Shown here: positions 1-64,000 of the stretch, in pieces
Layout of the letters: the number at the start of each line of letters is the position of its first letter
Position numbering within the stretch: position 1 is the first letter of the stretch
Assembly (NCBI RefSeq): GCF_021215455.1
Contig: NZ_JAJPWV010000003.1
Coordinates: forward strand, 620,001-684,000
Source: Mucilaginibacter roseus
GTDB lineage: Bacteria > Bacteroidota > Bacteroidia > Sphingobacteriales > Sphingobacteriaceae
Direction: 5' to 3'
DNA: 64,000 nucleotides
Made by a program: the position numbers and the translations under genes
The notes under the pieces: generated by a model
What the model was told of the DNA's origin: nothing
Databases searched by the model: none
The model's input: the letters and a program-made list of their open reading frames with translations, nothing else

Positions 1-323
1 GTTGATTTAATGTTGATAGTGGGGTATTTAGCGGCATCAAAAAACTTGGCGCCTTTAAGATGCTCCTCGCGCGTTTCGTTATCGGAGTTTACGGTATTAA
101 CGTCGACAACTGCCTCAATGCTGCTGCTGCCCGGCTGGGCAGGGTTAAATTTAATGTCAGCTTTTACGCCGGTAAATTTACCCGTTGTGTTTATTCCCAG
201 ATTTTTTACCTCGTAAGTAAGTGACGAGCGGGTTATTGCCGTTTGCGCTTGCGTGTTATAGCCGGTAAAAGCTATCAGTATTATGAAGATACCTTTAAGC
301 AGGTTAGTGTACGCGGTTTTCAT
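1..323 (-). CDS. YceI family protein, 3' part missing at window edge
   Basis: The reading frame opens with ATG at 323 and runs off the left edge after 107 codons. Residues 1 to about 27 form a signal peptide (hydrophobic core IFIILIAF, cleavage near TQAQ). The mature part shows the YceI/lipocalin-like pattern: LTYEVKNLGINTTGKF, a VVDVNTVNSDNETREEHL stretch and KFFDAAKYPTI. YceI proteins are secreted beta-barrels that bind polyisoprenoid-type lipids; the exact ligand here is unknown. Family identity rests on the conserved 'NxxRdxHLk...FFdaakyP' signature, which is well preserved. The C-terminal half lies outside the window. Confidence 0.85.
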   Translation of the reverse strand, partial: MKTAYTNLLKGIFIILIAFTGYNTQAQTAITRSSLTYEVKNLGINTTGKFTGVKADIKFNPAQPGSSSIEAVVDVNTVNSDNETREEHLKGAKFFDAAKYPTINIKS

Positions 324-380
324 GATACTAATAACGGCAACAAATAGTTACCTAATACAATTGCGTTTGTAAAAAGATGG

Positions 381-1001
381 TTATTTAATAAAGATGATAT
401 ACAATTGCTTACAAATATGGTAAGCCGCGAAAGCGAAGAACAGCCAGGCAATGCTGCTGTTAATTACCCTTGTACTTAAGGCGAACTTGCTTTGAATGTA
501 TTGCGCAAATTTTGCGTACAGGTACAGGCACAAAAACGACCCCAATGCAGAGCCGATACTGAAAATGACCAGTGCGAAGTTTCCGTCCAGTATCCACTCA
601 TGCGTGATAACATAGGTGCCGGTAACCATCCAGAAAGGAATCTGCATGGGGTTTAAAAAACCAAGCATAATGCCGTACCTGATGCTGGCATGATTGGAGT
701 ATTTTGTTTTAGGCGGATTGTTGCGCCCTATCCAGGTATAAATGCCGAGCGTACCAAAAAGCACTACCATTACCCAGTCAATCACCGTATCCAGATGCGC
801 CTGCTCCGAAAGCCACTTAGCGCCATGCATAATTACGAAGGTGAAAAAGAACTCAACCACCGAAAATGCTGTGATAAACTGAAAGGCATGCCTCATGCCA
901 CGGTTAATGGTGATTTGTACTAAGGTAAGGTTAATGTTACCGGGCGGAATGTAACCGATAAAATTGGCTATCAGCCCGATAAAAAAGGTCAGGAATATCA
1001 T
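381..1001 (-). CDS. LysE/RhtB family amino-acid exporter-like protein
   Basis: A 206-residue membrane protein with about six hydrophobic segments. The first helix carries a PPGN motif (about residues 19-22) matching the xPGP-type motif of the LysE/RhtB superfamily, which exports amino acids or small metabolites by proton antiport. The length is normal for the family. A TATCTTCG element upstream on the minus strand is close to the Bacteroidota -7 consensus TAnnTTTG. The substrate cannot be predicted. The gene stands alone between the YceI gene and a divergent secreted protein. Confidence 0.8.
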   Translation of the reverse strand: MIFLTFFIGLIANFIGYIPPGNINLTLVQITINRGMRHAFQFITAFSVVEFFFTFVIMHGAKWLSEQAHLDTVIDWVMVVLFGTLGIYTWIGRNNPPKTKYSNHASIRYGIMLGFLNPMQIPFWMVTGTYVITHEWILDGNFALVIFSIGSALGSFLCLYLYAKFAQYIQSKFALSTRVINSSIAWLFFAFAAYHICKQLYIIFIK

Positions 1002-1116
1002 TCGTCCCGTTGGTTTGCTTTAAAATAACGGCGAAGATAGTAAAAGAGCCGTTTAAAACATGTCGTATAAAACCTATCTTTAAAACACCATTGCAAAAAC
1101 TAAAACCTGAAAACCC

Positions 1117-1869
1117 ATGTTTCGCACGCTATTGTTAGCACTCATCCTTGCCACATTATCAGCAAAGGCACAACCTGATACATCACTTCTGCATAAAGCC
1201 TATCATCAGCAATCGCGACTTTTATTAGATCAATTTCTTGAAAAGTGGTATCAGAACAATTTGCTACCCGATAGCTCAAAAACAAAGCAGAAAAGCGTAA
1301 TAAATGAGGTGATAAGCGCTTTTTATACTAAAGAAAACTTAGTTAAGATGGACGAATATGAATACTTTCAAAAGTCATACAAAAACACAGATTACTTATT
1401 TTTACCTGACACCATTAGCATATACTCCATAAAGCAAGACACTAATACAAGATATGTAAGCAAAAAGGGGGAAAGTAAAGGAGTTATCAAAAATTTTAGA
1501 ACTGTCATCCCTTCAAGTAATAAAAAAGTTATTTATCTCCATGCAGAAGACAAGAAAATGTTTGATGATTTCTTATTGATAAACTTACCTAAGGGAATAA
1601 CCAAAGAAAATATTAAATACATAATTAACGAACGTGTAAAGCGACAGCACTTTTTATCTCTTGCTGTAGCTTTATCACATAGTTCATCATGGGGTTTTAA
1701 CGTAACCCCAGTTACCTATCCAAATTTTGTGGGTGTATATTTAAACGAAAAAAGCACCACCGCCATAGTAGAATTCAGATCAACCAAAGGCGGTGGTGCC
1801 GAAGCTATTTTCAAAAAGAGTGGTAACACGTGGGTGTTTTCTTCAGTGCATCCTACGTGGATGGAATAA
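1117..1869 (+). CDS. Secreted protein of unknown function
   Basis: A 250-residue protein with a clear signal peptide (residues 1-18, MFRTLLLALILATLSAKA, cleavage before QPD). The mature part is rich in Lys, Tyr and Ser; I recognise no catalytic motif. Its bases are more AT-rich than the neighbouring genes, which suggests a recently acquired or fast-evolving lineage gene. The stop codon ends at 1869 and directly abuts the stop of the convergent dioxygenase gene at 1870, with no spacer. A real gene is supported by the signal peptide and an uninterrupted frame. Confidence 0.7.
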   Translation: MFRTLLLALILATLSAKAQPDTSLLHKAYHQQSRLLLDQFLEKWYQNNLLPDSSKTKQKSVINEVISAFYTKENLVKMDEYEYFQKSYKNTDYLFLPDTISIYSIKQDTNTRYVSKKGESKGVIKNFRTVIPSSNKKVIYLHAEDKKMFDDFLLINLPKGITKENIKYIINERVKRQHFLSLAVALSHSSSWGFNVTPVTYPNFVGVYLNEKSTTAIVEFRSTKGGGAEAIFKKSGNTWVFSSVHPTWME

Positions 1870-2832
1870 TTACTTCTTCAACCCAATCTCCCTTAACCGC
1901 TCATCCAAATATTCGCCTGCGGTGATATCAGTATATAATTTAGGATGCTCGGCATCAATACATGATTCCAGACTGGTTAAATCCATATCTGATTTTGGGT
2001 GCAAAAAGAAGGGCACCGAAAACCTTGAGGTCTTCATCAGTTCGCGCGGCGGGTTAACCACCCGGTGTGTGGTTGATTTGAGTTTGTTGTTGGTTAGCCT
2101 TTGCAGCATGTCGCCCACGTTTACCACCAGGTCTTCGCCGTGCGCTTTTACCGGGTACCAGCTGCCCTCGCGGGTAAGCACTTCCAGCCCGTCGGCACTG
2201 GCGCCAATTAATAGGGTAATCAGATTTATATCTTCATGCGCTCCTGCGCGTACGTCATCGTCAGATATGGCATCCGGGTCAGCAATGGGGAAGTAGTGCA
2301 GCGTACGCAGTATGCTGTTGCCGTTATGTACCTTATCGTCAAAATAATTTTCGGGCAGGTTAAGGTAAACCGAAATAGCCCGCAGCAATTGCTTGCCAAT
2401 AGCCTCGAGTTTTTTATAAATCTCCAGGGTAACGGCGTTAAACTCCGGCAACTCTTCAACCTGTACATTAGCCGGGTAAATATCTTTTACCGGGTCGTTG
2501 TCTTCAACGGTTTGGCCTATCTGCCAAAACTCCTTCAGGTCGGGCTTGGTAAAACCTTTGGCAGTTTCTTTTTGCTTACCGGTATAACCGCGCTGTCCGG
2601 CCAGGCCGGGTATCTCGTATTTGGCTTTTATCTCGTCGGGCATAGCAAACAGGGCTTTAACCTGTTCGTACAAACGCTCAATAAGCTGCTTGCTCAGGCC
2701 GTGGTTAGTTATGGTAACAAAGCCGGTTTCATTAAAGGCGCGGCCAATATCCTGCGAAAATTGCTGGCGTTGCTCGGCGGAGCCGTTTGTATAATTATTC
2801 AGGTCAAGCCTGGGTATATTTACTGTACTCAT
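1870..2832 (-). CDS. Isopenicillin N synthase-like 2OG-Fe(II) dioxygenase
   Basis: A 320-residue cytosolic non-heme iron oxygenase. An N-terminal DIOX_N region (about 5-120) with GFVTITNHG precedes the double-stranded beta-helix. The iron ligands are visible as H199-x-D201 (GAHEDINLITLL) and H256 (STTHRVVNP); R270-x-S272 (TSRFSVPFF) is the 2-oxoglutarate-binding RxS motif. The family oxidises small molecules; annotation in related genomes as isopenicillin N synthase family reflects fold, not substrate. A CAAAATTA site at 2869-2876 (TAATTTTG on the minus strand) is a plausible promoter. Confidence 0.88.
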   Translation of the reverse strand: MSTVNIPRLDLNNYTNGSAEQRQQFSQDIGRAFNETGFVTITNHGLSKQLIERLYEQVKALFAMPDEIKAKYEIPGLAGQRGYTGKQKETAKGFTKPDLKEFWQIGQTVEDNDPVKDIYPANVQVEELPEFNAVTLEIYKKLEAIGKQLLRAISVYLNLPENYFDDKVHNGNSILRTLHYFPIADPDAISDDDVRAGAHEDINLITLLIGASADGLEVLTREGSWYPVKAHGEDLVVNVGDMLQRLTNNKLKSTTHRVVNPPRELMKTSRFSVPFFLHPKSDMDLTSLESCIDAEHPKLYTDITAGEYLDERLREIGLKK

Positions 2833-2868
2833 AGCGTGGATGCTTATTGTTTGTGTTTATTAAAGTTA

Positions 2869-2876
2869 CAAAATTA
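2869..2876 (-). promoter_or_regulatory. Candidate -7 element of dioxygenase gene
   Basis: TAATTTTG on the minus strand matches the Bacteroidota -7 consensus TAnnTTTG, 37 nt upstream of the start codon at 2832. No clear -33 TTG/TTTG partner was seen. Confidence 0.4.
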
Positions 2877-2994
2877 CACTTAGCCCGTTTATTACACAGG
2901 TATGTTTATAATTAATAATAACGGTTTAAACGTTTTCAGGTTTGCCTCGTCAATAACAGTACAAAGGCGTTAGCCGTTTATCAATTATATAGTT

Positions 2995-4734
2995 ATGAAG
3001 ATGTTTAACAAAATATGGGGCTTAGGTATCATGATGCTGATTATGGCATTTGCCTCACCAAATAAAAGCTACGCTCAGGGTTATGTTACCGACCAAGAGT
3101 TTTACGATGGCCTTGAACCTTATGGTACCTGGGTTGATGACCCTGACTATGGTAACGTTTGGGTGCCCGATGTTGATGAGGGTTTTCAGCCTTATGCTAC
3201 CCGGGGCCACTGGGCAATGACATCATACGGTAATACCTGGGTGTCTGACTATGAATGGGGCTGGGCACCTTTCCACTATGGCCGCTGGCGTTTTGATAAT
3301 TACTACGGCTGGGTGTGGATACCAGGCTACGAATGGGCACCTGCATGGGTGGCATGGCGCCAGGGTGGTGGTTATTATGGCTGGGCTCCGCTTTCACCGG
3401 GTATAAACATTAACGTATCATTCGGCAACTATAACATTCCGGATAACTATTGGGTATGCGCGCCCCAGGCTTACATTACCAGCCCAAACATATACAATTA
3501 TTATGTGCCTTATAACCGCAGGGTAACTATAATTAACCGTACCACTTATATAAACAATACCTATGTATATAATAACCGGAGGTATTACAGTGGCCCGAGA
3601 GCTAATGATGTTGAGCGTATTACAGGCAGGCCGGTAAGGATATATAATATCAACAATAGCGGCCGCCCTGAACGTACCGGTATACGTGATAATAGTGTAA
3701 ATATCTATCGTCCCAACGTTCGCAGGGCTGATAATGCAAGGCCTGCAAGGGTTATTGATGGTGCCGCTTATCAGCGTGAAAACCCGAATCAGCGCATTGC
3801 CGACCGTTCAGCAGGTATCAGCCGTGGTAATGCCGACCGCCTGGCAAGGGTTGCCCGCAGCGAAAAGCCCGACAATAATGTGGTAAGGGTTAATGAGAAC
3901 AGGCCCGAAAGCCGTGCATCACGCCGTAACGAACAAATACGTAATCGTGCGAACGATAACAACAATAGTGGCGATGCTGTAATGGGTAATGTAAACCGCC
4001 GCGACCAACAGTTAGGTGGCCGCGAAAGTAACGACGATAACAATAACCGCGGACAAAGGCCACAGCGCGATGGCGATGTACGCAGCAGCGACCGCAGCCA
4101 GCGTGATGTGCAACGCCAACAACGCGATCAGCAGGCGGATCAATCTCGCCAGCAACAGCAAGAGCAAATGCGCCAGCAGCGTGACGCACAACGTCAGCAA
4201 CGCGACCAGCAGGCAGATCAGTCACGTCAACAACAACAGGAGCAAATGCGCCAGCAGCGTGAAGCGCAACGTCAGCAACGCGACCAACAGGCCGATCAGT
4301 CACGTCAACAACAACAGGAGCAAATGCGCCAGCAGCGTGAAGCGCAACGTCAGCAACGCGACCAACAGGCCGATCAACAACGCCAGCAACAGCAGGAGCA
4401 AATGCGCCAGCAACGTGATCAGCAAAGGCAACAGCAGGAAGAGCAGCGCCGCCAACAGGCTGACCAGCAACGCCAGCAACAGCAGGAGCAAATGCGCCAG
4501 CAGCGCGATCAGCAAAGGCAACAGCAGGAAGAGCAACGCCGCCAACAGGCGGATCAGCAACGCCAGCAACAACAAGAGCAAGCACGTCAACAAGCCGATC
4601 AGCAACGCCAGCAACAGCAGGAGCAAATGCGCCAGCAGCGCGATCAGCAAAGGCAGCAACAACAAGAGCAACGCCAGCAACAGCGTGATGAACAACGCAG
4701 CAGCAGAGGCGGTGGCCGCCCGGGCCGTAACTGA
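2995..4734 (+). CDS. Secreted DUF6600-type protein with Gln/Arg-rich repeat tail
   Basis: A 579-residue exported protein. Residues 1-27 are a signal peptide ending near SYAQ. Residues about 30-150 hold the Trp/Tyr/Gly-rich DUF6600-like module of repeated GxW units (LEPYGTWVDD, GHWAMTSYGNTWVS, WGWAPFHYGRW, GWVWIPGYEWAPAWV, GWAPLSPG). Residues about 150-360 are Asn/Arg-rich and probably disordered. From about 365 to 570 the chain is nearly pure Gln, Arg, Asp, Glu and Ala in imperfect 26-residue repeats. The tail ends SSRGGGRPGRN. Role unknown; an envelope location is inferred from the signal peptide. ATG at 3001 is an equally good start. Confidence 0.8.
   Translation: MKMFNKIWGLGIMMLIMAFASPNKSYAQGYVTDQEFYDGLEPYGTWVDDPDYGNVWVPDVDEGFQPYATRGHWAMTSYGNTWVSDYEWGWAPFHYGRWRFDNYYGWVWIPGYEWAPAWVAWRQGGGYYGWAPLSPGININVSFGNYNIPDNYWVCAPQAYITSPNIYNYYVPYNRRVTIINRTTYINNTYVYNNRRYYSGPRANDVERITGRPVRIYNINNSGRPERTGIRDNSVNIYRPNVRRADNARPARVIDGAAYQRENPNQRIADRSAGISRGNADRLARVARSEKPDNNVVRVNENRPESRASRRNEQIRNRANDNNNSGDAVMGNVNRRDQQLGGRESNDDNNNRGQRPQRDGDVRSSDRSQRDVQRQQRDQQADQSRQQQQEQMRQQRDAQRQQRDQQADQSRQQQQEQMRQQREAQRQQRDQQADQSRQQQQEQMRQQREAQRQQRDQQADQQRQQQQEQMRQQRDQQRQQQEEQRRQQADQQRQQQQEQMRQQRDQQRQQQEEQRRQQADQQRQQQQEQARQQADQQRQQQQEQMRQQRDQQRQQQQEQRQQQRDEQRSSRGGGRPGRN
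4101..4690 (+). repeat. Tandem coding repeat, about 78 bp period
   Basis: The 3' third of the DUF6600 gene is built of imperfect repeats of about 78 bp (26 codons of the type QQRDAQRQQRDQQADQSR plus QQQQEQMR). At least three early copies are almost identical; later copies gain or lose short Gln-rich blocks. Because the repeat is CAG/CAA/CGC/GAT-rich, other frames on both strands stay open for hundreds of bases but are not genes. Such arrays change copy number easily. Confidence 0.85.
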
Positions 4735-4766
4735 TTATAACAAAATCGTTATCTTAATATTAGATG

Positions 4767-4799
4767 GTAAGGACAATTGCGTAAAGTAATTGTCCTTAC
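4767..4799 (+). terminator. Rho-independent terminator after DUF6600 gene
   Basis: Perfect 12-bp stem (GTAAGGACAATT / AATTGTCCTTAC) with a 9-nt loop, followed by TTTTATA. It lies 32 nt after the DUF6600 stop and ends 9 nt before the next start codon. Confidence 0.75.
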
Positions 4800-4808
4800 T
4801 TTTATACC

Positions 4809-5258
4809 ATGATTGCTACCTTACGATATAACTTACTTATGTTGCTGCTATGCTGCGTAGGCCTGGCAAGCAATGCCCAGGGCAAACGAGCCGTTGATGA
4901 TGCTCCCGGAATTAACTTCATAGAGAACTCATGGGGCGAAGCCTTAAAGCAAGCAGCCAAGCAGGATAAATACATTTTTGTAGATGCTTACGCAGTTTGG
5001 TGCGGGCCTTGTAAAATGCTTAAACGCACTACTTTTAAGGATAAAGAAGTAGCCGACTTCTTCAACAAAAACTTTGTTAACGTTGCCATGGATATGGAAA
5101 AAGGGCAGGGGCCTGAACTGGGTTCGCAGTGGGCGCTTGAGGGTTACCCTACTTTGCTTATCTTTAATTCAAAAGGCAAACGTGTGCTGCATACGGTTGG
5201 ATTTATTGAGCCGAGCGAGCTATTGCGGTTTGCTAAACAGGCACTCGCCGCCAGGTAA
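4809..5258 (+). CDS. Exported thioredoxin-fold protein
   Basis: A 149-residue thioredoxin-like protein with a signal peptide (residues 1 to about 24, ending NAQG). The redox motif WCGPC is at about residues 64-68, and the cis-proline loop is EGYPTLLIF. This places it with periplasmic thioredoxin-like (DUF255/thioredoxin_7-type) proteins that reduce or isomerise disulfides, or deliver electrons to envelope proteins. The partner is unknown. It is separated from the upstream gene by a strong terminator, so it probably has its own promoter. Confidence 0.85.
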   Translation: MIATLRYNLLMLLLCCVGLASNAQGKRAVDDAPGINFIENSWGEALKQAAKQDKYIFVDAYAVWCGPCKMLKRTTFKDKEVADFFNKNFVNVAMDMEKGQGPELGSQWALEGYPTLLIFNSKGKRVLHTVGFIEPSELLRFAKQALAAR

Positions 5259-5265
5259 AATAAAA

Positions 5266-5299
5266 AAGGCCGATAACACTCTCGCAGTATCTCGGCCTT
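5266..5299 (-). terminator. Hairpin, terminator-like on minus strand
   Basis: Stem AAGGCCGA/TCGGCCTT of 8 bp with an 18-nt loop. On the minus strand the stem is followed by TTTTTTATTTTA, a good U-tract, so it would stop a minus-strand transcript. It can also fold as the 3' end of the thioredoxin mRNA, but lacks T residues on that side. Confidence 0.5.
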
Positions 5300-5318
5300 A
5301 CATCTACCTATGAAAAAC
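5297..5318. repeat. Dispersed 22-nt element, copy 1
   Basis: On the plus strand this reads CTTACATCTACCTATG then AAAAAC. A 21-of-22 match (one base deleted) occurs in inverted orientation at 46420-46440, and shorter copies occur at 46447-46460 and 46627-46642. Here it lies between a terminator-like hairpin (5266-5299) and a small ACCCT/AGGGT stem (5321-5336). Confidence 0.6.
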
Positions 5319-5500
5319 AAACCCTCTGAGAAGGGTATTAATACATATCCAAAAGTGATGCCAAGGCCGAACGTGAACTTATTTCAACTTATAATTAAGT
5401 TTAATTCGCGAAAAATGATGTTTTAACGTGTATTTTTTACCCCATCGAGCGGGGTGCATTTTCCCCAAGTGGGAAAATTGGTCACAAAGCAAATCAAAAA

Positions 5501-6010
5501 CTATATTAAATACACAGCATCGGCCTCATTTGTTTCATTTAATCGCACATCTACGTGCTCTTTTATTACAGTTGATAGCGCGATGCCCGAAAAATCAGTA
5601 GTCACCGGGAAGCTTTTATGGTTACGGTCAATTAAAATTACGCTGCGTATTTTCTTTAAAGGCACGTTTAAAAACACACCCAACCCATAAGCCAGGGTTT
5701 TACCGCTGTTAAGTACATCATCAACAATAATGATCACCTTATCGCGGCACTCCTCTATATCAAAATCAGTTTTGGCCTGTAAGGTGGTGCTTTGCTTGTC
5801 AATATCAATGGTTAACAGGCGGCTTTTAAATGGCGCCTTTTCATCCAGTATAGCTTTTATGCGTTCTGCTATAACATTGCCGCGGGGCAATATGCCCGCT
5901 ATCATGATTTCTTCCTCATCAAAATTGTCTTCCAATACTTGATAGGCAATCCTGTCTATCTTCTGCTGTATTTGCTGGCTGTTTAATATGAGCAATTTTT
6001 TTTCGGGCAT
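5501..6010 (-). CDS. Phosphoribosyltransferase family protein (PyrR-like)
   Basis: A 169-residue type I phosphoribosyltransferase. The PRPP-binding loop is visible at about residues 92-105 (VIIIVDDVLNSGKT) and an upstream ILPRGNVIAERI segment is the flexible pyrophosphate-binding region. This arrangement resembles PyrR or hypoxanthine/uracil phosphoribosyltransferases. Bacteroidota genomes often annotate it as PyrR-like, but there is no pyrimidine operon here, so neither substrate nor regulatory role can be fixed. The next gene downstream in the same orientation is across a 240-bp spacer. Confidence 0.8.
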   Translation of the reverse strand: MPEKKLLILNSQQIQQKIDRIAYQVLEDNFDEEEIMIAGILPRGNVIAERIKAILDEKAPFKSRLLTIDIDKQSTTLQAKTDFDIEECRDKVIIIVDDVLNSGKTLAYGLGVFLNVPLKKIRSVILIDRNHKSFPVTTDFSGIALSTVIKEHVDVRLNETNEADAVYLI

Positions 6011-6051
6011 GGCGGCAGCTTTTATTGATTTACGGAGCTAATATATAAGCT

Positions 6052-6444
6052 TTACTCCTTACTATACGGAAAGAAAACAAAATTAGCACCCTCAGGCACT
6101 ATAGCAAAAACGCACATAAAATCGTGCGGGTTTTTATAGCTGTCAATAAAGCGCTGTTTTAATTCTTTTTTGATAACACCCTTTTCAATAAATTCCTCAA
6201 GGGTCGACGCATTGATGGTCCATTCCGAATTCAACTCATTGTGGTCAAGTATCAACTCGCCAATGCTTACATCGTGCTGATGGGCGATAAATATGGGGTA
6301 GGCTGAAAGGCCTTCAACCATTATTTCCACAGCTACCTCACGTATGGATTCGCTAAAGAATTTCAGGTCGACCTCAAGGCTAACCAGCGGACTTTGCTTC
6401 TTCTTATCGTCAGCGCCCTCGTTCAACAGATCTTCGGGGTTCAT
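6052..6444 (-). CDS. Conserved protein of unknown function
   Basis: A 130-residue acidic, soluble protein without signal peptide or membrane segment. Visible features are a hydrophilic start (EDLLNEGADDKKKQ), a central GLSAYPIFIAHQHDVSIGELILD segment and an aromatic end (FVFFPYSKE). I recognise no characterised family. It lies 41 nt upstream of the phosphoribosyltransferase gene and 43 nt downstream of rlmD, all on the minus strand, so the three may be co-transcribed. The flanking 6445-6530 sequence is a low-complexity TCTAAT-rich tract. Confidence 0.65.
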   Translation of the reverse strand: MNPEDLLNEGADDKKKQSPLVSLEVDLKFFSESIREVAVEIMVEGLSAYPIFIAHQHDVSIGELILDHNELNSEWTINASTLEEFIEKGVIKKELKQRFIDSYKNPHDFMCVFAIVPEGANFVFFPYSKE

Positions 6445-6487
6445 CTCTCTTTTAAATCTAAATACTAATTTCTAAACTCTAATACTA

Positions 6488-7942
6488 CTAATTACCGGTC
6501 TCTAATCTCTCACCAACAATCTCTGATCTCAACACCAACAGCACTACATTCTCTACGTGTTGTGTATGCGGAAACATATCAACCGGTTGAATTTTTACCA
6601 GGTCGTACTTTTCTTTAAGTACTACCAGGTCACGGGCTTGTGTGGCGGCGTTGCAGCTTACGTAAACAATTTTGGGGGCTTCAATTTCCATCAGGCGGGC
6701 TACCACATCCGGGTGCATACCCGCGCGCGGAGGATCGGTAATAATAACTTCAGGCTTGCCATGCTCGGCCACAAACTCAGCCGAAAGCACATCCTTCATA
6801 TCGCCGGCGTAAAATTTGGTGTTGCTGATGTTATTGATCTGCGAGTTGATCTTGGCATCCTCAATGGCCGATGGTACATACTCAACACCCACTACTTCGC
6901 GCACATGGCCTGCCACAAAGTTGGCAATGGTGCCGGCACCGGTATATAAGTCATACACCAGTTCATCGCCCTTAAATCCGGCAAAATCACGAGTTATTTC
7001 GTACAGCTTTAATGCCTGTATGGAGTTGGTTTGGTAGAATGATTTTGGCCCGATGCGGAATTTGATTACCCCATTTGGCGATGGCATCTCCTCGTATATA
7101 TATTCAGGGCCTTTAAAGGCTACTACCTCTTGGTCAAAAATGGTATCGTTTTTTTTATGGTTGATGATGTATAGTAACGAGGTGATCTGCGGAAACTCGG
7201 CCTCAATAAAACCCATCAGTTTTTGCACTTCCTCATCGGTAGCATAGGCAAAAACTACCACCACCATTACCTCGCCGGTTGATGAGGTGCGCACAATCAG
7301 GTTGCGCAGCGCGCCGGTGTGCTGTTTCAGGTCATAAAAGCTGTAGCCATGCTGCTTCACAAATTCGCGAATGCTGTTACGCAGCGAGTTGGATGGTTCA
7401 GCTTGCAGGTAGCAATGTTCCACATCCAGTATTTTATCAAAACGGCCGGGGATGTGGAAACCCAGGGCGTTCATATCCAGTTGCTGGTCTTCACGGTTTT
7501 CGCCATCATACAGCCAGCGCTTATTGGAAAAAGTGAATTCCAGTTTGTTACGGTAATATTTATCGGCAGGCGAAGCCACAATAGGCATAATGCCGCCGGC
7601 ATCCAGCTTAGCCAGGCGAGTGATGGCATCGGCCACAGCTTTTTGTTTAAAGGTAAGCTGGGCATCATACGTCATGTGCTGCCATTTACAGCCGCCGCAG
7701 GTACCAAAATGTTTGCAAAAAGCCTGAACACGGTGCTCGGATGCTTTTTTTAGCTCAGTTATGCGGCCCTCGCCAAAATTCTTTTTACTTTTAAAAACGT
7801 TTACATCTACCACATCGCCGGGGATGGCCTTATCCACAAACAACACAAAATCATCGGCCTTGCCTACGCCCTTGCCTTCCTCGGCAATATCAATTATAGC
7901 TACGTTCTCGAAGAACTTACTTTTTTTTGCACCTCTGCTCAT
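6488..7942 (-). CDS. rlmD: 23S rRNA (uracil-C5)-methyltransferase RlmD
   Basis: A 484-residue SAM-dependent RNA methyltransferase of the RumA/TrmA family, which methylates U1939 of 23S rRNA in E. coli. A TRAM RNA-binding domain occupies about residues 10-68. C76, C82, C85 and C177 fit the 4Fe-4S cluster. The methylase domain shows DLYTGAGTIANF (SAM site), ITDPPRAGMHPDV and the catalytic cysteine in YVSCNAATQARDL. Length is typical for Bacteroidota RlmD. Close homologues methylating U747 (RlmC) or tRNA are possible, but the Fe-S cysteines favour RlmD. A -7 element sits 8 nt before the start. Confidence 0.92.
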   Translation of the reverse strand: MSRGAKKSKFFENVAIIDIAEEGKGVGKADDFVLFVDKAIPGDVVDVNVFKSKKNFGEGRITELKKASEHRVQAFCKHFGTCGGCKWQHMTYDAQLTFKQKAVADAITRLAKLDAGGIMPIVASPADKYYRNKLEFTFSNKRWLYDGENREDQQLDMNALGFHIPGRFDKILDVEHCYLQAEPSNSLRNSIREFVKQHGYSFYDLKQHTGALRNLIVRTSSTGEVMVVVVFAYATDEEVQKLMGFIEAEFPQITSLLYIINHKKNDTIFDQEVVAFKGPEYIYEEMPSPNGVIKFRIGPKSFYQTNSIQALKLYEITRDFAGFKGDELVYDLYTGAGTIANFVAGHVREVVGVEYVPSAIEDAKINSQINNISNTKFYAGDMKDVLSAEFVAEHGKPEVIITDPPRAGMHPDVVARLMEIEAPKIVYVSCNAATQARDLVVLKEKYDLVKIQPVDMFPHTQHVENVVLLVLRSEIVGERLETGN

Positions 7943-7949
7943 CAGGCTG

Positions 7950-7957
7950 CAAAGTTA
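7950..7957 (-). promoter_or_regulatory. Candidate -7 element of rlmD
   Basis: TAACTTTG on the minus strand fits TAnnTTTG and lies only 8 nt before the rlmD start codon at 7942, so transcription would begin at or very near the start codon. Confidence 0.45.
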
Positions 7958-7967
7958 AGCCAATTAT

Positions 7968-8399
7968 TTAAATTTGTTGGCTTACCGGTTTTACTTCCGA
8001 TGCAGTGAGCGATGGTTTAATATTATAATACCATATAGCTGAACAACAGCACAAAATATAACAAACTGCAAAAGCCGCTACATCATTGAATTCTGGCCCG
8101 TCAGGTCCAAGATCATAATGAATAAAATAAAAATCCGCAGCAATCAATACCGCTGTTAGCAAGCTTAGTATACTTTTTTTAATATAATTATTATTTACGA
8201 ACGTATTAAGCCAATGACAGACAGGCCAAAATAAGATAAAGATTGGAATGGCGGCGATAGCACCAAAAAACACCATTAAAAAGTATAAGAACACAAGTGA
8301 CGATGGGTCTTTTAAACCATTTGTTAACAATGCAGCAACAGGCGAAAGTAATATACTGGCCCCTACTGTTTTCAATGAATATTTAAGTGAACTTGACAT
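7968..8399 (-). CDS. Small integral membrane protein, unknown
   Basis: A 143-residue protein with about four hydrophobic segments (around residues 13-28, 32-62, 76-92 and 108-130). No family motif is recognised. It starts 5 nt after the ferritin-like gene stops, so both are likely on one mRNA. Its base composition is AT-rich compared with rlmD and CreD. The upstream rlmD promoter lies just past its 3' end. Confidence 0.65.
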   Translation of the reverse strand: MSSSLKYSLKTVGASILLSPVAALLTNGLKDPSSLVFLYFLMVFFGAIAAIPIFILFWPVCHWLNTFVNNNYIKKSILSLLTAVLIAADFYFIHYDLGPDGPEFNDVAAFAVCYILCCCSAIWYYNIKPSLTASEVKPVSQQI

Positions 8400-8404
8400 T
8401 TATA

Positions 8405-9139
8405 TTAAGCTAATTGTACAAAGCCTGATGAATGTGTAATACTTTTAATGGTTTTGGCATACTTATACCGCATTTTTTTAAAATAAGCGGTAAAATCTAC
8501 ACCTCCCGCGTTAAATAATTTGCGGTGTGCCGCCCAAACCGTTAGGATGGTGGCGTAGTAGAATATTTTATAGGCTACCCCACGCCACGCTTTTAAAAAT
8601 ACGGATTTGTTGGCAAATATCATATCCAGCCGCTCAGTTTGAAAGGTGATGTGGTATGCCTCATCAATCAGTATGTCGGTGCAGATCTCTTTTAGCAACG
8701 GGCAGTTGGTGGCGTTCCTTAATGCCTGATAAAATATTTGCGCGGTGCTTTCAACCGTAATAACCGCCAACGTCCACATCTCCATGCTGGTATTGAGGTG
8801 CCTCGCGAAGCGAAAAAGCGAGTCGCCCCAGTTATGTTTGATGCGCGGCAGATCGAGCACATCAAGATACCTCCCCAAGTTATTGTCATGCTTTTGTTCT
8901 TCTTTAATAAATAGTTTAATAGCTTCCAGGTACGCCGGATCATTTGTTTTGCTCGCATAGCGTGTTGCCGCGGCTATAAGTTGTTTGCCTTCGGACGTTT
9001 CGCCAAGCTGCCAGGCCTGTAGCGAAGGCAGTATACGATCTATTTCTTTAAGACTTATTAAGGGGAGCTGCTCCCAGTTAATACGGTGCTGTGTGGCATT
9101 AGCCTTAAAGTGGCCTACCCAGTAGTTACTTGTGTGCAT
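8405..9139 (-). CDS. Ferritin-like (diiron carboxylate) protein
   Basis: A 244-residue mostly helical protein. Candidate metal ligands are spaced as in ferritin-like diiron folds: E80/E81-x-x-H84 (FIKEEQKHDNN), E130 (VITVESTAQIF) and E160-x-x-H163 (ILIDEAYHITF). There is no signal peptide; the C-terminal segment (about 180-205) is hydrophobic. Related Bacteroidota proteins are unannotated, and the reaction is unknown; an oxidase, desaturase-like or iron-handling role is only inferred from the ligand pattern. The gene is followed immediately by the small membrane protein gene. Confidence 0.65.
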   Translation of the reverse strand: MHTSNYWVGHFKANATQHRINWEQLPLISLKEIDRILPSLQAWQLGETSEGKQLIAAATRYASKTNDPAYLEAIKLFIKEEQKHDNNLGRYLDVLDLPRIKHNWGDSLFRFARHLNTSMEMWTLAVITVESTAQIFYQALRNATNCPLLKEICTDILIDEAYHITFQTERLDMIFANKSVFLKAWRGVAYKIFYYATILTVWAAHRKLFNAGGVDFTAYFKKMRYKYAKTIKSITHSSGFVQLA

Positions 9140-9180
9140 GTTTTTATATTGTAGTTAGGATGAGTGATGTTGTTTGTAAA

Positions 9181-9204
9181 GCCCGGCGACTATTGCCGCC
9201 GGGC
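9181..9204 (-). terminator. Terminator-like hairpin after creD
   Basis: Perfect 8-bp GC-rich stem (GCCCGGCG / CGCCGGGC) with an 8-nt loop, 29 nt beyond the creD stop on the minus strand. The following T-stretch is short (TTTAC). Confidence 0.55.
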
Positions 9205-9232
9205 GGGGTGATAGGGTTAGGTTGAGATATGT

Positions 9233-10576
9233 TTACTGGTTATCCCAATTTATTTTGCGCGAAAAGTACATGAGTATAGCGATGATGGCAAATAAGGTTA
9301 CACTGCCAACCAATAGGGCAAGGTCTTCCAGTTGGATGATGACAAAAACAAACACATAAAACACGGCGAGTATAAAAGTTAGTAAACCTGCTACTTTCCT
9401 GTTTTTTAATAATGATGCTATAAACCAGGATATCAACCCTACTGTAGCTACTGCCGCTATCGCATATGAGATATTGAAGCCTACTTGCTCGGCAAATGAT
9501 AGCAGCAGTATATAAAATACTACCATAGCCGCCCCGACCAACAAGTAATTAAAGGTGTGGATGACTGTCCGGGTAATAATTTCGGTAAGAAATAGGGCTA
9601 CAAAAGTTAACAGTATAATCAGGATAGCATACTTACTGGTACGCATGGTTTTTTGATAATCATCAACCGGGATAATCATTTTTACACCGAATGATGACTT
9701 GCTTACTTTTAGTTTGTTGGCAAATACATTATCAACGTTTATCCATTGCTGCGGAAAGGTTTGGCCCAGATTTAGGGTATGCCAGCTAGCCGTAAAACCA
9801 CTGGTATCAACATTGCGACTATCCGCAGCAACCGAACCATCAAAAGACGGCGAGTTCCAGTTACCGGATATACGGGCTGTAGTCGCTTTTCCTAACGGTA
9901 GAAATTGAAGTTCGTTACTGCCTTTTATCTGCAGGTTGTAATTGAACTTTCCGCTCTTTTCTAATAATTCGGTTGCATTGAAAGCGGCCTGCATAGTGTT
10001 TTCAAAAAGGGTATCGTTAAAAGCGGGGCGGGCCGTTATTTTTTGAGCATTGATATTAATCTCGGGGAGGCTTTTTAAGCCCTTAGTGTCACTAAGCCCA
10101 AACAGTAAGTAAGCTCGCTCGGGCAATAGCTGCGCCGGCGATATCTGCATGCCGGTAAGGTCAATTTTTCCAAAATCGCCGTTTACATTTACGTCAGCAT
10201 TATATACGGCAGCATAAAATATGCCTTTGTGTAGTTTTTGTGATTTGGTATCTGCCTTATAGTTCAGGTGTTCAGGCAGTATATACAGCTTACCAATGGT
10301 TTCGCGTACGTTCACCTGTTTAAAGGTATCTACATATTTTTCGTACGAACGGTAAGGAATAACCAATACCGGCCCGTTAATGAGTTGGCTGCCCGACCAT
10401 TGGTTTGATATTTCATCCAAAACCTGCTGGTTGCGGTTCTGTCGTTCTTCAATAAGGTTTTGTACAAAGATTGACGGGATAAGCAGCACCAGCGTAAGTA
10501 CACCCAAAATAACTGCCTTGATAGTGCTGGATAATTTTTGCCATACCGGCATAAATGATTGATTTTCTGAGTTCAT
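9233..10576 (-). CDS. creD: Inner membrane protein CreD
   Basis: A 447-residue CreD/Cet family protein. One N-terminal membrane helix (about 14-34, VILGVLTLVLLIPSIFV) is followed by a family-typical LIEERQNRNQQVLDEI segment and a large periplasmic domain (about 40-310), then four to five C-terminal helices (about 325-440). CreD is linked to envelope integrity and colicin tolerance in enterobacteria; the molecular action is not known. It follows the winged-helix gene by 51 nt, and that gap contains a copy of a 23-nt motif also found before the first gene of the unit, so repression by that regulator is likely. Confidence 0.88.
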   Translation of the reverse strand: MNSENQSFMPVWQKLSSTIKAVILGVLTLVLLIPSIFVQNLIEERQNRNQQVLDEISNQWSGSQLINGPVLVIPYRSYEKYVDTFKQVNVRETIGKLYILPEHLNYKADTKSQKLHKGIFYAAVYNADVNVNGDFGKIDLTGMQISPAQLLPERAYLLFGLSDTKGLKSLPEININAQKITARPAFNDTLFENTMQAAFNATELLEKSGKFNYNLQIKGSNELQFLPLGKATTARISGNWNSPSFDGSVAADSRNVDTSGFTASWHTLNLGQTFPQQWINVDNVFANKLKVSKSSFGVKMIIPVDDYQKTMRTSKYAILIILLTFVALFLTEIITRTVIHTFNYLLVGAAMVVFYILLLSFAEQVGFNISYAIAAVATVGLISWFIASLLKNRKVAGLLTFILAVFYVFVFVIIQLEDLALLVGSVTLFAIIAILMYFSRKINWDNQ

Positions 10577-10589
10577 GATATTTTAATTA

Positions 10590-10612
10590 AAAGTACTTTT
10601 TATTTCAAAGTA
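10590..10612. promoter_or_regulatory. Candidate operator, copy 1 (before creD)
   Basis: The site reads AAAGTACTTT-N6-CAAAGTA on the plus strand and matches the copy at 11574-11596 with only two substitutions, both in the central N6. AAAGTACTTT is self-complementary. On the minus strand the TACTTTG part overlaps a -7-like element, 13 nt before the creD start. Confidence 0.6.
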
Positions 10613-10627
10613 TATACACAAAAAAAA

Positions 10628-10939
10628 TTACATCCCTTTTTGCAACCTGATCAACTGTTCAAGCGCGTTTAAATGTTGCTCAAATGCTTGTTTTCCTTTT
10701 TTGGTAGCTTCATAATTTGTGTTTGGCTTTCGGCCAACAAAGGTTTTGTTCACTAATATATATTCGTCCTTCTCCAAAGCTTTAAGGTGCGATGCCAGAT
10801 TACCGTCCGTAATGCCCAACAGCTCTTTAAGCGAGTTGAAGTCATAACGTTCGTTAGCCATCAACACACTCATTATCTGCAGCCTTACGCGGTTCTCAAA
10901 AGCCTTATCAAGTTTCTCGAAAGGATTATTACCCGTCAT
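10628..10939 (-). CDS. Winged-helix transcriptional regulator (ArsR/PadR-like)
   Basis: A 103-residue single-domain DNA-binding protein. Residues about 17-45 (NRVRLQIMSVLMANERYDFNSLKELL) and ITDGNLASHLKALEKDEYI form the helix-turn-helix; KTFVGRKPNTNYEATKKG is the beta-wing and is typical of the 'transcriptional regulator' family next to CreD in Bacteroidota. Its start overlaps the 3' end of the upstream membrane-protein gene by 11 nt, so the two are translationally coupled. It probably binds the AAAGTACTTT-type sites at 10590 and 11574. Confidence 0.85.
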   Translation of the reverse strand: MTGNNPFEKLDKAFENRVRLQIMSVLMANERYDFNSLKELLGITDGNLASHLKALEKDEYILVNKTFVGRKPNTNYEATKKGKQAFEQHLNALEQLIRLQKGM

Positions 10940-11570
10940 ACTTAAAATACATTATGCTACCGTAAATAATATGCAGCACGCCAAAACCTATCGCCCAAAA
11001 CAATAAACCATATCCTGGCAGCAGGGCAGCAATCAAACCAAGGCTAATTTCCAGCAAACCCAGGTATTTTACGTCGCCAAAAGTATAATTACTTGCGCTA
11101 ACTAAGGCCAGGCCGTAAAAAATTAGTGTGGCCGGGGCTATAAAACCTATGAAACCTCTGCTGAGTAATATTAAACAAAAAAACCCGCCGGCAACAAGCG
11201 GTATCGCTAAATGGATTAGCAAATTTCTGCTGGTTTTACCCCACGCTTTTTGCCCTTTACGCTTTGCCTTACGTTTAGTTAAATAAGCACCTGTTAATAA
11301 AGATGAGGCCAAAACCAGCATGGCTATGATAAATAAGGGCCTGATTACTGACCCTGCTTCATCTGCAAAATACCCTGCAACAGGGGAGTCAGATTGGTAA
11401 TAACCAACTTGGTTAGTATACGCAATGTAATAATAAGCGAGTGCCGCCCCTATCAAAGCATACACTCCCGCCATTACACCTGACAGGCCGCTTAGCGATA
11501 TAAATTTCGATGATCGCTCCATTAAACTACGTATGGAGCTCAACTCATCATGCAATTCCTTTTCTTCCAC
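10929..11570 (-). CDS. Multi-pass membrane protein of the creD unit
   Basis: A 213-residue membrane protein with about six hydrophobic segments (first about 28-50; others around 78-98, 112-135, 139-158, 165-185, 188-205). The N-terminal 20 residues are acidic and soluble. The frame begins with GTG at 11570; the next ATG is at 11522 (MERSSKF), and either could be used. The operator copy at 11574 ends three bases before the GTG, which is a mild argument for the later start. First gene of the three-gene unit that ends with creD. Function unknown. Confidence 0.75.
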   Translation of the reverse strand: MEEKELHDELSSIRSLMERSSKFISLSGLSGVMAGVYALIGAALAYYYIAYTNQVGYYQSDSPVAGYFADEAGSVIRPLFIIAMLVLASSLLTGAYLTKRKAKRKGQKAWGKTSRNLLIHLAIPLVAGGFFCLILLSRGFIGFIAPATLIFYGLALVSASNYTFGDVKYLGLLEISLGLIAALLPGYGLLFWAIGFGVLHIIYGSIMYFKYDG

Positions 11571-11573
11571 TGG

Positions 11574-11596
11574 AAAGTACTTTTATTTTCAAAGTA
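11574..11596. promoter_or_regulatory. Candidate operator, copy 2 (before first gene of creD unit)
   Basis: AAAGTACTTT-N6-CAAAGTA, 21 of 23 bases identical to the copy before creD. On the minus strand it contains TTACTTTG, one base from the -7 consensus TAnnTTTG, so a bound protein would block the promoter. Confidence 0.6.
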
Positions 11597-11638
11597 AATG
11601 ATTAATTATCTATCGTGCAAATTTTTTGAAAAAAAATA

Positions 11639-11659
11639 AGAGCCCCGTTATGAGGCTCT
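11639..11659 (-). terminator. Terminator of the trehalose gene
   Basis: Stem AGAGCC/GGCTCT with a 9-nt loop, followed on the minus strand by TTATTTTTTTTC. It starts 8 nt after the otsAB stop. Confidence 0.7.
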
Positions 11660-11666
11660 ATCGCAG

Positions 11667-13865
11667 TTATTTATCAGCAGTTATGGTTACGGGCTGCACC
11701 AGGCTATGCAGCAGGTGCCTAACCTCGTGGTGATTACGCAGGTAGAACCGAGCGGCGGAGATATTGCTGCCCACCTTCACCGTAAGCGAATTATCAGGCA
11801 GGGCCTTAAAAATATCCTCATCGGTATGGTCATCGCCAAGTGCCATTATAAAGTCGTAGTCCTTATTGTGCAGCATGGCTGATGTTGCTTTACCCTTGTT
11901 AATTTCCATGTTTTTTATTTCAACCACCTTGTTGCCGGGCAGCAATTGCAGGCCTCGGTCATTAATCAGGTAGCGCAGGTTGTTCATCAACTCGTTGGTG
12001 CGGAGTTCGCCCAAGCCTTTCTCCACCTTGCGGTAATGCCATACCAGCGAGTAGTTTTTTTCTTCGATAAAAGCGCCCGGCGTACGGTCAACATACATTT
12101 CAAGCAGCGGGTATACATCCTGTTTCCATTGATCGTTAAGGCCGGGTATGCTTTCCCACTCGCCGTTTTTCTTCATCCAGGCGCCGTGTTCGGCAATCAG
12201 GGTAAGTTTAGTATGGCCAAACCACTCTTCCAGGCAATCATAACCCCGGCCACTCACCAGTACTATTTGATTGGCAGGGTCGGCGTTCAGGTCGTCAAGC
12301 AGGGCATAAAGTTCTTCATCCGGTTTGGCTGCGTTAATATCTGATTTAAAGCCTACCAGCGTTCCGTCATAATCCAGGAATATTACACGGTTTTGCGTTT
12401 TACTATATATCTTTTTAATAGCCTGCTCGGTAACATCGGTAATATGGCGCGAGCGCATGGATTGCTGCATCTGTTTTACCTCCCGAATGCGCTCCATAAA
12501 TATGCGCACCCAATGCTTAATGTTAAATTTTGATACTACCTGGCGCATCAGTTTCATGCGGCGGCGCTGTTCAAACACCGGCATACTGAGCGCTTTTACC
12601 ATAGCCTTAGCCATGGAATTAATGTTGCTCGGGTTTACAATTATGGCATCAATCAACTCTTTGGATGCCCCGGCCATTTCGCTTAATATCAATACGCCGG
12701 TTTCCTGTGTGCGGCTGGCAACGTACTCTTTGCTTACCAGGTTCATGCCATCACGCATGGGCGTTACCAGGCATATATCAGCCGTATGGTATAGTGCTGA
12801 TAGCGTTTCGATCGGGAACGCACGGTAAAAATAATTTATCGGGCTCCATTCTATGGTGCGGTGCCGCGCATTAATATCACCTACCTTACGGTCAATATTT
12901 TCCTTAAGCTCCTTGTATTGCGGTACATTATCTCGTGAAGGCACCACAATCATGTGCAATACAACTTTCTCCCGATACTCAGGATGCGCTTCGAGCAACA
13001 TTTCAAAGGCTTGCAAACGTTGTAATATGCCTTTGCTGTAGTCGAGCCTGTCAATACACAGGATCAATTTTTTATCCTTAAACGTCTCTTTTAAATGCTC
13101 TGCTTCTTGCTTTACGCGGTCAGTTGTGGTTAATGCGGCATATTTTTCATCGTCAATACCCATCGGGAACGATTCCACCACCACCGGGCGGTCATCAACC
13201 GTAATTACGTTTGATGTTGAATTGTAGGGCAACAGTCGGGTTGCCGCGGTTATAAAGTGGCTGGCATCATCAAAAGTGTGAAAGCCCACCAGGTCGGCAC
13301 CCAGCATACCTTCAATCAGTTCATTTCGCCATGGTATCAGGCGGAACATCTCGAAAGACGGGAACGGAATATGCAAAAAGAAACCTATAGACACGTCCGG
13401 CTGTTCAGCACGTATCAGGCCTGGCAGTAACAGCAGTTGATAATCGTGTATCCAAATGGTATCGCCGGGCTCGGCAATCTGCATTACGGCGGCCATAAAC
13501 TTTTTATTTACGGCGCTGTAATATTCCCAGTTGCTTTGTTTGTAGTTTGAATAAGTTGATGCGTAATAGTGAAAAATCGGCCAAAGTATCTCATTTGAAA
13601 AACCTTCGTAATAGCCTGATATTTCATCCGCGCTCAAAAATACCGGCACTAGGCTCTTTTCGGCAAGTTTTTGCTTCACTTGTTCCTGCTGGGCTTCGTC
13701 GGTTACTTCAATGCCGGGCCAACCCAGCCAAACGTTATCTCCCGACCGGTAAACAGAGCCTAACCCGGTGGCCAGGCCACCCTCGCTTGTTACAATATTA
13801 AAGCCGCCATCATCCTCATATATCTTTACAGGCAGCCTGTTTGAAACAATGATTGTTTTACTCAT
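11667..13865 (-). CDS. Fused trehalose-6-phosphate synthase/phosphatase
   Basis: A 732-residue two-domain enzyme. Residues 1 to about 470 are a GT20 glycosyltransferase (OtsA type), seen in SNRLPVKI, WIHDYQLLLLPGLIR, GFFLHIPFPSFEMFR and LVTPMRDGMNLVSKEYVA; it makes trehalose-6-phosphate from UDP-glucose and glucose-6-phosphate. Residues about 490-732 are a HAD phosphatase (OtsB type) with the DxDGT nucleophile motif in VIFLDYDGTLVGF and the C-terminal metal-binding GDDHTDEDIF; it releases trehalose. The fusion is common in Bacteroidota. It has its own terminator and a divergent mechanosensitive channel upstream, both fitting an osmotic-stress theme. Confidence 0.93.
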   Translation of the reverse strand: MSKTIIVSNRLPVKIYEDDGGFNIVTSEGGLATGLGSVYRSGDNVWLGWPGIEVTDEAQQEQVKQKLAEKSLVPVFLSADEISGYYEGFSNEILWPIFHYYASTYSNYKQSNWEYYSAVNKKFMAAVMQIAEPGDTIWIHDYQLLLLPGLIRAEQPDVSIGFFLHIPFPSFEMFRLIPWRNELIEGMLGADLVGFHTFDDASHFITAATRLLPYNSTSNVITVDDRPVVVESFPMGIDDEKYAALTTTDRVKQEAEHLKETFKDKKLILCIDRLDYSKGILQRLQAFEMLLEAHPEYREKVVLHMIVVPSRDNVPQYKELKENIDRKVGDINARHRTIEWSPINYFYRAFPIETLSALYHTADICLVTPMRDGMNLVSKEYVASRTQETGVLILSEMAGASKELIDAIIVNPSNINSMAKAMVKALSMPVFEQRRRMKLMRQVVSKFNIKHWVRIFMERIREVKQMQQSMRSRHITDVTEQAIKKIYSKTQNRVIFLDYDGTLVGFKSDINAAKPDEELYALLDDLNADPANQIVLVSGRGYDCLEEWFGHTKLTLIAEHGAWMKKNGEWESIPGLNDQWKQDVYPLLEMYVDRTPGAFIEEKNYSLVWHYRKVEKGLGELRTNELMNNLRYLINDRGLQLLPGNKVVEIKNMEINKGKATSAMLHNKDYDFIMALGDDHTDEDIFKALPDNSLTVKVGSNISAARFYLRNHHEVRHLLHSLVQPVTITADK

Positions 13866-13977
13866 AAGTAGTATGTTTTAACGTGCAAAAGCCATAAAAT
13901 AGCCTTTTTTAGCCACATTTAAAAATGTAACTAACAATTAAACCGTTGTTGAGTTATACACTACTAAAGGAAAAAGT

Positions 13978-15084
13978 ATGAAAGAAGTTTTAGAAAATTG
14001 GTCTGATAACATGCCGTCGTGGCTATGGAATATACTGATAACTATTACGGCGGTGATTATCGGCCTTATTATAAAGCTGATTATAAAATCGATACTTAAC
14101 TTTTATAAAAACCGCAACGATTATTCGCTTTTCCGGAGCATTATTGTGCATACCGGCAGGCCCATGAACCACTTTGTGCCGTTGCTGGTGCTCAACCTGA
14201 TGCTGCCATTGATGGATATGCAAAAGCGTTTTTACATACCGTTTAGCCGCTTTGTGGAGATATCGCTTATTATTTCATTTGCGGTACTGCTGGTTAGCTC
14301 CATCAAGGTTTTTGAGGATTACATGTATCATGTGTACGATTTAAACAAAGAGGATAACCTGAAAGAGCGCAAAATACGTACGCAGTTACAATTTATAAGG
14401 CGAATACTGGTAACATTTATAGTACTGATAGCCGTTGCGGTGGTATTGTTAAGCTTTGATAACGTACGTAAAATTGGTGCCGGTTTACTTACCGGTGTCG
14501 GCATTGGCGGTATTATTATAGGTTTCGCAGCCCAAAAATCTTTAGCTAATTTTTTGGCCGGATTTCAGATAGCGTTTACGCAACCGATAAGGATTGATGA
14601 CGTGCTGGTTGTAGAGGGCGAATGGGGCCGTGTAGAGGATATTACCCTGACTTACGTTGTGTTAAACATCTGGGATCAGCGCAGGCTGATTTTACCGATT
14701 AACTATTTTATTGAAAAGCCCTTTCAAAACTGGACGCGTACCACATCGCAAATTTTAGGCACTGTTTTTTTATATCTCGATTACAATACCCCTGTTGATG
14801 CCATCCGTGCAGAGTTCGATAGGCTGCTTGATAATACTAACCTTTGGGATAAACGGGTTAAAGTAATACAGGTTACTGACGCCAAGGAACGAACCATCGA
14901 GATTCGCGCGTTAATGAGCGCGCGCAATTCATCGCAGGCGTTTGATTTACGCTGCTACATCCGCGAAAACCTGATCAACTTTTTAAGAGACAATTACCCC
15001 GAAAGCCTGCCATTGCAACGGGTGCTGCTTACTCATGATGAAAAATTCAAGCAGGATAAGGATGCGTCCGCTTTACCGGCTTAA
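13978..15084 (+). CDS. MscS-family mechanosensitive channel
   Basis: A 368-residue channel protein with four to five N-terminal membrane helices (first about 16-38; a pore helix around 160-195) and a C-terminal cytosolic beta domain. The MscS signature is clear at about residues 180-225: GIIIGFAAQKSLANFLAGFQ followed by QPIRIDDVLVV and EWGRVEDITL. It releases small solutes during hypo-osmotic shock. It is divergent from otsAB, and its last 4 bases overlap the convergent MFS gene (stops at 15084 and 15081). Confidence 0.92.
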   Translation: MKEVLENWSDNMPSWLWNILITITAVIIGLIIKLIIKSILNFYKNRNDYSLFRSIIVHTGRPMNHFVPLLVLNLMLPLMDMQKRFYIPFSRFVEISLIISFAVLLVSSIKVFEDYMYHVYDLNKEDNLKERKIRTQLQFIRRILVTFIVLIAVAVVLLSFDNVRKIGAGLLTGVGIGGIIIGFAAQKSLANFLAGFQIAFTQPIRIDDVLVVEGEWGRVEDITLTYVVLNIWDQRRLILPINYFIEKPFQNWTRTTSQILGTVFLYLDYNTPVDAIRAEFDRLLDNTNLWDKRVKVIQVTDAKERTIEIRALMSARNSSQAFDLRCYIRENLINFLRDNYPESLPLQRVLLTHDEKFKQDKDASALPA

Positions 15085-16346
15085 GTATTTAGCGCTTGCT
15101 GCATTTTAACAGGCGGCGCCAATTGCTGCGCGTTTTTATCTGTCTTTTGCTTACGTAAAAAGTATAAGTGAATTCCGCCTATAAGCAGGGCGGCTATCCC
15201 CTCGGCAAGCAGGGTGTTTTGCGCGTTAATATATTGTGATACCGTACCAATAAGCAAACCGCCTATCGGCTGCAAACCGAATAAAACCATGGCGTAAAAA
15301 CTGATCACTCGTCCACGCATATCCGGGCTAACCGTAGTTTGTATAACCGTATTACTGATGGTAACCTGAGACATCATACCGAAACCGCTGATCATGGCAA
15401 ACACCAGCGCAACCGGGTAAATTTCTTCATGCGAGAAAAGCGCAAGGCCCGTACCCAATACCAGTGTATTAATGGCCAGTATCAGCTTTAAATTGCTGCC
15501 TGGTTTTAATGATGCCAGGAAGATGGCCCCGGCAAAAGCTCCCAATCCGATAACGCTATCAATAACCCCAAAAGTTGATGCTGTGCCCTTAAAAATATCG
15601 CGCGCGTAAACCGGTATCAGCGTAGCAAAAGGCAGCACCAGTACACTCATTAGGCAAAGCATCAGTAGTATAAAACCTATAGATGGTGTGTTTTTAATAT
15701 AAGTAAAGCCTTCTTTCAAATCGGCTACAACATCTTTATTATGCGGCTTGGCCTCGTATTTAGGTAATCGCATTGCTAATAAGGAACCAATCACCGCTAT
15801 AAAGCTCAGAGTATTCAGGCCAAAACAAGCATCCTCGCCCAGCTTTTCTATCAGCAAACCTGCAATACCAGGCCCTATCAACCGCGACAGGTTGACCATG
15901 GATGAATTAAGCGCCAAAGCATTAGGCAGGTGTTCCTTATTGTCAATCATCTCATAAACCAGCGACTGCCGGGCTGGTACGTCAAACGCATTGATAACGC
16001 CCAAAACCACGCTTAATGAGATGATTTGCCAAACTTCGTATTGTTTAAAGTAAACCAGTAAGGTAAGCAGCAGTGCCTGTATCATTGAGGCGATCTGCGT
16101 AATAAGCAATACCTTATAACGGTCATACCTATCGGCTACAACGCCGCCTAAAAAAGAAAGTATAAATGAGGGAAATAAGCTGGCGAACATGGTTACACCC
16201 AGCATAAATTCAGAATGTGTTAAGGCGTATACTACCCAGCTTACAGCAGTTTTTTGCATCCAGGTGCCAATCAGCGAAAACGATTGGCCAAAAAAGAAAA
16301 GCCTGTAGTTGCGGCTTTTAAACGCGTTGAAAGTACTAATGTTCAT
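15081..16346 (-). CDS. MFS transporter (EntS/DUF894-like exporter)
   Basis: A 421-residue transporter with about 12 membrane helices. The N-terminal signature FGQSFSLIGTWMQKTAVSWVVYALTHS and the loop GGVVADRYDRYKVL match the MFS_3/EntS branch, which exports siderophores or drugs. It lies 33 nt downstream of a MarR regulator on the same strand, the usual layout of a ligand-inducible efflux pair. Substrate unknown. The 3' end overlaps the MscS gene by 4 nt. Confidence 0.88.
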   Translation of the reverse strand: MNISTFNAFKSRNYRLFFFGQSFSLIGTWMQKTAVSWVVYALTHSEFMLGVTMFASLFPSFILSFLGGVVADRYDRYKVLLITQIASMIQALLLTLLVYFKQYEVWQIISLSVVLGVINAFDVPARQSLVYEMIDNKEHLPNALALNSSMVNLSRLIGPGIAGLLIEKLGEDACFGLNTLSFIAVIGSLLAMRLPKYEAKPHNKDVVADLKEGFTYIKNTPSIGFILLMLCLMSVLVLPFATLIPVYARDIFKGTASTFGVIDSVIGLGAFAGAIFLASLKPGSNLKLILAINTLVLGTGLALFSHEEIYPVALVFAMISGFGMMSQVTISNTVIQTTVSPDMRGRVISFYAMVLFGLQPIGGLLIGTVSQYINAQNTLLAEGIAALLIGGIHLYFLRKQKTDKNAQQLAPPVKMQQALNT

Positions 16347-16379
16347 CTAATTTCCGTCCCCTCTTTGTTTATTTGATAA

Positions 16380-16814
16380 TTATTCGTGTTCGATAATCTT
16401 TTTAAGCAAGCTTAAGGCATTGTTCAAGGATGCGCGGTCTTCAGTTGTGCACAAATCACTTATGGCGGTATACAGCCACTCCTCCCGCTCGTTACGTACC
16501 CGATACAGCACTTCGCGACCAGCGTCAGATAAGGAAATGATTACCTTACGCTTGTCCGTTTTTGATGGCTCGCGGTTAATGTAACCCAACTCAAGCAGGT
16601 GGTTCAATATCTGCGACATGGATTGCGTCGTGATCTTCTCCATGGAGGCCAACTCGCTGGGCAGCAACTGCCCATGCTGATCGAGCAGGGCAATGGTTGA
16701 ACGCTCAGTTAACGAAAGCTTTTCGCCGGTTAATGATTGCTTGCGCAGCTTTTTTACCAATCGGGTAGTTGTTTCGCGCAGTTGCGCTGCCAGTTGCCTT
16801 GTATTCTTGTCCAT
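16380..16814 (-). CDS. MarR family transcriptional regulator
   Basis: A 144-residue winged-helix protein. The central helix-turn-helix (about 50-100) includes ELASMEKITTQSMSQILNHLLELGYINREPSKTDKRKVIISL, with the DKR wing typical of MarR. N- and C-terminal helices would form the dimer interface. It precedes an MFS exporter, which it most likely represses together with itself. A perfect inverted repeat (16832-16850) overlapping its promoter is the probable operator. Confidence 0.9.
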   Translation of the reverse strand: MDKNTRQLAAQLRETTTRLVKKLRKQSLTGEKLSLTERSTIALLDQHGQLLPSELASMEKITTQSMSQILNHLLELGYINREPSKTDKRKVIISLSDAGREVLYRVRNEREEWLYTAISDLCTTEDRASLNNALSLLKKIIEHE

Positions 16815-16831
16815 TTAATTATAAGCTTAAC

Positions 16832-16850
16832 TTGTAAGTTTACCTTACAA
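16832..16850. promoter_or_regulatory. Candidate MarR operator
   Basis: Perfect inverted repeat TTGTAAG-TTTAC-CTTACAA, 17 nt upstream of the marR-like start. It overlaps the TAATTTTG promoter element by three bases, the expected position for autorepression. Confidence 0.6.
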
Positions 16851-16855
16851 AATTA
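16848..16855 (-). promoter_or_regulatory. Candidate -7 element of the MarR-MFS operon
   Basis: TAATTTTG on the minus strand fits TAnnTTTG and lies 33 nt before the start codon. Confidence 0.45.
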
Positions 16856-16955
16856 CACATGCGCTGCTAAACATTTGTCATTTACATTTCATAACACATC
16901 ACAAAAAATTATGCCAGCGGGACGGGGCAATTACATTAAATAGTAATTTAGTTGG

Positions 16956-18053
16956 ATGAAATTAGCAGAGCTAACTAACTACCTGGAAAGCCTGGCACCG
17001 CTGGCCTATCAGGAAGATTATGATAATGCAGGCCTTATTGTTGGTCGCCTGGATAAAGAGGTTAACCAGGCGCTTATATCACTTGATTGTACCGAGGCCG
17101 TGGTTGACGAAGCCATTGCCACCGGTTGCCAGGTAATCATATCGCACCATCCCATTGTTTTTAAAGGACTGAAAAAATTTAACGGCCGAACCTATATAGA
17201 GCGCGTGGTTGAAAAAGCCATTAAGCATGATATTGCCGTTTACGCTATCCATACCAACCTGGATAATATAACCGGGGGTGTAAACTCCAAAATATGCGAG
17301 ATGCTGGGTTTGAAGAATACCCGCATACTCGCGCCTAAAAACGGATTGCTTAAAAAGCTGGTTACCTATGTACCGGTTAACGATGCAGAGCGGGTAAAGA
17401 ACGCGCTGTTTGCTGCCGGCGCAGGTAATATTGGCAACTACAGCGAATGCAGCTTTGGCACCGAGGGCACAGGTACCTTTAAGGGTAATGATGATACCAA
17501 CCCCTACGTTGGTGAGCCTGGCACCCGCCACCGCGAAGCCGAACTACGCATAGAAACTATTTACCCTGCCAATTTAGAAAGCAAAATATTGATGGCTTTA
17601 GTTTTGAACCATCCGTATGAGGAAGTGGCTTATGATCTGTACACCCTTAGCAATCAGCATAATCAAATTGGCTCAGGCATGATTGGTGAACTTGACGTGG
17701 CTTTGAGCGAGCACGATTTTTTAAGATCACTTAAGGAAAAGATGCATACCGGCGTTATTAAATATACGCAACTGCGCGACCGCGAAGTTAAAAAAATAGC
17801 GGTATGTGGCGGCTCAGGTGGCTTTTTGCTAAAGCAGGCCATAGCCGCCGGTGCCGATGTTTTTGTAACGGCAGATTATAAATACCATGACTTTTTTGAT
17901 GCCGACGGCAAGATAGTGATAGCAGATATCGGACATTTTGAAAGTGAGCAATTTACGCAGCAATTATTGTTTGAAATTATTCAGAAAAAATTCGCTACCT
18001 TTGCCGTCCGTTTAACAACGATAAATACGAACCCCGTCAAATATTTTATTTAA
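16956..18053 (+). CDS. Nif3-like dinuclear metal protein
   Basis: A 365-residue member of the Nif3/YbgI/YqfO family, which forms toroidal hexamers with a dinuclear metal site. Metal-ligand motifs are visible: IISHHPIVF (about 65-73), AIHTNLDN (about 98-105) and, near the end, DIGHFESEQF (about 325-334). The central insertion (about 125-235) is the CutA-like/PII-like domain of the long YqfO type. It may act as a GTP cyclohydrolase-like hydrolase, but no function is settled. Its stop overlaps the start of the next gene (TAATG), so the two are coupled. Confidence 0.9.
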   Translation: MKLAELTNYLESLAPLAYQEDYDNAGLIVGRLDKEVNQALISLDCTEAVVDEAIATGCQVIISHHPIVFKGLKKFNGRTYIERVVEKAIKHDIAVYAIHTNLDNITGGVNSKICEMLGLKNTRILAPKNGLLKKLVTYVPVNDAERVKNALFAAGAGNIGNYSECSFGTEGTGTFKGNDDTNPYVGEPGTRHREAELRIETIYPANLESKILMALVLNHPYEEVAYDLYTLSNQHNQIGSGMIGELDVALSEHDFLRSLKEKMHTGVIKYTQLRDREVKKIAVCGGSGGFLLKQAIAAGADVFVTADYKYHDFFDADGKIVIADIGHFESEQFTQQLLFEIIQKKFATFAVRLTTINTNPVKYFI

Positions 18054-18796
18054 TGGAACAAACCGTTGAACAAAAGCTGAAAGCTTTATACGAACTTCAG
18101 ACAATACATACTAAAATTGATAGAATACGCCAGGTGCGCGGTGAATTACCTGTTGAGGTAGCCGACCTGGAAGATGATGTTGCCGGTTTGGAAACCCGCA
18201 TCCAAAAGCTTAAATACGAGCTTGATGATGTTGAGGACGAAATCGTTAACCGTAAAAACCTGATCAAAGATGCTCAGGCCAACATCAAAAAATACGAAGC
18301 GCAACTTAACGATGTTAAGAACAACCGTGAGTACGATGCTATCTCTAAAGAGATCGAAATTCAAGGCCTTGACATACAGGTAAGCGAGAAAAAAATCCGC
18401 GAGTTTGGTTTTGAGATCAGCAACAAAACCCAGGTTTACGAAAAAGCACTTGCGGATTTGGAAGCACGTAAGGCCGATCTTGACGCTAAGAAAGCAGAGT
18501 TAGGCACCATTACTGCTGAAACTGAAAAAGAAGAGAACGAACTGCTTGGCCAGGCTGAAAAAGCTACCGGTAACATCGAGGAACGTTTGCTTACTGCTTA
18601 CACTCGTTTGCGCAAAAACGCTAAAAACGGTTTGGCTGTGGTAACTATTCAGCGCGATTCATGCTCAGGTTGCTTTAACCAGATCCCGCCTCAACGCCAG
18701 TCAGATATCCGTCAGCGCAAAAAAATTATCGTTTGCGAGCACTGCGGCCGTATCCTGGTTGATGAGCAAATGGCTTTAGAAGCAGAGGAAGCATAA
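18053..18796 (+). CDS. Coiled-coil zinc-ribbon protein
   Basis: A 247-residue protein, largely a long coiled coil (about residues 1-190) rich in Lys, Glu, Asp and Leu, ending in a C4 zinc ribbon (CSGCFNQ ... CEHCGRI, about 203-238). This is the family usually called 'zinc ribbon domain protein' (DUF164/CdsZ-like) and found next to nif3 in many bacteria. It overlaps nif3 by one base. It may tether or scaffold nucleic-acid or protein partners; the role is unproven. Confidence 0.85.
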   Translation: MEQTVEQKLKALYELQTIHTKIDRIRQVRGELPVEVADLEDDVAGLETRIQKLKYELDDVEDEIVNRKNLIKDAQANIKKYEAQLNDVKNNREYDAISKEIEIQGLDIQVSEKKIREFGFEISNKTQVYEKALADLEARKADLDAKKAELGTITAETEKEENELLGQAEKATGNIEERLLTAYTRLRKNAKNGLAVVTIQRDSCSGCFNQIPPQRQSDIRQRKKIIVCEHCGRILVDEQMALEAEEA

Positions 18797-18815
18797 ACTG
18801 CTGTTTAAATATTAG

Positions 18816-18840
18816 AAAAAGCGCCCTCGAGGCGCTTTTT
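18816..18840 (+). terminator. Terminator after the nif3/zinc-ribbon operon
   Basis: Stem AAAAAGCGCC/GGCGCTTTTT of 10 bp with a 5-nt loop (CTCGA) and a following T-rich run; 20 nt after the stop. The 250-bp stretch up to 19086 holds nothing else that I can identify. Confidence 0.85.
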
Positions 18841-19086
18841 TATTTTTTATCTTTTAGCAGTGTTTTACGAAGGAAAAACTTGCAGCTTGATTGCCTTACC
18901 AAAGCCGCTATTTAATAGAGTAAGTAATATCACATTTTTCATTCAATGCAATCTCCATCAACAGCAAAAAATATATAAATCTTTAGTTATAAAGCAAGAG
19001 ATTCCCACACCCCCCCCTTCGCATTGACCGTTATAAATAGCATATAAATAAAGTCTACTAAAATACCGTGCGCAATAAATACATGC

Positions 19087-20670
19087 TTATTTGGTCTTTT
19101 CCTTTACAATTTCATACTCTGCCAATAATCTCACATCAGGATCTGCCACGAGTTCGCCGGCTTCAGTCGGCGCGGCAATGTTCAGGTCAAGTGTCTTATC
19201 TCTCATGTCAGCAGTAAACCGGGTGCTACCTACCTTTAGATCGACACTTAGCTGATAAACATACTTTTGCAACTGCTCAATATGCAGGTGAATACCATGA
19301 TTGGTTTTATCCGTTTCGTAACTGATGCGCAATTTAGGATGCCCTGCTGTGTATAACCACTGCTTAAAGAATTGTTCCAGGTTTTGACCACTGGCTTTCT
19401 CCATTACATCTCTAAAATTTTCAGTGCCGGCATTGCCATTTTTGTAGGTGCTGTAATAGGTGCGTATACCTTTCATAAACTTTTCATCACCCAGTTTATG
19501 CCTTAACATATATAGCACCCAACTGGCTTTTTGGTAACTGTTATTGTTAAGCAAAGTAATATCGGCTTTCTCTTTAGTTTGATCCACCACCGGGGTCATG
19601 CGCTCTTTTTCAAAAGCGAAAATGCCGGTGCGGTCTACCATCATACGTTTCTTCAGGCTATCAATTCCATATTTATGCTCATGGTAATAGTGCGTAAAAT
19701 ACGTGGCAAAACCTTCGCTTAGCCAAACATGTGCCACGTCGCTCTCGGTAGCGGCATCGCCAAACCATTGGTGTGCAACTTCATGTGCTACCAATGCTTC
19801 AATAGCCCTATCATCTACCGAGTTTTCGTAATAAAAAATATTGCTGGCATTTTCCATGCCGCCAAAAACAGTTTTTGATTGTACATTGGCCAACTTTTTA
19901 TACGCGTAGGGCCCTATCTGCTGATTATAGAAATTCAGGATCTCGGGCGCGCAGGCGTAAGCTTTAAATCCGTTGCTCTTATCTTGTTTAAAAGTATAAG
20001 CATTTACAGGTACCTGATTTATAAACTCAGGTGTACTTATGGCAAAATCGGCCACGCCGATCACCATTACCTTGGTTGATACCGGCACATCCTCATGCCA
20101 ATGGGTCGTTTTGATATCGCCACTTTGCTTTTCGCTTATTTTTAAGCCGTTGGCCACGACGCTGTAATGCGCAGGGGCGTTTACGATAAAGTCGACACCG
20201 GCTTTATCGGCCACATCATCAACACAAGGCAACCATTTCTGCGCACGGTGCAGCCAGTTATCGCCAAAGAATGTGCGGTCGCCGTATTTGTTTTTAGAGA
20301 TGATGAGCCCATCAGCAGGTATACCGCTGTAGGTAACATGATAGGTATGGTTAGTACCCGATTTGGCCGCTGTTTTTATGATTAGCTTATCATCAGTGTG
20401 GGTAAAGTTTAACTTTTTACCACCCTCTGTTACGGCGAGTACCTGCATGCCTTTACCATTGGCCGCCTTACCATCCAGATCAAACGTTACTGAATTTACA
20501 TCACGGCATAATGATAACTGTAAATCGGCCTGGCCTTTGATCACATCGTCCTGATCATTAAGCGTAATATTAAAGGTATAATGCTGCACATCAACCGCCG
20601 GAACGAGCGCCTGTGCGTTGGCTTTTGCATACACAGCCAGCAGCGCAAGGGATAGTAAATATTTATGCAT
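19087..20670 (-). CDS. M1 family metallopeptidase (aminopeptidase)
   Basis: A 527-residue exported zinc aminopeptidase. A signal peptide (MHKYLLSLALLAVYAKANAQ) supports ATG at 20670 over the TTG two codons upstream. The gluzincin motif HEVAHQWFGD with the third ligand in WLSEGFATYF is intact, and GGMENAS is the M1 substrate-anchoring GxMEN motif. The protein has only the N-terminal beta and catalytic domains plus a short tail, shorter than E. coli PepN, as is common for Bacteroidota M1 peptidases. It trims N-terminal residues from peptides in the envelope. Confidence 0.92.
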   Translation of the reverse strand: MHKYLLSLALLAVYAKANAQALVPAVDVQHYTFNITLNDQDDVIKGQADLQLSLCRDVNSVTFDLDGKAANGKGMQVLAVTEGGKKLNFTHTDDKLIIKTAAKSGTNHTYHVTYSGIPADGLIISKNKYGDRTFFGDNWLHRAQKWLPCVDDVADKAGVDFIVNAPAHYSVVANGLKISEKQSGDIKTTHWHEDVPVSTKVMVIGVADFAISTPEFINQVPVNAYTFKQDKSNGFKAYACAPEILNFYNQQIGPYAYKKLANVQSKTVFGGMENASNIFYYENSVDDRAIEALVAHEVAHQWFGDAATESDVAHVWLSEGFATYFTHYYHEHKYGIDSLKKRMMVDRTGIFAFEKERMTPVVDQTKEKADITLLNNNSYQKASWVLYMLRHKLGDEKFMKGIRTYYSTYKNGNAGTENFRDVMEKASGQNLEQFFKQWLYTAGHPKLRISYETDKTNHGIHLHIEQLQKYVYQLSVDLKVGSTRFTADMRDKTLDLNIAAPTEAGELVADPDVRLLAEYEIVKEKTK

Positions 20671-20730
20671 AGTCAATTAGCTTAAGTAATAATAAACAGA
20701 TTAATTGACATTTGCATACCGGCCTTAATA

Positions 20731-22098
20731 CTATTCCTCGCCTATGTATTTCTGATCAATCTGTTTATTGGCCTTGGCACCCAGTTTCTTAATTTTTTCG
20801 GCAGTGATAGTTAGGTTACCACGGCCGTCAGCCAGTTTGTTAAGAGCCTTATCATAAGCATCCTGGCTTTGTTTAATGTTTTTACCGATGCTTTCCATAT
20901 CAGTAACAAAGCCCACAAACTTATCATACATCTCACCGCTCAGGCGGGCAATCTCCAAAACGTTACGGTTTTGACGCTCTTGCTTCCACATGCTGGCAAT
21001 GGTGCGTAGCGTAGCCAAAAGTGTCGACGGGCTAACAATCACCACCCGCTTATCCCAGGCATCGCTGAAAAGCTCTGCATCTATCTGCACGGCTATACTG
21101 AACGATGATTCTATAGGGATGAACAGCAATACAAAGTCGGGCGAGTTGATCTGGTACAGATCGTGGTAGTTTTTAGATGACAGGTTATGCACATGGCTCC
21201 TGATGGATTCAATATGTGCTTTTGAATACAGCTTGCGCTCTTCCTCGCTCTCGCTGTTTACCAGGCGTTCGTATGCTACAAGTGATACCTTGGAGTCAAT
21301 AATCAGGTTCTTATCGTCCGGCAAGTCTATCACCACATCGGGTTGCAGGCGCATGTTTTCGTTAGTGGTCATGCTGGCCTGTATGCGGTATTCACGATCC
21401 TTGACCAGTCCTGAGCGTTCAAGCACTCTTTCGAGTATCACTTCTCCCCAATTACCCTGACGCTTGTTATCACCTTTAAGTGCTTTGGTGAGGTTCTGCG
21501 CTTCGTCGCTAATCTGGCGGTTAAGCTCCATCAGCTGGGTAATTACTCCCTTAAGCGTATTGCGTTCTGCGGCTTCCATATTGTAAACCTTGTCAACCTT
21601 TTCCTCAAAAATCTTCAGGTTTTCCTTCAGCGGATTTAATATGTTGTCGAGGTTGTGTTTGTTTACATCCACAAACTCGCGCGATTTTTCCTTAAGTAGC
21701 TTTTCGGCTATATTCTCAAACTCCAATTTGAATTTTTGCTGTAGTTCCTGGATATATTTTTCCTGCTCGCCCAGGCGTTCTCGCTGTGCTTTAAAAGCTT
21801 CTTCGGCCTTGGCCATACGGCTGCGCTCAGTTAGCAAATCCTGGTTAAGCGCGGTAACAACGCCTTCCAACCGGACGCGTTCATCATGTAAGGTGCGGTC
21901 GGCCTTATCGCGCTCGGCCAGTAAGCCTGAAGCGCGTTCTTCTGCCTTGGCAAGCGCTATGCGTAAACCGTCCGCCTCGTTTTTCAGGCGCACTAATTCG
22001 TCGGTATCAATAGCAACCGGTTTCGGGCGTTTTATAAACAGCAGTACCGCCACAAGCAAAATAACAACAGCAAGAACAATTAAAACAACAGGCGTCAT
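20731..22098 (-). CDS. rmuC: DNA recombination protein RmuC
   Basis: A 455-residue protein. An N-terminal membrane helix (about 3-24) precedes a long coiled coil (about 35-165) and the RmuC nuclease-like domain (about 180-400). Conserved stretches include KGDNKRQGNWGEVILERVLERSGL, LQPDVVIDLPDDKNLIIDSKVSL and FVLLFIPIESSF. RmuC limits inversion at short inverted repeats in E. coli and has a PD-(D/E)XK-like fold. The gene is single, with the M1 peptidase gene downstream. Confidence 0.92.
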   Translation of the reverse strand: MTPVVLIVLAVVILLVAVLLFIKRPKPVAIDTDELVRLKNEADGLRIALAKAEERASGLLAERDKADRTLHDERVRLEGVVTALNQDLLTERSRMAKAEEAFKAQRERLGEQEKYIQELQQKFKLEFENIAEKLLKEKSREFVDVNKHNLDNILNPLKENLKIFEEKVDKVYNMEAAERNTLKGVITQLMELNRQISDEAQNLTKALKGDNKRQGNWGEVILERVLERSGLVKDREYRIQASMTTNENMRLQPDVVIDLPDDKNLIIDSKVSLVAYERLVNSESEEERKLYSKAHIESIRSHVHNLSSKNYHDLYQINSPDFVLLFIPIESSFSIAVQIDAELFSDAWDKRVVIVSPSTLLATLRTIASMWKQERQNRNVLEIARLSGEMYDKFVGFVTDMESIGKNIKQSQDAYDKALNKLADGRGNLTITAEKIKKLGAKANKQIDQKYIGEE

Positions 22099-22204
22099 TT
22101 GATAAAAATATTAGCAAAACGAAGGTAGCAATTTTTTAAAAATTGCGTGTAAAAGTATGATAACACAGTCCTAATATTATATTTGTTATACAGAAGTAAC
22201 AACA

Positions 22205-22651
22205 ATGAAATTAGTCTTACCTATCAATTATAAAAAATCACTCAGCAAAAAGTCGCTTTATACTGATATTGATCGTATCAAAGCAATTATTGATTGTGAA
22301 CTCTTAGAACGAAAGGCCGGTAATATCAATTTGCAGGGTCAAGAGATATTTTACAGCAGTACGCAGGAAAGTAATGAATGGAATATCTTCAAATTTATCG
22401 ATGAAGGAAATTTTTCAGTATCTGAAAATAATGATCACGTCGTTATTAACTACCGGATATCAATCGGGGGTTTAATTGTAAAAGCAGTTATGATAGCCCT
22501 CATTGGTATGATATTTAATAGGTCAATATGGGCTGGTCCAGTATTTCTATTTGGTGTGGGAGGTATAAACCTGGCAATTATCTATTTCAGGCATCTAAAT
22601 CTGTTAAAAAAGATTGTTAGTAAGGTTAATGTATCCGCATGTACATATTGA
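22205..22651 (+). CDS. Small membrane protein, unknown
   Basis: A 148-residue protein with an N-terminal soluble part (about 1-95) and two adjacent hydrophobic segments (about 96-115 and 117-133). No family is recognised. Base composition is clearly more AT-rich than rmuC and purD, and the lysine codons are mostly AAA. It is an isolated single gene between rmuC (divergent) and the crtZ-like gene (convergent). Confidence 0.65.
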   Translation: MKLVLPINYKKSLSKKSLYTDIDRIKAIIDCELLERKAGNINLQGQEIFYSSTQESNEWNIFKFIDEGNFSVSENNDHVVINYRISIGGLIVKAVMIALIGMIFNRSIWAGPVFLFGVGGINLAIIYFRHLNLLKKIVSKVNVSACTY

Positions 22652-22672
22652 TTTTTCCTCCAACAAACCTCA

Positions 22673-23110
22673 TTATTTGAACCACTTCCTGCTCGCCACC
22701 AATAAGCCAAACTCCGCTGACGGATTTTTCTCGGTTGACTTATGGTGTATTTTATGAGCCCTGCGGATACCCATTAAATAACGGTTGCTGCTTTTAAATG
22801 CCTTAAAGCGGTTATGTATAAACCAATCATGAAAAATAAAATAAATAGTTCCGTACATGCTGATGCCGGTGCCTATCCAAAAGCGATAATCAAGCGTTTG
22901 ATGCCCGGTCCACATCAGCCATAAGGCCAGCACGGCAAAGCCGATACTGAAAACATCATTCAACTCAAACCAGCCATGCCTTTGCTGGTGGTGCGTTTTA
23001 TGAATAAACCACAGCGGCCCGTGAAACAGATATTTATGAATAAACCATGAGAAACCCTCCATAAAAGCTATAGTGGCTATAACGATTGCTATATTGATAA
23101 GGATTGCCAT
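22673..23110 (-). CDS. crtZ: Beta-carotene hydroxylase-like (CrtZ type)
   Basis: A 145-residue integral-membrane diiron hydroxylase. The histidine boxes are complete: HKYLFHG, HKTHHQ, HDWFIH and HKIHHKS, set between three to four hydrophobic segments. CrtZ enzymes hydroxylate the beta-ionone rings of beta-carotene to zeaxanthin. Length is normal for short bacterial CrtZ. No other carotenoid gene is in the window, so the rest of the pathway must be elsewhere. A sterol-desaturase relative with another lipid substrate is less likely. Confidence 0.85.
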   Translation of the reverse strand: MAILINIAIVIATIAFMEGFSWFIHKYLFHGPLWFIHKTHHQQRHGWFELNDVFSIGFAVLALWLMWTGHQTLDYRFWIGTGISMYGTIYFIFHDWFIHNRFKAFKSSNRYLMGIRRAHKIHHKSTEKNPSAEFGLLVASRKWFK

Positions 23111-23199
23111 TTGTTGTTAAGCCCTATGTTTATAAATTATGCTGTGATATGCTTAATAGAGTTTATGTTTATTTTGTTTTTTAAAAAAGTGGGGCACAA

Positions 23200-23245
23200 A
23201 GCAATCTTCCGTTTTACCATATAACAGATAGCCCGAAAGATTGCT
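23200..23245 (-). terminator. Possible terminator after purD
   Basis: Stem AGCAATCTT/AAGATTGCT of 9 bp enclosing a 28-nt loop, starting 23 nt after the purD stop. The T-rich tail is separated from the stem, so support is moderate. Confidence 0.4.
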
Positions 23246-23267
23246 CAATGCTGGCTGCAACTATTAA

Positions 23268-24542
23268 TTAAACCAAATCAAATCCGATATCTTTCCTGAA
23301 ATAAACGCCGTCGTAATAAATACGGCTGGCATCGGCAGTGGCTTGCTGTAAGGCATCAAACAAGTTATCCTGCAAAGTAGTTATCGCTAATACACGGCCG
23401 CCTGCGGTACGTACATCCTCGCCAACAGCGGTAGTACCCGCGTGGAAAACGATCGAATCGCGAATATTCTCAATACCGGTAATGGTTTTATCTTTCAGGT
23501 ATTCGCCCGGGTAGCCGCCCGCTACGCATACTATGGTAGCCGCTACTTTGTTTGATATGGTAAACTGCTTGTCGATCAGCGTGCCTTCAGCAACGCCTTC
23601 CAGCAAATCAACCAGGTCGCTCTCAATGCGTGGTAATACGCTCTCCGTTTCCGGGTCGCCCATGCGGCAGTTATATTCAATTACATAAGGGTCGCCGCCG
23701 CAATTCATCAGGCCTATAAAAATAAAGCCTTTATAAGGTATGTTATCCTGTTTTAAGCCTTCAACAGTAGGGATGATAATGCGCTCCTCAACCTTTTTTA
23801 AAAATTCCTCATCAGCAAACGGCACCGGCGAAACAGAGCCCATACCACCGGTATTCAGGCCGGTATCGCCCTCGCCAATACGCTTATAATCTTTGGCAGA
23901 TGGCAGCACCTTATAGCTATTACCATCGGTCAATACAAATACCGAAAGTTCAATGCCCTGCAAAAACTGCTCAATTACTACTTTTGAGCTGGCCTCGCCA
24001 AATTTAGCGTTCGTTAGCATCTCGGTCAGTTCAAGCTGGGCTTCCTCTAAAGTAAGGCAGATCAGCACGCCCTTGCCTGCTGCAAGCCCGTCGGCTTTTA
24101 GTACAACCGGCAAACCAATGGTTGGTAAAAACTCAAGGCCTTCCTGCAGGGTTTCGCGCGTGAACGTGCGCGATGCCGCTGTCGGAACATTATGGCGTTG
24201 CATAAACTGTTTTGAAAAATCCTTGCTGCCCTCCAGTTGCGCACCCTCGGCCTGCGGACCTATCACCGGGATGTGTTTTATCTCATCATCCGCCAAAAAG
24301 AAATCGTGCACGCCTTTTACCAGTGGCTCCTCAGGGCCCACCAATACCATATTGATGTTGTTGGCAAGCACAAACTGCTTAATAGCGGCAAAATCGGTAA
24401 CCTTAATATCAACGTTGGTGCCGTATTGCCCGGTACCGGCATTGCCGGGGGCAATAAACAACGATTCGCATTTTGGGCTTTGCGACAATTTCCAGGCGAA
24501 GGCACTTTCCCTTCCGCCCGAACCGAGGATCAGGATGTTCAT
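23268..24542 (-). CDS. purD: Phosphoribosylamine-glycine ligase
   Basis: A 424-residue GAR synthetase, second step of de novo purine synthesis: it joins glycine to phosphoribosylamine with ATP. The start MNILILGSGGRE is diagnostic, followed by GPEEPLVKG. The ATP-grasp domain (about 105-300) shows PVVLKADGLAAGKGV and the signature RMGDPETE near residue 290. Length is standard. It is a single gene here, not in a pur operon, and has a TATCTTTG promoter element directly before the start. Confidence 0.96.
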   Translation of the reverse strand: MNILILGSGGRESAFAWKLSQSPKCESLFIAPGNAGTGQYGTNVDIKVTDFAAIKQFVLANNINMVLVGPEEPLVKGVHDFFLADDEIKHIPVIGPQAEGAQLEGSKDFSKQFMQRHNVPTAASRTFTRETLQEGLEFLPTIGLPVVLKADGLAAGKGVLICLTLEEAQLELTEMLTNAKFGEASSKVVIEQFLQGIELSVFVLTDGNSYKVLPSAKDYKRIGEGDTGLNTGGMGSVSPVPFADEEFLKKVEERIIIPTVEGLKQDNIPYKGFIFIGLMNCGGDPYVIEYNCRMGDPETESVLPRIESDLVDLLEGVAEGTLIDKQFTISNKVAATIVCVAGGYPGEYLKDKTITGIENIRDSIVFHAGTTAVGEDVRTAGGRVLAITTLQDNLFDALQQATADASRIYYDGVYFRKDIGFDLV

Positions 24543-24547
24543 GTCCG

Positions 24548-24555
24548 CAAAGATA
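24548..24555 (-). promoter_or_regulatory. Candidate -7 element of purD
   Basis: TATCTTTG on the minus strand matches TAnnTTTG; it ends 5 nt before the start codon, predicting a leaderless or near-leaderless mRNA. Confidence 0.45.
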
Positions 24556-24692
24556 CTATTTTGGCTTAGAGATAGGCTATAGATGATAGCTGATTGATTG
24601 TTATGTGAAAAACGCAGACCTCATGCCATAGCGTATATTACGCAAATTCAAATTTATTGAATAATATTATCTGATATAAAAATATATTCTTG

Positions 24693-25388
24693 ATGATAAC
24701 GGTATTTGATGATGCATATATTCAAACCAAAAAAGTGAAACAGGGGGCTTCGCATATGAACCCGGAAATGGTGCCTTTAGCGGATTGGATGTTAAAAAAA
24801 TATGGTGTAGCGCCTTTGAATATAATCTATACTAACACTTTAAACGCTGGCGAACGGACGCGCACAATCGAGATTATATTCGAATATTGTGAGCAGCAAA
24901 AGCTCTTTCTTGAAAATCAATTTGTGTTAAAAGGTGCCATAAAAAAGAAAATTTTAAAGTTTTTTAAATGGAATATAGATGTAAGGAGTGAAAATAAGCT
25001 TTTAAACTGGCTGTTAAAACCATTGCCATATTTTAAAAATGAACCATTAGTTACTTCATCATCGTTTATGCCTTTGGCTATTGAGGAAGCCAATAGTAAT
25101 ATTTCAGATGAGGATATCCAGCTGTTAAAAAAACAAATAGCTGAAATTGAAATATGGCGGATTGTCAGGAACAGCACGCATGCAATTTTCTTTTTTTATA
25201 CTGAATCAAATTTAAAGGAGTTTGACAACAGTGCCTTCAAGGAAAAACTTTCTCTCAAATATTTTCCTCTTATAAAAAAGTATGATGAATATAACTATAT
25301 CACAGTTTACAGTATATCTATATGTTTAGATAGCAAAGAAAATTTCGACAAAAAATACGGGAGCAATTGGTTTTATTACCTCAGGTAA
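24693..25388 (+). CDS. Hypothetical protein in AT-rich islet
   Basis: A 231-residue soluble protein starting at ATG 24693 (a TTG one codon upstream is less likely). Many Lys, Phe and Ile residues; no signal peptide or membrane segment. Recognisable features are a hydrophilic start with TKKVKQGASHMNPEM and an aromatic end SNWFYYLR. I recognise no family. Base composition falls to roughly one-third G+C, well below purD and secA on either side, which suggests horizontal acquisition. Confidence 0.65.
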   Translation: MITVFDDAYIQTKKVKQGASHMNPEMVPLADWMLKKYGVAPLNIIYTNTLNAGERTRTIEIIFEYCEQQKLFLENQFVLKGAIKKKILKFFKWNIDVRSENKLLNWLLKPLPYFKNEPLVTSSSFMPLAIEEANSNISDEDIQLLKKQIAEIEIWRIVRNSTHAIFFFYTESNLKEFDNSAFKEKLSLKYFPLIKKYDEYNYITVYSISICLDSKENFDKKYGSNWFYYLR

Positions 25389-25441
25389 AATAGCATTAAA
25401 CAAAGCAGCCGCAGTTCTCCTGTCATTTCAAATCAAAATCT

Positions 25442-25449
25442 TACATTTG
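25442..25449 (+). promoter_or_regulatory. Candidate -7 element of secA
   Basis: TACATTTG matches TAnnTTTG, 71 nt upstream of the secA start codon. Confidence 0.35.
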
Positions 25450-25520
25450 CCTGTCAAAATGGCTTTGCAATGTGCTGTGGCGCAATTGTTGAGTTATGAA
25501 CCATAGCTATTTAAAAACAT

Positions 25521-28500
25521 ATGTTAAATTTTTTCAGTAAGCTTTTTGGGAGCAAATCAGAACGCGACGTAAAAGGCATTAATCCTATAGTAGATAAGAT
25601 AAAGGCCGAGTTTGCTAAGCTTGACGTATTGAGCCATGATGAGCTTCGCGCCAAAACCATACAATTTAAGCAAACCATACAAGAAAAGCTTGCCGGTATT
25701 GATGAGCAGATAGCTGCCATTAAAGAGCAGACTGACAATAACCCCGATCTGGACGTTAGCGAAAAGGTTGAGCTGTACACCCAGTTAGATAAATTGGGTA
25801 AAGACCGCGACAAGGAGCTTGAAGTGGTGCTGATGGATATATTGCCTGAAGCATTCGCCGTAGTTAAAGAAACCGCGCGCCGCCTTGCAGGCAACCCTAC
25901 CATCGAGGTTACAGCCACACCGTTTGACCGCGACCTGGCATCACGCAAAAAGAATGTTGTTATACAGGGCGATAAAGCTATTCACCATAATACCTGGATA
26001 GCCGCCGGCAACGAGGTTACCTGGAACATGGTGCATTATGACGTACAGCTTATTGGCGGTATTGTATTGCACCAGGGTAAAATTGCCGAGATGGCAACAG
26101 GTGAGGGTAAAACACTGGTAGCTACGCTGCCTGCTTACCTAAACGCGCTGGCAGGCCAGGGTGTGCACATAGTAACAGTGAACGATTATCTCGCCCGTCG
26201 TGACTCGGAGTGGATGGGTCCGCTGTATGAGTTCCACGGCCTGTCGGTTGATTGTATCGACAAGCACGAGCCGAATTCAGATTCTCGCCGCCGCGCTTAT
26301 TTGGCCGATATTACTTTTGGTACCAATAACGAATTTGGCTTTGACTACCTGCGTGACAATATGACACGCAGCCCGGAAGAGCTGGTACAACGCAAACTGC
26401 ATTTTGCTATGGTGGATGAGGTTGACTCTGTTTTGGTTGACGATGCCCGTACACCGCTGATCATTTCAGGCCCTATACCGCGTGGCGATGAGCATGAATT
26501 TTATGAACTGAAGCCACGCATTGAGCGTTTGGTTAACGCGCAGCGTAACTACATTACCGGCGTATTAAACGATGCCAAAAAGCAAATTAACGATGGCAAA
26601 ACCGGTATTGATGATGGCGGCTTAGCGTTATTGCGTGCTCACCGTGGTTTGCCAAAAAACAAAGCGCTTATAAAATTCCTGAGCGAAGGCTCAAACAGGC
26701 AGGTACTTCAAAAAACGGAGAACCACTATATGCAGGATCAAAACAAGGAAATGCCAAAGGTGGATGCCGAGCTTTTCTTTGTTATCGACGAAAAAAGCAA
26801 TTCAGTTGAGCTTGCCGAAAAAGGCATTGAACTGATCACTGCTTCAGGCGAAGATCCTAACTTCTTCGTGATGCCCGATGTGGGTACCGAGATAGCAGCT
26901 ATTGAAAAATCAGACCTAAGTGCTGAAGAGAAAATAGCTCAAAAAGATGCCTTAATGCGTGATTTCTCCATTAAATCAGAACGTATTCACTCGGTTAACC
27001 AGCTGTTAAAGGCTTATACCTTATTTGAGAAAGATACCGAGTACATTGTTGATGACGGAAAGGTTAAGATAGTTGACGAGCAAACCGGCCGTGTATTGGA
27101 TGGCCGCCGTTACTCTGATGGTTTACACCAGGCTATTGAAGCTAAAGAGAACGTGAAGGTTGAAGATGCTACCCAAACCTTTGCAACCATCACCCTGCAA
27201 AACTACTTCAGAATGTACCACAAGCTTTGTGGTATGACGGGTACTGCCGTTACCGAAGCAGGTGAGCTATGGCAGATATATAAGCTGGATGTTGTTGAAA
27301 TACCAACCAACACGCCAACACGCCGCGAGGACCGTCAGGATCTGGTGTACCGTACAGTTCGCGAAAAATACAATGCTGTTGCCGACGAAATTGTTAAGAT
27401 GACGCAGGCAGGCCGCCCGGTACTTGTGGGTACAACCTCGGTTGAAATTTCGGAATTATTGAGCCGCATGCTGAAACTGCGCGGCATTAAACATAACGTA
27501 CTTAACGCTAAAATGCACCAGAAAGAGGCAGACATAGTTGCCGAAGCTGGTAAAGCAGGTACGGTAACCATTGCTACCAACATGGCAGGCCGTGGTACGG
27601 ATATTAAGCTGGGCGCTGGTGTTAAGGAAGCCGGAGGTTTAGCCATCATTGGTACGGAAAGGCATGAGTCGCGCCGTGTTGACAGGCAGCTGCGCGGTCG
27701 TGCAGGCCGTCAGGGCGACCCGGGTTCTTCCCAGTTCTTCGTATCGTTGGAGGATAACCTGATGCGTTTGTTCGGTTCAGAACGTATATCGAGCCTGATG
27801 GTACGTATGGGCATTGAAGAGGGTGAGGTTATACAGCACTCTATGATCTCAAAATCCATCGAGCGCGCGCAGAAAAAGGTTGAGGAAAACAACTTTGGTA
27901 TACGTAAACGTTTGTTGGAGTATGATGACGTAATGAACTCGCAGCGTACGGTAATTTACGCTAAACGTAAAAATGCCCTGTTTGGCGAGCGTTTGGATGT
28001 AGATATCAACAACACCATTTTTGATGTAGTTGAAGATATTGTTACCGAGTACAAAGAGTCAAACAACTATGAAGGCTTTAAGCTGGAAGTAATCCGCATA
28101 TTCTCGGTTGATGTTGAATTAACCGAAGACGAATTCAGCAGCATATCATTAAACAACCTGGTTGATAAAACATTTGCTGAGGTTACCGAATTCTACAAAC
28201 GTAAATCGGATGCTATTGCCAACCAGGCTTACCCGGTATTAAAAGATGTATTTGAAACCCGCGGTGCGCAGGTTGAAAACATTGTAGTGCCGTTTACTGA
28301 TGGTGTACATGGCATACAAATAGCCGTTCCGCTTAAAAAGTCGGTTGAGAATCACGGCCAGGAAGTAATCAAATCGTTTGAGAAAAACGTGGTGCTTTAC
28401 CTGATTGACGATGCCTGGAAAGAGCACCTGCGCGAAATGGATGAGCTGAAACAATCCGTACAAAACGCGGTTTATGAGCAAAAGGATCCATTGCTGGTTT

Positions 28501-28832
28501 ACAAGTTCGAGGCATTCGAATTGTTCCGCCAGATGCTGGCCAATGTGAATAAGGAGCTGGTGAGCTTCCTGTTCCGTGGTGGCATACCGGTACAGCAACA
28601 GCATCCTGAAGAAATTCGCGAAGCAAGGCCACAGCCGAAAACGGATCTGCGCCAGGTAAAAGCTTCAAAGGCCGAAGTAGTGCAGGAAAGTAATGGCGTA
28701 CCGGTAGATGATACCCGCGAATTGGAAAAAGCCAGCCCGGTACGTGTTGAGCAGCGCATAGGCCGTAATGACCCTTGCCCTTGCGGTAGCGGAAAAAAAT
28801 ATAAAAACTGCCACGGCATAGGCTTGGCGTAA
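25521..28832 (+). CDS. secA: Protein translocase ATPase SecA
   Basis: A 1103-residue motor of the Sec pathway, driving preproteins through SecYEG. The Walker A motif MATGEGKT lies at about residues 190-197, with [20 protein letters not shown] as Walker B/DEAD region, [12 protein letters not shown] and [23 protein letters not shown] in the second ATPase lobe. The C-terminal zinc finger [14 protein letters not shown], which binds SecB or ribosomes, is intact at the end. It is longer than E. coli SecA (901), as is usual for Bacteroidota, with extra residues between the nucleotide-binding lobes (about 310-480). Confidence 0.97.
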
Positions 28833-28848
28833 TCAATAACAAAGCTCA

Positions 28849-28885
28849 ATGTCATCTCGATGAGGTACGAGGAAAAATCTGTAAG
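28849..28885. repeat. Remnant of a common intergenic REP-like repeat
   Basis: The 37 nt after secA contain GTCATCTCGATGAGG, then TACGAGGAAAAATCT. They resemble the widespread GTCATTGCGAG...GCAATCT class of intergenic repeats in Bacteroidota. Only one degenerate copy is present in this window, so the call rests on resemblance. Confidence 0.4.
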
Positions 28886-28933
28886 CAGTTTATTATTGTG
28901 CTGCAATTAGATTTATCCTAATAGAAAATTAAA

Positions 28934-29383
28934 ATGAATAACACAGCATCCAAATACAAAGCATTAATTGCCAAAGTAGCCGGGTGCTGTGTTTTTTTTA
29001 TGCTGATAGCTATAAGCGCCTCCGCGCAGCGTGGCCGCGTTGAAGTGATAAAAGACCCAAGGGTTGACACACTGATCAACCGCTGGGCTGATCTGAGCAA
29101 GGGCGGCAGCGTACGTAGCTCTAATTATGGTTACCGTGTGCAGATATTCAACGGATCGAACCGCAAGGATGCTTACAAGGCGCAAAACCGTTTTCAGGAT
29201 ATGCACCCCGATATGCGGACTTACATCAGCTATCGCGACCCGAACTTCAGGGTACATGCCGGCGATTTCAGGACAAGGCTTGAAGCGCAAAAAATGCTTG
29301 AAGAGTTGAAGCCCTACTTCTCGGGCATGTTTGTTATTCCGGGTAAGATCAATCCCCCTAAATTAAATACTGGTAATGATTAA
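28934..29383 (+). CDS. Exported SPOR-domain protein
   Basis: A 149-residue protein with a signal peptide or anchor (residues about 14-32, CCVFFMLIAISASAQ). Residues about 62-140 form a SPOR-like repeat (GYRVQIFNGSNRKDAYKAQN ... PNFRVHAGDFRTRLEAQKML). SPOR domains bind denuded peptidoglycan glycans, often at the division site. The last 8 bases overlap the start of the M20 amidohydrolase gene, so the two are co-transcribed and coupled. Confidence 0.85.
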   Translation: MNNTASKYKALIAKVAGCCVFFMLIAISASAQRGRVEVIKDPRVDTLINRWADLSKGGSVRSSNYGYRVQIFNGSNRKDAYKAQNRFQDMHPDMRTYISYRDPNFRVHAGDFRTRLEAQKMLEELKPYFSGMFVIPGKINPPKLNTGND

Positions 29384-30560
29384 GGAAAAGATACAGGAAT
29401 TAGCCAAAAATATTTATGATGATGTGGTGGGCAACCGCCGCCACTTGCATGCCAACCCTGAACTTTCATTCCACGAGATACAAACCTCGGCTTTTGTGGC
29501 GCGTAAGCTGGAAGAGATAGGTTTGGAATATCATAAAATGGCTGATACCGGTTTGGTAGCTTTAATCAAGGGCGATAAGCCGTCGGACAAAGTAATTGCC
29601 CTGCGTGCCGATATGGACGCACTGCCGATAGTTGAGGCTAATGATGTGCCTTATAAATCGCGAAATCCGGGTGTTATGCATGCTTGCGGGCACGATGTGC
29701 ATACCTCATCATTATTAGGTACAGCAAAAATACTTACTCAACTAAAAAGCGAGTTTGGCGGTACCGTTAAACTCATATTTCAACCGGCGGAAGAAAAACT
29801 GCCCGGTGGCGCCAGCCTGATGATTAAAGAAGGCGTGCTGGAAAACCCGAAACCTGATGCCGTGATCGGCCAACATGTAATGCCGCTGATAGATGCCGGT
29901 AAGGTGGGCTTCCGTGCGGGCAAATACATGGCCAGTACAGATGAGCTGTATGTTACTGTAAAAGGTAAAGGCGGCCACGGTGCACAACCACAACAAAATG
30001 TTGACCCGGTAATCATCACCGCGCATATATTAACCGCCTTGCAACAGGTGGTTAGCCGCTTTGCCGACCCTAAGAGCCCCTCGGTACTGTCATTCGGTAA
30101 AGTTATCGCCAACGGCGCTACCAACGTTATCCCTAATGAGGTTTACCTGGAAGGCACCTTCCGTACCATGGACGAAGCCTGGCGCCAGGAAGCGCACAAG
30201 CGCATGAAAAAAATGGCCGAAGGCATTGCCGAAAGTATGGGCGGCAGCTGCGAATTCAACATCATGAAGGGTTATCCCTTCCTGATCAATGAAGAAAAGC
30301 TGACCAATAACGTCCGCTTACACGCCGAGGATTACCTGGGTAAAGAGAACGTGCTCGATCTGGATATATGGATGGCCGCTGAGGATTTTGCTTATTACTC
30401 GCAGGTTGCCAACAGCTGTTTTTACCGGCTGGGTACCCGTAACGAGGAACGTGGCATTACTTCATCTGTACATACCCCTACCTTTGATGTGGATGAAACC
30501 GCCCTGCAAACCAGTACCGGCCTGATGGCTTATTTAGCTGTTAAGCAGTTGGGTAATTAA
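29376..30560 (+). CDS. M20 family amidohydrolase
   Basis: A 394-residue zinc-dependent amidohydrolase of the M20D type (hippurate hydrolase/IAA-amino-acid hydrolase/N-acyl-amino-acid deacylase group). Metal-site motifs are RHLHANPELSFHE, HACGHDVHTSSLLG, FQPAEEKLPGGASLM, GQHVMP and VHTPTFDVDE. The lid domain (about 185-300) contains GKGGHGAQP. There is no signal peptide, so it acts in the cytosol. The true substrate is not predictable. It overlaps the SPOR gene by 8 nt. Confidence 0.92.
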   Translation: MIKEKIQELAKNIYDDVVGNRRHLHANPELSFHEIQTSAFVARKLEEIGLEYHKMADTGLVALIKGDKPSDKVIALRADMDALPIVEANDVPYKSRNPGVMHACGHDVHTSSLLGTAKILTQLKSEFGGTVKLIFQPAEEKLPGGASLMIKEGVLENPKPDAVIGQHVMPLIDAGKVGFRAGKYMASTDELYVTVKGKGGHGAQPQQNVDPVIITAHILTALQQVVSRFADPKSPSVLSFGKVIANGATNVIPNEVYLEGTFRTMDEAWRQEAHKRMKKMAEGIAESMGGSCEFNIMKGYPFLINEEKLTNNVRLHAEDYLGKENVLDLDIWMAAEDFAYYSQVANSCFYRLGTRNEERGITSSVHTPTFDVDETALQTSTGLMAYLAVKQLGN

Positions 30561-30570
30561 AATTACAGTT

Positions 30571-30984
30571 ATGATGAACAAGATATTGATATTGTTTATG
30601 CTGACTTTAAGTATCAACGCTAAGCCTCAATACAGAGCATCATTCGTAAAAAAAATAAGGCAAACTGACAGAGTTGAGGTTCATTATCTTAAACTAAAGA
30701 AAGCCAAGGTTTACAAGACCGCCCATCCCACTCATTTGATCTTTTTTAAAGATCTTATAACAAAAGCGAAAAATAGCTCAAGCTCATATTGTGACACCGC
30801 TGTTGAGATACGTTACTTTAGCAAGAATATTCAAATATTTAAAGCATATTATTCCTCAAGAGCAACCGGAGGAAGACTTGGATGTGCTATAGCATTTACT
30901 GCGTCCGATCAAAAAGTTAATTCTATGTGCACATATGGGGCGGGAATGCTTATTGATGAGATGTATTATCAGTACGCCAAATAG
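30571..30984 (+). CDS. Exported small protein, unknown
   Basis: A 137-residue protein with an N-terminal signal-like segment (MMNKILILFMLTLSINAKPQ). The rest is Lys/Tyr/Ser-rich with three cysteines in the mature part (SSYCDTAVE, GRLGCAIAF, VNSMCTYG). I recognise no family. It begins 10 nt after the M20 stop but is noticeably more AT-rich than that gene, suggesting a later insertion into the operon. Confidence 0.6.
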   Translation: MMNKILILFMLTLSINAKPQYRASFVKKIRQTDRVEVHYLKLKKAKVYKTAHPTHLIFFKDLITKAKNSSSSYCDTAVEIRYFSKNIQIFKAYYSSRATGGRLGCAIAFTASDQKVNSMCTYGAGMLIDEMYYQYAK

Positions 30985-31007
30985 CTCAAACATCTGTTAA
31001 CTTGAAT

Positions 31008-31943
31008 ATGACTTTCAAAGGATTGGGTGCCCTATTTCTATTGCTAATATCATCCGTTGCAAGTGCCCAGCAAATACCCCGCTACAATCCGGATACAATA
31101 AAAACCATCGTGCTCGACTCAGTGATCAATATCAACTCGCACAAACTGAATGTGCAGGATTTTATTGATGCTGTAACTACCGATACCAGTTTTTACAAAG
31201 CCTTTCAAAGTATGCGGCTGTACAGCTATTCAGCAGAGAACAGCATTTATATTTATGATAAAAAGGACCGTGTGAGCGGTAAGATCTACCGTAAGATGAA
31301 TTACAGTCGCGCTGGTGGTAAGCCTAATATTCAATATCTGGCAAAAAGCGATAGCGGGCAGGTTTATAAAAAGAACGGCAAATACCAATTGTATACGGTA
31401 GAAATGTTTGATTATCTCTTCAGCAATACTTACAACAAGCCATTGGCTGTCCCGGGTAACAGTTCAAAAGGTAATGCTGGTAAAAACGCATCGTACAAAA
31501 GCAAACTCAAAACGCTTATTTTCAGGCCGGGTACCAAGGTCAGCGGCATACCATTTATCAGTGGAAAAACGGAGATTTTTTCTCCCGAACTCAAACAGTT
31601 TTATTACTATCAATTTGCACGCGGTACGTATCTGGACAGTATACCGGTATACCGCTTTAAGGTGATACGCAAACCGAGTACCGCACCCGGCGATGTGATG
31701 ATTAATGAAATGACGACTATTTTTGATACGCGTACCTTCCAGATAATGGGGCGGTTTATTGATATGAGCTTTAGCAACATGTTTGTGAGCTTTAACGTGC
31801 GGATGAATATTGAGATGAATAACTTTAATGGCGAGCTGCTACCGGTAAAAGTTAGCTACCAGGGCAACTGGGATGTCCCGCTGCATAAAGAGGAGCGGGC
31901 AAGTGTTTTAATAACCCACAGCAATTATCAGCGCGAAAATTAA
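31008..31943 (+). CDS. Secreted protein of unknown function
   Basis: A 311-residue exported protein. ATG at 31008 is preferred over the TTG two codons upstream because it starts a normal signal peptide (MTFKGLGALFLLLISSVASAQ). The mature protein shows NPDTIKTIVLDSVIN, VNIN and several beta-rich GTYLDSIPVYRFKVI-type segments. It resembles lineage-specific Bacteroidota envelope proteins that process lipid or surface material, but there is no catalytic signature. It follows the small exported gene by 23 nt. Confidence 0.7.
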   Translation: MTFKGLGALFLLLISSVASAQQIPRYNPDTIKTIVLDSVININSHKLNVQDFIDAVTTDTSFYKAFQSMRLYSYSAENSIYIYDKKDRVSGKIYRKMNYSRAGGKPNIQYLAKSDSGQVYKKNGKYQLYTVEMFDYLFSNTYNKPLAVPGNSSKGNAGKNASYKSKLKTLIFRPGTKVSGIPFISGKTEIFSPELKQFYYYQFARGTYLDSIPVYRFKVIRKPSTAPGDVMINEMTTIFDTRTFQIMGRFIDMSFSNMFVSFNVRMNIEMNNFNGELLPVKVSYQGNWDVPLHKEERASVLITHSNYQREN

Positions 31944-32047
31944 AGCGCTTAAATACAGCGCAACAGGGCTTTTTTTGTGGATAAAACAATAAATGTTGAA
32001 ATTTTTAAAATCTGTTTTTATATAACCAAAAAAATGCCTATACTTGC

Positions 32048-32078
32048 AATCCAATTTTTACGGGCTAAAAATTGGATT
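32048..32078 (+). promoter_or_regulatory. Candidate ribosomal-protein leader hairpin of rplS
   Basis: Perfect 13-bp stem (AATCCAATTTTTA / TAAAAATTGGATT) with a 5-nt loop CGGGC, ending 15 nt before the rplS start codon. The sequence GGCTAAAAAT recurs just after it (32083-32092). Leader RNAs that bind their own ribosomal protein are known for L19 in several phyla. There is no poly-U after the stem, so this is not a simple terminator. Confidence 0.5.
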
Positions 32079-32093
32079 TAAAGGCTAAAAATC

Positions 32094-32441
32094 ATGGATT
32101 TAGTAAAATTTGTAGAAGAGCAATCAGTAGTAAAAAAAGAGATTCCTGCATTTAAAGCAGGCGATACTGTTAGCGTATATTATAAAATCAGGGAAGGTAA
32201 CAAAGAGCGTATCCAGGTTTACCAGGGTGTGGTTATTCAACGTAACAGTGTTGGCGTTTCTGAAACTTTTACTGTACGCAAAGTATCAAACGGTATTGGT
32301 GTTGAGCGTATTTTCCCTGTAAACTCGCCAAATATTGATAAAGTAGAAGTTAACAGCTACGGTAAAGTACGTCGTGCTAAACTATTCTACCTGCGCGCGC
32401 TTACCGGTAAAGCTGCCCGTATCAAATCAAAACGCGTTTAA
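32094..32441 (+). CDS. rplS: 50S ribosomal protein L19
   Basis: A 115-residue protein of the 30S-50S interface. Typical L19 motifs are [54 protein letters not shown], and the basic end [19 protein letters not shown]. Length and order match the family. Unlike E. coli it is not beside trmD/rimM; it stands as a single gene with its own leader hairpin and terminator. Confidence 0.97.
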
Positions 32442-32468
32442 TTTCAGCCTTCGGGCAACATCATACAA

Positions 32469-32500
32469 AACCTTTCTGCATGTATAATTGCGGAAAGGTT
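32469..32500 (+). terminator. Terminator after rplS
   Basis: Stem AACCTTTC/GAAAGGTT (with a further GC pair) enclosing a 16-nt loop, followed by TTTCTATTTT; 28 nt after the stop. Confidence 0.7.
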
Positions 32501-32530
32501 TTTCTATTTTAGGGCTTTTACCGATACAAT

Positions 32531-32917
32531 ATGGCTAAAGTACCGCTAAAATATTTAAACCGTAAGGAAGAGATCTTCCAGAATTATTTACAGCTGATAG
32601 ATAAGCATATTGATGATGTGCTTGAAGGCCGTGTTGAGGAAATGTTTGAGTTGCGAGATCTGGCCGCTTTACTGTTCATCCATCCTACCCATTTAAGTAA
32701 CGTAATTAAGCAACACACCGGCCTACATCCCTGCTATTTTTACGAACAAAAGCTGGTTACTGTAGCCAAAAATATGCTGGCCGACCCCGAGCTATCCATA
32801 GCTGACGTTGCCCGAAGGCTTACTTACGATCCATCTAATTTTACCAAATGGTTTAAATTCTTTGAACATATTACTCCTTCACAGTACCGTAAAAGCTTAT
32901 TAACTGTAAATAGCTAA
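32531..32917 (+). CDS. AraC-type DNA-binding protein (DNA-binding domain only)
   Basis: A 128-residue protein consisting almost entirely of the double helix-turn-helix of the AraC/XylS family (FELRDLAALLFIHPTHLSNVIKQHTG and LSIADVARRLTYDPSNFTKWFKFFEHITPSQYRKS). A ligand-binding domain is absent. Such short AraC proteins are common in Bacteroidota. It sits 49 nt before the SUMF1-like gene on the same strand and may control it. Confidence 0.85.
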   Translation: MAKVPLKYLNRKEEIFQNYLQLIDKHIDDVLEGRVEEMFELRDLAALLFIHPTHLSNVIKQHTGLHPCYFYEQKLVTVAKNMLADPELSIADVARRLTYDPSNFTKWFKFFEHITPSQYRKSLLTVNS

Positions 32918-32966
32918 AGCCAATTGTAATATCAATCGACTAAATTGCGTATGGTTAAATAAATCT

Positions 32967-33650
32967 ATGCAAGCAGTTTCAAACATAGCCTCTTTTTTAT
33001 CATTAACCGAAATCCCATCAGGGCGCATTACCTTGCGGGATGACAGGTTAAAACACACCTGGACGATTGATTTAAATCCATTTTTACTTTCTAAGTTTCA
33101 GGTTACGCAAGAATTTTACCGCCATGTAACCGGCGAAAGCCCCAGTGCTTTTGACGGGCCAACCCACCCGGTAGAAACAGTGTCGTGGTATGACGCGGTT
33201 GTGTTCTGCAATAAACTCTCGGGAATTGAGGGCTTAGTTAAATGCTACGAAATTAATAACAGGGACTTTCAGGTACAATTCGACAGCAATGCAAACGGCT
33301 ACCGCTTGCCAACCGAGGCTGAGTGGGAATACGCTTGTAAGGCCGGTACCAACTTAATTCGTTACGGCGAATTAGATCAAATAGGCTGGTATAAAACAAA
33401 CGCTAACGCTACAACACACCCTGTGGGCTCAAAAGAGCCTAACGCCTGGGGTTTATATGATATGCTCGGCAACGTGTGGGAATGGTGTAATGATATTTAC
33501 GACGAGCAGGTATATGGCTCGTACCGTATATTCAGGGGCGGTGGATGGTTTGACGAAGAAAGAGGCTGTATCGCGACAAATCGCAGGCGCAGTCATCCTT
33601 CATCATTTAAAATTGATGATTTGGGTTTCAGGATAGCAAGAAATTTATAG
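32967..33650 (+). CDS. SUMF1/FGE-fold protein
   Basis: A 227-residue protein of the formylglycine-generating-enzyme/EgtB fold: PTHPVETVSWYDAVVFCNKLSG, YRLPTEAEWEYACKAGT, YDMLGNVWEWCNDIY and the C-terminal FRGGGWFDEERGCIATNRRRSHPSSFKIDDLGFRIARN. The active cysteine pair of sulfatase-maturing FGE is not intact: the position after GGW is Phe-Asp, leaving only GC. A non-sulfatase role is therefore likely. No sulfatase gene is in the window. It is 3 nt from the convergent DUF885 gene. Confidence 0.85.
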   Translation: MQAVSNIASFLSLTEIPSGRITLRDDRLKHTWTIDLNPFLLSKFQVTQEFYRHVTGESPSAFDGPTHPVETVSWYDAVVFCNKLSGIEGLVKCYEINNRDFQVQFDSNANGYRLPTEAEWEYACKAGTNLIRYGELDQIGWYKTNANATTHPVGSKEPNAWGLYDMLGNVWEWCNDIYDEQVYGSYRIFRGGGWFDEERGCIATNRRRSHPSSFKIDDLGFRIARNL

Positions 33651-33653
33651 CTG

Positions 33654-34958
33654 TTATTTCTTAACCAGATCAGCCGGGTTAACCTCATGGCTCAACAGCT
33701 GTCCGAATAGCTCCCAGCGGTTAGCCGGGTTTTTCGCGGTGCCGCCGTTACGCTCTATATAGTCTTTCACCAGGTCTTGCCCGTAGTTGTAGTTGATTAC
33801 ATAGCTACGGTATTTTTTGATGAACTTAACCGACTTGTTGGCTGTCTCGTCATCCATCAGGCAGTACTTACGCAGCCATTGTTGGGCCTTGCTGTCGCTC
33901 ATTTCATCGCTTAAAATGCCACGTGCAGCTTCGTTGCGCGCATAGTTAAGTTTACCACGGATGGCGAGTGCTTTAAAGTAAAGGTCAACATCGGCGGTAT
34001 CTAAACCGGCAAGTGGCAGTAATACATTGCGCGTAAAATTCACTTTATCGTTACCCGGAAAAGCTACCTCTATGCCATAATTTGCGCTGCCTTCGGCTAT
34101 AAGTGATTGCGGACTAAACAGTGGGTACAATGAAATTTCAACCCACTTTTTATCATTATACAAATTTTTCTCCAGCAGCATATTATATACATGATGGCCG
34201 GGATAGCTTTCATGGCTGCCTACATCAATGGCGCGGTCAATATAAATATCAAGGTCGGTATTGATCTGTACATCACTATGGTATTTACCCTTGTACCAGT
34301 TATAGCCCGACCATGGTTTATCCTTCACATACTCCAGTGTAAAGGCTTCTCCCGCCGGTAATTTATAGTGCGCCAGCGTGCGCTTACGGGCTTCGGCAAT
34401 TGCAGCTTTCATCACGGCATCAACTTTATCTTTGGGGATGATGAATTTCTTGGCCAGTCGCTGAAAGCGGTTGCCTACATTGCCTTTACCCGGCAAAATG
34501 CTATCGAGTTCGTCTAATTGCGCTTTAAAATAATCTTCCTCATAAGTAGGGGCTGTTACGCCAAACAATTGTTTTGATTCCTCGTCGAAAGGCAAGTACT
34601 CGCCAGAAAAAATACGAATACGCTCACCAAAAGCTATGAGTTGCTTGTACATCCAATCAGCACGCATGCGGTTCGAATCAATTTCAGACGCGCGCGATAC
34701 ATCCTTCAAATCATTCATCAATATATTCACCGCCGCCAGCAGGCTATCTTTCGGCAAGGTTTCTTCAGGTTGTGTTTTAGGTTTTAATGAGTCCGGGCCG
34801 TAATATGCGTCAACAAAGTCCTCATCATATTGGCCAATGGTTAACCCCAGTTTTACGTATTGCGCGGCAAGCTGATTGAGTTTGTTGTTTTCCTGCTTTT
34901 CGCTTTGCGAGCATGAGAGCATAAACAGTACAGGTATTACGATTAAATACTTCTTCAT
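33654..34958 (-). CDS. DUF885 family lipoprotein
   Basis: A 434-residue protein. Start at 34958 gives a proper lipoprotein signal (MKKYLIVIPVLFMLSCS, Cys about residue 16), whereas the longer open frame begins with non-signal sequence. DUF885 features include VGSHESYPGHHVYNMLLEK (the HExxPGHH motif of this zinc-peptidase-like family) and LIAEGSANYGIEVAFP. The family is related to M3-like or carboxypeptidase Taq-like metallopeptidases. It is anchored in the envelope. It converges with the SUMF1-fold gene. Confidence 0.85.
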   Translation of the reverse strand: MKKYLIVIPVLFMLSCSQSEKQENNKLNQLAAQYVKLGLTIGQYDEDFVDAYYGPDSLKPKTQPEETLPKDSLLAAVNILMNDLKDVSRASEIDSNRMRADWMYKQLIAFGERIRIFSGEYLPFDEESKQLFGVTAPTYEEDYFKAQLDELDSILPGKGNVGNRFQRLAKKFIIPKDKVDAVMKAAIAEARKRTLAHYKLPAGEAFTLEYVKDKPWSGYNWYKGKYHSDVQINTDLDIYIDRAIDVGSHESYPGHHVYNMLLEKNLYNDKKWVEISLYPLFSPQSLIAEGSANYGIEVAFPGNDKVNFTRNVLLPLAGLDTADVDLYFKALAIRGKLNYARNEAARGILSDEMSDSKAQQWLRKYCLMDDETANKSVKFIKKYRSYVINYNYGQDLVKDYIERNGGTAKNPANRWELFGQLLSHEVNPADLVKK

Positions 34959-35099
34959 AGATGTTACGGATGCCAAATAAAAGGGCAAAGATGTTAAAAA
35001 ACTGAAACAGTCACCATTTAAACTGAAACTATCACCATAATTTACAACACACAAAGCACCAATTTTGTATTAGTAATAATTAAAAAAACTATCAACACT

Positions 35100-35861
35100 A
35101 TGGAAAAAAGTAACAAGATTGCCTTGGTGACCGGTGGTAGCCGTGGCCTGGGACGTAACACAGCGCTTAAATTAGCGCAGGATGGGCATAATGTAGTGCT
35201 TACCTACCACAGCCGTAAAGATGAAGCCGAGCAAGTTGCTGCCGAAATAGAAAGCCATGGCGTAGGCGCGGTTGTACTGCAGCTTGATGCCGGTAACACT
35301 AAAAGCTTTGATGGCTTTAAAACCGAACTGCTCGAAAAAATTAAAGCGAAATTTGGTGCCGAGCAGATCTACTTCCTGATCAATAATGGCGGTATCGAAT
35401 CGTATGCCATGTTTTCGGATGCTACCGAAGAGGCCTTTGATAACCTGATGAACGTACATTTTAAAGGCGTTTACTTTTTAACGCAAAAGCTGCTGCCTGT
35501 ACTGGCTGATGGTGGCCGCATAGTAAACTTTTCAAGCGGATTGGCAAGGTTTGCTACCCCAGGTTATTCGGCTTACTCATCAATGAAGGCAGCTATTGAT
35601 AACCTTACCCGTTACCTGGCTAAAGAGCTTGGCAGCCGCGGTATTACGGCAAATACCGTAGCTCCCGGACCAATAGAGACAGATTTCACCAAAAAGACTT
35701 TTGAACGCCCGGGCACTAAGGATTACCTGATATCGCAAACAGCATTAGGCCGTGTTGGCCAGCCTGATGATATTGGCGGAGTAGTTGCTTTTTTATGCAG
35801 CGACAGGGCTGGTTGGGTAACTGCCCAACGCATCGAAGCATCAGGTGGATTATTTTTATAA
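35100..35861 (+). CDS. Short-chain dehydrogenase/reductase
   Basis: A 253-residue classical SDR with a Rossmann fold: NAD(P)-binding TGGSRGLGRN (about 11-20), structural NNGG (about 98-101), catalytic Ser in VNFSSGLAR and YSAYSSMKAAID with the YxxxK pair. C-terminal VAFLCSDRAGWVTAQRIEASGG is typical of FabG-like enzymes. It reduces or oxidises an alcohol/ketone; the substrate is unknown. It is divergent from the DUF885 gene and ends in a strong bidirectional terminator. Confidence 0.9.
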   Translation: MEKSNKIALVTGGSRGLGRNTALKLAQDGHNVVLTYHSRKDEAEQVAAEIESHGVGAVVLQLDAGNTKSFDGFKTELLEKIKAKFGAEQIYFLINNGGIESYAMFSDATEEAFDNLMNVHFKGVYFLTQKLLPVLADGGRIVNFSSGLARFATPGYSAYSSMKAAIDNLTRYLAKELGSRGITANTVAPGPIETDFTKKTFERPGTKDYLISQTALGRVGQPDDIGGVVAFLCSDRAGWVTAQRIEASGGLFL

Positions 35862-35878
35862 TAGTTTACGAATTCAAA

Positions 35879-35916
35879 AAAAAGAGCGGCGAGTTTAATA
35901 ACCCGCCGCTCTTTTT
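35879..35916. terminator. Bidirectional terminator between SDR and psd
   Basis: Perfect 13-bp stem AAAAAGAGCGGCG/CGCCGCTCTTTTT with a 12-nt loop. A- and T-runs on both sides serve the convergent genes on both strands. Confidence 0.9.
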
Positions 35917-35932
35917 GTCAAATTGATTTCAG

Positions 35933-36634
35933 TTATGCTTCAGTTGCAACTGTAGCTTTAACGGGTTCAACTACGGCAGGCAGTTCGGCCAGTATGGTAC
36001 GGCCACCTTTTACCACTTCGCCAATGCTAACGTTGATTTTTGACCCTAAAGGCAAAAACAGGTCGACCCTTGAGCCGAATTTGATAAAGCCAAACTGCTG
36101 GCCTTGTTCAACCTCGTCACCTTGCTTTACATACCATACAATACGGCGGGCAAGTGCGCCTGCAATTTGGCGGAACAACACCGGTACCCCCAAATGGTTC
36201 TCGATCACGATAGTAGTACGCTCGTTTTCGGTGGATGATTTTGGATGCCAGGCCACCAAATATTTACCCGGATGATATTTAAAATATTTGACTACACCCG
36301 CTATAGGGTTACGGTTAACGTGCACATTTATCGGGGACATAAATACCGAAAGTTGTATCCTTCTGTCTTTCAAAAACTCGGTTTCCTCTGTCTCTTCAAT
36401 TACTACCACCTTACCATCAGCAGGGCAAAGCACCTTGGTTTCGTCAGTCGCTATGCGTAAGCTCGGGCTGCGGAAAAACTGCAGGATGATAATAAATAGC
36501 AGGAACGACAGAATATAGATTACCCACTTTAACACATACGCCTGCGGAAAATAAAATTGTATGCCCGCGTTAAGCACAAATATAAACAGTATGCAAAGGG
36601 CGATGGAGGTGTAACCTTCTTTATGAATGGTCAT
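35933..36634 (-). CDS. psd: Phosphatidylserine decarboxylase proenzyme, short type
   Basis: A 233-residue membrane-associated enzyme that makes phosphatidylethanolamine, the main phospholipid head group. N-terminal helices (about 10-50) anchor it. Conserved motifs are KVLCPADGKVVVIEE, MSPINVHVNRNPIAG and YFKYHPGKYLVAWHPKSSTENERT. The self-cleavage site generating the pyruvoyl group is the Gly-Ser of IKFGSRVDLFLP (about 187-188), the short archaeal/Bacteroidota-type Psd. It is last in a unit CPBP-DUF2007-cdsA-psd (34-nt gap after cdsA). Confidence 0.92.
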   Translation of the reverse strand: MTIHKEGYTSIALCILFIFVLNAGIQFYFPQAYVLKWVIYILSFLLFIIILQFFRSPSLRIATDETKVLCPADGKVVVIEETEETEFLKDRRIQLSVFMSPINVHVNRNPIAGVVKYFKYHPGKYLVAWHPKSSTENERTTIVIENHLGVPVLFRQIAGALARRIVWYVKQGDEVEQGQQFGFIKFGSRVDLFLPLGSKINVSIGEVVKGGRTILAELPAVVEPVKATVATEA

Positions 36635-36668
36635 GGCACTTTTTTATAAGTTGATTAATGGCGCAAAG

Positions 36669-37472
36669 CTACGCATTTGTTATGAAGTAGAGGTAAGCAT
36701 AAACAATTGGCGCGGCCAATAAAAGCCCGTCAAACCGGTCGAGCAAGCCGCCATGGCCGGGCAGTATGCCGCCACTATCCTTCACATTAATGCTGCGTTT
36801 AAACATGGACTCAATCAGATCGCCCATTGTGCCGAACGTGCTGATTAGTATACCTACCGATACCCATTGTTTCCAATCGTATTCCGTATAATAACGACTC
36901 AAGATAACCGCCACGCCCCCGGTAATCAGTATGCCGCCAATAAAGCCTTCCCAGGTTTTTTTAGGAGAATGGCGCGGAAAAAGCTTTACCCGGCCCAATT
37001 GGCTGCCCACTACGTAAGCGCCGGTATCATTAGCCCAAAGCATCAGCAAAAAGCCAAGGGGAATATGAAAATTAAAGCTGCCGCTTATGAATGCCATGCC
37101 ATGAAAAAATGTAAACGGCGTAATGGTGAACAGCAAGCCTAAAAAGCAATAAGCAATGTTGTTAAATGGCTGTTCAGATTTTTTATACAACTCCTGTATA
37201 AAAATAGACCCTAACAAAACCGGTAGCATAAAGAGCAGAAACTTTGATGGAAAATAGCTTTGCGCCGCGAATGCCAAAAACACAAACGTGCCGTTTAATA
37301 AACCGGTGTACAGGTTTGGGTCGGCAGTGCCTTGTTTAACCAGTCCGTTAAATTCGTGCAGGCAAAAAACGCTCAGCGCTAAGTAAAAAAGGGTGAAAAC
37401 CACGTTGCCAAGCAAAACGGAGCCCAGCATTACTATCACAAAAAAGAAGCCTGTAATGGCGCGTAATCTCAT
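36669..37472 (-). CDS. cdsA: Phosphatidate cytidylyltransferase
   Basis: A 267-residue integral-membrane enzyme converting phosphatidic acid and CTP to CDP-diacylglycerol. About seven to eight hydrophobic segments are visible. The CDS signature is clear near the C-terminus: SINVKDSGGILPGHGGLLDRFDGLLLA. It overlaps the start of the DUF2007 gene by 4 nt (ATGA-type junction), and psd follows, so CDP-DAG synthesis and PE synthesis share a transcript. Confidence 0.95.
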   Translation of the reverse strand: MRLRAITGFFFVIVMLGSVLLGNVVFTLFYLALSVFCLHEFNGLVKQGTADPNLYTGLLNGTFVFLAFAAQSYFPSKFLLFMLPVLLGSIFIQELYKKSEQPFNNIAYCFLGLLFTITPFTFFHGMAFISGSFNFHIPLGFLLMLWANDTGAYVVGSQLGRVKLFPRHSPKKTWEGFIGGILITGGVAVILSRYYTEYDWKQWVSVGILISTFGTMGDLIESMFKRSINVKDSGGILPGHGGLLDRFDGLLLAAPIVYAYLYFITNA

Positions 37473-37681
37473 ATATTAATTTGATTGAGGATCATGATCT
37501 CAATGGCATGGCTAAAATCCTCATGGTGTACATAAACCTCAATGTTGCCAAATGTGCGGTGCGATGAGTCTTGCCGGTTAAGCAATACCGCATCTATCTG
37601 GTGCTCGGTAAGCACCTGTTTAATAATCTCCGATTGATAAAAGTTGGTTGAAGTATAAATCTTTACCCAGTTCTTTTCCAT
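37469..37681 (-). CDS. DUF2007 domain protein
   Basis: A 70-residue soluble protein with the DUF2007 pattern (VKIYTSTNFYQSEIIKQVLTEHQIDAVLLNRQDSS ... IEVYVHHEDFSHAIEIM), a ferredoxin-like alpha/beta fold sometimes called a putative signal-transducing protein related to PII. No function is established. It overlaps both neighbours (1 nt with the upstream protease gene, 4 nt with cdsA), so it is firmly embedded in the phospholipid operon. Confidence 0.9.
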   Translation of the reverse strand: MEKNWVKIYTSTNFYQSEIIKQVLTEHQIDAVLLNRQDSSHRTFGNIEVYVHHEDFSHAIEIMILNQINI

Positions 37682-38613
37682 TAATACTCGGGGATGTTCC
37701 TTTTGCCCGATGCAACATTTTTAAAAATCCAGAACAAAAATAAGATAATTATAAAGCTGATTATATACAGCGGATAATTAAAAATATGATCACTGTTAGG
37801 GTCTATATTACTTTTTTTGTTCTGATATAAATAAGTCGCGATAACCGCTGCACCATTGTTTATAAAATGCGCGAAAACGCCGGGCCATATGCTACCGCTG
37901 TAAGCTGCCATATAACCGAACAAAGCCCCAAGCATCAGCCTTGGCAAAAAGCCGAAAAACTGCATGTGCAGCGCGCTGAAAATTACGGCCGTTATCCAAA
38001 CAGCAGCATGGGTGTTGCCAGTCCATTGCCTGAATATGGTTTGCAGGCAACCACGAAACATAAACTCCTCGCCGATGGCCGGCAAAACGGCAACAATAAG
38101 CATCGATATGATGAAGTGGCCAACACTGTCAAGTTGTAAAACTGACTGTATCATTCGGCCTGTTTCTTCTTCTGATTCGCGCATCCATCGTTCAACGCCC
38201 TTTAAAAAATCAGGCAGTACCATTTGTTGATTAATGTTTACCAGCATCTCCATTACCGGAAACGAGAACAGCATTATGCCGAATACCAGTGGCAGTAACA
38301 GGCGGTTAAAGCCTGTATCAGGTTTAATGTATTCATCTACATCATACATAATATAACGTGCAAAGTAAATTGCCGGAGCCAGGAACATACCGATGGTAGT
38401 ACCGAGCGCGAGTGTTATCTTTACAGCGTCGATAATGGGCTGAGGCGATGTTGGGGATATATTACCAAGCTGATAAAAAACGGCTTTACCATATACTAGT
38501 ACAATAATGGCTATGGCAAGTAAGTTGGCGATAAGAACAAAGCCAATGATTACAGCTATAAGATACAGTAATTGATTTATGGGTTTTATATGATAATCAG
38601 CGCTTTCCGTCAT
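37681..38613 (-). CDS. CPBP family intramembrane metalloprotease
   Basis: A 310-residue membrane protein. Start at ATG 38613 (MTESADYHIK) is chosen because the longer open frame reaches into the divergent dusB gene. About eight membrane segments; the Abi/CAAX protease motifs are EEFMFRGCLQTIFRQW (EExxxR, about 200) and the later HFINNGAA. The family includes CAAX prenyl endopeptidases and bacteriocin-immunity proteins. It is the first gene of the CPBP-DUF2007-cdsA-psd unit. The substrate is not predictable. Confidence 0.88.
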   Translation of the reverse strand: MTESADYHIKPINQLLYLIAVIIGFVLIANLLAIAIIVLVYGKAVFYQLGNISPTSPQPIIDAVKITLALGTTIGMFLAPAIYFARYIMYDVDEYIKPDTGFNRLLLPLVFGIMLFSFPVMEMLVNINQQMVLPDFLKGVERWMRESEEETGRMIQSVLQLDSVGHFIISMLIVAVLPAIGEEFMFRGCLQTIFRQWTGNTHAAVWITAVIFSALHMQFFGFLPRLMLGALFGYMAAYSGSIWPGVFAHFINNGAAVIATYLYQNKKSNIDPNSDHIFNYPLYIISFIIILFLFWIFKNVASGKRNIPEY

Positions 38614-38627
38614 GTTTATAAAAATCG

Positions 38628-38635
38628 TATTTTTG
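38628..38635 (+). promoter_or_regulatory. Candidate -7 element of dusB
   Basis: TATTTTTG matches TAnnTTTG, 19 nt before the dusB ATG and within the 41-bp divergent spacer. Confidence 0.4.
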
Positions 38636-38654
38636 CAGGGCTTAAAGATAAGGG

Positions 38655-39647
38655 ATGTCTGTACGAATAGGAAATATTGATTTAGGAGAGTTCCCGCTGC
38701 TGCTGGCGCCGATGGAAGATGTGAGTGATCCACCTTTCCGTTACGTGTGCAAGCAAAATGGTGCGGATATGATGTATACAGAATTCATCTCGTCCGAGGG
38801 ATTGATACGTGATGCAGCCAAAAGCATCAAAAAGCTGGATATTTTTGAATATGAGCGCCCCATAGGCATTCAGATATTCGGTAGTGACATTGAGCACATG
38901 CGAGAAGCTACCGAAATTGCCACCCAGGCCGGGCCCGACCTGATGGATATAAATTATGGATGCCCGGTTAAACAGGTGGCCTGCCGCGGCGCAGGTGCCA
39001 GTTTACTGCAGGATATTGACAAGATGGTAGCCATGACCAAGGCAGTTGTTGAAGCAACCCATTTGCCCGTAACCGTAAAAACCCGTTTAGGCTGGAACGA
39101 TGATACAAAAAATGTGTACGAAGTTGCAGAACGCTTGCAGGATGTTGGTATTAAGGCTTTAACTATACATGGCCGTACCCGTGCCCAGATGTATAAAGGC
39201 GTGGCAGATTGGACGCTGATACGCGATATTAAGAAAAACCCGCGTATAGATATACCTATTTTTGGTAATGGGGATATTGATTCGCCGCAAAAGGCTGCCG
39301 ACTGGCGGATGGAGTATGAAGTGGACGGTATGATGATTGGCCGTGCATCTATTGGTTATCCATGGATATTCAGGGAAGTAAAACATTTTTTTAAGACAGG
39401 CGAATTTTTAGATGGCCCAACCGTTGCCGAGCGGGTTGAGGTGTGCCGTACCCATTTAGAGAAATCAATAGAATGGAAAGGCCTCAAAACGGGCATTTTT
39501 GAGATGCGCAGGCATTATTCAAATTACTTTAAGGGCATCAATCATTTTAAGGAATACCGCATGCGTTTGGTTACTGCCGCCACGCTTGAAGAAGTTCAGG
39601 ATATACTTTCTGAAGTTGAATTAAAATATTCGGCAGAAGTGGTGTGA
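38655..39647 (+). CDS. dusB: tRNA-dihydrouridine synthase (DusB type)
   Basis: A 330-residue FMN flavoprotein that reduces specific uridines of tRNA. Motifs include LLLAPMEDVSDPPFRYVCKQNGADMMYTEFISS, MDINYGCPVKQVACRGAGASLL with the catalytic Cys, VKTRLGW, LTIHGRTRAQMYKG and GNGDI. Length and motifs fit DusB. Divergent from the CPBP gene, with 41 bp between starts. ApaG follows 48 nt downstream on the same strand. Confidence 0.92.
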   Translation: MSVRIGNIDLGEFPLLLAPMEDVSDPPFRYVCKQNGADMMYTEFISSEGLIRDAAKSIKKLDIFEYERPIGIQIFGSDIEHMREATEIATQAGPDLMDINYGCPVKQVACRGAGASLLQDIDKMVAMTKAVVEATHLPVTVKTRLGWNDDTKNVYEVAERLQDVGIKALTIHGRTRAQMYKGVADWTLIRDIKKNPRIDIPIFGNGDIDSPQKAADWRMEYEVDGMMIGRASIGYPWIFREVKHFFKTGEFLDGPTVAERVEVCRTHLEKSIEWKGLKTGIFEMRRHYSNYFKGINHFKEYRMRLVTAATLEEVQDILSEVELKYSAEVV

Positions 39648-39695
39648 TTTTTGACTGAACTTTTTAAATTTGACTAACACCAAGAATCTTTGATC

Positions 39696-40082
39696 ATGGT
39701 TACTACAATTACTGACGGCGTCAGGGTCTCCGTCGAGACCATATATCAGCCGGAATATTCTAACCCTGCGAACGAACATTTTATGTTCGCATATAAAATT
39801 AACATTGAAAATATGGGTGCTTACGCTGTACAGCTAATCAGCAGGCACTGGGTAATATTTGACTCAAACGGTGTAAAGCGCGAAGTTGAAGGCGAAGGTG
39901 TTGTTGGGCAGCAGCCTGTTATTGAACCCGGCAATTCGCACGAATATGTTTCAGGCTGTAACCTGAAAACCGATATGGGTAGCATGAAGGGCGAGTATCA
40001 CATGGTACGCCTGCTTGATAGCGCTCAATTTGATGTAACTATTCCTGAGTTTCAACTAATAGCGCCTTACCGCATGAATTAA
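39696..40082 (+). CDS. apaG: ApaG (DUF525) family protein
   Basis: A 128-residue immunoglobulin-like protein. The ATG at 39696 (MVTTITDGVRVSVET) is chosen over an in-frame TTG two codons upstream. The family pattern FMFAYKINIENMGAYAVQLISRHWVIFDSNG ... VVGQQPVIEPG appears in the expected order. ApaG is linked to Mg/Co resistance in enterobacteria; molecular function is uncertain. It follows dusB and ends in a good terminator. Confidence 0.93.
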   Translation: MVTTITDGVRVSVETIYQPEYSNPANEHFMFAYKINIENMGAYAVQLISRHWVIFDSNGVKREVEGEGVVGQQPVIEPGNSHEYVSGCNLKTDMGSMKGEYHMVRLLDSAQFDVTIPEFQLIAPYRMN

Positions 40083-40122
40083 CGATACTCATATAAGTTT
40101 ATCTTATTTATAAAATTTAAAG

Positions 40123-40147
40123 CCCGGATGTTTTGTTTACGTCCGGG
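40123..40147 (+). terminator. Terminator after apaG
   Basis: Stem CCCGGA/TCCGGG with a 13-nt loop, followed by a run of seven T. Located 41 nt after the stop. Confidence 0.75.
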
Positions 40148-40244
40148 TTTTTTTGTTGGCTATGGCCTGGCTTAATTATTATATTCGATCAATTGTGTTT
40201 AAAACATTTCGCACCTTTGCACATCTACATACCCAAGGAACAAT

Positions 40245-41426
40245 ATGTCATTAGCCGATTTTTTTTCACCAATAGACCTGAAGCGTATAACGCCAAAAAA
40301 AGGCTATTACACCAGTCAGTTAGGGCAAAAAATTGAGCACTATTCGGTTGATTTTCCTGATCTGGAACAAAAGATCGACATAGCCATTATAGGTGTGCAG
40401 GAAGGGCGTAATGCTGATAACAACGATGGTTGCTCGCATGGGCCGGATCATGTTCGCGAAAAGCTTTACGTCCTGAACGAAGGTAACTACACCACAAAAA
40501 TTGTTGACCTGGGTAACATCAGGCAGGGTGCTACAGTTACCGATACGTATTATGCCCTCAAAACGGTAGTTGAAGAACTGATCAAACAGGATATTTTCCC
40601 ATTGATTATTGGCGGCAGCCAGGATCTGACTTATGCCCAGTATCTGGGTTATGAAAAGCTGGAACAGAAGGTTGACCTGGTCGTGATCGATTCGCACTTA
40701 GATATTGAGGACGACCCGCATCAAGAGAGCATCGAAACTACATCATCATCGTATCTTAATAAAATACTTTTACATCAGCCTAACTATCTGTTCAATTTCA
40801 GTAACCTGGGCTACCAAACCTATTTTGCCAGCCAGGAGAGCCTGCGCGTAATGGAAAAGCTGTACTTTGATGTGCATCGTTTGGGTGAGTTGAGCGGGCA
40901 AGTTGCCGTTACGGAGCCAATCATTCGCAATGCCAACATGATCAGTTTTGATATCTCGGCCATACGCTCGGCGGAGGCTATGGGTAACGCTAATGCATCA
41001 CCAAATGGTTTTTATGGCGAGGAGGCGTGCCAGTTATGCCGGTATGCTGGCTTTAACGATAAGTTGACCTCGATTGGGTTTTACGAGTACAACCCCGCTT
41101 ATGACAGTAACGGCCAAACTGCCATGTTGCTGGCGCAAATGATTTGGTGTTTTGTAGATGGCTTTTATAACCGCAAGCGCGATTTTCCGCTCAATCCAAA
41201 ATCGCAGTACCTAATATACAAAACCAGTTTGAAGCATGACGACCATGAGCTGGTGTTTGTAAAAAGCAAAAAATCCGACCGTTGGTGGATGCAGGTACCT
41301 TACCCTACACATGGCTCCATGAATGAGCGTTTTCACCTGGTGCCTTGCCGGTACGAAGATTATAAAACCGCCGTGTCTGGCGAAATGCCCGACTTATGGT
41401 GGCGCACTTATCAAAAACTGGCCTGA
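40245..41426 (+). CDS. Arginase/formimidoylglutamase-fold protein
   Basis: A 393-residue ureohydrolase-fold protein, annotated as formimidoylglutamase in many Bacteroidota. The metal-site motifs are partly altered: GGSQD at about residues 123-127 where arginases have GGDHS/GGxH, DSHLD at 149-153 (canonical DAHxD retained in Asp and His), and SFDISAIR where the family has SxDxDxxDP (second Asp replaced by Ser). Thus only some manganese ligands remain. Either the site is rearranged or the protein is not a canonical hydrolase. No histidine-degradation genes are nearby. Confidence 0.78.
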   Translation: MSLADFFSPIDLKRITPKKGYYTSQLGQKIEHYSVDFPDLEQKIDIAIIGVQEGRNADNNDGCSHGPDHVREKLYVLNEGNYTTKIVDLGNIRQGATVTDTYYALKTVVEELIKQDIFPLIIGGSQDLTYAQYLGYEKLEQKVDLVVIDSHLDIEDDPHQESIETTSSSYLNKILLHQPNYLFNFSNLGYQTYFASQESLRVMEKLYFDVHRLGELSGQVAVTEPIIRNANMISFDISAIRSAEAMGNANASPNGFYGEEACQLCRYAGFNDKLTSIGFYEYNPAYDSNGQTAMLLAQMIWCFVDGFYNRKRDFPLNPKSQYLIYKTSLKHDDHELVFVKSKKSDRWWMQVPYPTHGSMNERFHLVPCRYEDYKTAVSGEMPDLWWRTYQKLA

Positions 41427-41461
41427 TACAATTAGGTAGTTATTTACACGTTAATCAGTTA

Positions 41462-42643
41462 ATGAAAAAAATATTGTTCGCCGTGGCCTTTTTATTGCCG
41501 GCAATGGCTTTTGCGCAAACAGATGCGCCCTTTAAAATAAACGGAAAACTGGGTAAGCTCAACGCGCCCGCTAAAGCCTACCTGGCATATCGCGTAGGCG
41601 ATAATAATGTTACTGATTCGGCTGTGTTCAACAATGGCACCTTTGAGTTTAACGGCCGTATAATTGAGCCTACCAATGCTACCTTGTTTATTGATCGCCG
41701 GGGTATTGGTTTTGACCGCTATGTTGACCTGAACTTTCCGGATGGTGGTCCATCAAAAACAGCGGAAATGCTGCCATTCTTCATCGGCAAGGAAAGTTTT
41801 ACTATTACCGGCACAGATTCGGTAAGTAAGGCAACGATCAACGGGTCAAAAATAAATGATGACAATAAAAAGCTGACTGACCTGCTAAAACCAATCAACG
41901 AGAAAGCTAAAAAAATAAACGCTGAAGCTGCTACCGCTACCGCCCAGCAAAAGGGTTCAGCATCATTCCAAAACAGTATGCAGGCTAAGTACAAAGCGCT
42001 GCAAACCGAACAAAAAGCGGTGATGAGGAAATTTATCACTGAAAACCCGGATAGCTTTATCAGCCTGCTGGCAGTCAGCTCGCTGGGTGGCCCTTCACCG
42101 GAGCCATCAGAAATTGAGCCTTTGTTCGGTAAATTGAGTGATGAACTCAAAAACTCATCGGGTGGCAAGGCTATTCAAAGCGCATTAGAAAGCTTGCGCA
42201 GCACCGCCATTGGTGCCATAGCGCCGGACTTTACGCAGAACGATGTAAACGGCAAGCCTGTAAGCCTGTCGTCATTCAAGGGCAAATATGTATTGATCGA
42301 CTTTTGGGCATCGTGGTGCGGCCCGTGCCGTACAGAGAACCCCAATGTGGTAAGAGCCTATTACCTATATAAGGACAAAAACTTTACGGTACTTGGAGTG
42401 TCGCTTGATAAGCCAAGTGCTAAAGACGCATGGCTGTCCGCCATAAAACAGGACGGGTTGGTGTGGACACAAGTATCTGACCTTAAGTACTGGAACAACG
42501 AAGCAGCGGCATTGTACGGTGTACGCTCCATCCCGCAAAACTTTTTGATTGGTCCCGATGGCAAGATCATCGCCAAAAACCTGCGCGGCGACGACCTTGA
42601 TGATAAGCTTGCCGAACTATTAGGCAGTAAAAAGAAATCGTGA
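41462..42643 (+). CDS. TlpA-like thiol-disulfide protein with DUF4369 domain
   Basis: A 393-residue exported protein. Start at ATG 41462 gives a standard signal peptide (MKKILFAVAFLLPAMAFAQ); the longer frame reads back into the preceding gene. Residues about 25-120 are DUF4369 (FKINGKLGKLNAPAKAYLAYR). A helical linker follows. The C-terminal redoxin domain (about 255-390) has PDFTQNDVNGKPVSLSSFKGK and the active site WASWCGPCR, plus GVRSIPQNFLIGPDG (cis-Pro). It is likely a periplasmic reductant, and part of a lineage-expanded family. A bidirectional hairpin separates it from hisS. Confidence 0.9.
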   Translation: MKKILFAVAFLLPAMAFAQTDAPFKINGKLGKLNAPAKAYLAYRVGDNNVTDSAVFNNGTFEFNGRIIEPTNATLFIDRRGIGFDRYVDLNFPDGGPSKTAEMLPFFIGKESFTITGTDSVSKATINGSKINDDNKKLTDLLKPINEKAKKINAEAATATAQQKGSASFQNSMQAKYKALQTEQKAVMRKFITENPDSFISLLAVSSLGGPSPEPSEIEPLFGKLSDELKNSSGGKAIQSALESLRSTAIGAIAPDFTQNDVNGKPVSLSSFKGKYVLIDFWASWCGPCRTENPNVVRAYYLYKDKNFTVLGVSLDKPSAKDAWLSAIKQDGLVWTQVSDLKYWNNEAAALYGVRSIPQNFLIGPDGKIIAKNLRGDDLDDKLAELLGSKKKS

Positions 42644-42650
42644 TGTAACG

Positions 42651-42678
42651 GTTAAAACAGGCTTAGGCCTGTTTTAAC
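42651..42678. terminator. Bidirectional terminator hairpin, hisS/TlpA
   Basis: Perfect 12-bp stem GTTAAAACAGGC/GCCTGTTTTAAC with a 4-nt loop, overlapping the hisS stop at 42663. Only short T-runs follow, so termination strength is uncertain. Confidence 0.55.
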
Positions 42679-44438
42679 GCCTCAACAATTTCATTGGCGG
42701 TTAGCTTTTGCTGTTCGCCGGTCAGCATATTTTTAAAGGCAAGTTCGCCGCTTTGTATTTCTTCGCTGCCAATTAATATGGTATAAGCTATCTGCTTATT
42801 ATTGGCGTAATCCATTTGCTTTTTGATTTTGGCACCGGCCGGGTAAAGCTCGGCTTTAATGTCTTGCGCACGCAGCTTTTGTAAAAGCGGCCAGGCGTAG
42901 GCTTCGGCATCTTTATCGAAGCAGCATATCAGCGCTTTGGTGCTTTGCACCGCCGCGATAGGGAACAGGTTAAGCTCCTCCATCACATCATAAATCCTAT
43001 CGGCACCAAAGCTGATACCCGCGCCGGTAAGGTTTTTTAGTCCGAACATACCTGTAAGGTCATCATATCGGCCGCCGCCGCCAATGCTCCCCATCTGCAC
43101 CTCGTTGGTTTTAACCTCGAAGATAGCGCCGGTGTAGTAGTTCAAGCCGCGGGCAAGGGTAATGTCCAATTCTAAAACCGCCTTTTGTAATGGCGCAGCA
43201 TTAATAAAGTTCAATACGGTTTCAATTTCATCGCAACCTTTAAGTCCGGTTGCTGATGTGGCTAAAGCCTGACGCAGACTGGTCAGCTTTTCGGTATTTG
43301 TACCTTGAAGCAAGATCACCGGTTTTAGCTTTTCAATATCTTGCTCAGTAAAGCCCTTGGTAATTAGTTCAGCAGTAACACCATCCATGCCTATTTTGTC
43401 CAGCTTATCAATGGCTACGGTAAGATCAATAATACTATCGCTTTTGTTGATAACTTCGGCGATTCCTGATAGTATTTTTCTATTATTGATTTTTACAGTA
43501 AAATCCTTCAGTCCAAGTTTGCTTAAAGCTTCATCATATATCTGCACAAATTCAGCTTCGTTAAGCAGCGAATCAGACCCAACTACATCGGCATCACACT
43601 GGTAAAATTCACGGTAACGGCCTTTTTGCGGCCTGTCGGCACGCCAAACCGGTTGCACCTGGAAACGCTTGAACGGAAAGGTAATATCATTTTGGTGCTG
43701 CACTACGTAGCGCGCGAATGGAACGGTCAGATCGTAACGCAGGGCTTTCTTTGATATGCTTGAAGTCAGAGATTTATTATTTAATCGCTTCGTAATTACT
43801 GTTTCATGTGCAATAATTCTTTGCAAATTGCTGTTTTTATTCAATAGGTATTCAAATCCTTTACTGATCTCTTCTATTCTAGAACCAATATTTTCTATAC
43901 TAAAATAGTATCTAAACCTATTTTTAAAGGGACGAAATTTAGGGCTTTCGCCCTTCCTAAATAGATATGCAACAAACACCCTCTTAATTGACAAAAAATA
44001 ATGAGGAGATTTAATTTCAGAAGTAAACAATTCTGAATACAATTTATCTGTAAGATAATCCTTTAAATATATATCCCCCTCCTTTAAAAGCTCGGAATCC
44101 ATCTCAGCAATTTGTCTGGAAAAATCAACTGAAATTTGTTTAAATATGCTTTTGACAGATGCTTCTAATTCAAAATCTTCAATTTTCGACGATAATTCTT
44201 TACTTAAATCAGATGCATATTCTCCTGACTCAAGTATTTTAAATATCAATCTATCGCCTTCGTCACCGTATTTCCCCATTAGCGTATCAGAGTTCTCCAT
44301 AGCGGGGGTTTCTATTTGCTGATAACCATATTTACGAAAAACCGACTTAATGGTATCAAATATAAAGTTACGCTTTGCCATTTCGGCCGGAGAGAAATCA
44401 CGGGTGCCCTTTGGTACTGATGGTTTGATGGATGCCAT
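42663..44438 (-). CDS. hisS: Histidine-tRNA ligase with an inserted AT-rich segment
   Basis: A 591-residue class II aminoacyl-tRNA synthetase. Start at 44438 (MASIKPSVPKGTRDF) has a -7 promoter element 5 nt upstream, excluding the longer frame. Recognisable: motif 1 region KYGYQQIETPAMENSDTLMGKYGDEGDRLIFKI, ALRYDLTVPFARYVV, motif 2 PVWRADRPQKGRYREFYQCD, histidine-binding RGLNYYTGAIFEV, motif 3 GGGRYDDLTG, GISFGADRIYDV, and a C-terminal anticodon domain. Residues about 75-225 (nt 43766-44216) replace what is normally a loop of some 25 residues, and are much more AT-rich than the rest. Family members are about 455-460 residues; see findings. Confidence 0.93.
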   Translation of the reverse strand: MASIKPSVPKGTRDFSPAEMAKRNFIFDTIKSVFRKYGYQQIETPAMENSDTLMGKYGDEGDRLIFKILESGEYASDLSKELSSKIEDFELEASVKSIFKQISVDFSRQIAEMDSELLKEGDIYLKDYLTDKLYSELFTSEIKSPHYFLSIKRVFVAYLFRKGESPKFRPFKNRFRYYFSIENIGSRIEEISKGFEYLLNKNSNLQRIIAHETVITKRLNNKSLTSSISKKALRYDLTVPFARYVVQHQNDITFPFKRFQVQPVWRADRPQKGRYREFYQCDADVVGSDSLLNEAEFVQIYDEALSKLGLKDFTVKINNRKILSGIAEVINKSDSIIDLTVAIDKLDKIGMDGVTAELITKGFTEQDIEKLKPVILLQGTNTEKLTSLRQALATSATGLKGCDEIETVLNFINAAPLQKAVLELDITLARGLNYYTGAIFEVKTNEVQMGSIGGGGRYDDLTGMFGLKNLTGAGISFGADRIYDVMEELNLFPIAAVQSTKALICCFDKDAEAYAWPLLQKLRAQDIKAELYPAGAKIKKQMDYANNKQIAYTILIGSEEIQSGELAFKNMLTGEQQKLTANEIVEALKQA

Positions 44439-44442
44439 GCGG

Positions 44443-44450
44443 CAAAGGTA
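44443..44450 (-). promoter_or_regulatory. Candidate -7 element of hisS
   Basis: TACCTTTG on the minus strand fits TAnnTTTG and ends 5 nt before ATG 44438. The longer upstream frame would start beyond it, so this element decides the start. Confidence 0.45.
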
Positions 44451-44478
44451 AAAAAAATACCATGTCCTAATTAAATAG

Positions 44479-44486
44479 TAGCTTTG
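44479..44486 (+). promoter_or_regulatory. Candidate -7 element of surE
   Basis: TAGCTTTG fits TAnnTTTG and ends 7 nt before ATG 44493. The in-frame TTG at 44484 falls inside it, supporting ATG 44493. The divergent hisS element is 29 nt away. Confidence 0.45.
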
Positions 44487-44492
44487 CAGTCT

Positions 44493-45263
44493 ATGAAAAA
44501 AGACAAGCCAACCATATTGGTAGTGAACGATGATGGCATCACCGCGCCGGGCATTAAGGCGCTTATTTACGCCATGAATGATATTGGCCGCGTAGTGGTG
44601 GTTGCGCCTGATAGTCCGCAATCAGGCATGGGGCATGCCATTACTATAGGCAAGCCGCTGCGTTTTGATAAGGAAGACCTGTACGAGGGTATAGAGATGT
44701 ACAAATGCTCAGGCACGCCGGTTGATTGTGTTAAGCTGGCCGTAAACCTGGTTTTTAAAGGTAAAAAGCCTGATCTGTGCGTATCGGGCATTAATCACGG
44801 ATTGAACAATTCTATCAACGTATTATACTCAGGCACCATGTCGGCCGCGGTTGAGGGCGCTATCGAGAGCATCCCATCCATAGGTTTTTCACTGGATAAT
44901 TATACCCAGCAGGCTAACTTTGAGCCTTGCGTTAAATATGTAAAGGAGATAGCCCTGCAAGTGCTGGAGCATGGCCTGCCTACGGCTACCCTGCTTAACG
45001 TGAACTTTCCGGCTACGCCTTTAAAAGGAATAAAAATATGCCGCCAGGCTAATGCTAAATGGGCTGAAGAGTTTGACGAGCGCATGGATCCGCATAATCG
45101 CCCTTATTATTGGCTCACCGGTGTTTTTCAGCTGAATGACCAAGGTGAAGATACCGATGTTTGGGCATTGGAGAATGGCTATGTATCAGTAGTGCCCGTA
45201 CAGTTTGACATGACCGCCCACCACGCCATTCCGGTTTTGAACAGCTGGAAGTTTAACGATTAA
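44493..45263 (+). CDS. surE: 5'-nucleotidase SurE
   Basis: A 256-residue metal-dependent survival-protein phosphatase. The fold motif ILVVNDDGITAPGI carries the acidic metal ligands; VAPDSPQSGMGHAIT, CVSGINHGLNNSINVLYSGTMSAAVEGAI and NVNFP follow in order. SurE dephosphorylates 5'/3'-nucleotides and short polyphosphates. It is 17 nt before lpxB on the same strand, as in other Bacteroidota, so the two form an operon. It is divergent from hisS. Confidence 0.95.
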   Translation: MKKDKPTILVVNDDGITAPGIKALIYAMNDIGRVVVVAPDSPQSGMGHAITIGKPLRFDKEDLYEGIEMYKCSGTPVDCVKLAVNLVFKGKKPDLCVSGINHGLNNSINVLYSGTMSAAVEGAIESIPSIGFSLDNYTQQANFEPCVKYVKEIALQVLEHGLPTATLLNVNFPATPLKGIKICRQANAKWAEEFDERMDPHNRPYYWLTGVFQLNDQGEDTDVWALENGYVSVVPVQFDMTAHHAIPVLNSWKFND

Positions 45264-45280
45264 TTGCTGATATTTACCGC

Positions 45281-46393
45281 ATGAAGTATTACCTGGTAGC
45301 CGGCGAAGCCTCGGGCGACCTGCATGGGGCTAACCTAATGAAGGCGCTTAAGGAGCAGGATGCGCATACAGAGTTCCGTTATTTTGGCGGCAACCTGATG
45401 CAGGCCGAAGGCGGCACCCTGGTAAAACATTATGCCGATATGGCCTACATGGGTTTTTTAGAGGTTGCGCTTAACCTGCGCGCTATCCTCAGGAACATGA
45501 AACAGTGTAAGCAGGATATCACGGCTTGGCATCCGGATGTACTGGTACTGATCGACTTCCCCGGCTTCAACATGAAGATAGCCGAGTACGCCAAAAAGAA
45601 CGGCTTGTTAGTGTGCTACTACATTTCCCCTAAAGTTTGGGCATGGAACCAAAAGCGTGTGCTCAACATAAAAAAGGTTGTTGATCATATGTTTTGTATC
45701 CTGCCGTTTGAGGTAGACTTTTATAAGCAGTGGGACATGCAGGTTGACTACGTTGGCAACCCTCTGCTTGATGCCGCCGCCGCATTTAAACCATCGCCTA
45801 CTTTTTTACGGGATAATCAGCTTGAAGGAAAACGTCTTATCGCCCTGTTACCCGGTAGCCGAAAGCAGGAAATTAATTATCTGTTGCCTGATATGGTGGC
45901 CATGCAGGACCGCTTTCCTAACCATCAACTGGCAATTGCCGGGGCGCCGTCTTTTACTACTGATTACTATCAACCTTATCTGAAAGGGCATAACATACCT
46001 ATTGTTTTCAATTCTACTTACGACTTGCTGCAACATGCCGAAGCTGCCGTAGTAGCTTCGGGCACAGCTACCTTAGAAACCGCCTTGTTTAACGTACCGC
46101 AGGTAGTGGTGTATAAAGGCAGTGCCATCACTATTGCCATCGGGCGTATGGTAATTAAAATAAAGTTCATTTCGCTGGTAAACCTGATTATGGATAAGCT
46201 GGTGGTACGTGAACTGATACAACAGCAATGTAATCCCGAAGAAATATATACCGAACTTAACCGGTTAATAAATGACCAGTCCTACCGCCAGCAGATCCTC
46301 GATAATTACGATCAGCTTGATGAAAGAATGGGCACCCCGGGCGCGTCAGCCAAAACGGCAGCACTCATCATTAAATACACCACAAAAAAGTAG
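45281..46393 (+). CDS. lpxB: Lipid-A-disaccharide synthase
   Basis: A 370-residue GT19 glycosyltransferase making the lipid A disaccharide from UDP-2,3-diacylglucosamine and lipid X at the cytoplasmic membrane. Motifs: MKYYLVAGEASGDLHGANL, LVLIDFPGFNMKIAEYAKKNG, YYISPKVWAWNQKRV, LLPGSRKQEI, and AAVVASGTATLETALFNVPQVVVYKGS. Length is standard. Second gene after surE. A bidirectional terminator begins in its stop codon. Confidence 0.96.
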   Translation: MKYYLVAGEASGDLHGANLMKALKEQDAHTEFRYFGGNLMQAEGGTLVKHYADMAYMGFLEVALNLRAILRNMKQCKQDITAWHPDVLVLIDFPGFNMKIAEYAKKNGLLVCYYISPKVWAWNQKRVLNIKKVVDHMFCILPFEVDFYKQWDMQVDYVGNPLLDAAAAFKPSPTFLRDNQLEGKRLIALLPGSRKQEINYLLPDMVAMQDRFPNHQLAIAGAPSFTTDYYQPYLKGHNIPIVFNSTYDLLQHAEAAVVASGTATLETALFNVPQVVVYKGSAITIAIGRMVIKIKFISLVNLIMDKLVVRELIQQQCNPEEIYTELNRLINDQSYRQQILDNYDQLDERMGTPGASAKTAALIIKYTTKK

Positions 46394-46417
46394 AGCCCTG
46401 CAAAATTGCAAGGCTCT
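46392..46417. terminator. Bidirectional terminator between lpxB and small-gene cluster
   Basis: Stem AGAGCC-C-TGCAA / TTGCA-A-GGCTCT, with one C-A mismatch and a 2-nt loop. T-rich tracts lie on both sides (GTTTTTC on the plus strand, CTTTTTTG on the minus strand). It would end both lpxB and the minus-strand small genes. Confidence 0.8.
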
Positions 46418-46419
46418 GC

Positions 46420-46440
46420 GTTTTTCATAGGTGATGTAAG
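46420..46440. repeat. Dispersed element, copy 4
   Basis: Reads GTTTTTCATAGGTGATG then TAAG on the plus strand. This is the 22-nt element of 5297-5318 in the opposite orientation with one base missing. It directly follows the lpxB terminator. Confidence 0.6.
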
Positions 46441-46446
46441 AAAAAA

Positions 46447-46460
46447 TTTATAGGTAGATG
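46447..46460 (-). repeat. Dispersed element, copy 3 (partial)
   Basis: On the minus strand CATCTACCTATAAA, in the leader position directly downstream of the second small gene. It differs from the start-codon copies by the change of ATG to ATA. Confidence 0.5.
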
Positions 46461-46471
46461 TATATGATTGA

Positions 46472-46633
46472 TCAGGCAGCCGACAAGTTGCGTTGTTCGG
46501 TTTCCTGGTTGTTGCTTTGTTTAGGATGCTTAGCTCTGAAAGCTTGCAAATCCTGCATTAATAGATCACGTAGCTGGCTGTCAAATTTTGCTGCCAATTT
46601 GCTTGTTGCCGGTTTGTTGTTAATGCTTTTCAT
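46472..46633 (-). CDS. Small protein B of a tandem paralogous pair
   Basis: A 53-residue protein, MKSINNKPATSKLAAKFD then SQLRDLLMQDLQAF and a hydrophilic end NLSAA. It aligns end to end with the 50-residue neighbour at 46667-46819: shared MK...KP..SKL.AKFD..L..LLM.DL.A and the terminal LSAA. No Cys, no GG leader, no membrane segment; the N-terminal half could form an amphipathic helix. The start is preceded by the conserved CATCTACCTATGAAAA context (46627-46642). Too short for most gene finders. Function unknown; a RiPP precursor or leader-like peptide is possible but no maturase is nearby. Confidence 0.55.
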   Translation of the reverse strand: MKSINNKPATSKLAAKFDSQLRDLLMQDLQAFRAKHPKQSNNQETEQRNLSAA

Positions 46634-46642
46634 AGGTAGATG
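46627..46642 (-). repeat. Dispersed element, copy 2 (at start of small gene B)
   Basis: On the minus strand CATCTACCTATGAAAA, where the ATG is the start codon of small gene B. The 5301-5316 copy is identical over these 16 bases. Confidence 0.6.
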
Positions 46643-46666
46643 ATTACAGGTTGAAAAAATTATTAA

Positions 46667-46819
46667 TTACGCAGCCGACAAGCCGTTGTTATTCACTGTG
46701 TTTACAAACTGGTTTTTAGCTTGTTTAATTGCTTTCAGATCACTCATTAAAAGCGCCTTTAACTCGTTATCAAACTTTGCTACCAGTTTGCTTATTGATG
46801 GTTTTCTGTAGGTTTTCAT
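46667..46819 (-). CDS. Small protein A of a tandem paralogous pair
   Basis: A 50-residue protein beginning MKTYRKPSISKLVAKFD and ending NNNGLSAA. It is paralogous to small protein B, 33 nt downstream on the same strand. Its start context CTATTCAGCTATGAAAA is a weaker version of the CATCTACCTATGAAAA motif. The conserved core is alternating basic and hydrophobic residues (KLVAKFDNELKALLMSDLKAI). Two related frames in tandem make chance unlikely, but expression is unproven. Confidence 0.55.
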   Translation of the reverse strand: MKTYRKPSISKLVAKFDNELKALLMSDLKAIKQAKNQFVNTVNNNGLSAA

Positions 46820-46847
46820 AGCTGAATAGTTTTTTATTGTCAGTTAA

Positions 46848-47033
46848 TTAGTTCTTTGTTTTTTCGTCTTCACCCTCGTCGCTTAAATTTTCTTTGCGGC
46901 GTTCCGCTTCTTTAAGCTGGCGTTCCAGTTGCTCCTGATCTCTCGAATCCGCCGGTTTTTCAGGATTGCCCGGGTTTTCCCAGGTTTGCTCCTCTTCGGC
47001 GTTTGTTAGATTTTTTTTATCGATGACAACCAT
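46848..47033 (-). CDS. Small acidic/basic protein, unknown
   Basis: A 61-residue highly charged protein: a short basic start (MVVIDKKNLTN), a Pro/Asn/Glu-rich middle (TWENPGNPEKPADSRDQEQLERQLKEAERRKEN) and an acidic end. No family is recognised. It lies 28 nt upstream of small protein A, so the three tiny genes form a minus-strand unit ending at the lpxB terminator. It may be a conserved small cytosolic protein; support is coding-like composition only. Confidence 0.5.
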   Translation of the reverse strand: MVVIDKKNLTNAEEEQTWENPGNPEKPADSRDQEQLERQLKEAERRKENLSDEGEDEKTKN

Positions 47034-47564
47034 GATGCTGACGTTTTGTGATTGAGTTTATTCCAATACAATGCCAAACGCCAAATCGTGCAGAACATAG
47101 CCACCCGAGCGTCGGTTTGATCTTAATCTTATTACACTAAACACCCTGTTTGAAGCTAAAAAGTGCCAGTAATAGCATACAATGTTGTATAAATTAGCAA
47201 TACAATCTGTCGGCTCGAGTGGTCAAAAAAGGAATTTTAAGATTTTTTGATGTGCAGTTTAATGACCAAGCGGATAGTGTTTCTTACTGTCATCCGATTG
47301 TCCTGAATGTTATACAGTTTGGTAGACAACCGGTACAACTATGTAAAGCAATCGCCAGGCTGACTTTCATATCTTCACCAAAGCAGTCAAATAGCGTATT
47401 TCAAATAATGAACCTTTGGAATATATTGACCAGGCTAAAATATCTTTTGAAAGATTTTAACCTATAAACTACTCATTTACCTATTGAAAAGGCTGTTTTT
47501 TGTTTAGCTGCAACATAAAATATTTATTAAGCCGTTTATTTGCAAAACAATTCAACAACTTTCG
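47034..47564. other. 531-bp AT-rich intergenic stretch
   Basis: No gene is supported here. An 82-codon frame starting GTG at 47219 has no protein-like pattern. The only ordered sequence is the inverted repeat ATACAA-TG-TTGTAT at 47177-47190 with a further ATACAA at 47200, a possible protein-binding site. Confidence 0.5.
47177..47190. promoter_or_regulatory. ATACAA/TTGTAT inverted repeat
   Basis: Perfect inverted repeat ATACAA-TG-TTGTAT, with a third half-site ATACAA at 47200-47205. No neighbouring regulator gene points to a function. Confidence 0.25.
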
Positions 47565-48053
47565 ATGAAGAAAACACTATTACTATTAGTTTCGGCATTT
47601 ACCTTATTATTTGTTGCGGATAGCGCAAAGGCGCAGGATTACAATACCGCTGTAGGATTAAAATTTGGCGGTTATGAGAATGGTATATCCGTAAAGCATT
47701 TTACTGACGAAAATACCGCGCTTGAGGGCGTACTGGGTTTCCGGAGAGGTGGGCTGGTGATAACCGGTTTATATGAAATTCACCAACCGGCTTTCAATAC
47801 ACCAAAACTTAAATTTTACTATGGCTTTGGTGCGCACGCCGGTTCGGTTGGTGCAGGCAAATACAAAAAACTTGGCGGCGACGAAGTTTTTGAGGATAGT
47901 AAGATACTGATTGGTGCCGATGGTGTATTGGGTTTAGAGTATGTGTTGCCTAACTCGCCAATAGCTTTCAGCCTTGACTTAAACCCGCGCGTAGAGCTTG
48001 CGGGCCCTTTCTTTGATCTTGCACCAGGCCTGGGCGTTAAGTATACCTTTTAA
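47565..48053 (+). CDS. Putative outer-membrane beta-barrel protein
   Basis: A 162-residue protein with a signal peptide (MKKTLLLLVSAFTLLFVADSAKAQ). The mature part alternates Gly and aromatic residues (VGLKFGGYENGISVKHF, GALEGVLGFRRGG, KFYYGFGAHAGS, FDLAPGLGVKYTF), and ends in an aromatic residue (F), typical of small eight-stranded outer-membrane barrels. Function unknown. The last 4 bases overlap the convergent subtilase gene. Confidence 0.72.
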   Translation: MKKTLLLLVSAFTLLFVADSAKAQDYNTAVGLKFGGYENGISVKHFTDENTALEGVLGFRRGGLVITGLYEIHQPAFNTPKLKFYYGFGAHAGSVGAGKYKKLGGDEVFEDSKILIGADGVLGLEYVLPNSPIAFSLDLNPRVELAGPFFDLAPGLGVKYTF

Positions 48054-50083
48054 TTAGCCCTTACTACTAAAACCTTCTTTGATTCAACCTGGCTTCCGGC
48101 TATCATGCGTAGTACGTAGGTGCCCGATGCCAGGTTGTTTACTGCTATCTGGGTGTTAAAGGTACCTTCCTGTACGTTCTGGGTTCTATTATATACTATC
48201 CGTCCGCCCATATCAATCAGTTGCACACGCACAGTACCAGCGGACTTTATATTCAGCAAGGCGGTTACAAAATCACTTGCCGGTACAGGGAAAACTGTTA
48301 AACCTTCACCCGGGCTTGTAGCAGTTGTTCCGGTGAGGCGCCCGCCCGATACAATTACAGAATAATCCTGTTTACCATTGCGCAGTATACCTTTGTTTGA
48401 TACGGTTACCGTGTAGGTTTGACCGGTAACTGCCGCAGGAATATAAACCTGTTCCACGTTATCTACCACGTTATCTCCACGCGTTGCCGCGGATGATGGA
48501 TTTTCCGGATCAAGCACCCACGGATTTGCCACACCTGTACTGCTGCTGATACGAACATCCAGGTCGTTAACCAGCTTAGGCGTACGGTTATTTAGCGTAC
48601 CTACTGCCGCAACTGTACCTTCCTGATCTGTCCAGCATATGGTTGCCCATAAGGGGCCGTTGTTGGTCGCGGTTATTTGATAATTTGATACCTGCGCCTG
48701 CTGCAAGGTGGCTTCGTGTATGTAGCTTAAGGTGCCGTTGTCGGTTATAGTTTGAGCGGCTTTGCGCATGTCAAGCACGCCCCAGCCGTAAATATAATCA
48801 GGCCCGGCGTTACCTGCGTCAAAAGCGGTATGGCAAATCAGGCCCTTTAACGTAGCTGAGCGCATTACGCTGTCATTGTGCAAACGGGCGTAGTACTCCT
48901 GCAACAGCAAAATTGATCCGGCCACGTTAGGGGATGCCATTGAAGTACCCGATAGTGTGCTGTATAAGTTGGCTCCGTTGGCAGAGGTTGAAAATACGCC
49001 CGAACCCATGCCCATGATATCCGGCTTGATGCGCCCGTCATCAGTAGGCCCCCAGCTGCTGAAGCTTGATACCTGAACCCTGTTTGCGGTCGGTCCCTGG
49101 GGCAACTGGTTTACCGAGCCAACGGTTAATATATTTTTAGCGTTTCCGGTGGTTGATACCACATCATAACCATCATTATCGCTGATGCCTTCCGTACGAG
49201 GGCCTTTTTCAACAATGGTTTGATCGGTGCGGCTTTCATATCCATAATAAGTTGATCCGATTGACGGGCCGGTGTAAGCGTGACTGTTACCTGCCGATTC
49301 GACAATGAGGTAATATGGCGCTTCAAAAGCTATCTTATCCCAGGCCTGGGCACGTTCGTCATAAAATCCGAATAAATAATCCTCACTATCTCCCGGCAGG
49401 CCATACCATGTCCACCTGCCGCCATCAAAATCCCAGCCGGCAATATCGCCGTAGGAGTGATTGGAAACAAGCAGGCCGGCAGCGTTGCTGCTGATCTCTG
49501 ATACATCGTTATCAAAGTCAAAAGAGCGCAACGTTGTTGAGCTGAAAGCCATGCCCCTGGCCAGTGGGTTTACACCCCGCGCTACCAGCGTTCCGGCAAC
49601 GTGGGTAGTATGTTCAATGGCTCCCGTTTGGTTTGCAGCGATGGTGATATTTTTACCTGAGAACTCCTGGTGCCCGCGAAAAACTGTTCCGCCATCCCAA
49701 ATGGCCAGCTTATCGGTCAATATATTAGCGGAGCCTGATAAGTCCAGATCAAGTTCTCCGCCCGGCTGTACGGCGTTTGTACGGGTAGCGGCGGCAGCCT
49801 CGGTATTGCTGGTACGTAAAAACCGCGGAAAGCCCAAGCTATTTACGCCTTGCAGCACAATAACACGCCCGCCTGGTGTAATTTTACGTGTTATCCAGTT
49901 TTTTGATGCCGCCAGCGATAGCGCCCGTTGCCTGCTGGCATTAAAGCTTGCTGATAACTGCCTGGAGAAATCTTCCAGGTTACGCTTCTGCACTTCGTTT
50001 ACCAGTACACGTTGGGCAAGTACCTCACCGGCAAAGCAAATAAATAAAAAGCAATATACTATTGCCGGCAACAGGCGTTTCAT
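48050..50083 (-). CDS. S8 family serine peptidase with T9SS sorting domain
   Basis: A 677-residue secreted subtilisin-like peptidase. Signal peptide (about 1-23, ending VLA). A subtilase domain (about 110-440) shows the catalytic Asp in KLAIWDGGTVF, the catalytic His in TTHVAGTLVA, the oxyanion Asn in VESAGNSHAY and the nucleophile in GTSMASPNVAGS. A proprotein-convertase P-like beta domain follows (about 460-590). The last 80 residues (GEGLTVFPVPASDF to VRAN) form a type A type IX secretion sorting domain, targeting it to the cell surface. The presence of this tag implies a T9SS in the organism. Confidence 0.9.
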   Translation of the reverse strand: MKRLLPAIVYCFLFICFAGEVLAQRVLVNEVQKRNLEDFSRQLSASFNASRQRALSLAASKNWITRKITPGGRVIVLQGVNSLGFPRFLRTSNTEAAAATRTNAVQPGGELDLDLSGSANILTDKLAIWDGGTVFRGHQEFSGKNITIAANQTGAIEHTTHVAGTLVARGVNPLARGMAFSSTTLRSFDFDNDVSEISSNAAGLLVSNHSYGDIAGWDFDGGRWTWYGLPGDSEDYLFGFYDERAQAWDKIAFEAPYYLIVESAGNSHAYTGPSIGSTYYGYESRTDQTIVEKGPRTEGISDNDGYDVVSTTGNAKNILTVGSVNQLPQGPTANRVQVSSFSSWGPTDDGRIKPDIMGMGSGVFSTSANGANLYSTLSGTSMASPNVAGSILLLQEYYARLHNDSVMRSATLKGLICHTAFDAGNAGPDYIYGWGVLDMRKAAQTITDNGTLSYIHEATLQQAQVSNYQITATNNGPLWATICWTDQEGTVAAVGTLNNRTPKLVNDLDVRISSSTGVANPWVLDPENPSSAATRGDNVVDNVEQVYIPAAVTGQTYTVTVSNKGILRNGKQDYSVIVSGGRLTGTTATSPGEGLTVFPVPASDFVTALLNIKSAGTVRVQLIDMGGRIVYNRTQNVQEGTFNTQIAVNNLASGTYVLRMIAGSQVESKKVLVVRAN

Positions 50084-50193
50084 GCAAAAAAGGCGGACTT
50101 TAGTGGATAATAATGGTTATCAATATTTTCTGCAATTTAAATGAAAATGTAGAATATAATTTATCCTGACAATAATTTAATAACTAAAAAACA

Positions 50194-50222
50194 AAGCCCC
50201 TTCGCGGTAAGCGAAAGGGCTT
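50194..50222 (-). terminator. Terminator after the DEAD-box helicase gene
   Basis: Stem AAGCCC-TTCGC type (one mismatch) with a GGTAA loop. On the minus strand it is followed by GTTTTTTAG. It lies 64 nt downstream of the helicase stop. Confidence 0.65.
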
Positions 50223-50285
50223 GTCAAACTAAACCAACTAAAAACTCTGCTCAGTATTTAGATAGAGCAGTAACTATCTTATTTA

Positions 50286-52076
50286 TTAATAGCGTTTACG
50301 GCGTTCGGTACGGTCTTCGCGGCGTTTGCCAGAGAAATCGCGAAAACCACCGCCATTTCTTGAACCACCGTCGCGGCGCTCGCTTCCTCGTTCACGGAAA
50401 CCACCGCCATCGCGTTTTTTGTAACCACCGCCACCTGAACGACGATCATTACCGCTGCTTTCGCCCGCTAATTCAATACGTACGTCGCGGCCGTTAAAGT
50501 CAACGTTTTTAAAGCCTTCAAATACTTTATCCACATCGCCATTGTTTACCTCGAAGAAAGAGTAAACACCTTTAACATCGATTTTACCTACGGTGCGGCC
50601 GCTGATTTTGGTGTTGTTACAGATGTAACCCAACAAGTCGCCACGGTTAAACTCATCTACCGAACCCAGGTTGATGAACAGACGGGTAAAGTCTGAACGC
50701 ATACCGGTACGGTTAAATTTATCACCGTCGCGTGCTGGCCTGTCCTCAAATGAAGCGTTCAGGTCTGGTGCGTTCTTATAATAATCCAGGAAGCGGTTGA
50801 ACTCTAACGAAGCAAAACGTTTGATGATCTCCTCTTTGCTCAAGTCTTCAAACTCAGCCATAATGCGCGGAATGTACTGCTCAATTTGCTGCTCATTCAC
50901 TTCAACATTATGTACCTTATGTACCAGGGCAAATAATTGCTTTTCGCAAACATCAAAGCCTGTTGGTATTTCGGCCTTAACAAAGCGCTTACCTATTACT
51001 TTTTCAATTTGGCGAATTTTACCCATCTCCTTACCGTTGATGATAGAGATAGATACACCTGTTTTACCGGCACGGGCTGTACGGCCGCTACGGTGGGTGT
51101 AGTTCTCAATCTCATCAGGCAATGAGTAGTTAATAACGTGTGTAACGTCGTTAACGTCAATACCACGTGCGGCAACGTCAGTAGCAATTAATAATTGCAG
51201 GCTGCGCTCGCGGTAGCGTTTCATCACCTTATCGCGTTGTTGTTGAGAAAGGTCGCCGTGTAATGAGTCGGCATTGTAGCCGTCCTTAATTAAGGCTTCG
51301 GCAATTTCCTGGGTTTCAATTTTGGTACGGCAAAATACAATACCAAAAATCTCAGGGTTAAAATCAACAATACGTTTAAACGCGGCGTATTTGTCGCGGG
51401 CACGTACTACATAGTACTCATGGTCGATGTTGGCATTACCGGTATTTTTGGTACCCATGGTAAGCTCATACGGATCTTCCATATATTTTTTAGAGATCCT
51501 GCGAACTTCGGCAGGCATGGTGGCTGAAAACAGCCAGGTCTTTTTTTCCTCCGGGGTGGTAGAAAGGATATTGTCTATATCTTCCTGAAAGCCCATATTG
51601 AGCATTTCATCAGCTTCATCCAGCACTACATACTTAACGTTCGAAAAATCAATGGCGTTACGGCCAATGATATCAAGCATACGGCCAGGGGTAGCAACTA
51701 CGATTTGTACACCACGACGAATCTGGCGTAACTGATCAGAGATGCTTGCACCGCCATACACGGCTACTACATGAACGTTGTTAACATTCTTTGAGTAGTT
51801 CTTAAGATCATTAGCAATTTGTAAACACAGCTCGCGTGTAGGGCATAGCACTAACGCTTGGGGTTGATTGTTGTCGAAATCCAGCAGTTCTAACAATGGC
51901 AGGCCAAAGGCAGCAGTTTTACCGGTCCCGGTTTGGGCTAATCCGACAAAATCGTTGCTGCCTGTTAACAATACCGGGATTGACTGTTCCTGGATTGGCG
52001 TAGGATTTTCAAATCCTAACTCAGTGATGGCATTAACAATATCATGACGGATTCCCAGTTGAATAAATGGGTTCAT
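50286..52076 (-). CDS. DEAD-box RNA helicase with DbpA-like RNA-binding domain
   Basis: A 596-residue ATP-dependent RNA helicase. Start at 52076 (MNPFIQLG) is favoured because a TACCTTTG promoter element lies at 52118-52125, excluding the longer frame. Q-motif FENPTPIQEQSIP, Walker A AQTGTGKTAA, DEAD, SAT and HRSGRTARAGKTG are present. The C-terminal region (about 460-550) resembles the DbpA RNA-binding domain, and a Gly/Arg-rich tail follows (RRSGGGGYKKRDGGGFRERG). It probably helps ribosome assembly or RNA structure at low temperature. The gene is single, with its own terminator. Confidence 0.93.
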   Translation of the reverse strand: MNPFIQLGIRHDIVNAITELGFENPTPIQEQSIPVLLTGSNDFVGLAQTGTGKTAAFGLPLLELLDFDNNQPQALVLCPTRELCLQIANDLKNYSKNVNNVHVVAVYGGASISDQLRQIRRGVQIVVATPGRMLDIIGRNAIDFSNVKYVVLDEADEMLNMGFQEDIDNILSTTPEEKKTWLFSATMPAEVRRISKKYMEDPYELTMGTKNTGNANIDHEYYVVRARDKYAAFKRIVDFNPEIFGIVFCRTKIETQEIAEALIKDGYNADSLHGDLSQQQRDKVMKRYRERSLQLLIATDVAARGIDVNDVTHVINYSLPDEIENYTHRSGRTARAGKTGVSISIINGKEMGKIRQIEKVIGKRFVKAEIPTGFDVCEKQLFALVHKVHNVEVNEQQIEQYIPRIMAEFEDLSKEEIIKRFASLEFNRFLDYYKNAPDLNASFEDRPARDGDKFNRTGMRSDFTRLFINLGSVDEFNRGDLLGYICNNTKISGRTVGKIDVKGVYSFFEVNNGDVDKVFEGFKNVDFNGRDVRIELAGESSGNDRRSGGGGYKKRDGGGFRERGSERRDGGSRNGGGFRDFSGKRREDRTERRKRY

Positions 52077-52117
52077 GATTTTAAATAACGTATTTGGCGA
52101 CATTGCCAAATCGGGCG

Positions 52118-52125
52118 CAAAGGTA
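52118..52125 (-). promoter_or_regulatory. Candidate -7 element of the helicase gene
   Basis: TACCTTTG on the minus strand fits TAnnTTTG; a transcript starting about 6 nt later would begin near 52112. Confidence 0.45.
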
Positions 52126-52204
52126 TGAATAAAAAACGTCATTCCAAACCCTTATTTTAAATTGAGTTTGAAATGACATTGATTAGCTTAGAAACGCGCG
52201 CTTG

Positions 52205-53152
52205 TTATTTTATCTTTCTCAAATTCAGTAACATATCCTCAACCAGTTTCGGCAGGTCAAACTCGGCTTTCCAGCCCCAGTCTTTTTGTGCCTGACTGTC
52301 ATCAATTGATTTTGGCCAGCTATCGGCAATAGCCTGCCGCGGATCGTTATCTGAATAGGTTAGTTTAAACCCAAAAATATGCTTTTTGATTTCCCCGCTC
52401 AGCTGCTCAGGCGTAAAGCTTACACCGGCCAGGTTGTATGAGGAGCGGATGCTCAGTTTCTCAGCCGGCGCCTCCATTAAGCCGATGGTAGCGCGGATGG
52501 CATCATCCATATGCATCATTGGCAACTCGGTATCTGCGGAAAGAAAGCTTTGATATTCACCTTTGGCCAGGGCTTCGTGGAAAATGTGCACGGCATAGTC
52601 AGTAGTTCCACCACCCGGAGCGGCTTTCCAGCCTATTAAACCAGGGTAACGTATGCTGCGTACATCAAGCCCGTATTTCTCAAAATAATATTCGCACCAG
52701 CGTTCGCCCGCCAGTTTGCTGAAACCATAAACGCTGTTGGGGTCCATTACGCAATACTGCGGCGTGTTTTGCTTAGGCGAATTAGGGCCGAATACCGCGA
52801 TAGAGCTTGGCCAGAAAACCTTGGCAACCTTAAACTCCACAGCCAGATCGAGCACGTTCAATAAACCGTTCATGTTCAAGTCCCATGCCAGCTTGGGCTT
52901 TTGCTCGCCCACCGCCGAGAGGATGGCAGCCAGCAAATAAACCTGGGTTGGTTTATACTTTTCAAATATGGCGCGTACCGCTGTAGCATCTGTAACGCTT
53001 GCCTGTTCAAAGGGGCCGTTGCTGTCGGCATTTCGTGGCGGATGAAGGTCAGAAGCTACAACCTGGCTTTCGCCGTGTTTAGCACGTAAAGCAGTTACCA
53101 GCTCGGTACCAATTTGCCCGTTGGCGCCGATCACTAAAATCATTTCGGTCAT
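52205..53152 (-). CDS. L-threonine 3-dehydrogenase, SDR type
   Basis: A 315-residue extended short-chain dehydrogenase. It has a GANGQIGTEL NAD-binding motif, YGFSKLAGERW (YxxxK catalytic pair) and SSIAVFGPNSPKQNTPQYCVMDPNS. The IRYPGLIGWKAAPGGGTTDYAVHIFHEAL segment is typical of the UDP-glucose-4-epimerase-like threonine dehydrogenases first described in Bacteroidota and cold-adapted Flavobacterium. The product 2-amino-3-ketobutyrate feeds glycine formation. No 2-amino-3-ketobutyrate CoA ligase gene is adjacent. Confidence 0.85.
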   Translation of the reverse strand: MTEMILVIGANGQIGTELVTALRAKHGESQVVASDLHPPRNADSNGPFEQASVTDATAVRAIFEKYKPTQVYLLAAILSAVGEQKPKLAWDLNMNGLLNVLDLAVEFKVAKVFWPSSIAVFGPNSPKQNTPQYCVMDPNSVYGFSKLAGERWCEYYFEKYGLDVRSIRYPGLIGWKAAPGGGTTDYAVHIFHEALAKGEYQSFLSADTELPMMHMDDAIRATIGLMEAPAEKLSIRSSYNLAGVSFTPEQLSGEIKKHIFGFKLTYSDNDPRQAIADSWPKSIDDSQAQKDWGWKAEFDLPKLVEDMLLNLRKIK

Positions 53153-53169
53153 TAGGTGTTAATATGGCG

Positions 53170-53177
53170 CAAATGTA
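53170..53177 (-). promoter_or_regulatory. Candidate -7 element of the threonine dehydrogenase gene
   Basis: TACATTTG on the minus strand fits TAnnTTTG, 18 nt before the start codon. Confidence 0.4.
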
Positions 53178-53366
53178 AAAAATAGAATTGTGATAACATT
53201 GGTAAAACGTATTATCAAATGTTATTATCCAAACAATCAGTATATATGGGTTTTTTTGCTGATATTTGAATTTGTTAACTGACCCAGTTACATTAATTTA
53301 TTCAACAAACAGAAGATGTTGTGTTGCATCCATATCATCTTCACAAAAACAATTTTTTAAAAAACA

Positions 53367-54374
53367 ATGAAAGTCGCAGTAGTAGGTGCTACAGGTTTGG
53401 TAGGCACTAAAATGTTGCAGGTTCTTGATGAACGCAACTTCCCGGTAACAGAGTTAATCCCCGTAGCTTCAGAAAAAAGTGTTGGTAAAGAAATCACTTT
53501 TAAGGGTAAGCAGTATAAGGTGGTTTCTGTTGAGGATGCGATTAAACAGAAGCCGGACCTTGCTTTATTTTCAGCAGGCGGCAGCACATCACTGGCCCAG
53601 GCTCCTTTATTTGCCGAGGCAGGTATTACGGTAGTTGATAACTCATCAGCATGGCGTATGGACCCAACCAAAAAACTGGTTGTACCCGAGGTTAACGCCG
53701 ATACCCTGACCGCTGAGGATAAAATTATAGCTAATCCGAATTGCTCAACCATACAAATGGTAGTGGCCCTAAAGCCACTGCACGATAAGTATAAAATTAA
53801 ACGCGTAGTAGTATCAACCTACCAATCAGTAACCGGTACCGGTGTTAAAGCGGTTGACCAGTTATTTAACGAGCGTAACGGCGTTGAAGGCCCGATGGCG
53901 TACCCATATACTATCGACCTGAACGTTATACCACAGATTGACGTGTTTACCGAAAACGGTTATACCAAAGAGGAGATGAAAATGATCCTCGAGACAAAAA
54001 AAATAATGGGCGATGACAGCATTAAGGTAACTGCTACTACGGTACGTATCCCGGTAATGGGCGGTCACTCCGAATCAGTAAACATTGAGTTTGTGAATGA
54101 TTTTGACCTGGCGGAAGTACGCGAGCTATTAGCCGCTGCACCGGGTGTTGTTGTGGTTGATGATACCGCCAACCTGAAATACCCGATGCCGCTTGACGCG
54201 CATGATAAGGACGAGGTTTTTGTAGGCCGCATCCGCCGTGATGAAACGCAGGACAATACACTGAACTGCTGGATAGTATCAGACAATCTGCGTAAAGGCG
54301 CTGCTACTAATGCTGTGCAGATAGCGGAGTATCTGGCTGCTAAGAATTTGATAGGACAAGGCGTAGAGGCGTAA
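53367..54374 (+). CDS. asd: Aspartate-semialdehyde dehydrogenase
   Basis: A 335-residue NADP-dependent enzyme reducing aspartyl phosphate to aspartate-semialdehyde, a branch-point of Lys, Thr, Met and diaminopimelate synthesis. GATGLVGTKML is the nucleotide-binding loop; the catalytic Cys is in ANPNCSTIQM, and VPVMGGHSESVNIEF holds the active-site region with the catalytic His. Length is normal. It is a single gene, followed by a REP-like repeat and a terminator. Confidence 0.96.
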   Translation: MKVAVVGATGLVGTKMLQVLDERNFPVTELIPVASEKSVGKEITFKGKQYKVVSVEDAIKQKPDLALFSAGGSTSLAQAPLFAEAGITVVDNSSAWRMDPTKKLVVPEVNADTLTAEDKIIANPNCSTIQMVVALKPLHDKYKIKRVVVSTYQSVTGTGVKAVDQLFNERNGVEGPMAYPYTIDLNVIPQIDVFTENGYTKEEMKMILETKKIMGDDSIKVTATTVRIPVMGGHSESVNIEFVNDFDLAEVRELLAAAPGVVVVDDTANLKYPMPLDAHDKDEVFVGRIRRDETQDNTLNCWIVSDNLRKGAATNAVQIAEYLAAKNLIGQGVEA

Positions 54375-54376
54375 AA

Positions 54377-54406
54377 CCTCACCCAACCCTCTCCAAGGGA
54401 GAGGGC
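54377..54406. repeat. Intergenic hairpin repeat of CTCACCC-type
   Basis: The sequence CCTCACCCAACCCTCTCC, then AAGGGAGAGGGCT, starts 2 nt after asd. It matches a repeat type common in Bacteroidota and other phyla (CCTCACCCCAACCCTCTCC...GGAGAGGG) and folds into a CCCTCTC/GAGAGGG hairpin. One copy is in this window. Confidence 0.55.
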
Positions 54407-54421
54407 TATAAAAGCATGAAT

Positions 54422-54443
54422 GGGATAGCCGGTTGGTTATCCC
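54422..54443 (+). terminator. Terminator after asd
   Basis: Stem GGGATAGCC/GGTTATCCC (one G-U pair, 4-nt loop) followed by TTTTTAT; a second hairpin after the CTCACCC-type repeat. Confidence 0.7.
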
Positions 54444-54450
54444 TTTTTAT

Positions 54451-54633
54451 TTACACCTCGCCCCGGCGTTTGGCAGCCCAACGGGTTAGCAGGTGATAAA
54501 TGCCTACGAACATTATCCCGGCGATGACGCTTTTAACAAATGCTATCAAAAATTTTTGATCGAATATGATAGTGTATACACCCGCCATTATAGCGGTATA
54601 GATAATAAACATAAAGATGTACCTCTTCGTCAT
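54451..54633 (-). CDS. Small two-helix membrane protein
   Basis: A 60-residue protein with two hydrophobic segments (about 4-22, IFMFIIYTAIMAGVYTIIF; about 29-48, VKSVIAGIMFVGIYHLLT) and a basic end (WAAKRRGEV). No family is recognised. It lies on the opposite strand to asd, between two terminators. Reality is supported by a clean membrane pattern only. Confidence 0.55.
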   Translation of the reverse strand: MTKRYIFMFIIYTAIMAGVYTIIFDQKFLIAFVKSVIAGIMFVGIYHLLTRWAAKRRGEV

Positions 54634-54745
54634 GGCGGATTGAAGTTTGAACGGCCAATTTAATAAAGTTTAAAACCATTAGCATCCTTTGCCTGTAATT
54701 ATTGTAGTTAATTAAGTTTAGTAAAAATTAAAAAACACAGCTATT

Positions 54746-55309
54746 ATGGCAAAGTTAAGTAACCGTAAGGTGGCTATCCTTACCGAGGAAGGTTTTGAGC
54801 AGGTGGAATTAACCAGCCCTAAAGAAGCATTGGAGGCAGCAGGTGCCACAGTGCATATCATATCGCCAAAAAGCGGCAAAATAAAAGCATGGAACCATAC
54901 CGACTGGGGTATTGAGGTAGAGGTTGACGTTGAACTGAGCAAGGCCAGTCCGGATGATTATGACGCGCTGGTATTACCAGGCGGCGTATTAAACCCCGAC
55001 AAACTACGCCTGAACAAAGAAGCGGTAGCATTTGCATCGGCATTTTTAGATGAAGGCAAGCCGGTAGCGGCTATTTGCCATGGCCCGCAACTGCTGATTG
55101 AGACAGGCATGATTAAAGGGCGTACGCTAACTTCATACCCATCGCTGCAAACCGACTTGCAAAACGCCGGAGCAGAGTGGTTAGACCAGGAAGTGGTTAC
55201 AGACAAAGGCCTGGTTACCAGCCGTACACCTGATGACCTGGAAGCTTTTAACCGCAAAACCATTGAAGAAATAGCCGAAGGCATACACGAGGATGCCGTG
55301 CAGAGCTAA
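54746..55309 (+). CDS. DJ-1/PfpI family protein
   Basis: A 187-residue type 1 glutamine amidotransferase-like protein. The nucleophile elbow AAICHGPQLLIE carries the conserved Cys, with the preceding GGVLNPDKLR loop and ITEEGFEQVELTSP start typical of the YhbO/PfpI branch. Proteins of this group act as stress-linked peptidases or deglycases; the true reaction is debated. A 17-bp terminator hairpin follows. Confidence 0.88.
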   Translation: MAKLSNRKVAILTEEGFEQVELTSPKEALEAAGATVHIISPKSGKIKAWNHTDWGIEVEVDVELSKASPDDYDALVLPGGVLNPDKLRLNKEAVAFASAFLDEGKPVAAICHGPQLLIETGMIKGRTLTSYPSLQTDLQNAGAEWLDQEVVTDKGLVTSRTPDDLEAFNRKTIEEIAEGIHEDAVQS

Positions 55310-55323
55310 GCGTAACAGTTTGT

Positions 55324-55361
55324 GCATAAAAAAGAGGCGCTAAAGCGCCTCTTTTTTATGC
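55324..55361. terminator. Strong bidirectional terminator
   Basis: Perfect 17-bp stem from GCATAAAAAAGAGGCGC with loop TAAA, containing A- and T-runs. It ends both the DJ-1 gene (plus) and the DUF2157 gene (minus; its stop at 55356-55358 lies inside the stem). Confidence 0.9.
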
Positions 55362-56429
55362 ATTTATTACACCGTCGTGCTTTTTATCATCGGCACTGCG
55401 TATGTTCCAGATGCGTTCTGCCTTGCGGCCGATGAGCCAAAATGAAAGGCCGAGTATGGCGAAAAATATGGTGTGGTCTATATGATCCCACAGGTACTCG
55501 ACATACTTGGTGTAGATGAATATCAATAAAAAGGTAATGCCAAACTCGCGGGCTATGGCATCCTTGGTTTTAAGGCCAAGCCATAAAAAGCAGCCCGCTA
55601 CAGCGGCCGATATTATACCCCAGTAATACAAACTGATCTGTTTGATCTGATACCAGGCATCCACACTGCCGTAATTGCCAAAAATGCTTAGCATCCACAA
55701 GGATAAAAATAAGTACAGCAGGCCCACTACGTAGGTGAGTTCCCAAAACCGCTCGAACCATTTTTTTGAGCGAAGCAGGTAAACTACGGATACCAGCACT
55801 ATGCCAAAAACTACAAAGCGCAGCGGGTAGTTCATGCCTAAAAAGTAATTGGCCCACCGTGTTTGGTAGCCTGTTTCGGTACCGAACCAGCTACCCAGCG
55901 AGATAAGCGCAAACAGCCATATAAGGCTGGAGTCCATACGCCAGGCCAAAAAACCATATACAAACACCGATAGTAAAAATAGCAGCGAGTAATGCCCCGA
56001 GCCATTGTCAAAACTTTTGCCCAGGTAAGCTATGCAACATGCCGTGAAAAGTACACCGGTAAAAATCAGCGCCTCGTTACTAAAAACCTGTTCAGGAAAA
56101 AGGCGCTCACGCTTGCGGCCCTGGTAGTAAAATATGGCGGCGGCGGCACCGGCAATAATGCTGATGACTATATCGGGGGTGTAGTAGAGTTGCTGCAGCC
56201 ATTGAATTACGGTATCATTAATTATTAATGACCCGATAGCTATGATACCGCAAGCCAGCGCTATCCAAAAGGAATATTTGGCAAGGCGCATCCAGTCAAA
56301 ACCCTTAACCTCGTATGATGAACGGAGCTTTTCGGCATGAGTATTGTCCAGCAGCCCTTCTTTTTCCCAATGAGAGATGGTGCTGTTTAAAAACTCACTC
56401 TCCTGTTTATCGAGGTTTAATTTAGACAT
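55356..56429 (-). CDS. DUF2157 membrane protein
   Basis: A 357-residue protein. The soluble N-terminal 45 residues (LDKQESEFLNSTISHWEKEGLLDNTHAEKLRSSYE) are the DUF2157 signature, followed by about ten membrane helices. The family is widespread in Bacteroidota and unassigned in function. Length and topology are normal. The gene stands alone between the DJ-1 gene and ribF. Confidence 0.85.
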   Translation of the reverse strand: MSKLNLDKQESEFLNSTISHWEKEGLLDNTHAEKLRSSYEVKGFDWMRLAKYSFWIALACGIIAIGSLIINDTVIQWLQQLYYTPDIVISIIAGAAAAIFYYQGRKRERLFPEQVFSNEALIFTGVLFTACCIAYLGKSFDNGSGHYSLLFLLSVFVYGFLAWRMDSSLIWLFALISLGSWFGTETGYQTRWANYFLGMNYPLRFVVFGIVLVSVVYLLRSKKWFERFWELTYVVGLLYLFLSLWMLSIFGNYGSVDAWYQIKQISLYYWGIISAAVAGCFLWLGLKTKDAIAREFGITFLLIFIYTKYVEYLWDHIDHTIFFAILGLSFWLIGRKAERIWNIRSADDKKHDGVINA

Positions 56430-56508
56430 TGGTTTTGTTTCAACATAACGGCTTTATAACAACCATCAAGTTAATGTAATTATAAATTTAATAAAAACGA
56501 AATTGCTT

Positions 56509-57435
56509 CTATTCAAGCAATTTCAACACCGCTTCCTGGTCTTTAGCCAGTTGGGCGGTAAGTTCATCAAGCGAGGCAAATTTAATGTCGCCGCGCACAT
56601 AATGGTAAAACTCCATACGCAATTGCTCGCCGTATATCTCGGTGTTAAAATCAAATATATTCACTTCGATATTGCGGGTAATACCATTAATGGTTGGCCG
56701 TTGGCCAATATAAGCCATTCCTTTATACTGTTGATTGTTCAGTTTAACTTTTACCGCGAAAATACCGTCCGCAGGTACCAATTTGTAATGTTCTTCTATC
56801 AGGATGTTTGCTGTTGGATAACCTATTTTACGGCCTATCTGGTCGCCACGCATTACCTTGCCTGTTATAAAAAACGGATAGCCTAAAAACGAGTTGGCAT
56901 GTTCAATATCGTTATTCAGCAGCGCATTGCGTATTCGAGTAGAGCTCACGGCAATGTCGTCAATATCCTGCTCAGGTATTTCTTCCACATCAAAACCATA
57001 CAAGGGGCCCAGGCGCAAAAGCTCTGCCAGGCTGCCCTGCCGGTCCTTACCAAAGCGGTGGTCATAGCCAATTACGATCTTACGGGTACCTATCTTATTT
57101 ACCAGTATATCCCGTATGTATTCCTCTGCCGATTGGTTGGAGAAATCACGCGAGAAGGGGGTGATGATCAGGTGATCGACACCCAATTGTTCAAGCAGTT
57201 CAGCTTTCTCATTTATGGTATTGATCAGTTTTAAACTCTCATCCTCCGGATGCAATATCATCCGCGGATGCGGAAAAAAGGTTAGAATCACCGTTTCGCC
57301 GCCTGATGACGCTGCCAACTCCTTTAACCCTGTAATAATTTTACGGTGGCCTATATGTACGCCATCAAATGTGCCGATAGTAACCACGGCATTTTTAATA
57401 GCGGTAAATTCATCAATATGATGGTAGATTTTCAT
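56509..57435 (-). CDS. ribF: Bifunctional riboflavin kinase/FAD synthetase
   Basis: A 308-residue enzyme making FMN and FAD from riboflavin. Start at ATG 57435 (MKIYHHIDEF); the alternative TTG at 57444 overlaps the promoter element. The N-terminal adenylyltransferase shows TIGTFDGVHIGH and IGYDHRFGKDRQG; the C-terminal kinase contains GRKIGYPTANI and GMAYIGQRPTI. It follows truB in the same direction with 63 nt between, as in other Bacteroidota. Confidence 0.95.
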   Translation of the reverse strand: MKIYHHIDEFTAIKNAVVTIGTFDGVHIGHRKIITGLKELAASSGGETVILTFFPHPRMILHPEDESLKLINTINEKAELLEQLGVDHLIITPFSRDFSNQSAEEYIRDILVNKIGTRKIVIGYDHRFGKDRQGSLAELLRLGPLYGFDVEEIPEQDIDDIAVSSTRIRNALLNNDIEHANSFLGYPFFITGKVMRGDQIGRKIGYPTANILIEEHYKLVPADGIFAVKVKLNNQQYKGMAYIGQRPTINGITRNIEVNIFDFNTEIYGEQLRMEFYHYVRGDIKFASLDELTAQLAKDQEAVLKLLE

Positions 57436-57441
57436 TAGGCA

Positions 57442-57449
57442 CAAATGTA
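57442..57449 (-). promoter_or_regulatory. Candidate -7 element of ribF
   Basis: TACATTTG on the minus strand fits TAnnTTTG and ends 7 nt before ATG 57435. Confidence 0.4.
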
Positions 57450-57498
57450 ATTGTTAACCTTGCTCATAGATATGCTTACGAGTAACATAAATGCCATA

Positions 57499-58218
57499 TT
57501 ACTGTTCGGCTTCATTCAAAACTTTTAAATCTCTAATAATATTCACCATCTCGATCACCTCGCGGGCACCCTCAATTTTAAAGTTTCCGCTACGGGTTCG
57601 GCGCAGGCGCGACAGGTAGGCTCCATTGCTCAAGGCGGCGCCAAAATCGTGTACAAGCGAGCGAATGTAGGTACCCTTACTGCATACTACTCTAAAGTCA
57701 ACTTCGGGCAGTTCAATGCGGGTTAGTTCAAAATCGGATATAGTGACTTCGCGGGCGCGCCGTTCCACCTCTTCGCCACGGCGGGCTTTTTCGTAAAGGC
57801 GTTCGCCGTCAATTTTAATGGCCGAGTGCGCAGGCGGATATTGTTGGATAGTGCCCATAAACTTCCCCAAAGCGGCTTGCATTGCCTCGACAGATATATG
57901 ACTGATATCAAACGTTTGGTCAACTTCGGTTTCCATATCGTATGATGGGGTGGTAGCACCCAGCACCATGGTACCGGTATATTCCTTTTCTTCCGCCTGA
58001 AAGGTGTCGATCTGTTTGGTCATTTTACCGGTGCAGATGATAAGCAGCCCCGTAGCCAGCGGATCGAGTGTACCGGCATGGCCCACTTTGAGTTTTAGGG
58101 GCTTAAATGCATTGCGAATTTTGCCCACCACATCAAAGCTTGTCCATTTATAGGGTTTATTGATCAGCAACAGCTCGCCTTCAGCAAATTCATTTATATG
58201 ATTGTAGTTCTCTTTCAC
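57499..58218 (-). CDS. truB: tRNA pseudouridine(55) synthase TruB
   Basis: A 239-residue pseudouridine synthase. The family catalytic Asp is in VGHAGTLDPLATGLLIICTGKMTK; other motifs are LLINKPYKWTSFDVV, SYDMETEVDQT, AHSAIKIDGERLYEKARRGEEV and CSKGTYIRSLVHD. The start is GTG at 58218, with no ATG nearby. Length fits the short TruB lacking the PUA domain. It is separated from uppP by a hairpin. Confidence 0.95.
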   Translation of the reverse strand: MKENYNHINEFAEGELLLINKPYKWTSFDVVGKIRNAFKPLKLKVGHAGTLDPLATGLLIICTGKMTKQIDTFQAEEKEYTGTMVLGATTPSYDMETEVDQTFDISHISVEAMQAALGKFMGTIQQYPPAHSAIKIDGERLYEKARRGEEVERRAREVTISDFELTRIELPEVDFRVVCSKGTYIRSLVHDFGAALSNGAYLSRLRRTRSGNFKIEGAREVIEMVNIIRDLKVLNEAEQ

Positions 58219-58238
58219 GTGATACTATCTAACAAAAA

Positions 58239-58264
58239 TAGCGATGGATAAACATCCATCGCTA
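58239..58264 (-). terminator. Terminator between uppP and truB
   Basis: Perfect 11-bp stem TAGCGATGGAT/ATCCATCGCTA with a 4-nt loop; the minus-strand tail is TTTTTGTT. It lies 27 nt past uppP and would uncouple truB-ribF from the upstream ftsX cluster. Confidence 0.8.
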
Positions 58265-58290
58265 CTTAGTACAAATATCGGTATTTTATT

Positions 58291-59088
58291 TTAAATCACT
58301 TCCAGGTTGTGGCCGCTCAGGTACAGTGCTATAATTATGCCACCCACAACAATACGATACCAGCCAAATAATCTGAAACCTTTGCGCTCCAAAAAGCTGA
58401 TGAATGTACGTATGGCCAATAGCGCGACTATAAAGGCAACTACGTTACCTACAAGCATAAACTTTATCTCGTCGCCGGTAAAAGTATGGCCGTCCTTATA
58501 GTAATCTAATAACTTTTTAGCGGTTGCCGCAAACATGGTAGGTACAGCTAAAAAAAAGGAAAACTCGGCAGCCGCGGTACGGCTAAGCTTTTGCGTCATA
58601 CCACCAATTATGGTTGATGCCGAGCGAGACATACCGGGTATCATGGCCAGGCATTGAAAAAAGCCTATTTTTAACGCTATCGGGAAGGTTATATCTTCTT
58701 CTTTAGTAATCAGCGGTTTATTAAACCACTTATCAACAAATAATAATATGATACCGCCTAAAAACAGCGTAATGCCTACGGTAAGGGCGCTTTCAAGCAA
58801 CTTATCGATAGCATCGCTCAATAAAAAGCCAAACACTGCAGCCGGTATAAAAGCCACCAGCAGTTTGAAGTAAAATCTTGTCGACTGAAAAAATCGCTTA
58901 AAATATAACACCACAACAGACAAGATTGCTCCTAATTGTATGGCGATGGTGAACAACTTGATAAACGGATCGGACGCGATGCCCATTGCTGATGAAGCAA
59001 TGATCATGTGCCCGGTAGATGACACAGGTAGAAATTCTGTCAGCCCCTCAATTATAGCGAGGATGACGACATGTATCATATTGATCAT
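58291..59088 (-). CDS. uppP: Undecaprenyl-diphosphatase
   Basis: A 265-residue membrane phosphatase recycling the lipid carrier of peptidoglycan synthesis, also called BacA. About eight hydrophobic segments; motif 1 [15 protein letters not shown] and motif 2 [15 protein letters not shown] are intact. It overlaps the DUF3098 gene by 4 nt and is downstream of ftsX in the same transcript. Confidence 0.96.
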
Positions 59089-59354
59089 GCCTTGCTTGCC
59101 GGTTTGCGTAATATAGCGTAAAAGCCTACACCAAAGCCGGCCAGTACTACTATGGGTGCTACTACAATTTTAGTATTGCTGTAAATATCGGTTGTTCCGG
59201 CCATCAGCACAAAGCCTAAAGCTACAATGGCTATCGCGATGATGAATAGCTTATAGTTATCCTTATTGAAGATGAAGTTCACAGGTGCTTCAGGCTGAGT
59301 TGTTTTTGCCGTAGTCCTGAAAGTAGTTACCGGTTTTGCTGGTTGTTGTGCCAT
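59085..59354 (-). CDS. DUF3098 membrane protein
   Basis: An 89-residue protein with two helices (about 34-52 and 65-84). This is the small DUF3098 family of Bacteroidota, conserved between ftsX and uppP, and presumed to link the division and wall-lipid genes; its role is unknown. It overlaps uppP (ATGA, 4 nt) and follows ftsX by 39 nt. Confidence 0.9.
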
Positions 59355-59393
59355 GCGTTCAATTATTATCTTTTGGTGATTGTGTTTGTTGGA

Positions 59394-60272
59394 TTAACGG
59401 TATAGCTGATATATTTTTAGCCTTAAAAAGCGGTTAACCGCCAGGTAAGTGCTAAAGCCTGATATAAATACACCTAAACCTATTACGCCTAAAAATATCA
59501 GGCCGAACTCGGTATAGTTTTGTAAAACTACGAGGTCGGGTATTTGTACCTGCGCAAAGTATAGCGTACCCATTAAGATAATGATGGCTATTAAACCGCC
59601 TAACAAGCCGTGCCAGATGCCGTAGATGATAAAAGGCTTGCGTATAAACGTTTTAGTGGCGCCCACCAGCTGCATTGACTTGATCAGGAACCGCTGCGAG
59701 TATATAGCCAGCCGGATAGTGTTATTGATCAGCGCGACTGACACCACCACAAATATGGCGGCAAATGCCAAAATAACCAAGCTGATTGAGGTGATATTAT
59801 TATTCATATCATCAACCAATGATTGCTGATACTTTACCTCTTTGATCAACGGATTTTTAAGCAGGCTTGCCTTGAATTTTTCGATGCTGGCATTGTTGGC
59901 ATAATCGGCCTTTAAGTAAACATCCAGCGAGCCCGAAAGCGGGTTATAACCCAGGAACTTCACAAAATCCTCGCCCAGGTCTTTTTTCAGGTGCATGGCG
60001 GCAAGCTCTTTGGTAACATATTGGGTTTGCTTAACCATTACATTGCTCTCCAGTTGTTTTTGCAGCTCGAGCACATCAGGCTCATGGGCCGACTCGTCAA
60101 CAAATATATTAAGTACTATGTTCTCCTTCACGTAGCGCGAAAGGTTATTGGCATGTACCAGGATCAATCCCAGCAAACCAACCATTAATAATACCATGGC
60201 CAAACCAAATACGGTTGATATATATATCGACTTGGTTTTTTGTGCCGACGCGCTTGCTTCAAATTCTTCCAT
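59394..60272 (-). CDS. ftsX: Cell division protein FtsX
   Basis: A 292-residue permease-like subunit of FtsEX, the ATP-driven activator of peptidoglycan hydrolases at the septum. Topology is typical: one N-terminal helix (about 19-40), a periplasmic domain (about 41-165) and three C-terminal helices (about 172-192, 220-245, 260-285). LVGATKTFIRKPFIIYGIWHGLLGG is the characteristic cytosolic loop. ftsE is not adjacent, as is usual in this phylum. First gene of ftsX-DUF3098-uppP. Confidence 0.92.
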   Translation of the reverse strand: MEEFEASASAQKTKSIYISTVFGLAMVLLMVGLLGLILVHANNLSRYVKENIVLNIFVDESAHEPDVLELQKQLESNVMVKQTQYVTKELAAMHLKKDLGEDFVKFLGYNPLSGSLDVYLKADYANNASIEKFKASLLKNPLIKEVKYQQSLVDDMNNNITSISLVILAFAAIFVVVSVALINNTIRLAIYSQRFLIKSMQLVGATKTFIRKPFIIYGIWHGLLGGLIAIIILMGTLYFAQVQIPDLVVLQNYTEFGLIFLGVIGLGVFISGFSTYLAVNRFLRLKIYQLYR

Positions 60273-60495
60273 TTATCACTAACAGATTTGAGATGTTTTT
60301 ACATAGGCGGCATCACAATATCGCGATACCACACTGGCGAAATTAACAAACCTGCTATAAAGGTAAAAGTTTATATGTTATTAAATAAGCTATTACCGTA
60401 TAACCGGCCTGGTTTAACAAAAATTAACGCTACGCTATCGCGGTTAATTGCCTGCATGGCATAAACAATTAATTAATAACGCCTGTTTATTATGC

Positions 60496-60732
60496 ATGAC
60501 AAAGCCAGCAAACGACCATCAAAAACCATCACCGTCAGACACGCCGACCGACAGGCCTAACGATAACGGTGGCGAAGCCGTGAAAAAAAAGGAAGACAAA
60601 GTTTATAAAGAAGATCAGCCTCAGCAGGAGAACATTGCCAAACAGCATGAAAAGGAAGAGCAGCCCGTTGATCCGGTAAAAACCCCGCCTGCCGAAGAAG
60701 GCATGGATAAAGGCCAGGTGCAGCCGGATTAA
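60496..60732 (+). CDS. Low-complexity hydrophilic protein, unknown
   Basis: A 78-residue protein, start at ATG 60496 (MTKPANDHQKPSP); the longer frame begins with a non-coding-like stretch. Composition is dominated by Pro, Asp, Lys, Gln and Glu, and the chain is probably disordered. Convergent with the ABC transporter gene (6 nt between stops). Similar short hydrophilic proteins are common in the family; no function can be assigned. Confidence 0.5.
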   Translation: MTKPANDHQKPSPSDTPTDRPNDNGGEAVKKKEDKVYKEDQPQQENIAKQHEKEEQPVDPVKTPPAEEGMDKGQVQPD

Positions 60733-60738
60733 TTAGCG

Positions 60739-62598
60739 CTATATGATACCGCGGCTGATGCCTGTTGAATTAATTTGCAGATCATAAAGTTTGCGGTAAT
60801 AGCCGTTTTCAATACGCAATAGTTGCTGATGGGTACCCATTTCCTTTATCTCGCCATGATCGAGCACGATGATGTTGTCGGCATTTTGTATGGTTGACAG
60901 GCGGTGCGCGATAACGATGGCGGTTCGGCCCTGCATCAGTTTTTGAATAGCATTTTGTATCAGGTGCTCTGTTTCAGTATCAACCGATGAGGTGGCCTCA
61001 TCCAATACCAGTATAGCCGGATCATACACCAGCGCGCGTATGAAAGAGATGAGTTGCGCCTGCCCTGCGGATAAAGTAGCACCGCGTTCCTGCACGTTAT
61101 AATCATAGCCGCCCGGCAGGCGCTCAATAAAGTCATGCGCGCCTACGTCCTTCGCGGCAGCAATCACCTGCTCGCGGCTAATGTTGGGATTGTTCAGGCT
61201 AATGTTGTTGGCAATGGTATCGCTGAATAAAAAAACATCCTGAATTACGGTAGCAATGCGCGAGCGCAGGTAATTAACCTCGTAATCCTTCAGATTCTGC
61301 CCGTCAATAGTCACATCGCCTTTGCCAATCTCATAAAATCTGTTAAGTATATTTATGGTGGATGATTTGCCTGCGCCCGTTGCGCCAACCAGCGCCAGTG
61401 TTTCGCCGGGTTTTACGTGGAAGCTGATATCCTTCAGCACCCAGTTCTCGTCATTATAAGCAAACCAAACCTTATCAAAACGGATATCGCCTTTTAATAC
61501 AGCCGGCTTTAATGACCCTTCATTTTCGGCTACTTCATCAGTATCCAGCACCTTAAAAATACGGTCGGCACCCACCATGCCCATTTGCAGAGTATTAAAC
61601 TTATCGGCCAGCTGCCTTATCGGCCTAAAGAGTAAGTTAAGAAGCGTAATAAAAGCTACAATAGTACCGGTGGTTATACCTTGCTTTGATGCTGATATGG
61701 AGTTTAATTGTTCATCAGTCAATATGCGTTTACAGCCGTACCAAACTAACAGGCCAATACAAACGGCAAACAAAATCTCGATAACCGGGAAAAAGATGGA
61801 GTACGACCAGTTGCTGCGTATATGCGCATCGCGGTGTTTTTCGTTAACCTCGTTAAATTTGCGAAATTCCTGCTCCTCGCGGGCAAAATACTGTATAATA
61901 CTAACGCCGGATATATGTTCCTGTAAAAAAGTATTCAACAGTGCTACCTGTGTGCGCACTTCCTGGAAAGCGGATTTTATGGCCGCCTGGAAAATAGAGG
62001 TGGCAAACAGTAGCAAAGGCATTGGCAGTAGGGTTATTAAAGCCAGTTTCCAGTCCTGCCACAGCATATAGCCGATAATGGCTAACAGCAGCAGCATATC
62101 GCCCATGATGGAGATCAGACCCTCGGCAAAAATATCGGCAATTGTTTCCAAATCAGATACTGTACGGGTGATCAGCATCCCGATAGGTGTGCGGTCGAAA
62201 TATTTTAAACGTAGCGTGGTAATGTGGTTGAACACATCAATGCGCAGATCGCGGATAACCGACTGCCCTAAAGCATTGGTTAAATAGGTTTGATAATATT
62301 GCGCCACGGTTTGCACCAGTAACTGCGCCAGCATGAGGCCCACCATAAACACCAGGCCGTCATAATCACCGGTGATGATATGGTTGTCCAGCGTTTTCTC
62401 GATCAGGATGGGTTGAACCAATGCTATCGCCGCCAAAAAAATAGTAAGTACCAACGAAATCACAAACTTAACCTGATACGGTTTAACATAGGTCATTACC
62501 CTGCCCAGCAGTTTCCAATCAAGCGCTTTTCCGGTAACGCTCCCCCCGTCCCCTGAAGGAGTGGCTTTTGATGTTTTGAATATCTTAAACAATTTCAT
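60739..62598 (-). CDS. ABC exporter half-transporter
   Basis: A 619-residue fused permease-ATPase. Start at ATG 62598 (MKLFKIF) is chosen over TTG 62610. Residues about 30-345 contain six membrane helices; residues about 375-610 are the nucleotide-binding domain with Walker A GATGAGKSS, signature LSAGQAQLISFIRAL, Walker B ILVLDEATSS and the H-loop AHRLST. The family exports lipids, drugs or peptides. Residues about 16-26 (ATPSGDGGS) are encoded by a degenerate copy of the palindromic element inside truA. Partner and substrate unknown. Confidence 0.92.
   Translation of the reverse strand: MKLFKIFKTSKATPSGDGGSVTGKALDWKLLGRVMTYVKPYQVKFVISLVLTIFLAAIALVQPILIEKTLDNHIITGDYDGLVFMVGLMLAQLLVQTVAQYYQTYLTNALGQSVIRDLRIDVFNHITTLRLKYFDRTPIGMLITRTVSDLETIADIFAEGLISIMGDMLLLLAIIGYMLWQDWKLALITLLPMPLLLFATSIFQAAIKSAFQEVRTQVALLNTFLQEHISGVSIIQYFAREEQEFRKFNEVNEKHRDAHIRSNWSYSIFFPVIEILFAVCIGLLVWYGCKRILTDEQLNSISASKQGITTGTIVAFITLLNLLFRPIRQLADKFNTLQMGMVGADRIFKVLDTDEVAENEGSLKPAVLKGDIRFDKVWFAYNDENWVLKDISFHVKPGETLALVGATGAGKSSTINILNRFYEIGKGDVTIDGQNLKDYEVNYLRSRIATVIQDVFLFSDTIANNISLNNPNISREQVIAAAKDVGAHDFIERLPGGYDYNVQERGATLSAGQAQLISFIRALVYDPAILVLDEATSSVDTETEHLIQNAIQKLMQGRTAIVIAHRLSTIQNADNIIVLDHGEIKEMGTHQQLLRIENGYYRKLYDLQINSTGISRGII
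62540..62561. repeat. Degenerate palindromic element inside the ABC gene
   Basis: CTCCCCCCGTCCCCTGAAGG, then AG. It matches one arm of the truA element with changes and encodes ATPSGDGGS near the N-terminus of the transporter. Confidence 0.5.
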
Positions 62599-62614
62599 TT
62601 GGCGGTTCAATTTG

Positions 62615-62635
62615 TTCCCCTCAAGGGGTTAGGGG
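62615..62635. repeat. Related element at the truA stop codon
   Basis: The sequence TTCCCCTCAAGGGGTT, then AGGGG. It resembles the CCCCTAACCCCTTGAGGGG intergenic repeat type of Bacteroidota and contains the truA stop codon (62629-62631). Confidence 0.5.
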
Positions 62636-63396
62636 CAAAACGGATACTTTACTTCTGTTAAATACAAACCACATGCGGGTACAGATGTTCCGGCTTCGCC
62701 GCGGTTTTTGCTTTCAATTATGGCGCGCACATCTTGCGGCTTAATTACTTTTCGACCCACCTGCATCAGCGTACCCACAATAGCCCGCACCATGTTGCGC
62801 AAAAATCGATCTGCCGAAATATGGAATACTATCCCACCATCGGTTTCCACCCATTCGGCGCGGCTTACTTTACAATTATTGGTTTTTACCTGGGTGTTTG
62901 ATTTACTGAAACAGCTAAAATCCGTGTACTCCATAATAATCGCGGCAGCCTCATTCATCAGCGCGATATCAGGCTTGTCCTTAATCAACCATGAATAATT
63001 ATGCTTAAACGGATCCTTGTTAAAATGAATATGATACTGGTATGAGCGCAACGTAGCATCAAACCTCGCATGTGCATCGGCGTGTACGGGTATAATATTT
63101 TTTATGGCGATATCAGTTGGCAGGATGGCGTTTAGGCGAGCCCCCCAGCCCCCTGAAGGGGGAGCGGTTAATACTCCCCCTTCAGGGGGCTGGGGGGTAA
63201 AATGCGCAAAAAACTCCGTTGCATGTACCCCGGTATCCGTACGGCCGCAGCCCGTGGCCTCTATGGGCTGCCGCAATACCGTGGTAAGCGCTTTATTTAA
63301 AAGCTCCTGTACCGTTACCGCGTTAGGCTGTATCTGCCAGCCATGGTAACGGGTACCATCATAAGCCAGTTCAATAAAATAACGTTGGGTGGTCAC
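62629..63396 (-). CDS. truA: tRNA pseudouridine(38-40) synthase TruA with a palindromic insertion
   Basis: A 255-residue pseudouridine synthase. Start is GTG at 63396, next to a promoter element. The catalytic Asp is D54 in GCGRTDTGVHA; AYDGTRYHGWQ, RFDATLRSYQYHI and SADRFLRNMVRAIVG are typical. Residues about 67-86 (TPQPPEGGVLTAPPSGGWGA) are encoded by a 24-bp perfect inverted repeat with a 9-nt loop, placed in the loop just before RLNAILP, away from the catalytic residues. The frame is preserved, so the enzyme is probably functional. The stop codon itself lies in a related repeat. Confidence 0.93.
   Translation of the reverse strand: MTTQRYFIELAYDGTRYHGWQIQPNAVTVQELLNKALTTVLRQPIEATGCGRTDTGVHATEFFAHFTPQPPEGGVLTAPPSGGWGARLNAILPTDIAIKNIIPVHADAHARFDATLRSYQYHIHFNKDPFKHNYSWLIKDKPDIALMNEAAAIIMEYTDFSCFSKSNTQVKTNNCKVSRAEWVETDGGIVFHISADRFLRNMVRAIVGTLMQVGRKVIKPQDVRAIIESKNRGEAGTSVPACGLYLTEVKYPFCP
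63141..63197. repeat. Perfect palindromic element inside truA
   Basis: Two 24-bp arms (63141-63164 and 63174-63197) are exact reverse complements around a 9-nt loop (CGGTTAATA). Each arm has CCCCCTGAAGGGGG, itself a short hairpin. The 57 bp keep the truA reading frame open and code for 19-20 residues. Confidence 0.9.
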
Positions 63397-63401
63397 GCCG
63401 G

Positions 63402-63409
63402 CAAAGGTA
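63402..63409 (-). promoter_or_regulatory. Candidate -7 element of truA
   Basis: TACCTTTG on the minus strand fits TAnnTTTG and ends 6 nt before the GTG start codon. Confidence 0.45.
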
Positions 63410-63536
63410 ACAATTGTTTATGCGGATATTAATCTGCACGAAGTAAACTCTTGTTTACAAATAAAACTCAGGCTATAATTAAACAATTTTATATTTGCTG
63501 CGTAGGTTAAACATAACCGGTTCATTTTTACCCAAC

Positions 63537-64000
63537 ATGATACAACGCATACAAACCATTTATCTTTTTTTAGCCACACTCGTACTACTCGGCTTATACC
63601 TTTTTCCGTTAGTAAACAATGTAAATGTTAACGGCACCATATCAAACATCAGCATACAGGGCGTATATCAAAGCCTGGCAGATGGCCAACGTTTTTTTAT
63701 AAACTTTATAGGTATAAAAATCCTTGCCGCACCGGTAGCGCTGTTGCCAACGCTTATCATCTTTTTTTATAAAAAACGCAAGCAGCAAATAGCCTTGGGC
63801 TACAGCGCTATCCTGGTTATAATAGGTTACAGCTTTTGGATGGCGCAAACGGTAAAGGGCGTAGTTCCCGGCGGTTTACAGGTTGAATTTGCCAACATGG
63901 GCATCGGTATGTTTTTAAGTTCGATAGCTATAATATTGATCATACTGGCCGTACGCGCCATTAAACGCGATGAAAAGCTGGTACGCTCGGCTGATCGGTT
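63537..64000 (+). CDS. DUF4293 membrane protein, 3' end outside window
   Basis: The frame starts with ATG at 63537 and is open to the window end (154 codons). Four hydrophobic segments are visible (about 7-26, 53-78, 85-104, 123-142). The start MIQRIQTIYLFLA and the order of helices match the Bacteroidota family DUF4293. Function unknown. Divergent from truA, with 140 bp between starts. The end of the gene lies beyond the window. Confidence 0.85.
   Translation, partial: MIQRIQTIYLFLATLVLLGLYLFPLVNNVNVNGTISNISIQGVYQSLADGQRFFINFIGIKILAAPVALLPTLIIFFYKKRKQQIALGYSAILVIIGYSFWMAQTVKGVVPGGLQVEFANMGIGMFLSSIAIILIILAVRAIKRDEKLVRSADR

Follow-up and report, generated by a model that had tools for sequence, protein, structure and literature searches.

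In-frame replacement of one histidyl-tRNA synthetase loop by unrelated AT-rich cassettes in Mucilaginibacter

Sequence comparison shows that the short loop of histidyl-tRNA synthetase (HisRS, gene hisS), an essential enzyme, has been replaced repeatedly and in frame by a pool of unrelated AT-rich cassettes in soil bacteria of the genus Mucilaginibacter, and that cassettes have been exchanged in this housekeeping enzyme. The loop was replaced in 41 of 138 Mucilaginibacter HisS proteins and, by long loops of other kinds, in several further families of Bacteroidota; the site and its exchange are therefore regarded as the finding. In our judgement it is a little short of an even chance that HisRS has, immediately ahead of LRYDLT, a hypervariable loop at which cassettes are swapped in frame and whose variety is driven by an antagonist. 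The window, a stretch of 64,000 nucleotides of the Mucilaginibacter roseus genome, carries one such gene.

The hisS gene of the window was located at 42663..44438 on the minus strand and encodes a protein of 591 aa. It is part of an open reading frame at 42663-44621 (minus strand), in which translation would yield 652 aa if begun at a TTG and yields 591 aa if begun at the ATG at 44438; from this ATG the frame reads through the extra segment, as the original prediction of an in-frame insert had it. The protein is also longer than its relatives, as had been noted: HisS has 458 aa in the three nearest sister species and 454-464 aa in 97 Mucilaginibacter proteins with a short loop. It scored 394 bits against TIGR00442 (cut-off 286.75), which places it in that family, and the best-scoring stretches for TIGR00442 and for the Pfam catalytic and anticodon-binding families lie 3' of the insert. 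The motifs around the insert were found intact, conserved HisS columns being present on both sides of the segment in an alignment of 40 rows. The LRYDLT stretch (residues 233-238, 43725..43742, minus strand) adjoins the cassette end and comprises six columns invariant over the 40 rows; we assume that it lies near the histidine site and helps to bind histidine. The stretch RPQKGRYREFYQ (residues 269-280, 43599..43634, minus strand), which we take to be motif 2, has 11 of 12 columns invariant or nearly so, and the conserved core ARGLNYYTG (residues 429-437, 43128..43154, minus strand) consists of invariant or nearly invariant columns. The window HisS is likely to charge tRNA-His, since it is the single hisS match in a genome listed as 99.87% complete. 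Synonymous differences among short-loop species in hisS codons 2-43 (about 44310-44435) amounted to 0.33-0.50 per block, somewhat below most later blocks; this stretch could be a recombination anchor or hold a signal in the message.

The variable cassette of the window gene (residues about 74-224, 43767..44219, minus strand) replaces the short loop between FKILxSGxY and ISxKALRYDL. It lies in the catalytic core, directly N-terminal of LRYDLT, at what is presumably the tip of a hairpin, and was assigned to family E182; this and the other cassette family names are labels coined in the present analysis. The coordinates and residue numbers originally predicted for the insert were accurate to within a few bases, and the AT-richness judged by eye was borne out by calculation, with a G+C content of 0.292 against 0.450 in the remaining hisS and a GC3 of 0.239 against 0.462. 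Intervals of 150 bases starting at 43775-44150 had 25-34% G+C and the flanks mostly 41-57%, and a second dip within hisS (33-38%) was observed at about 43325-43625. The three nearest sisters (G106, G112, and G052), whose HisS proteins are 95-96% identical over the C-terminal part, have no cassette; their alignment gave a loop of 49 aa, which agrees with the short loop expected in relatives. The same segment with normal composition was looked for in sisters and in HisS of distant Bacteroidota and was not found there. An assembly error is unlikely because homologous segments are present in other genomes.

Loop length was measured from KYG to LRYDL in genome collections with one genome per species. 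Eleven named records have a HisS identical to one of the genus loci, and each of them is a Mucilaginibacter, which fixes the genus. Among 149 Mucilaginibacter genomes, 142 had a hisS match and 140 were taken on, G009 and G131 with incomplete matches being left out; G078 (short loop, by eye) and G128 (E182, at a contig end) were not included in the 138 complete, distinct HisS proteins compared. The short loop of 48-53 aa was present in 97 of the 138 (49 aa in 68 of these 97), and a longer loop of 68-183 aa was found in 41. In 153 distinct HisS proteins, the loop ranged from 40 to 196 aa. Outside the loop, the protein measured 406-415 aa in all 138 cases; therefore, the length variation is confined to the loop. 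Three other synthetase genes of the same genus were used as controls. In a search of 80 genomes, thrS was matched in 79, over 1701 bases in 78 of these and over 1707 in the other; a further match was partial. The serS match spanned 1248 bases in 58 of 60 genomes (the other two 1251 and 1275), and the aspS match spanned 1731-1737 bases in all but one of 60, the exception being a partial match of 1695. Short loops, too, fall into subtypes, of 48, 49, 50, and 53 aa (seen in L010, L079, L131, L213, and others). Since the 53-aa type, which has FW...QK, is shared with Pararcticibacter, short alleles may take part in the exchange.

According to an all-against-all comparison, the 41 long loops comprise seven recurrent families and eight singletons. 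The families are A105 (nine members), B119 (seven), C74 (five), D108 (five), E182 (three, including the window), F95 (two), and G82 (two). Profiles of the five larger families matched each other mainly at the shared ends, and B119 and D108 could be aligned over their full length at only 7.3% probability. Family A105 is loose internally and may owe part of its coherence to junction residues. Lengths of 100-110, 112-126, and 182-183 aa recur in unrelated clades. Unrelated allele families thus occupy one fixed point, as at a hypervariable locus. A fourth E182 carrier in the genus is G128, whose sequence ends at the contig end; 23 columns are invariant among the four members, which indicates that the cassette is constrained. 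The window cassette was 46%, 45%, and 35% identical by tblastn to those of G048, G128, and G058 (43%, 41%, and 30% in the E182 alignment) and 38% identical to an E182 cassette of another genus. In the 16 within-family pairs listed, all with at least 36% identity, the cassettes shared 36-62% of their amino acids and the HisS cores 72-91%; the full range of within-family cassette identity was 21-66%. Judged by these identities, the cassettes evolve faster than the core.

For a tree of hisS, the loop and the adjoining flanks were removed from the sequences, and 200 label shuffles were made. On this tree, cassette type underwent at least 40 changes, a lower bound because the 'std' class, obtained by single linkage, merges lengths of 48, 49, 50, and 53 aa; the shuffles gave a mean of 40.5 (range 37-41). 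Descent of cassettes within a clade was looked for and not found, the number of changes being as in the shuffles and the three sisters lacking the segment. The nearest tree neighbour of a cassette row had a short loop in 33 of 41 cases and the same family in 2 of 41. Sharing a cassette family did not go with greater closeness in the core (median 0.66 for such pairs and 0.67 for the others, p 0.21), and the closest contrast, between L124 (D108) and L146 (short loop), spans 0.036 changes per site. The allele families are spread without descent, which is likewise a property of a hypervariable locus. The taxonomic family was sampled with 251 genomes. Apart from the genome of the window, E182 was present there in a single species, which belongs to a second genus; D108 was carried by three species from two genera other than Mucilaginibacter, and B119 was confined to Mucilaginibacter, with five species. 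The four loci with E182 or D108 in other genera all proved, on reading, to lie inside hisS. By these matches, the same cassette family occurs in distantly related species.

Possible traces of import were found beside the cassette of the window. Nucleotide identity to the sisters was 0.89-0.98 over codons 16-45, 0.58-0.71 over codons 46-75, 0.73-0.76 over codons 226-240, 0.87-0.93 over codons 241-270, and 0.73-0.98 in later blocks; therefore, the 5' flank alone lies outside the range of the rest. This flank, codons 46-73 (44220..44303, minus strand, with identities of 0.58-0.71 in blocks 46-60 and 61-75), was probably imported together with the cassette. The 3' flank, codons 225-240 (43719..43766, minus strand), was perhaps imported, but its identity of 0.73-0.76 in block 226-240 is equalled in some later blocks (0.73-0.80). 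The residues DRLIFK, ESGEY, and SKKAL beside the insert are those of G048, which has a related cassette, and differ from the sisters; none of the three is found in G058, which is the E182 carrier farthest removed within the genus. In the window alone, 13-15 codons out of 30 in the two flanks together had synonymous differences, compared with 109-119 out of 376-381, a weak excess (p 0.03-0.07) for boundaries picked after the data were seen. A group test was performed with the rows having a near short-loop neighbour (28 of 41 cassette and 67 of 97 short-loop rows). Synonymous divergence of the 5' flank was 0.48 vs 0.32 for the rest in cassette rows, and 0.35 vs 0.29, hence somewhat raised too, in short-loop rows (p 0.0019); the 3' flank had no synonymous excess in the same test (p 0.55). 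Raised divergence thus extends over about 28 upstream codons of conserved sequence, in keeping with import by homologous recombination anchored in hisS, which would be the simplest route by which a cassette enters the gene.

Other differences from G052 were observed elsewhere in the window. The stretches 24690-25388, 30571-30984, and 32967-33650 do not align with G052, while their surroundings do; they are whole accessory ORFs, the last of which resembles, by eye, a formylglycine-generating-enzyme-like protein. Identity drops to 0.55-0.75 at about 38.1-38.6 and 47.1-47.5 kb against 0.9 in the surroundings; the first dip (about 38100-38600) overlaps a long frame in its upstream part, and the second (about 47100-47500) lies mostly before a frame. 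An undecaprenyl-diphosphatase-like frame (named by eye) at 58291-59136 on the minus strand had an identity of 0.59-0.71 to G052 and 0.83-0.86 in the case of G106 and G112, and is possibly a gene replaced in one lineage. Unlike the hisS segment, the dips at about 38.1-38.6, 47.1-47.5, and 58.3-59.1 kb align throughout with G052, and the third covers a whole frame.

Outside the genus, 121 loci were read, which were chosen partly for length and are no random sample, so they give no frequency; the loop was 48-53 aa long in 91 of them and longer than 53 aa in 22. In the Bacteroidota covered here a short loop is the usual condition, and L261 has a loop of standard length. Long AT-rich loops of other sequence were found in Aquimarina (176 aa), a Flavobacteriaceae bacterium (150), Allomuricauda (138), Yeosuana (148), and Eudoraea (187), and further members of the class have long loops of 196, 139, 90, and fewer residues. 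The loop could be read in 15 of the 16 class genomes of a first draw, again not a random sample, and exceeded 53 aa in four of the 15. In genome G370, two hisS matches of equal length and identity were present on contigs C90 and C97, owing to either a duplicate or an assembly effect.

A putative antagonist that binds HisRS may maintain the variety of cassettes, a suggestion made tentatively and held at rather less than an even chance. Three observations suggest it: the recurrence of the same families, the rapid though constrained evolution of the cassettes, and the isolated position of nearly every cassette at a tip of the tree, which would fit an advantage of short duration. According to this proposal, the cassette would fold as a helical protrusion on the enzyme surface, would leave the charging of tRNA-His unaffected, and would alter the surface met by an antagonist, such as a phage protein or a delivered toxin, which would bind the HisRS loop. 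Rare cassettes would be favoured for a while and later lost at some cost, and such gain and loss would produce a diverse pool with cassettes scattered over the tree tips. No antagonist, partner, or copy on a phage or plasmid came up in the searches, which counts against the explanation. It is possible, if rather doubtful, that HisRS forms a between-species allele system in Bacteroidota, kept diverse by putative HisRS-targeting antagonists such as phage factors or toxins, with hisS as a resistance locus.

The main rival is neutral turnover, in which a permissive loop would tolerate soluble inserts, ordinary recombination would bring them in and out to no benefit, and AT-richness would result from mutation bias and weak selection. 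This is a serious possibility, although we would sooner doubt than accept it, and it also gives the scattered pattern. It agrees with the lack of phylogenetic signal in cassette presence alone (37 changes on the tree; shuffles with a mean of 35.6 and range of 29-41) and with the failure of any antagonist to appear. The base composition fits as well: mean GC3 was 0.254 in the 41 cassettes and 0.484 in the cores, with each of the 41 cassettes below its own gene, and short loops tended likewise (0.368 vs 0.479 in the core, and below the core in 81 of 97). Moreover, pN was below pS in every listed pair, pS being near saturation, and a claim of positive selection was dropped on these grounds. Less well explained by neutral turnover are the recurrence of families at similar lengths in unrelated clades, two of them in other genera, and the stability of the short loop; the site does not look free, because 48-53 aa were found in 91 of the 121 non-randomly chosen loci outside the genus. 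The thrS, serS, and aspS genes showed no such turnover.

It is unlikely that the cassette is a working domain (regulatory, RNA-binding, or defence) carried by HisRS and gained where useful. The invariant columns of E182 speak for such constraint within a family, whereas the many unrelated cassettes at one point, similar mainly at their ends, speak against it. As originally predicted, the insert could not be linked to any known family: searches with E182 against Pfam, PHROGs, NCBIfam, PDB, and defence models gave no convincing match, nor did a search with B119 against Pfam. The weak E182 matches to phrog_7524 (0.0022) and PDB (best 0.18), and those of the AbiA model (0.0014) and NRBF2 (0.006), each to one of the four E182 members, were judged to be due to chance. 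None of 77 pattern stretches from IMG/VR was a relative of the E182 insert, and E182, the only family searched in phage and plasmid records, had no match there. Three profile searches across the taxonomic family gave just two weak matches outside hisS, G584 (E 8e-4) and G624 (E 6e-4), which were read on both strands and are other proteins. The helical character proposed for the insert reappeared in the AlphaFold model of the full protein, at low confidence: the core was confident, the blocks of the insert had pLDDT values of 35-58, and residues 49-75 and 227-235 beside it had values under 50 or little above. Modelled alone, the insert gave no usable structure (mean pLDDT 44.5). Foldseek with the full model recovered HisRS (PDB 6nhi, E 1.7e-43).

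The original reading, in which one HisS recently took in a single foreign domain, is very improbable as a full description, being contradicted by the many such replacements (41 of 138); the part that stands is that the segment is recent and foreign in this lineage and missing in its closest sisters. A remnant of a mobile or self-splicing element, to which an AT-rich, in-frame segment missing in sisters might point, is hardly credible, as the cassette has no inverted repeats, one short imperfect direct repeat pair, and a single complete copy in the genome (the remaining DNA matches measure 28-35 bases, E 0.075), and no mobile-element or intein family of Pfam was found in the window HisS or its insert.

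At the level of titles and abstract openings, the literature yielded nothing on such a HisRS site; PMC2923632 reports interference by CRISPR with the hisS gene of Pelobacter, another kind of conflict over this gene, which acts on DNA. The enzyme itself has the same core as the HisRS of Elizabethkingia (PDB 6nhi, phmmer E 1.8e-137), a standard Bacteroidota form whose 457-aa chain has a short loop where the window HisS has the cassette. Should the antagonist reading be true, the exchange would point to a conflict inside the cell, and comparing cassettes with protection would offer a direct route to the antagonist. Phage and toxin proteins are known to act on host synthetases, for example a phage T4 protein on valyl-tRNA synthetase and HipA on GltX; this is the kind of antagonist proposed, and none was found for HisRS here. 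Even with neutral turnover, the loop would be a place in a housekeeping enzyme where insertion is tolerated to an unusual degree, replicated naturally some forty times within a single genus. Insertions specific to a lineage, as known from aminoacyl-tRNA synthetases, mark clades by descent; the present site is similar in that an extra segment occupies a synthetase loop and different in that closely related species differ in it and distant ones have it in common. Surface antigens and receptors have hypervariable, recombining segments, a pattern usually met in surface proteins that evade an enemy; with these the hisS site has in common unrelated alleles, a fixed point, conserved flanks, and exchange between species. 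However, HisRS is a cytoplasmic housekeeping enzyme, in which such a surface-protein-like swapping pattern is unexpected.
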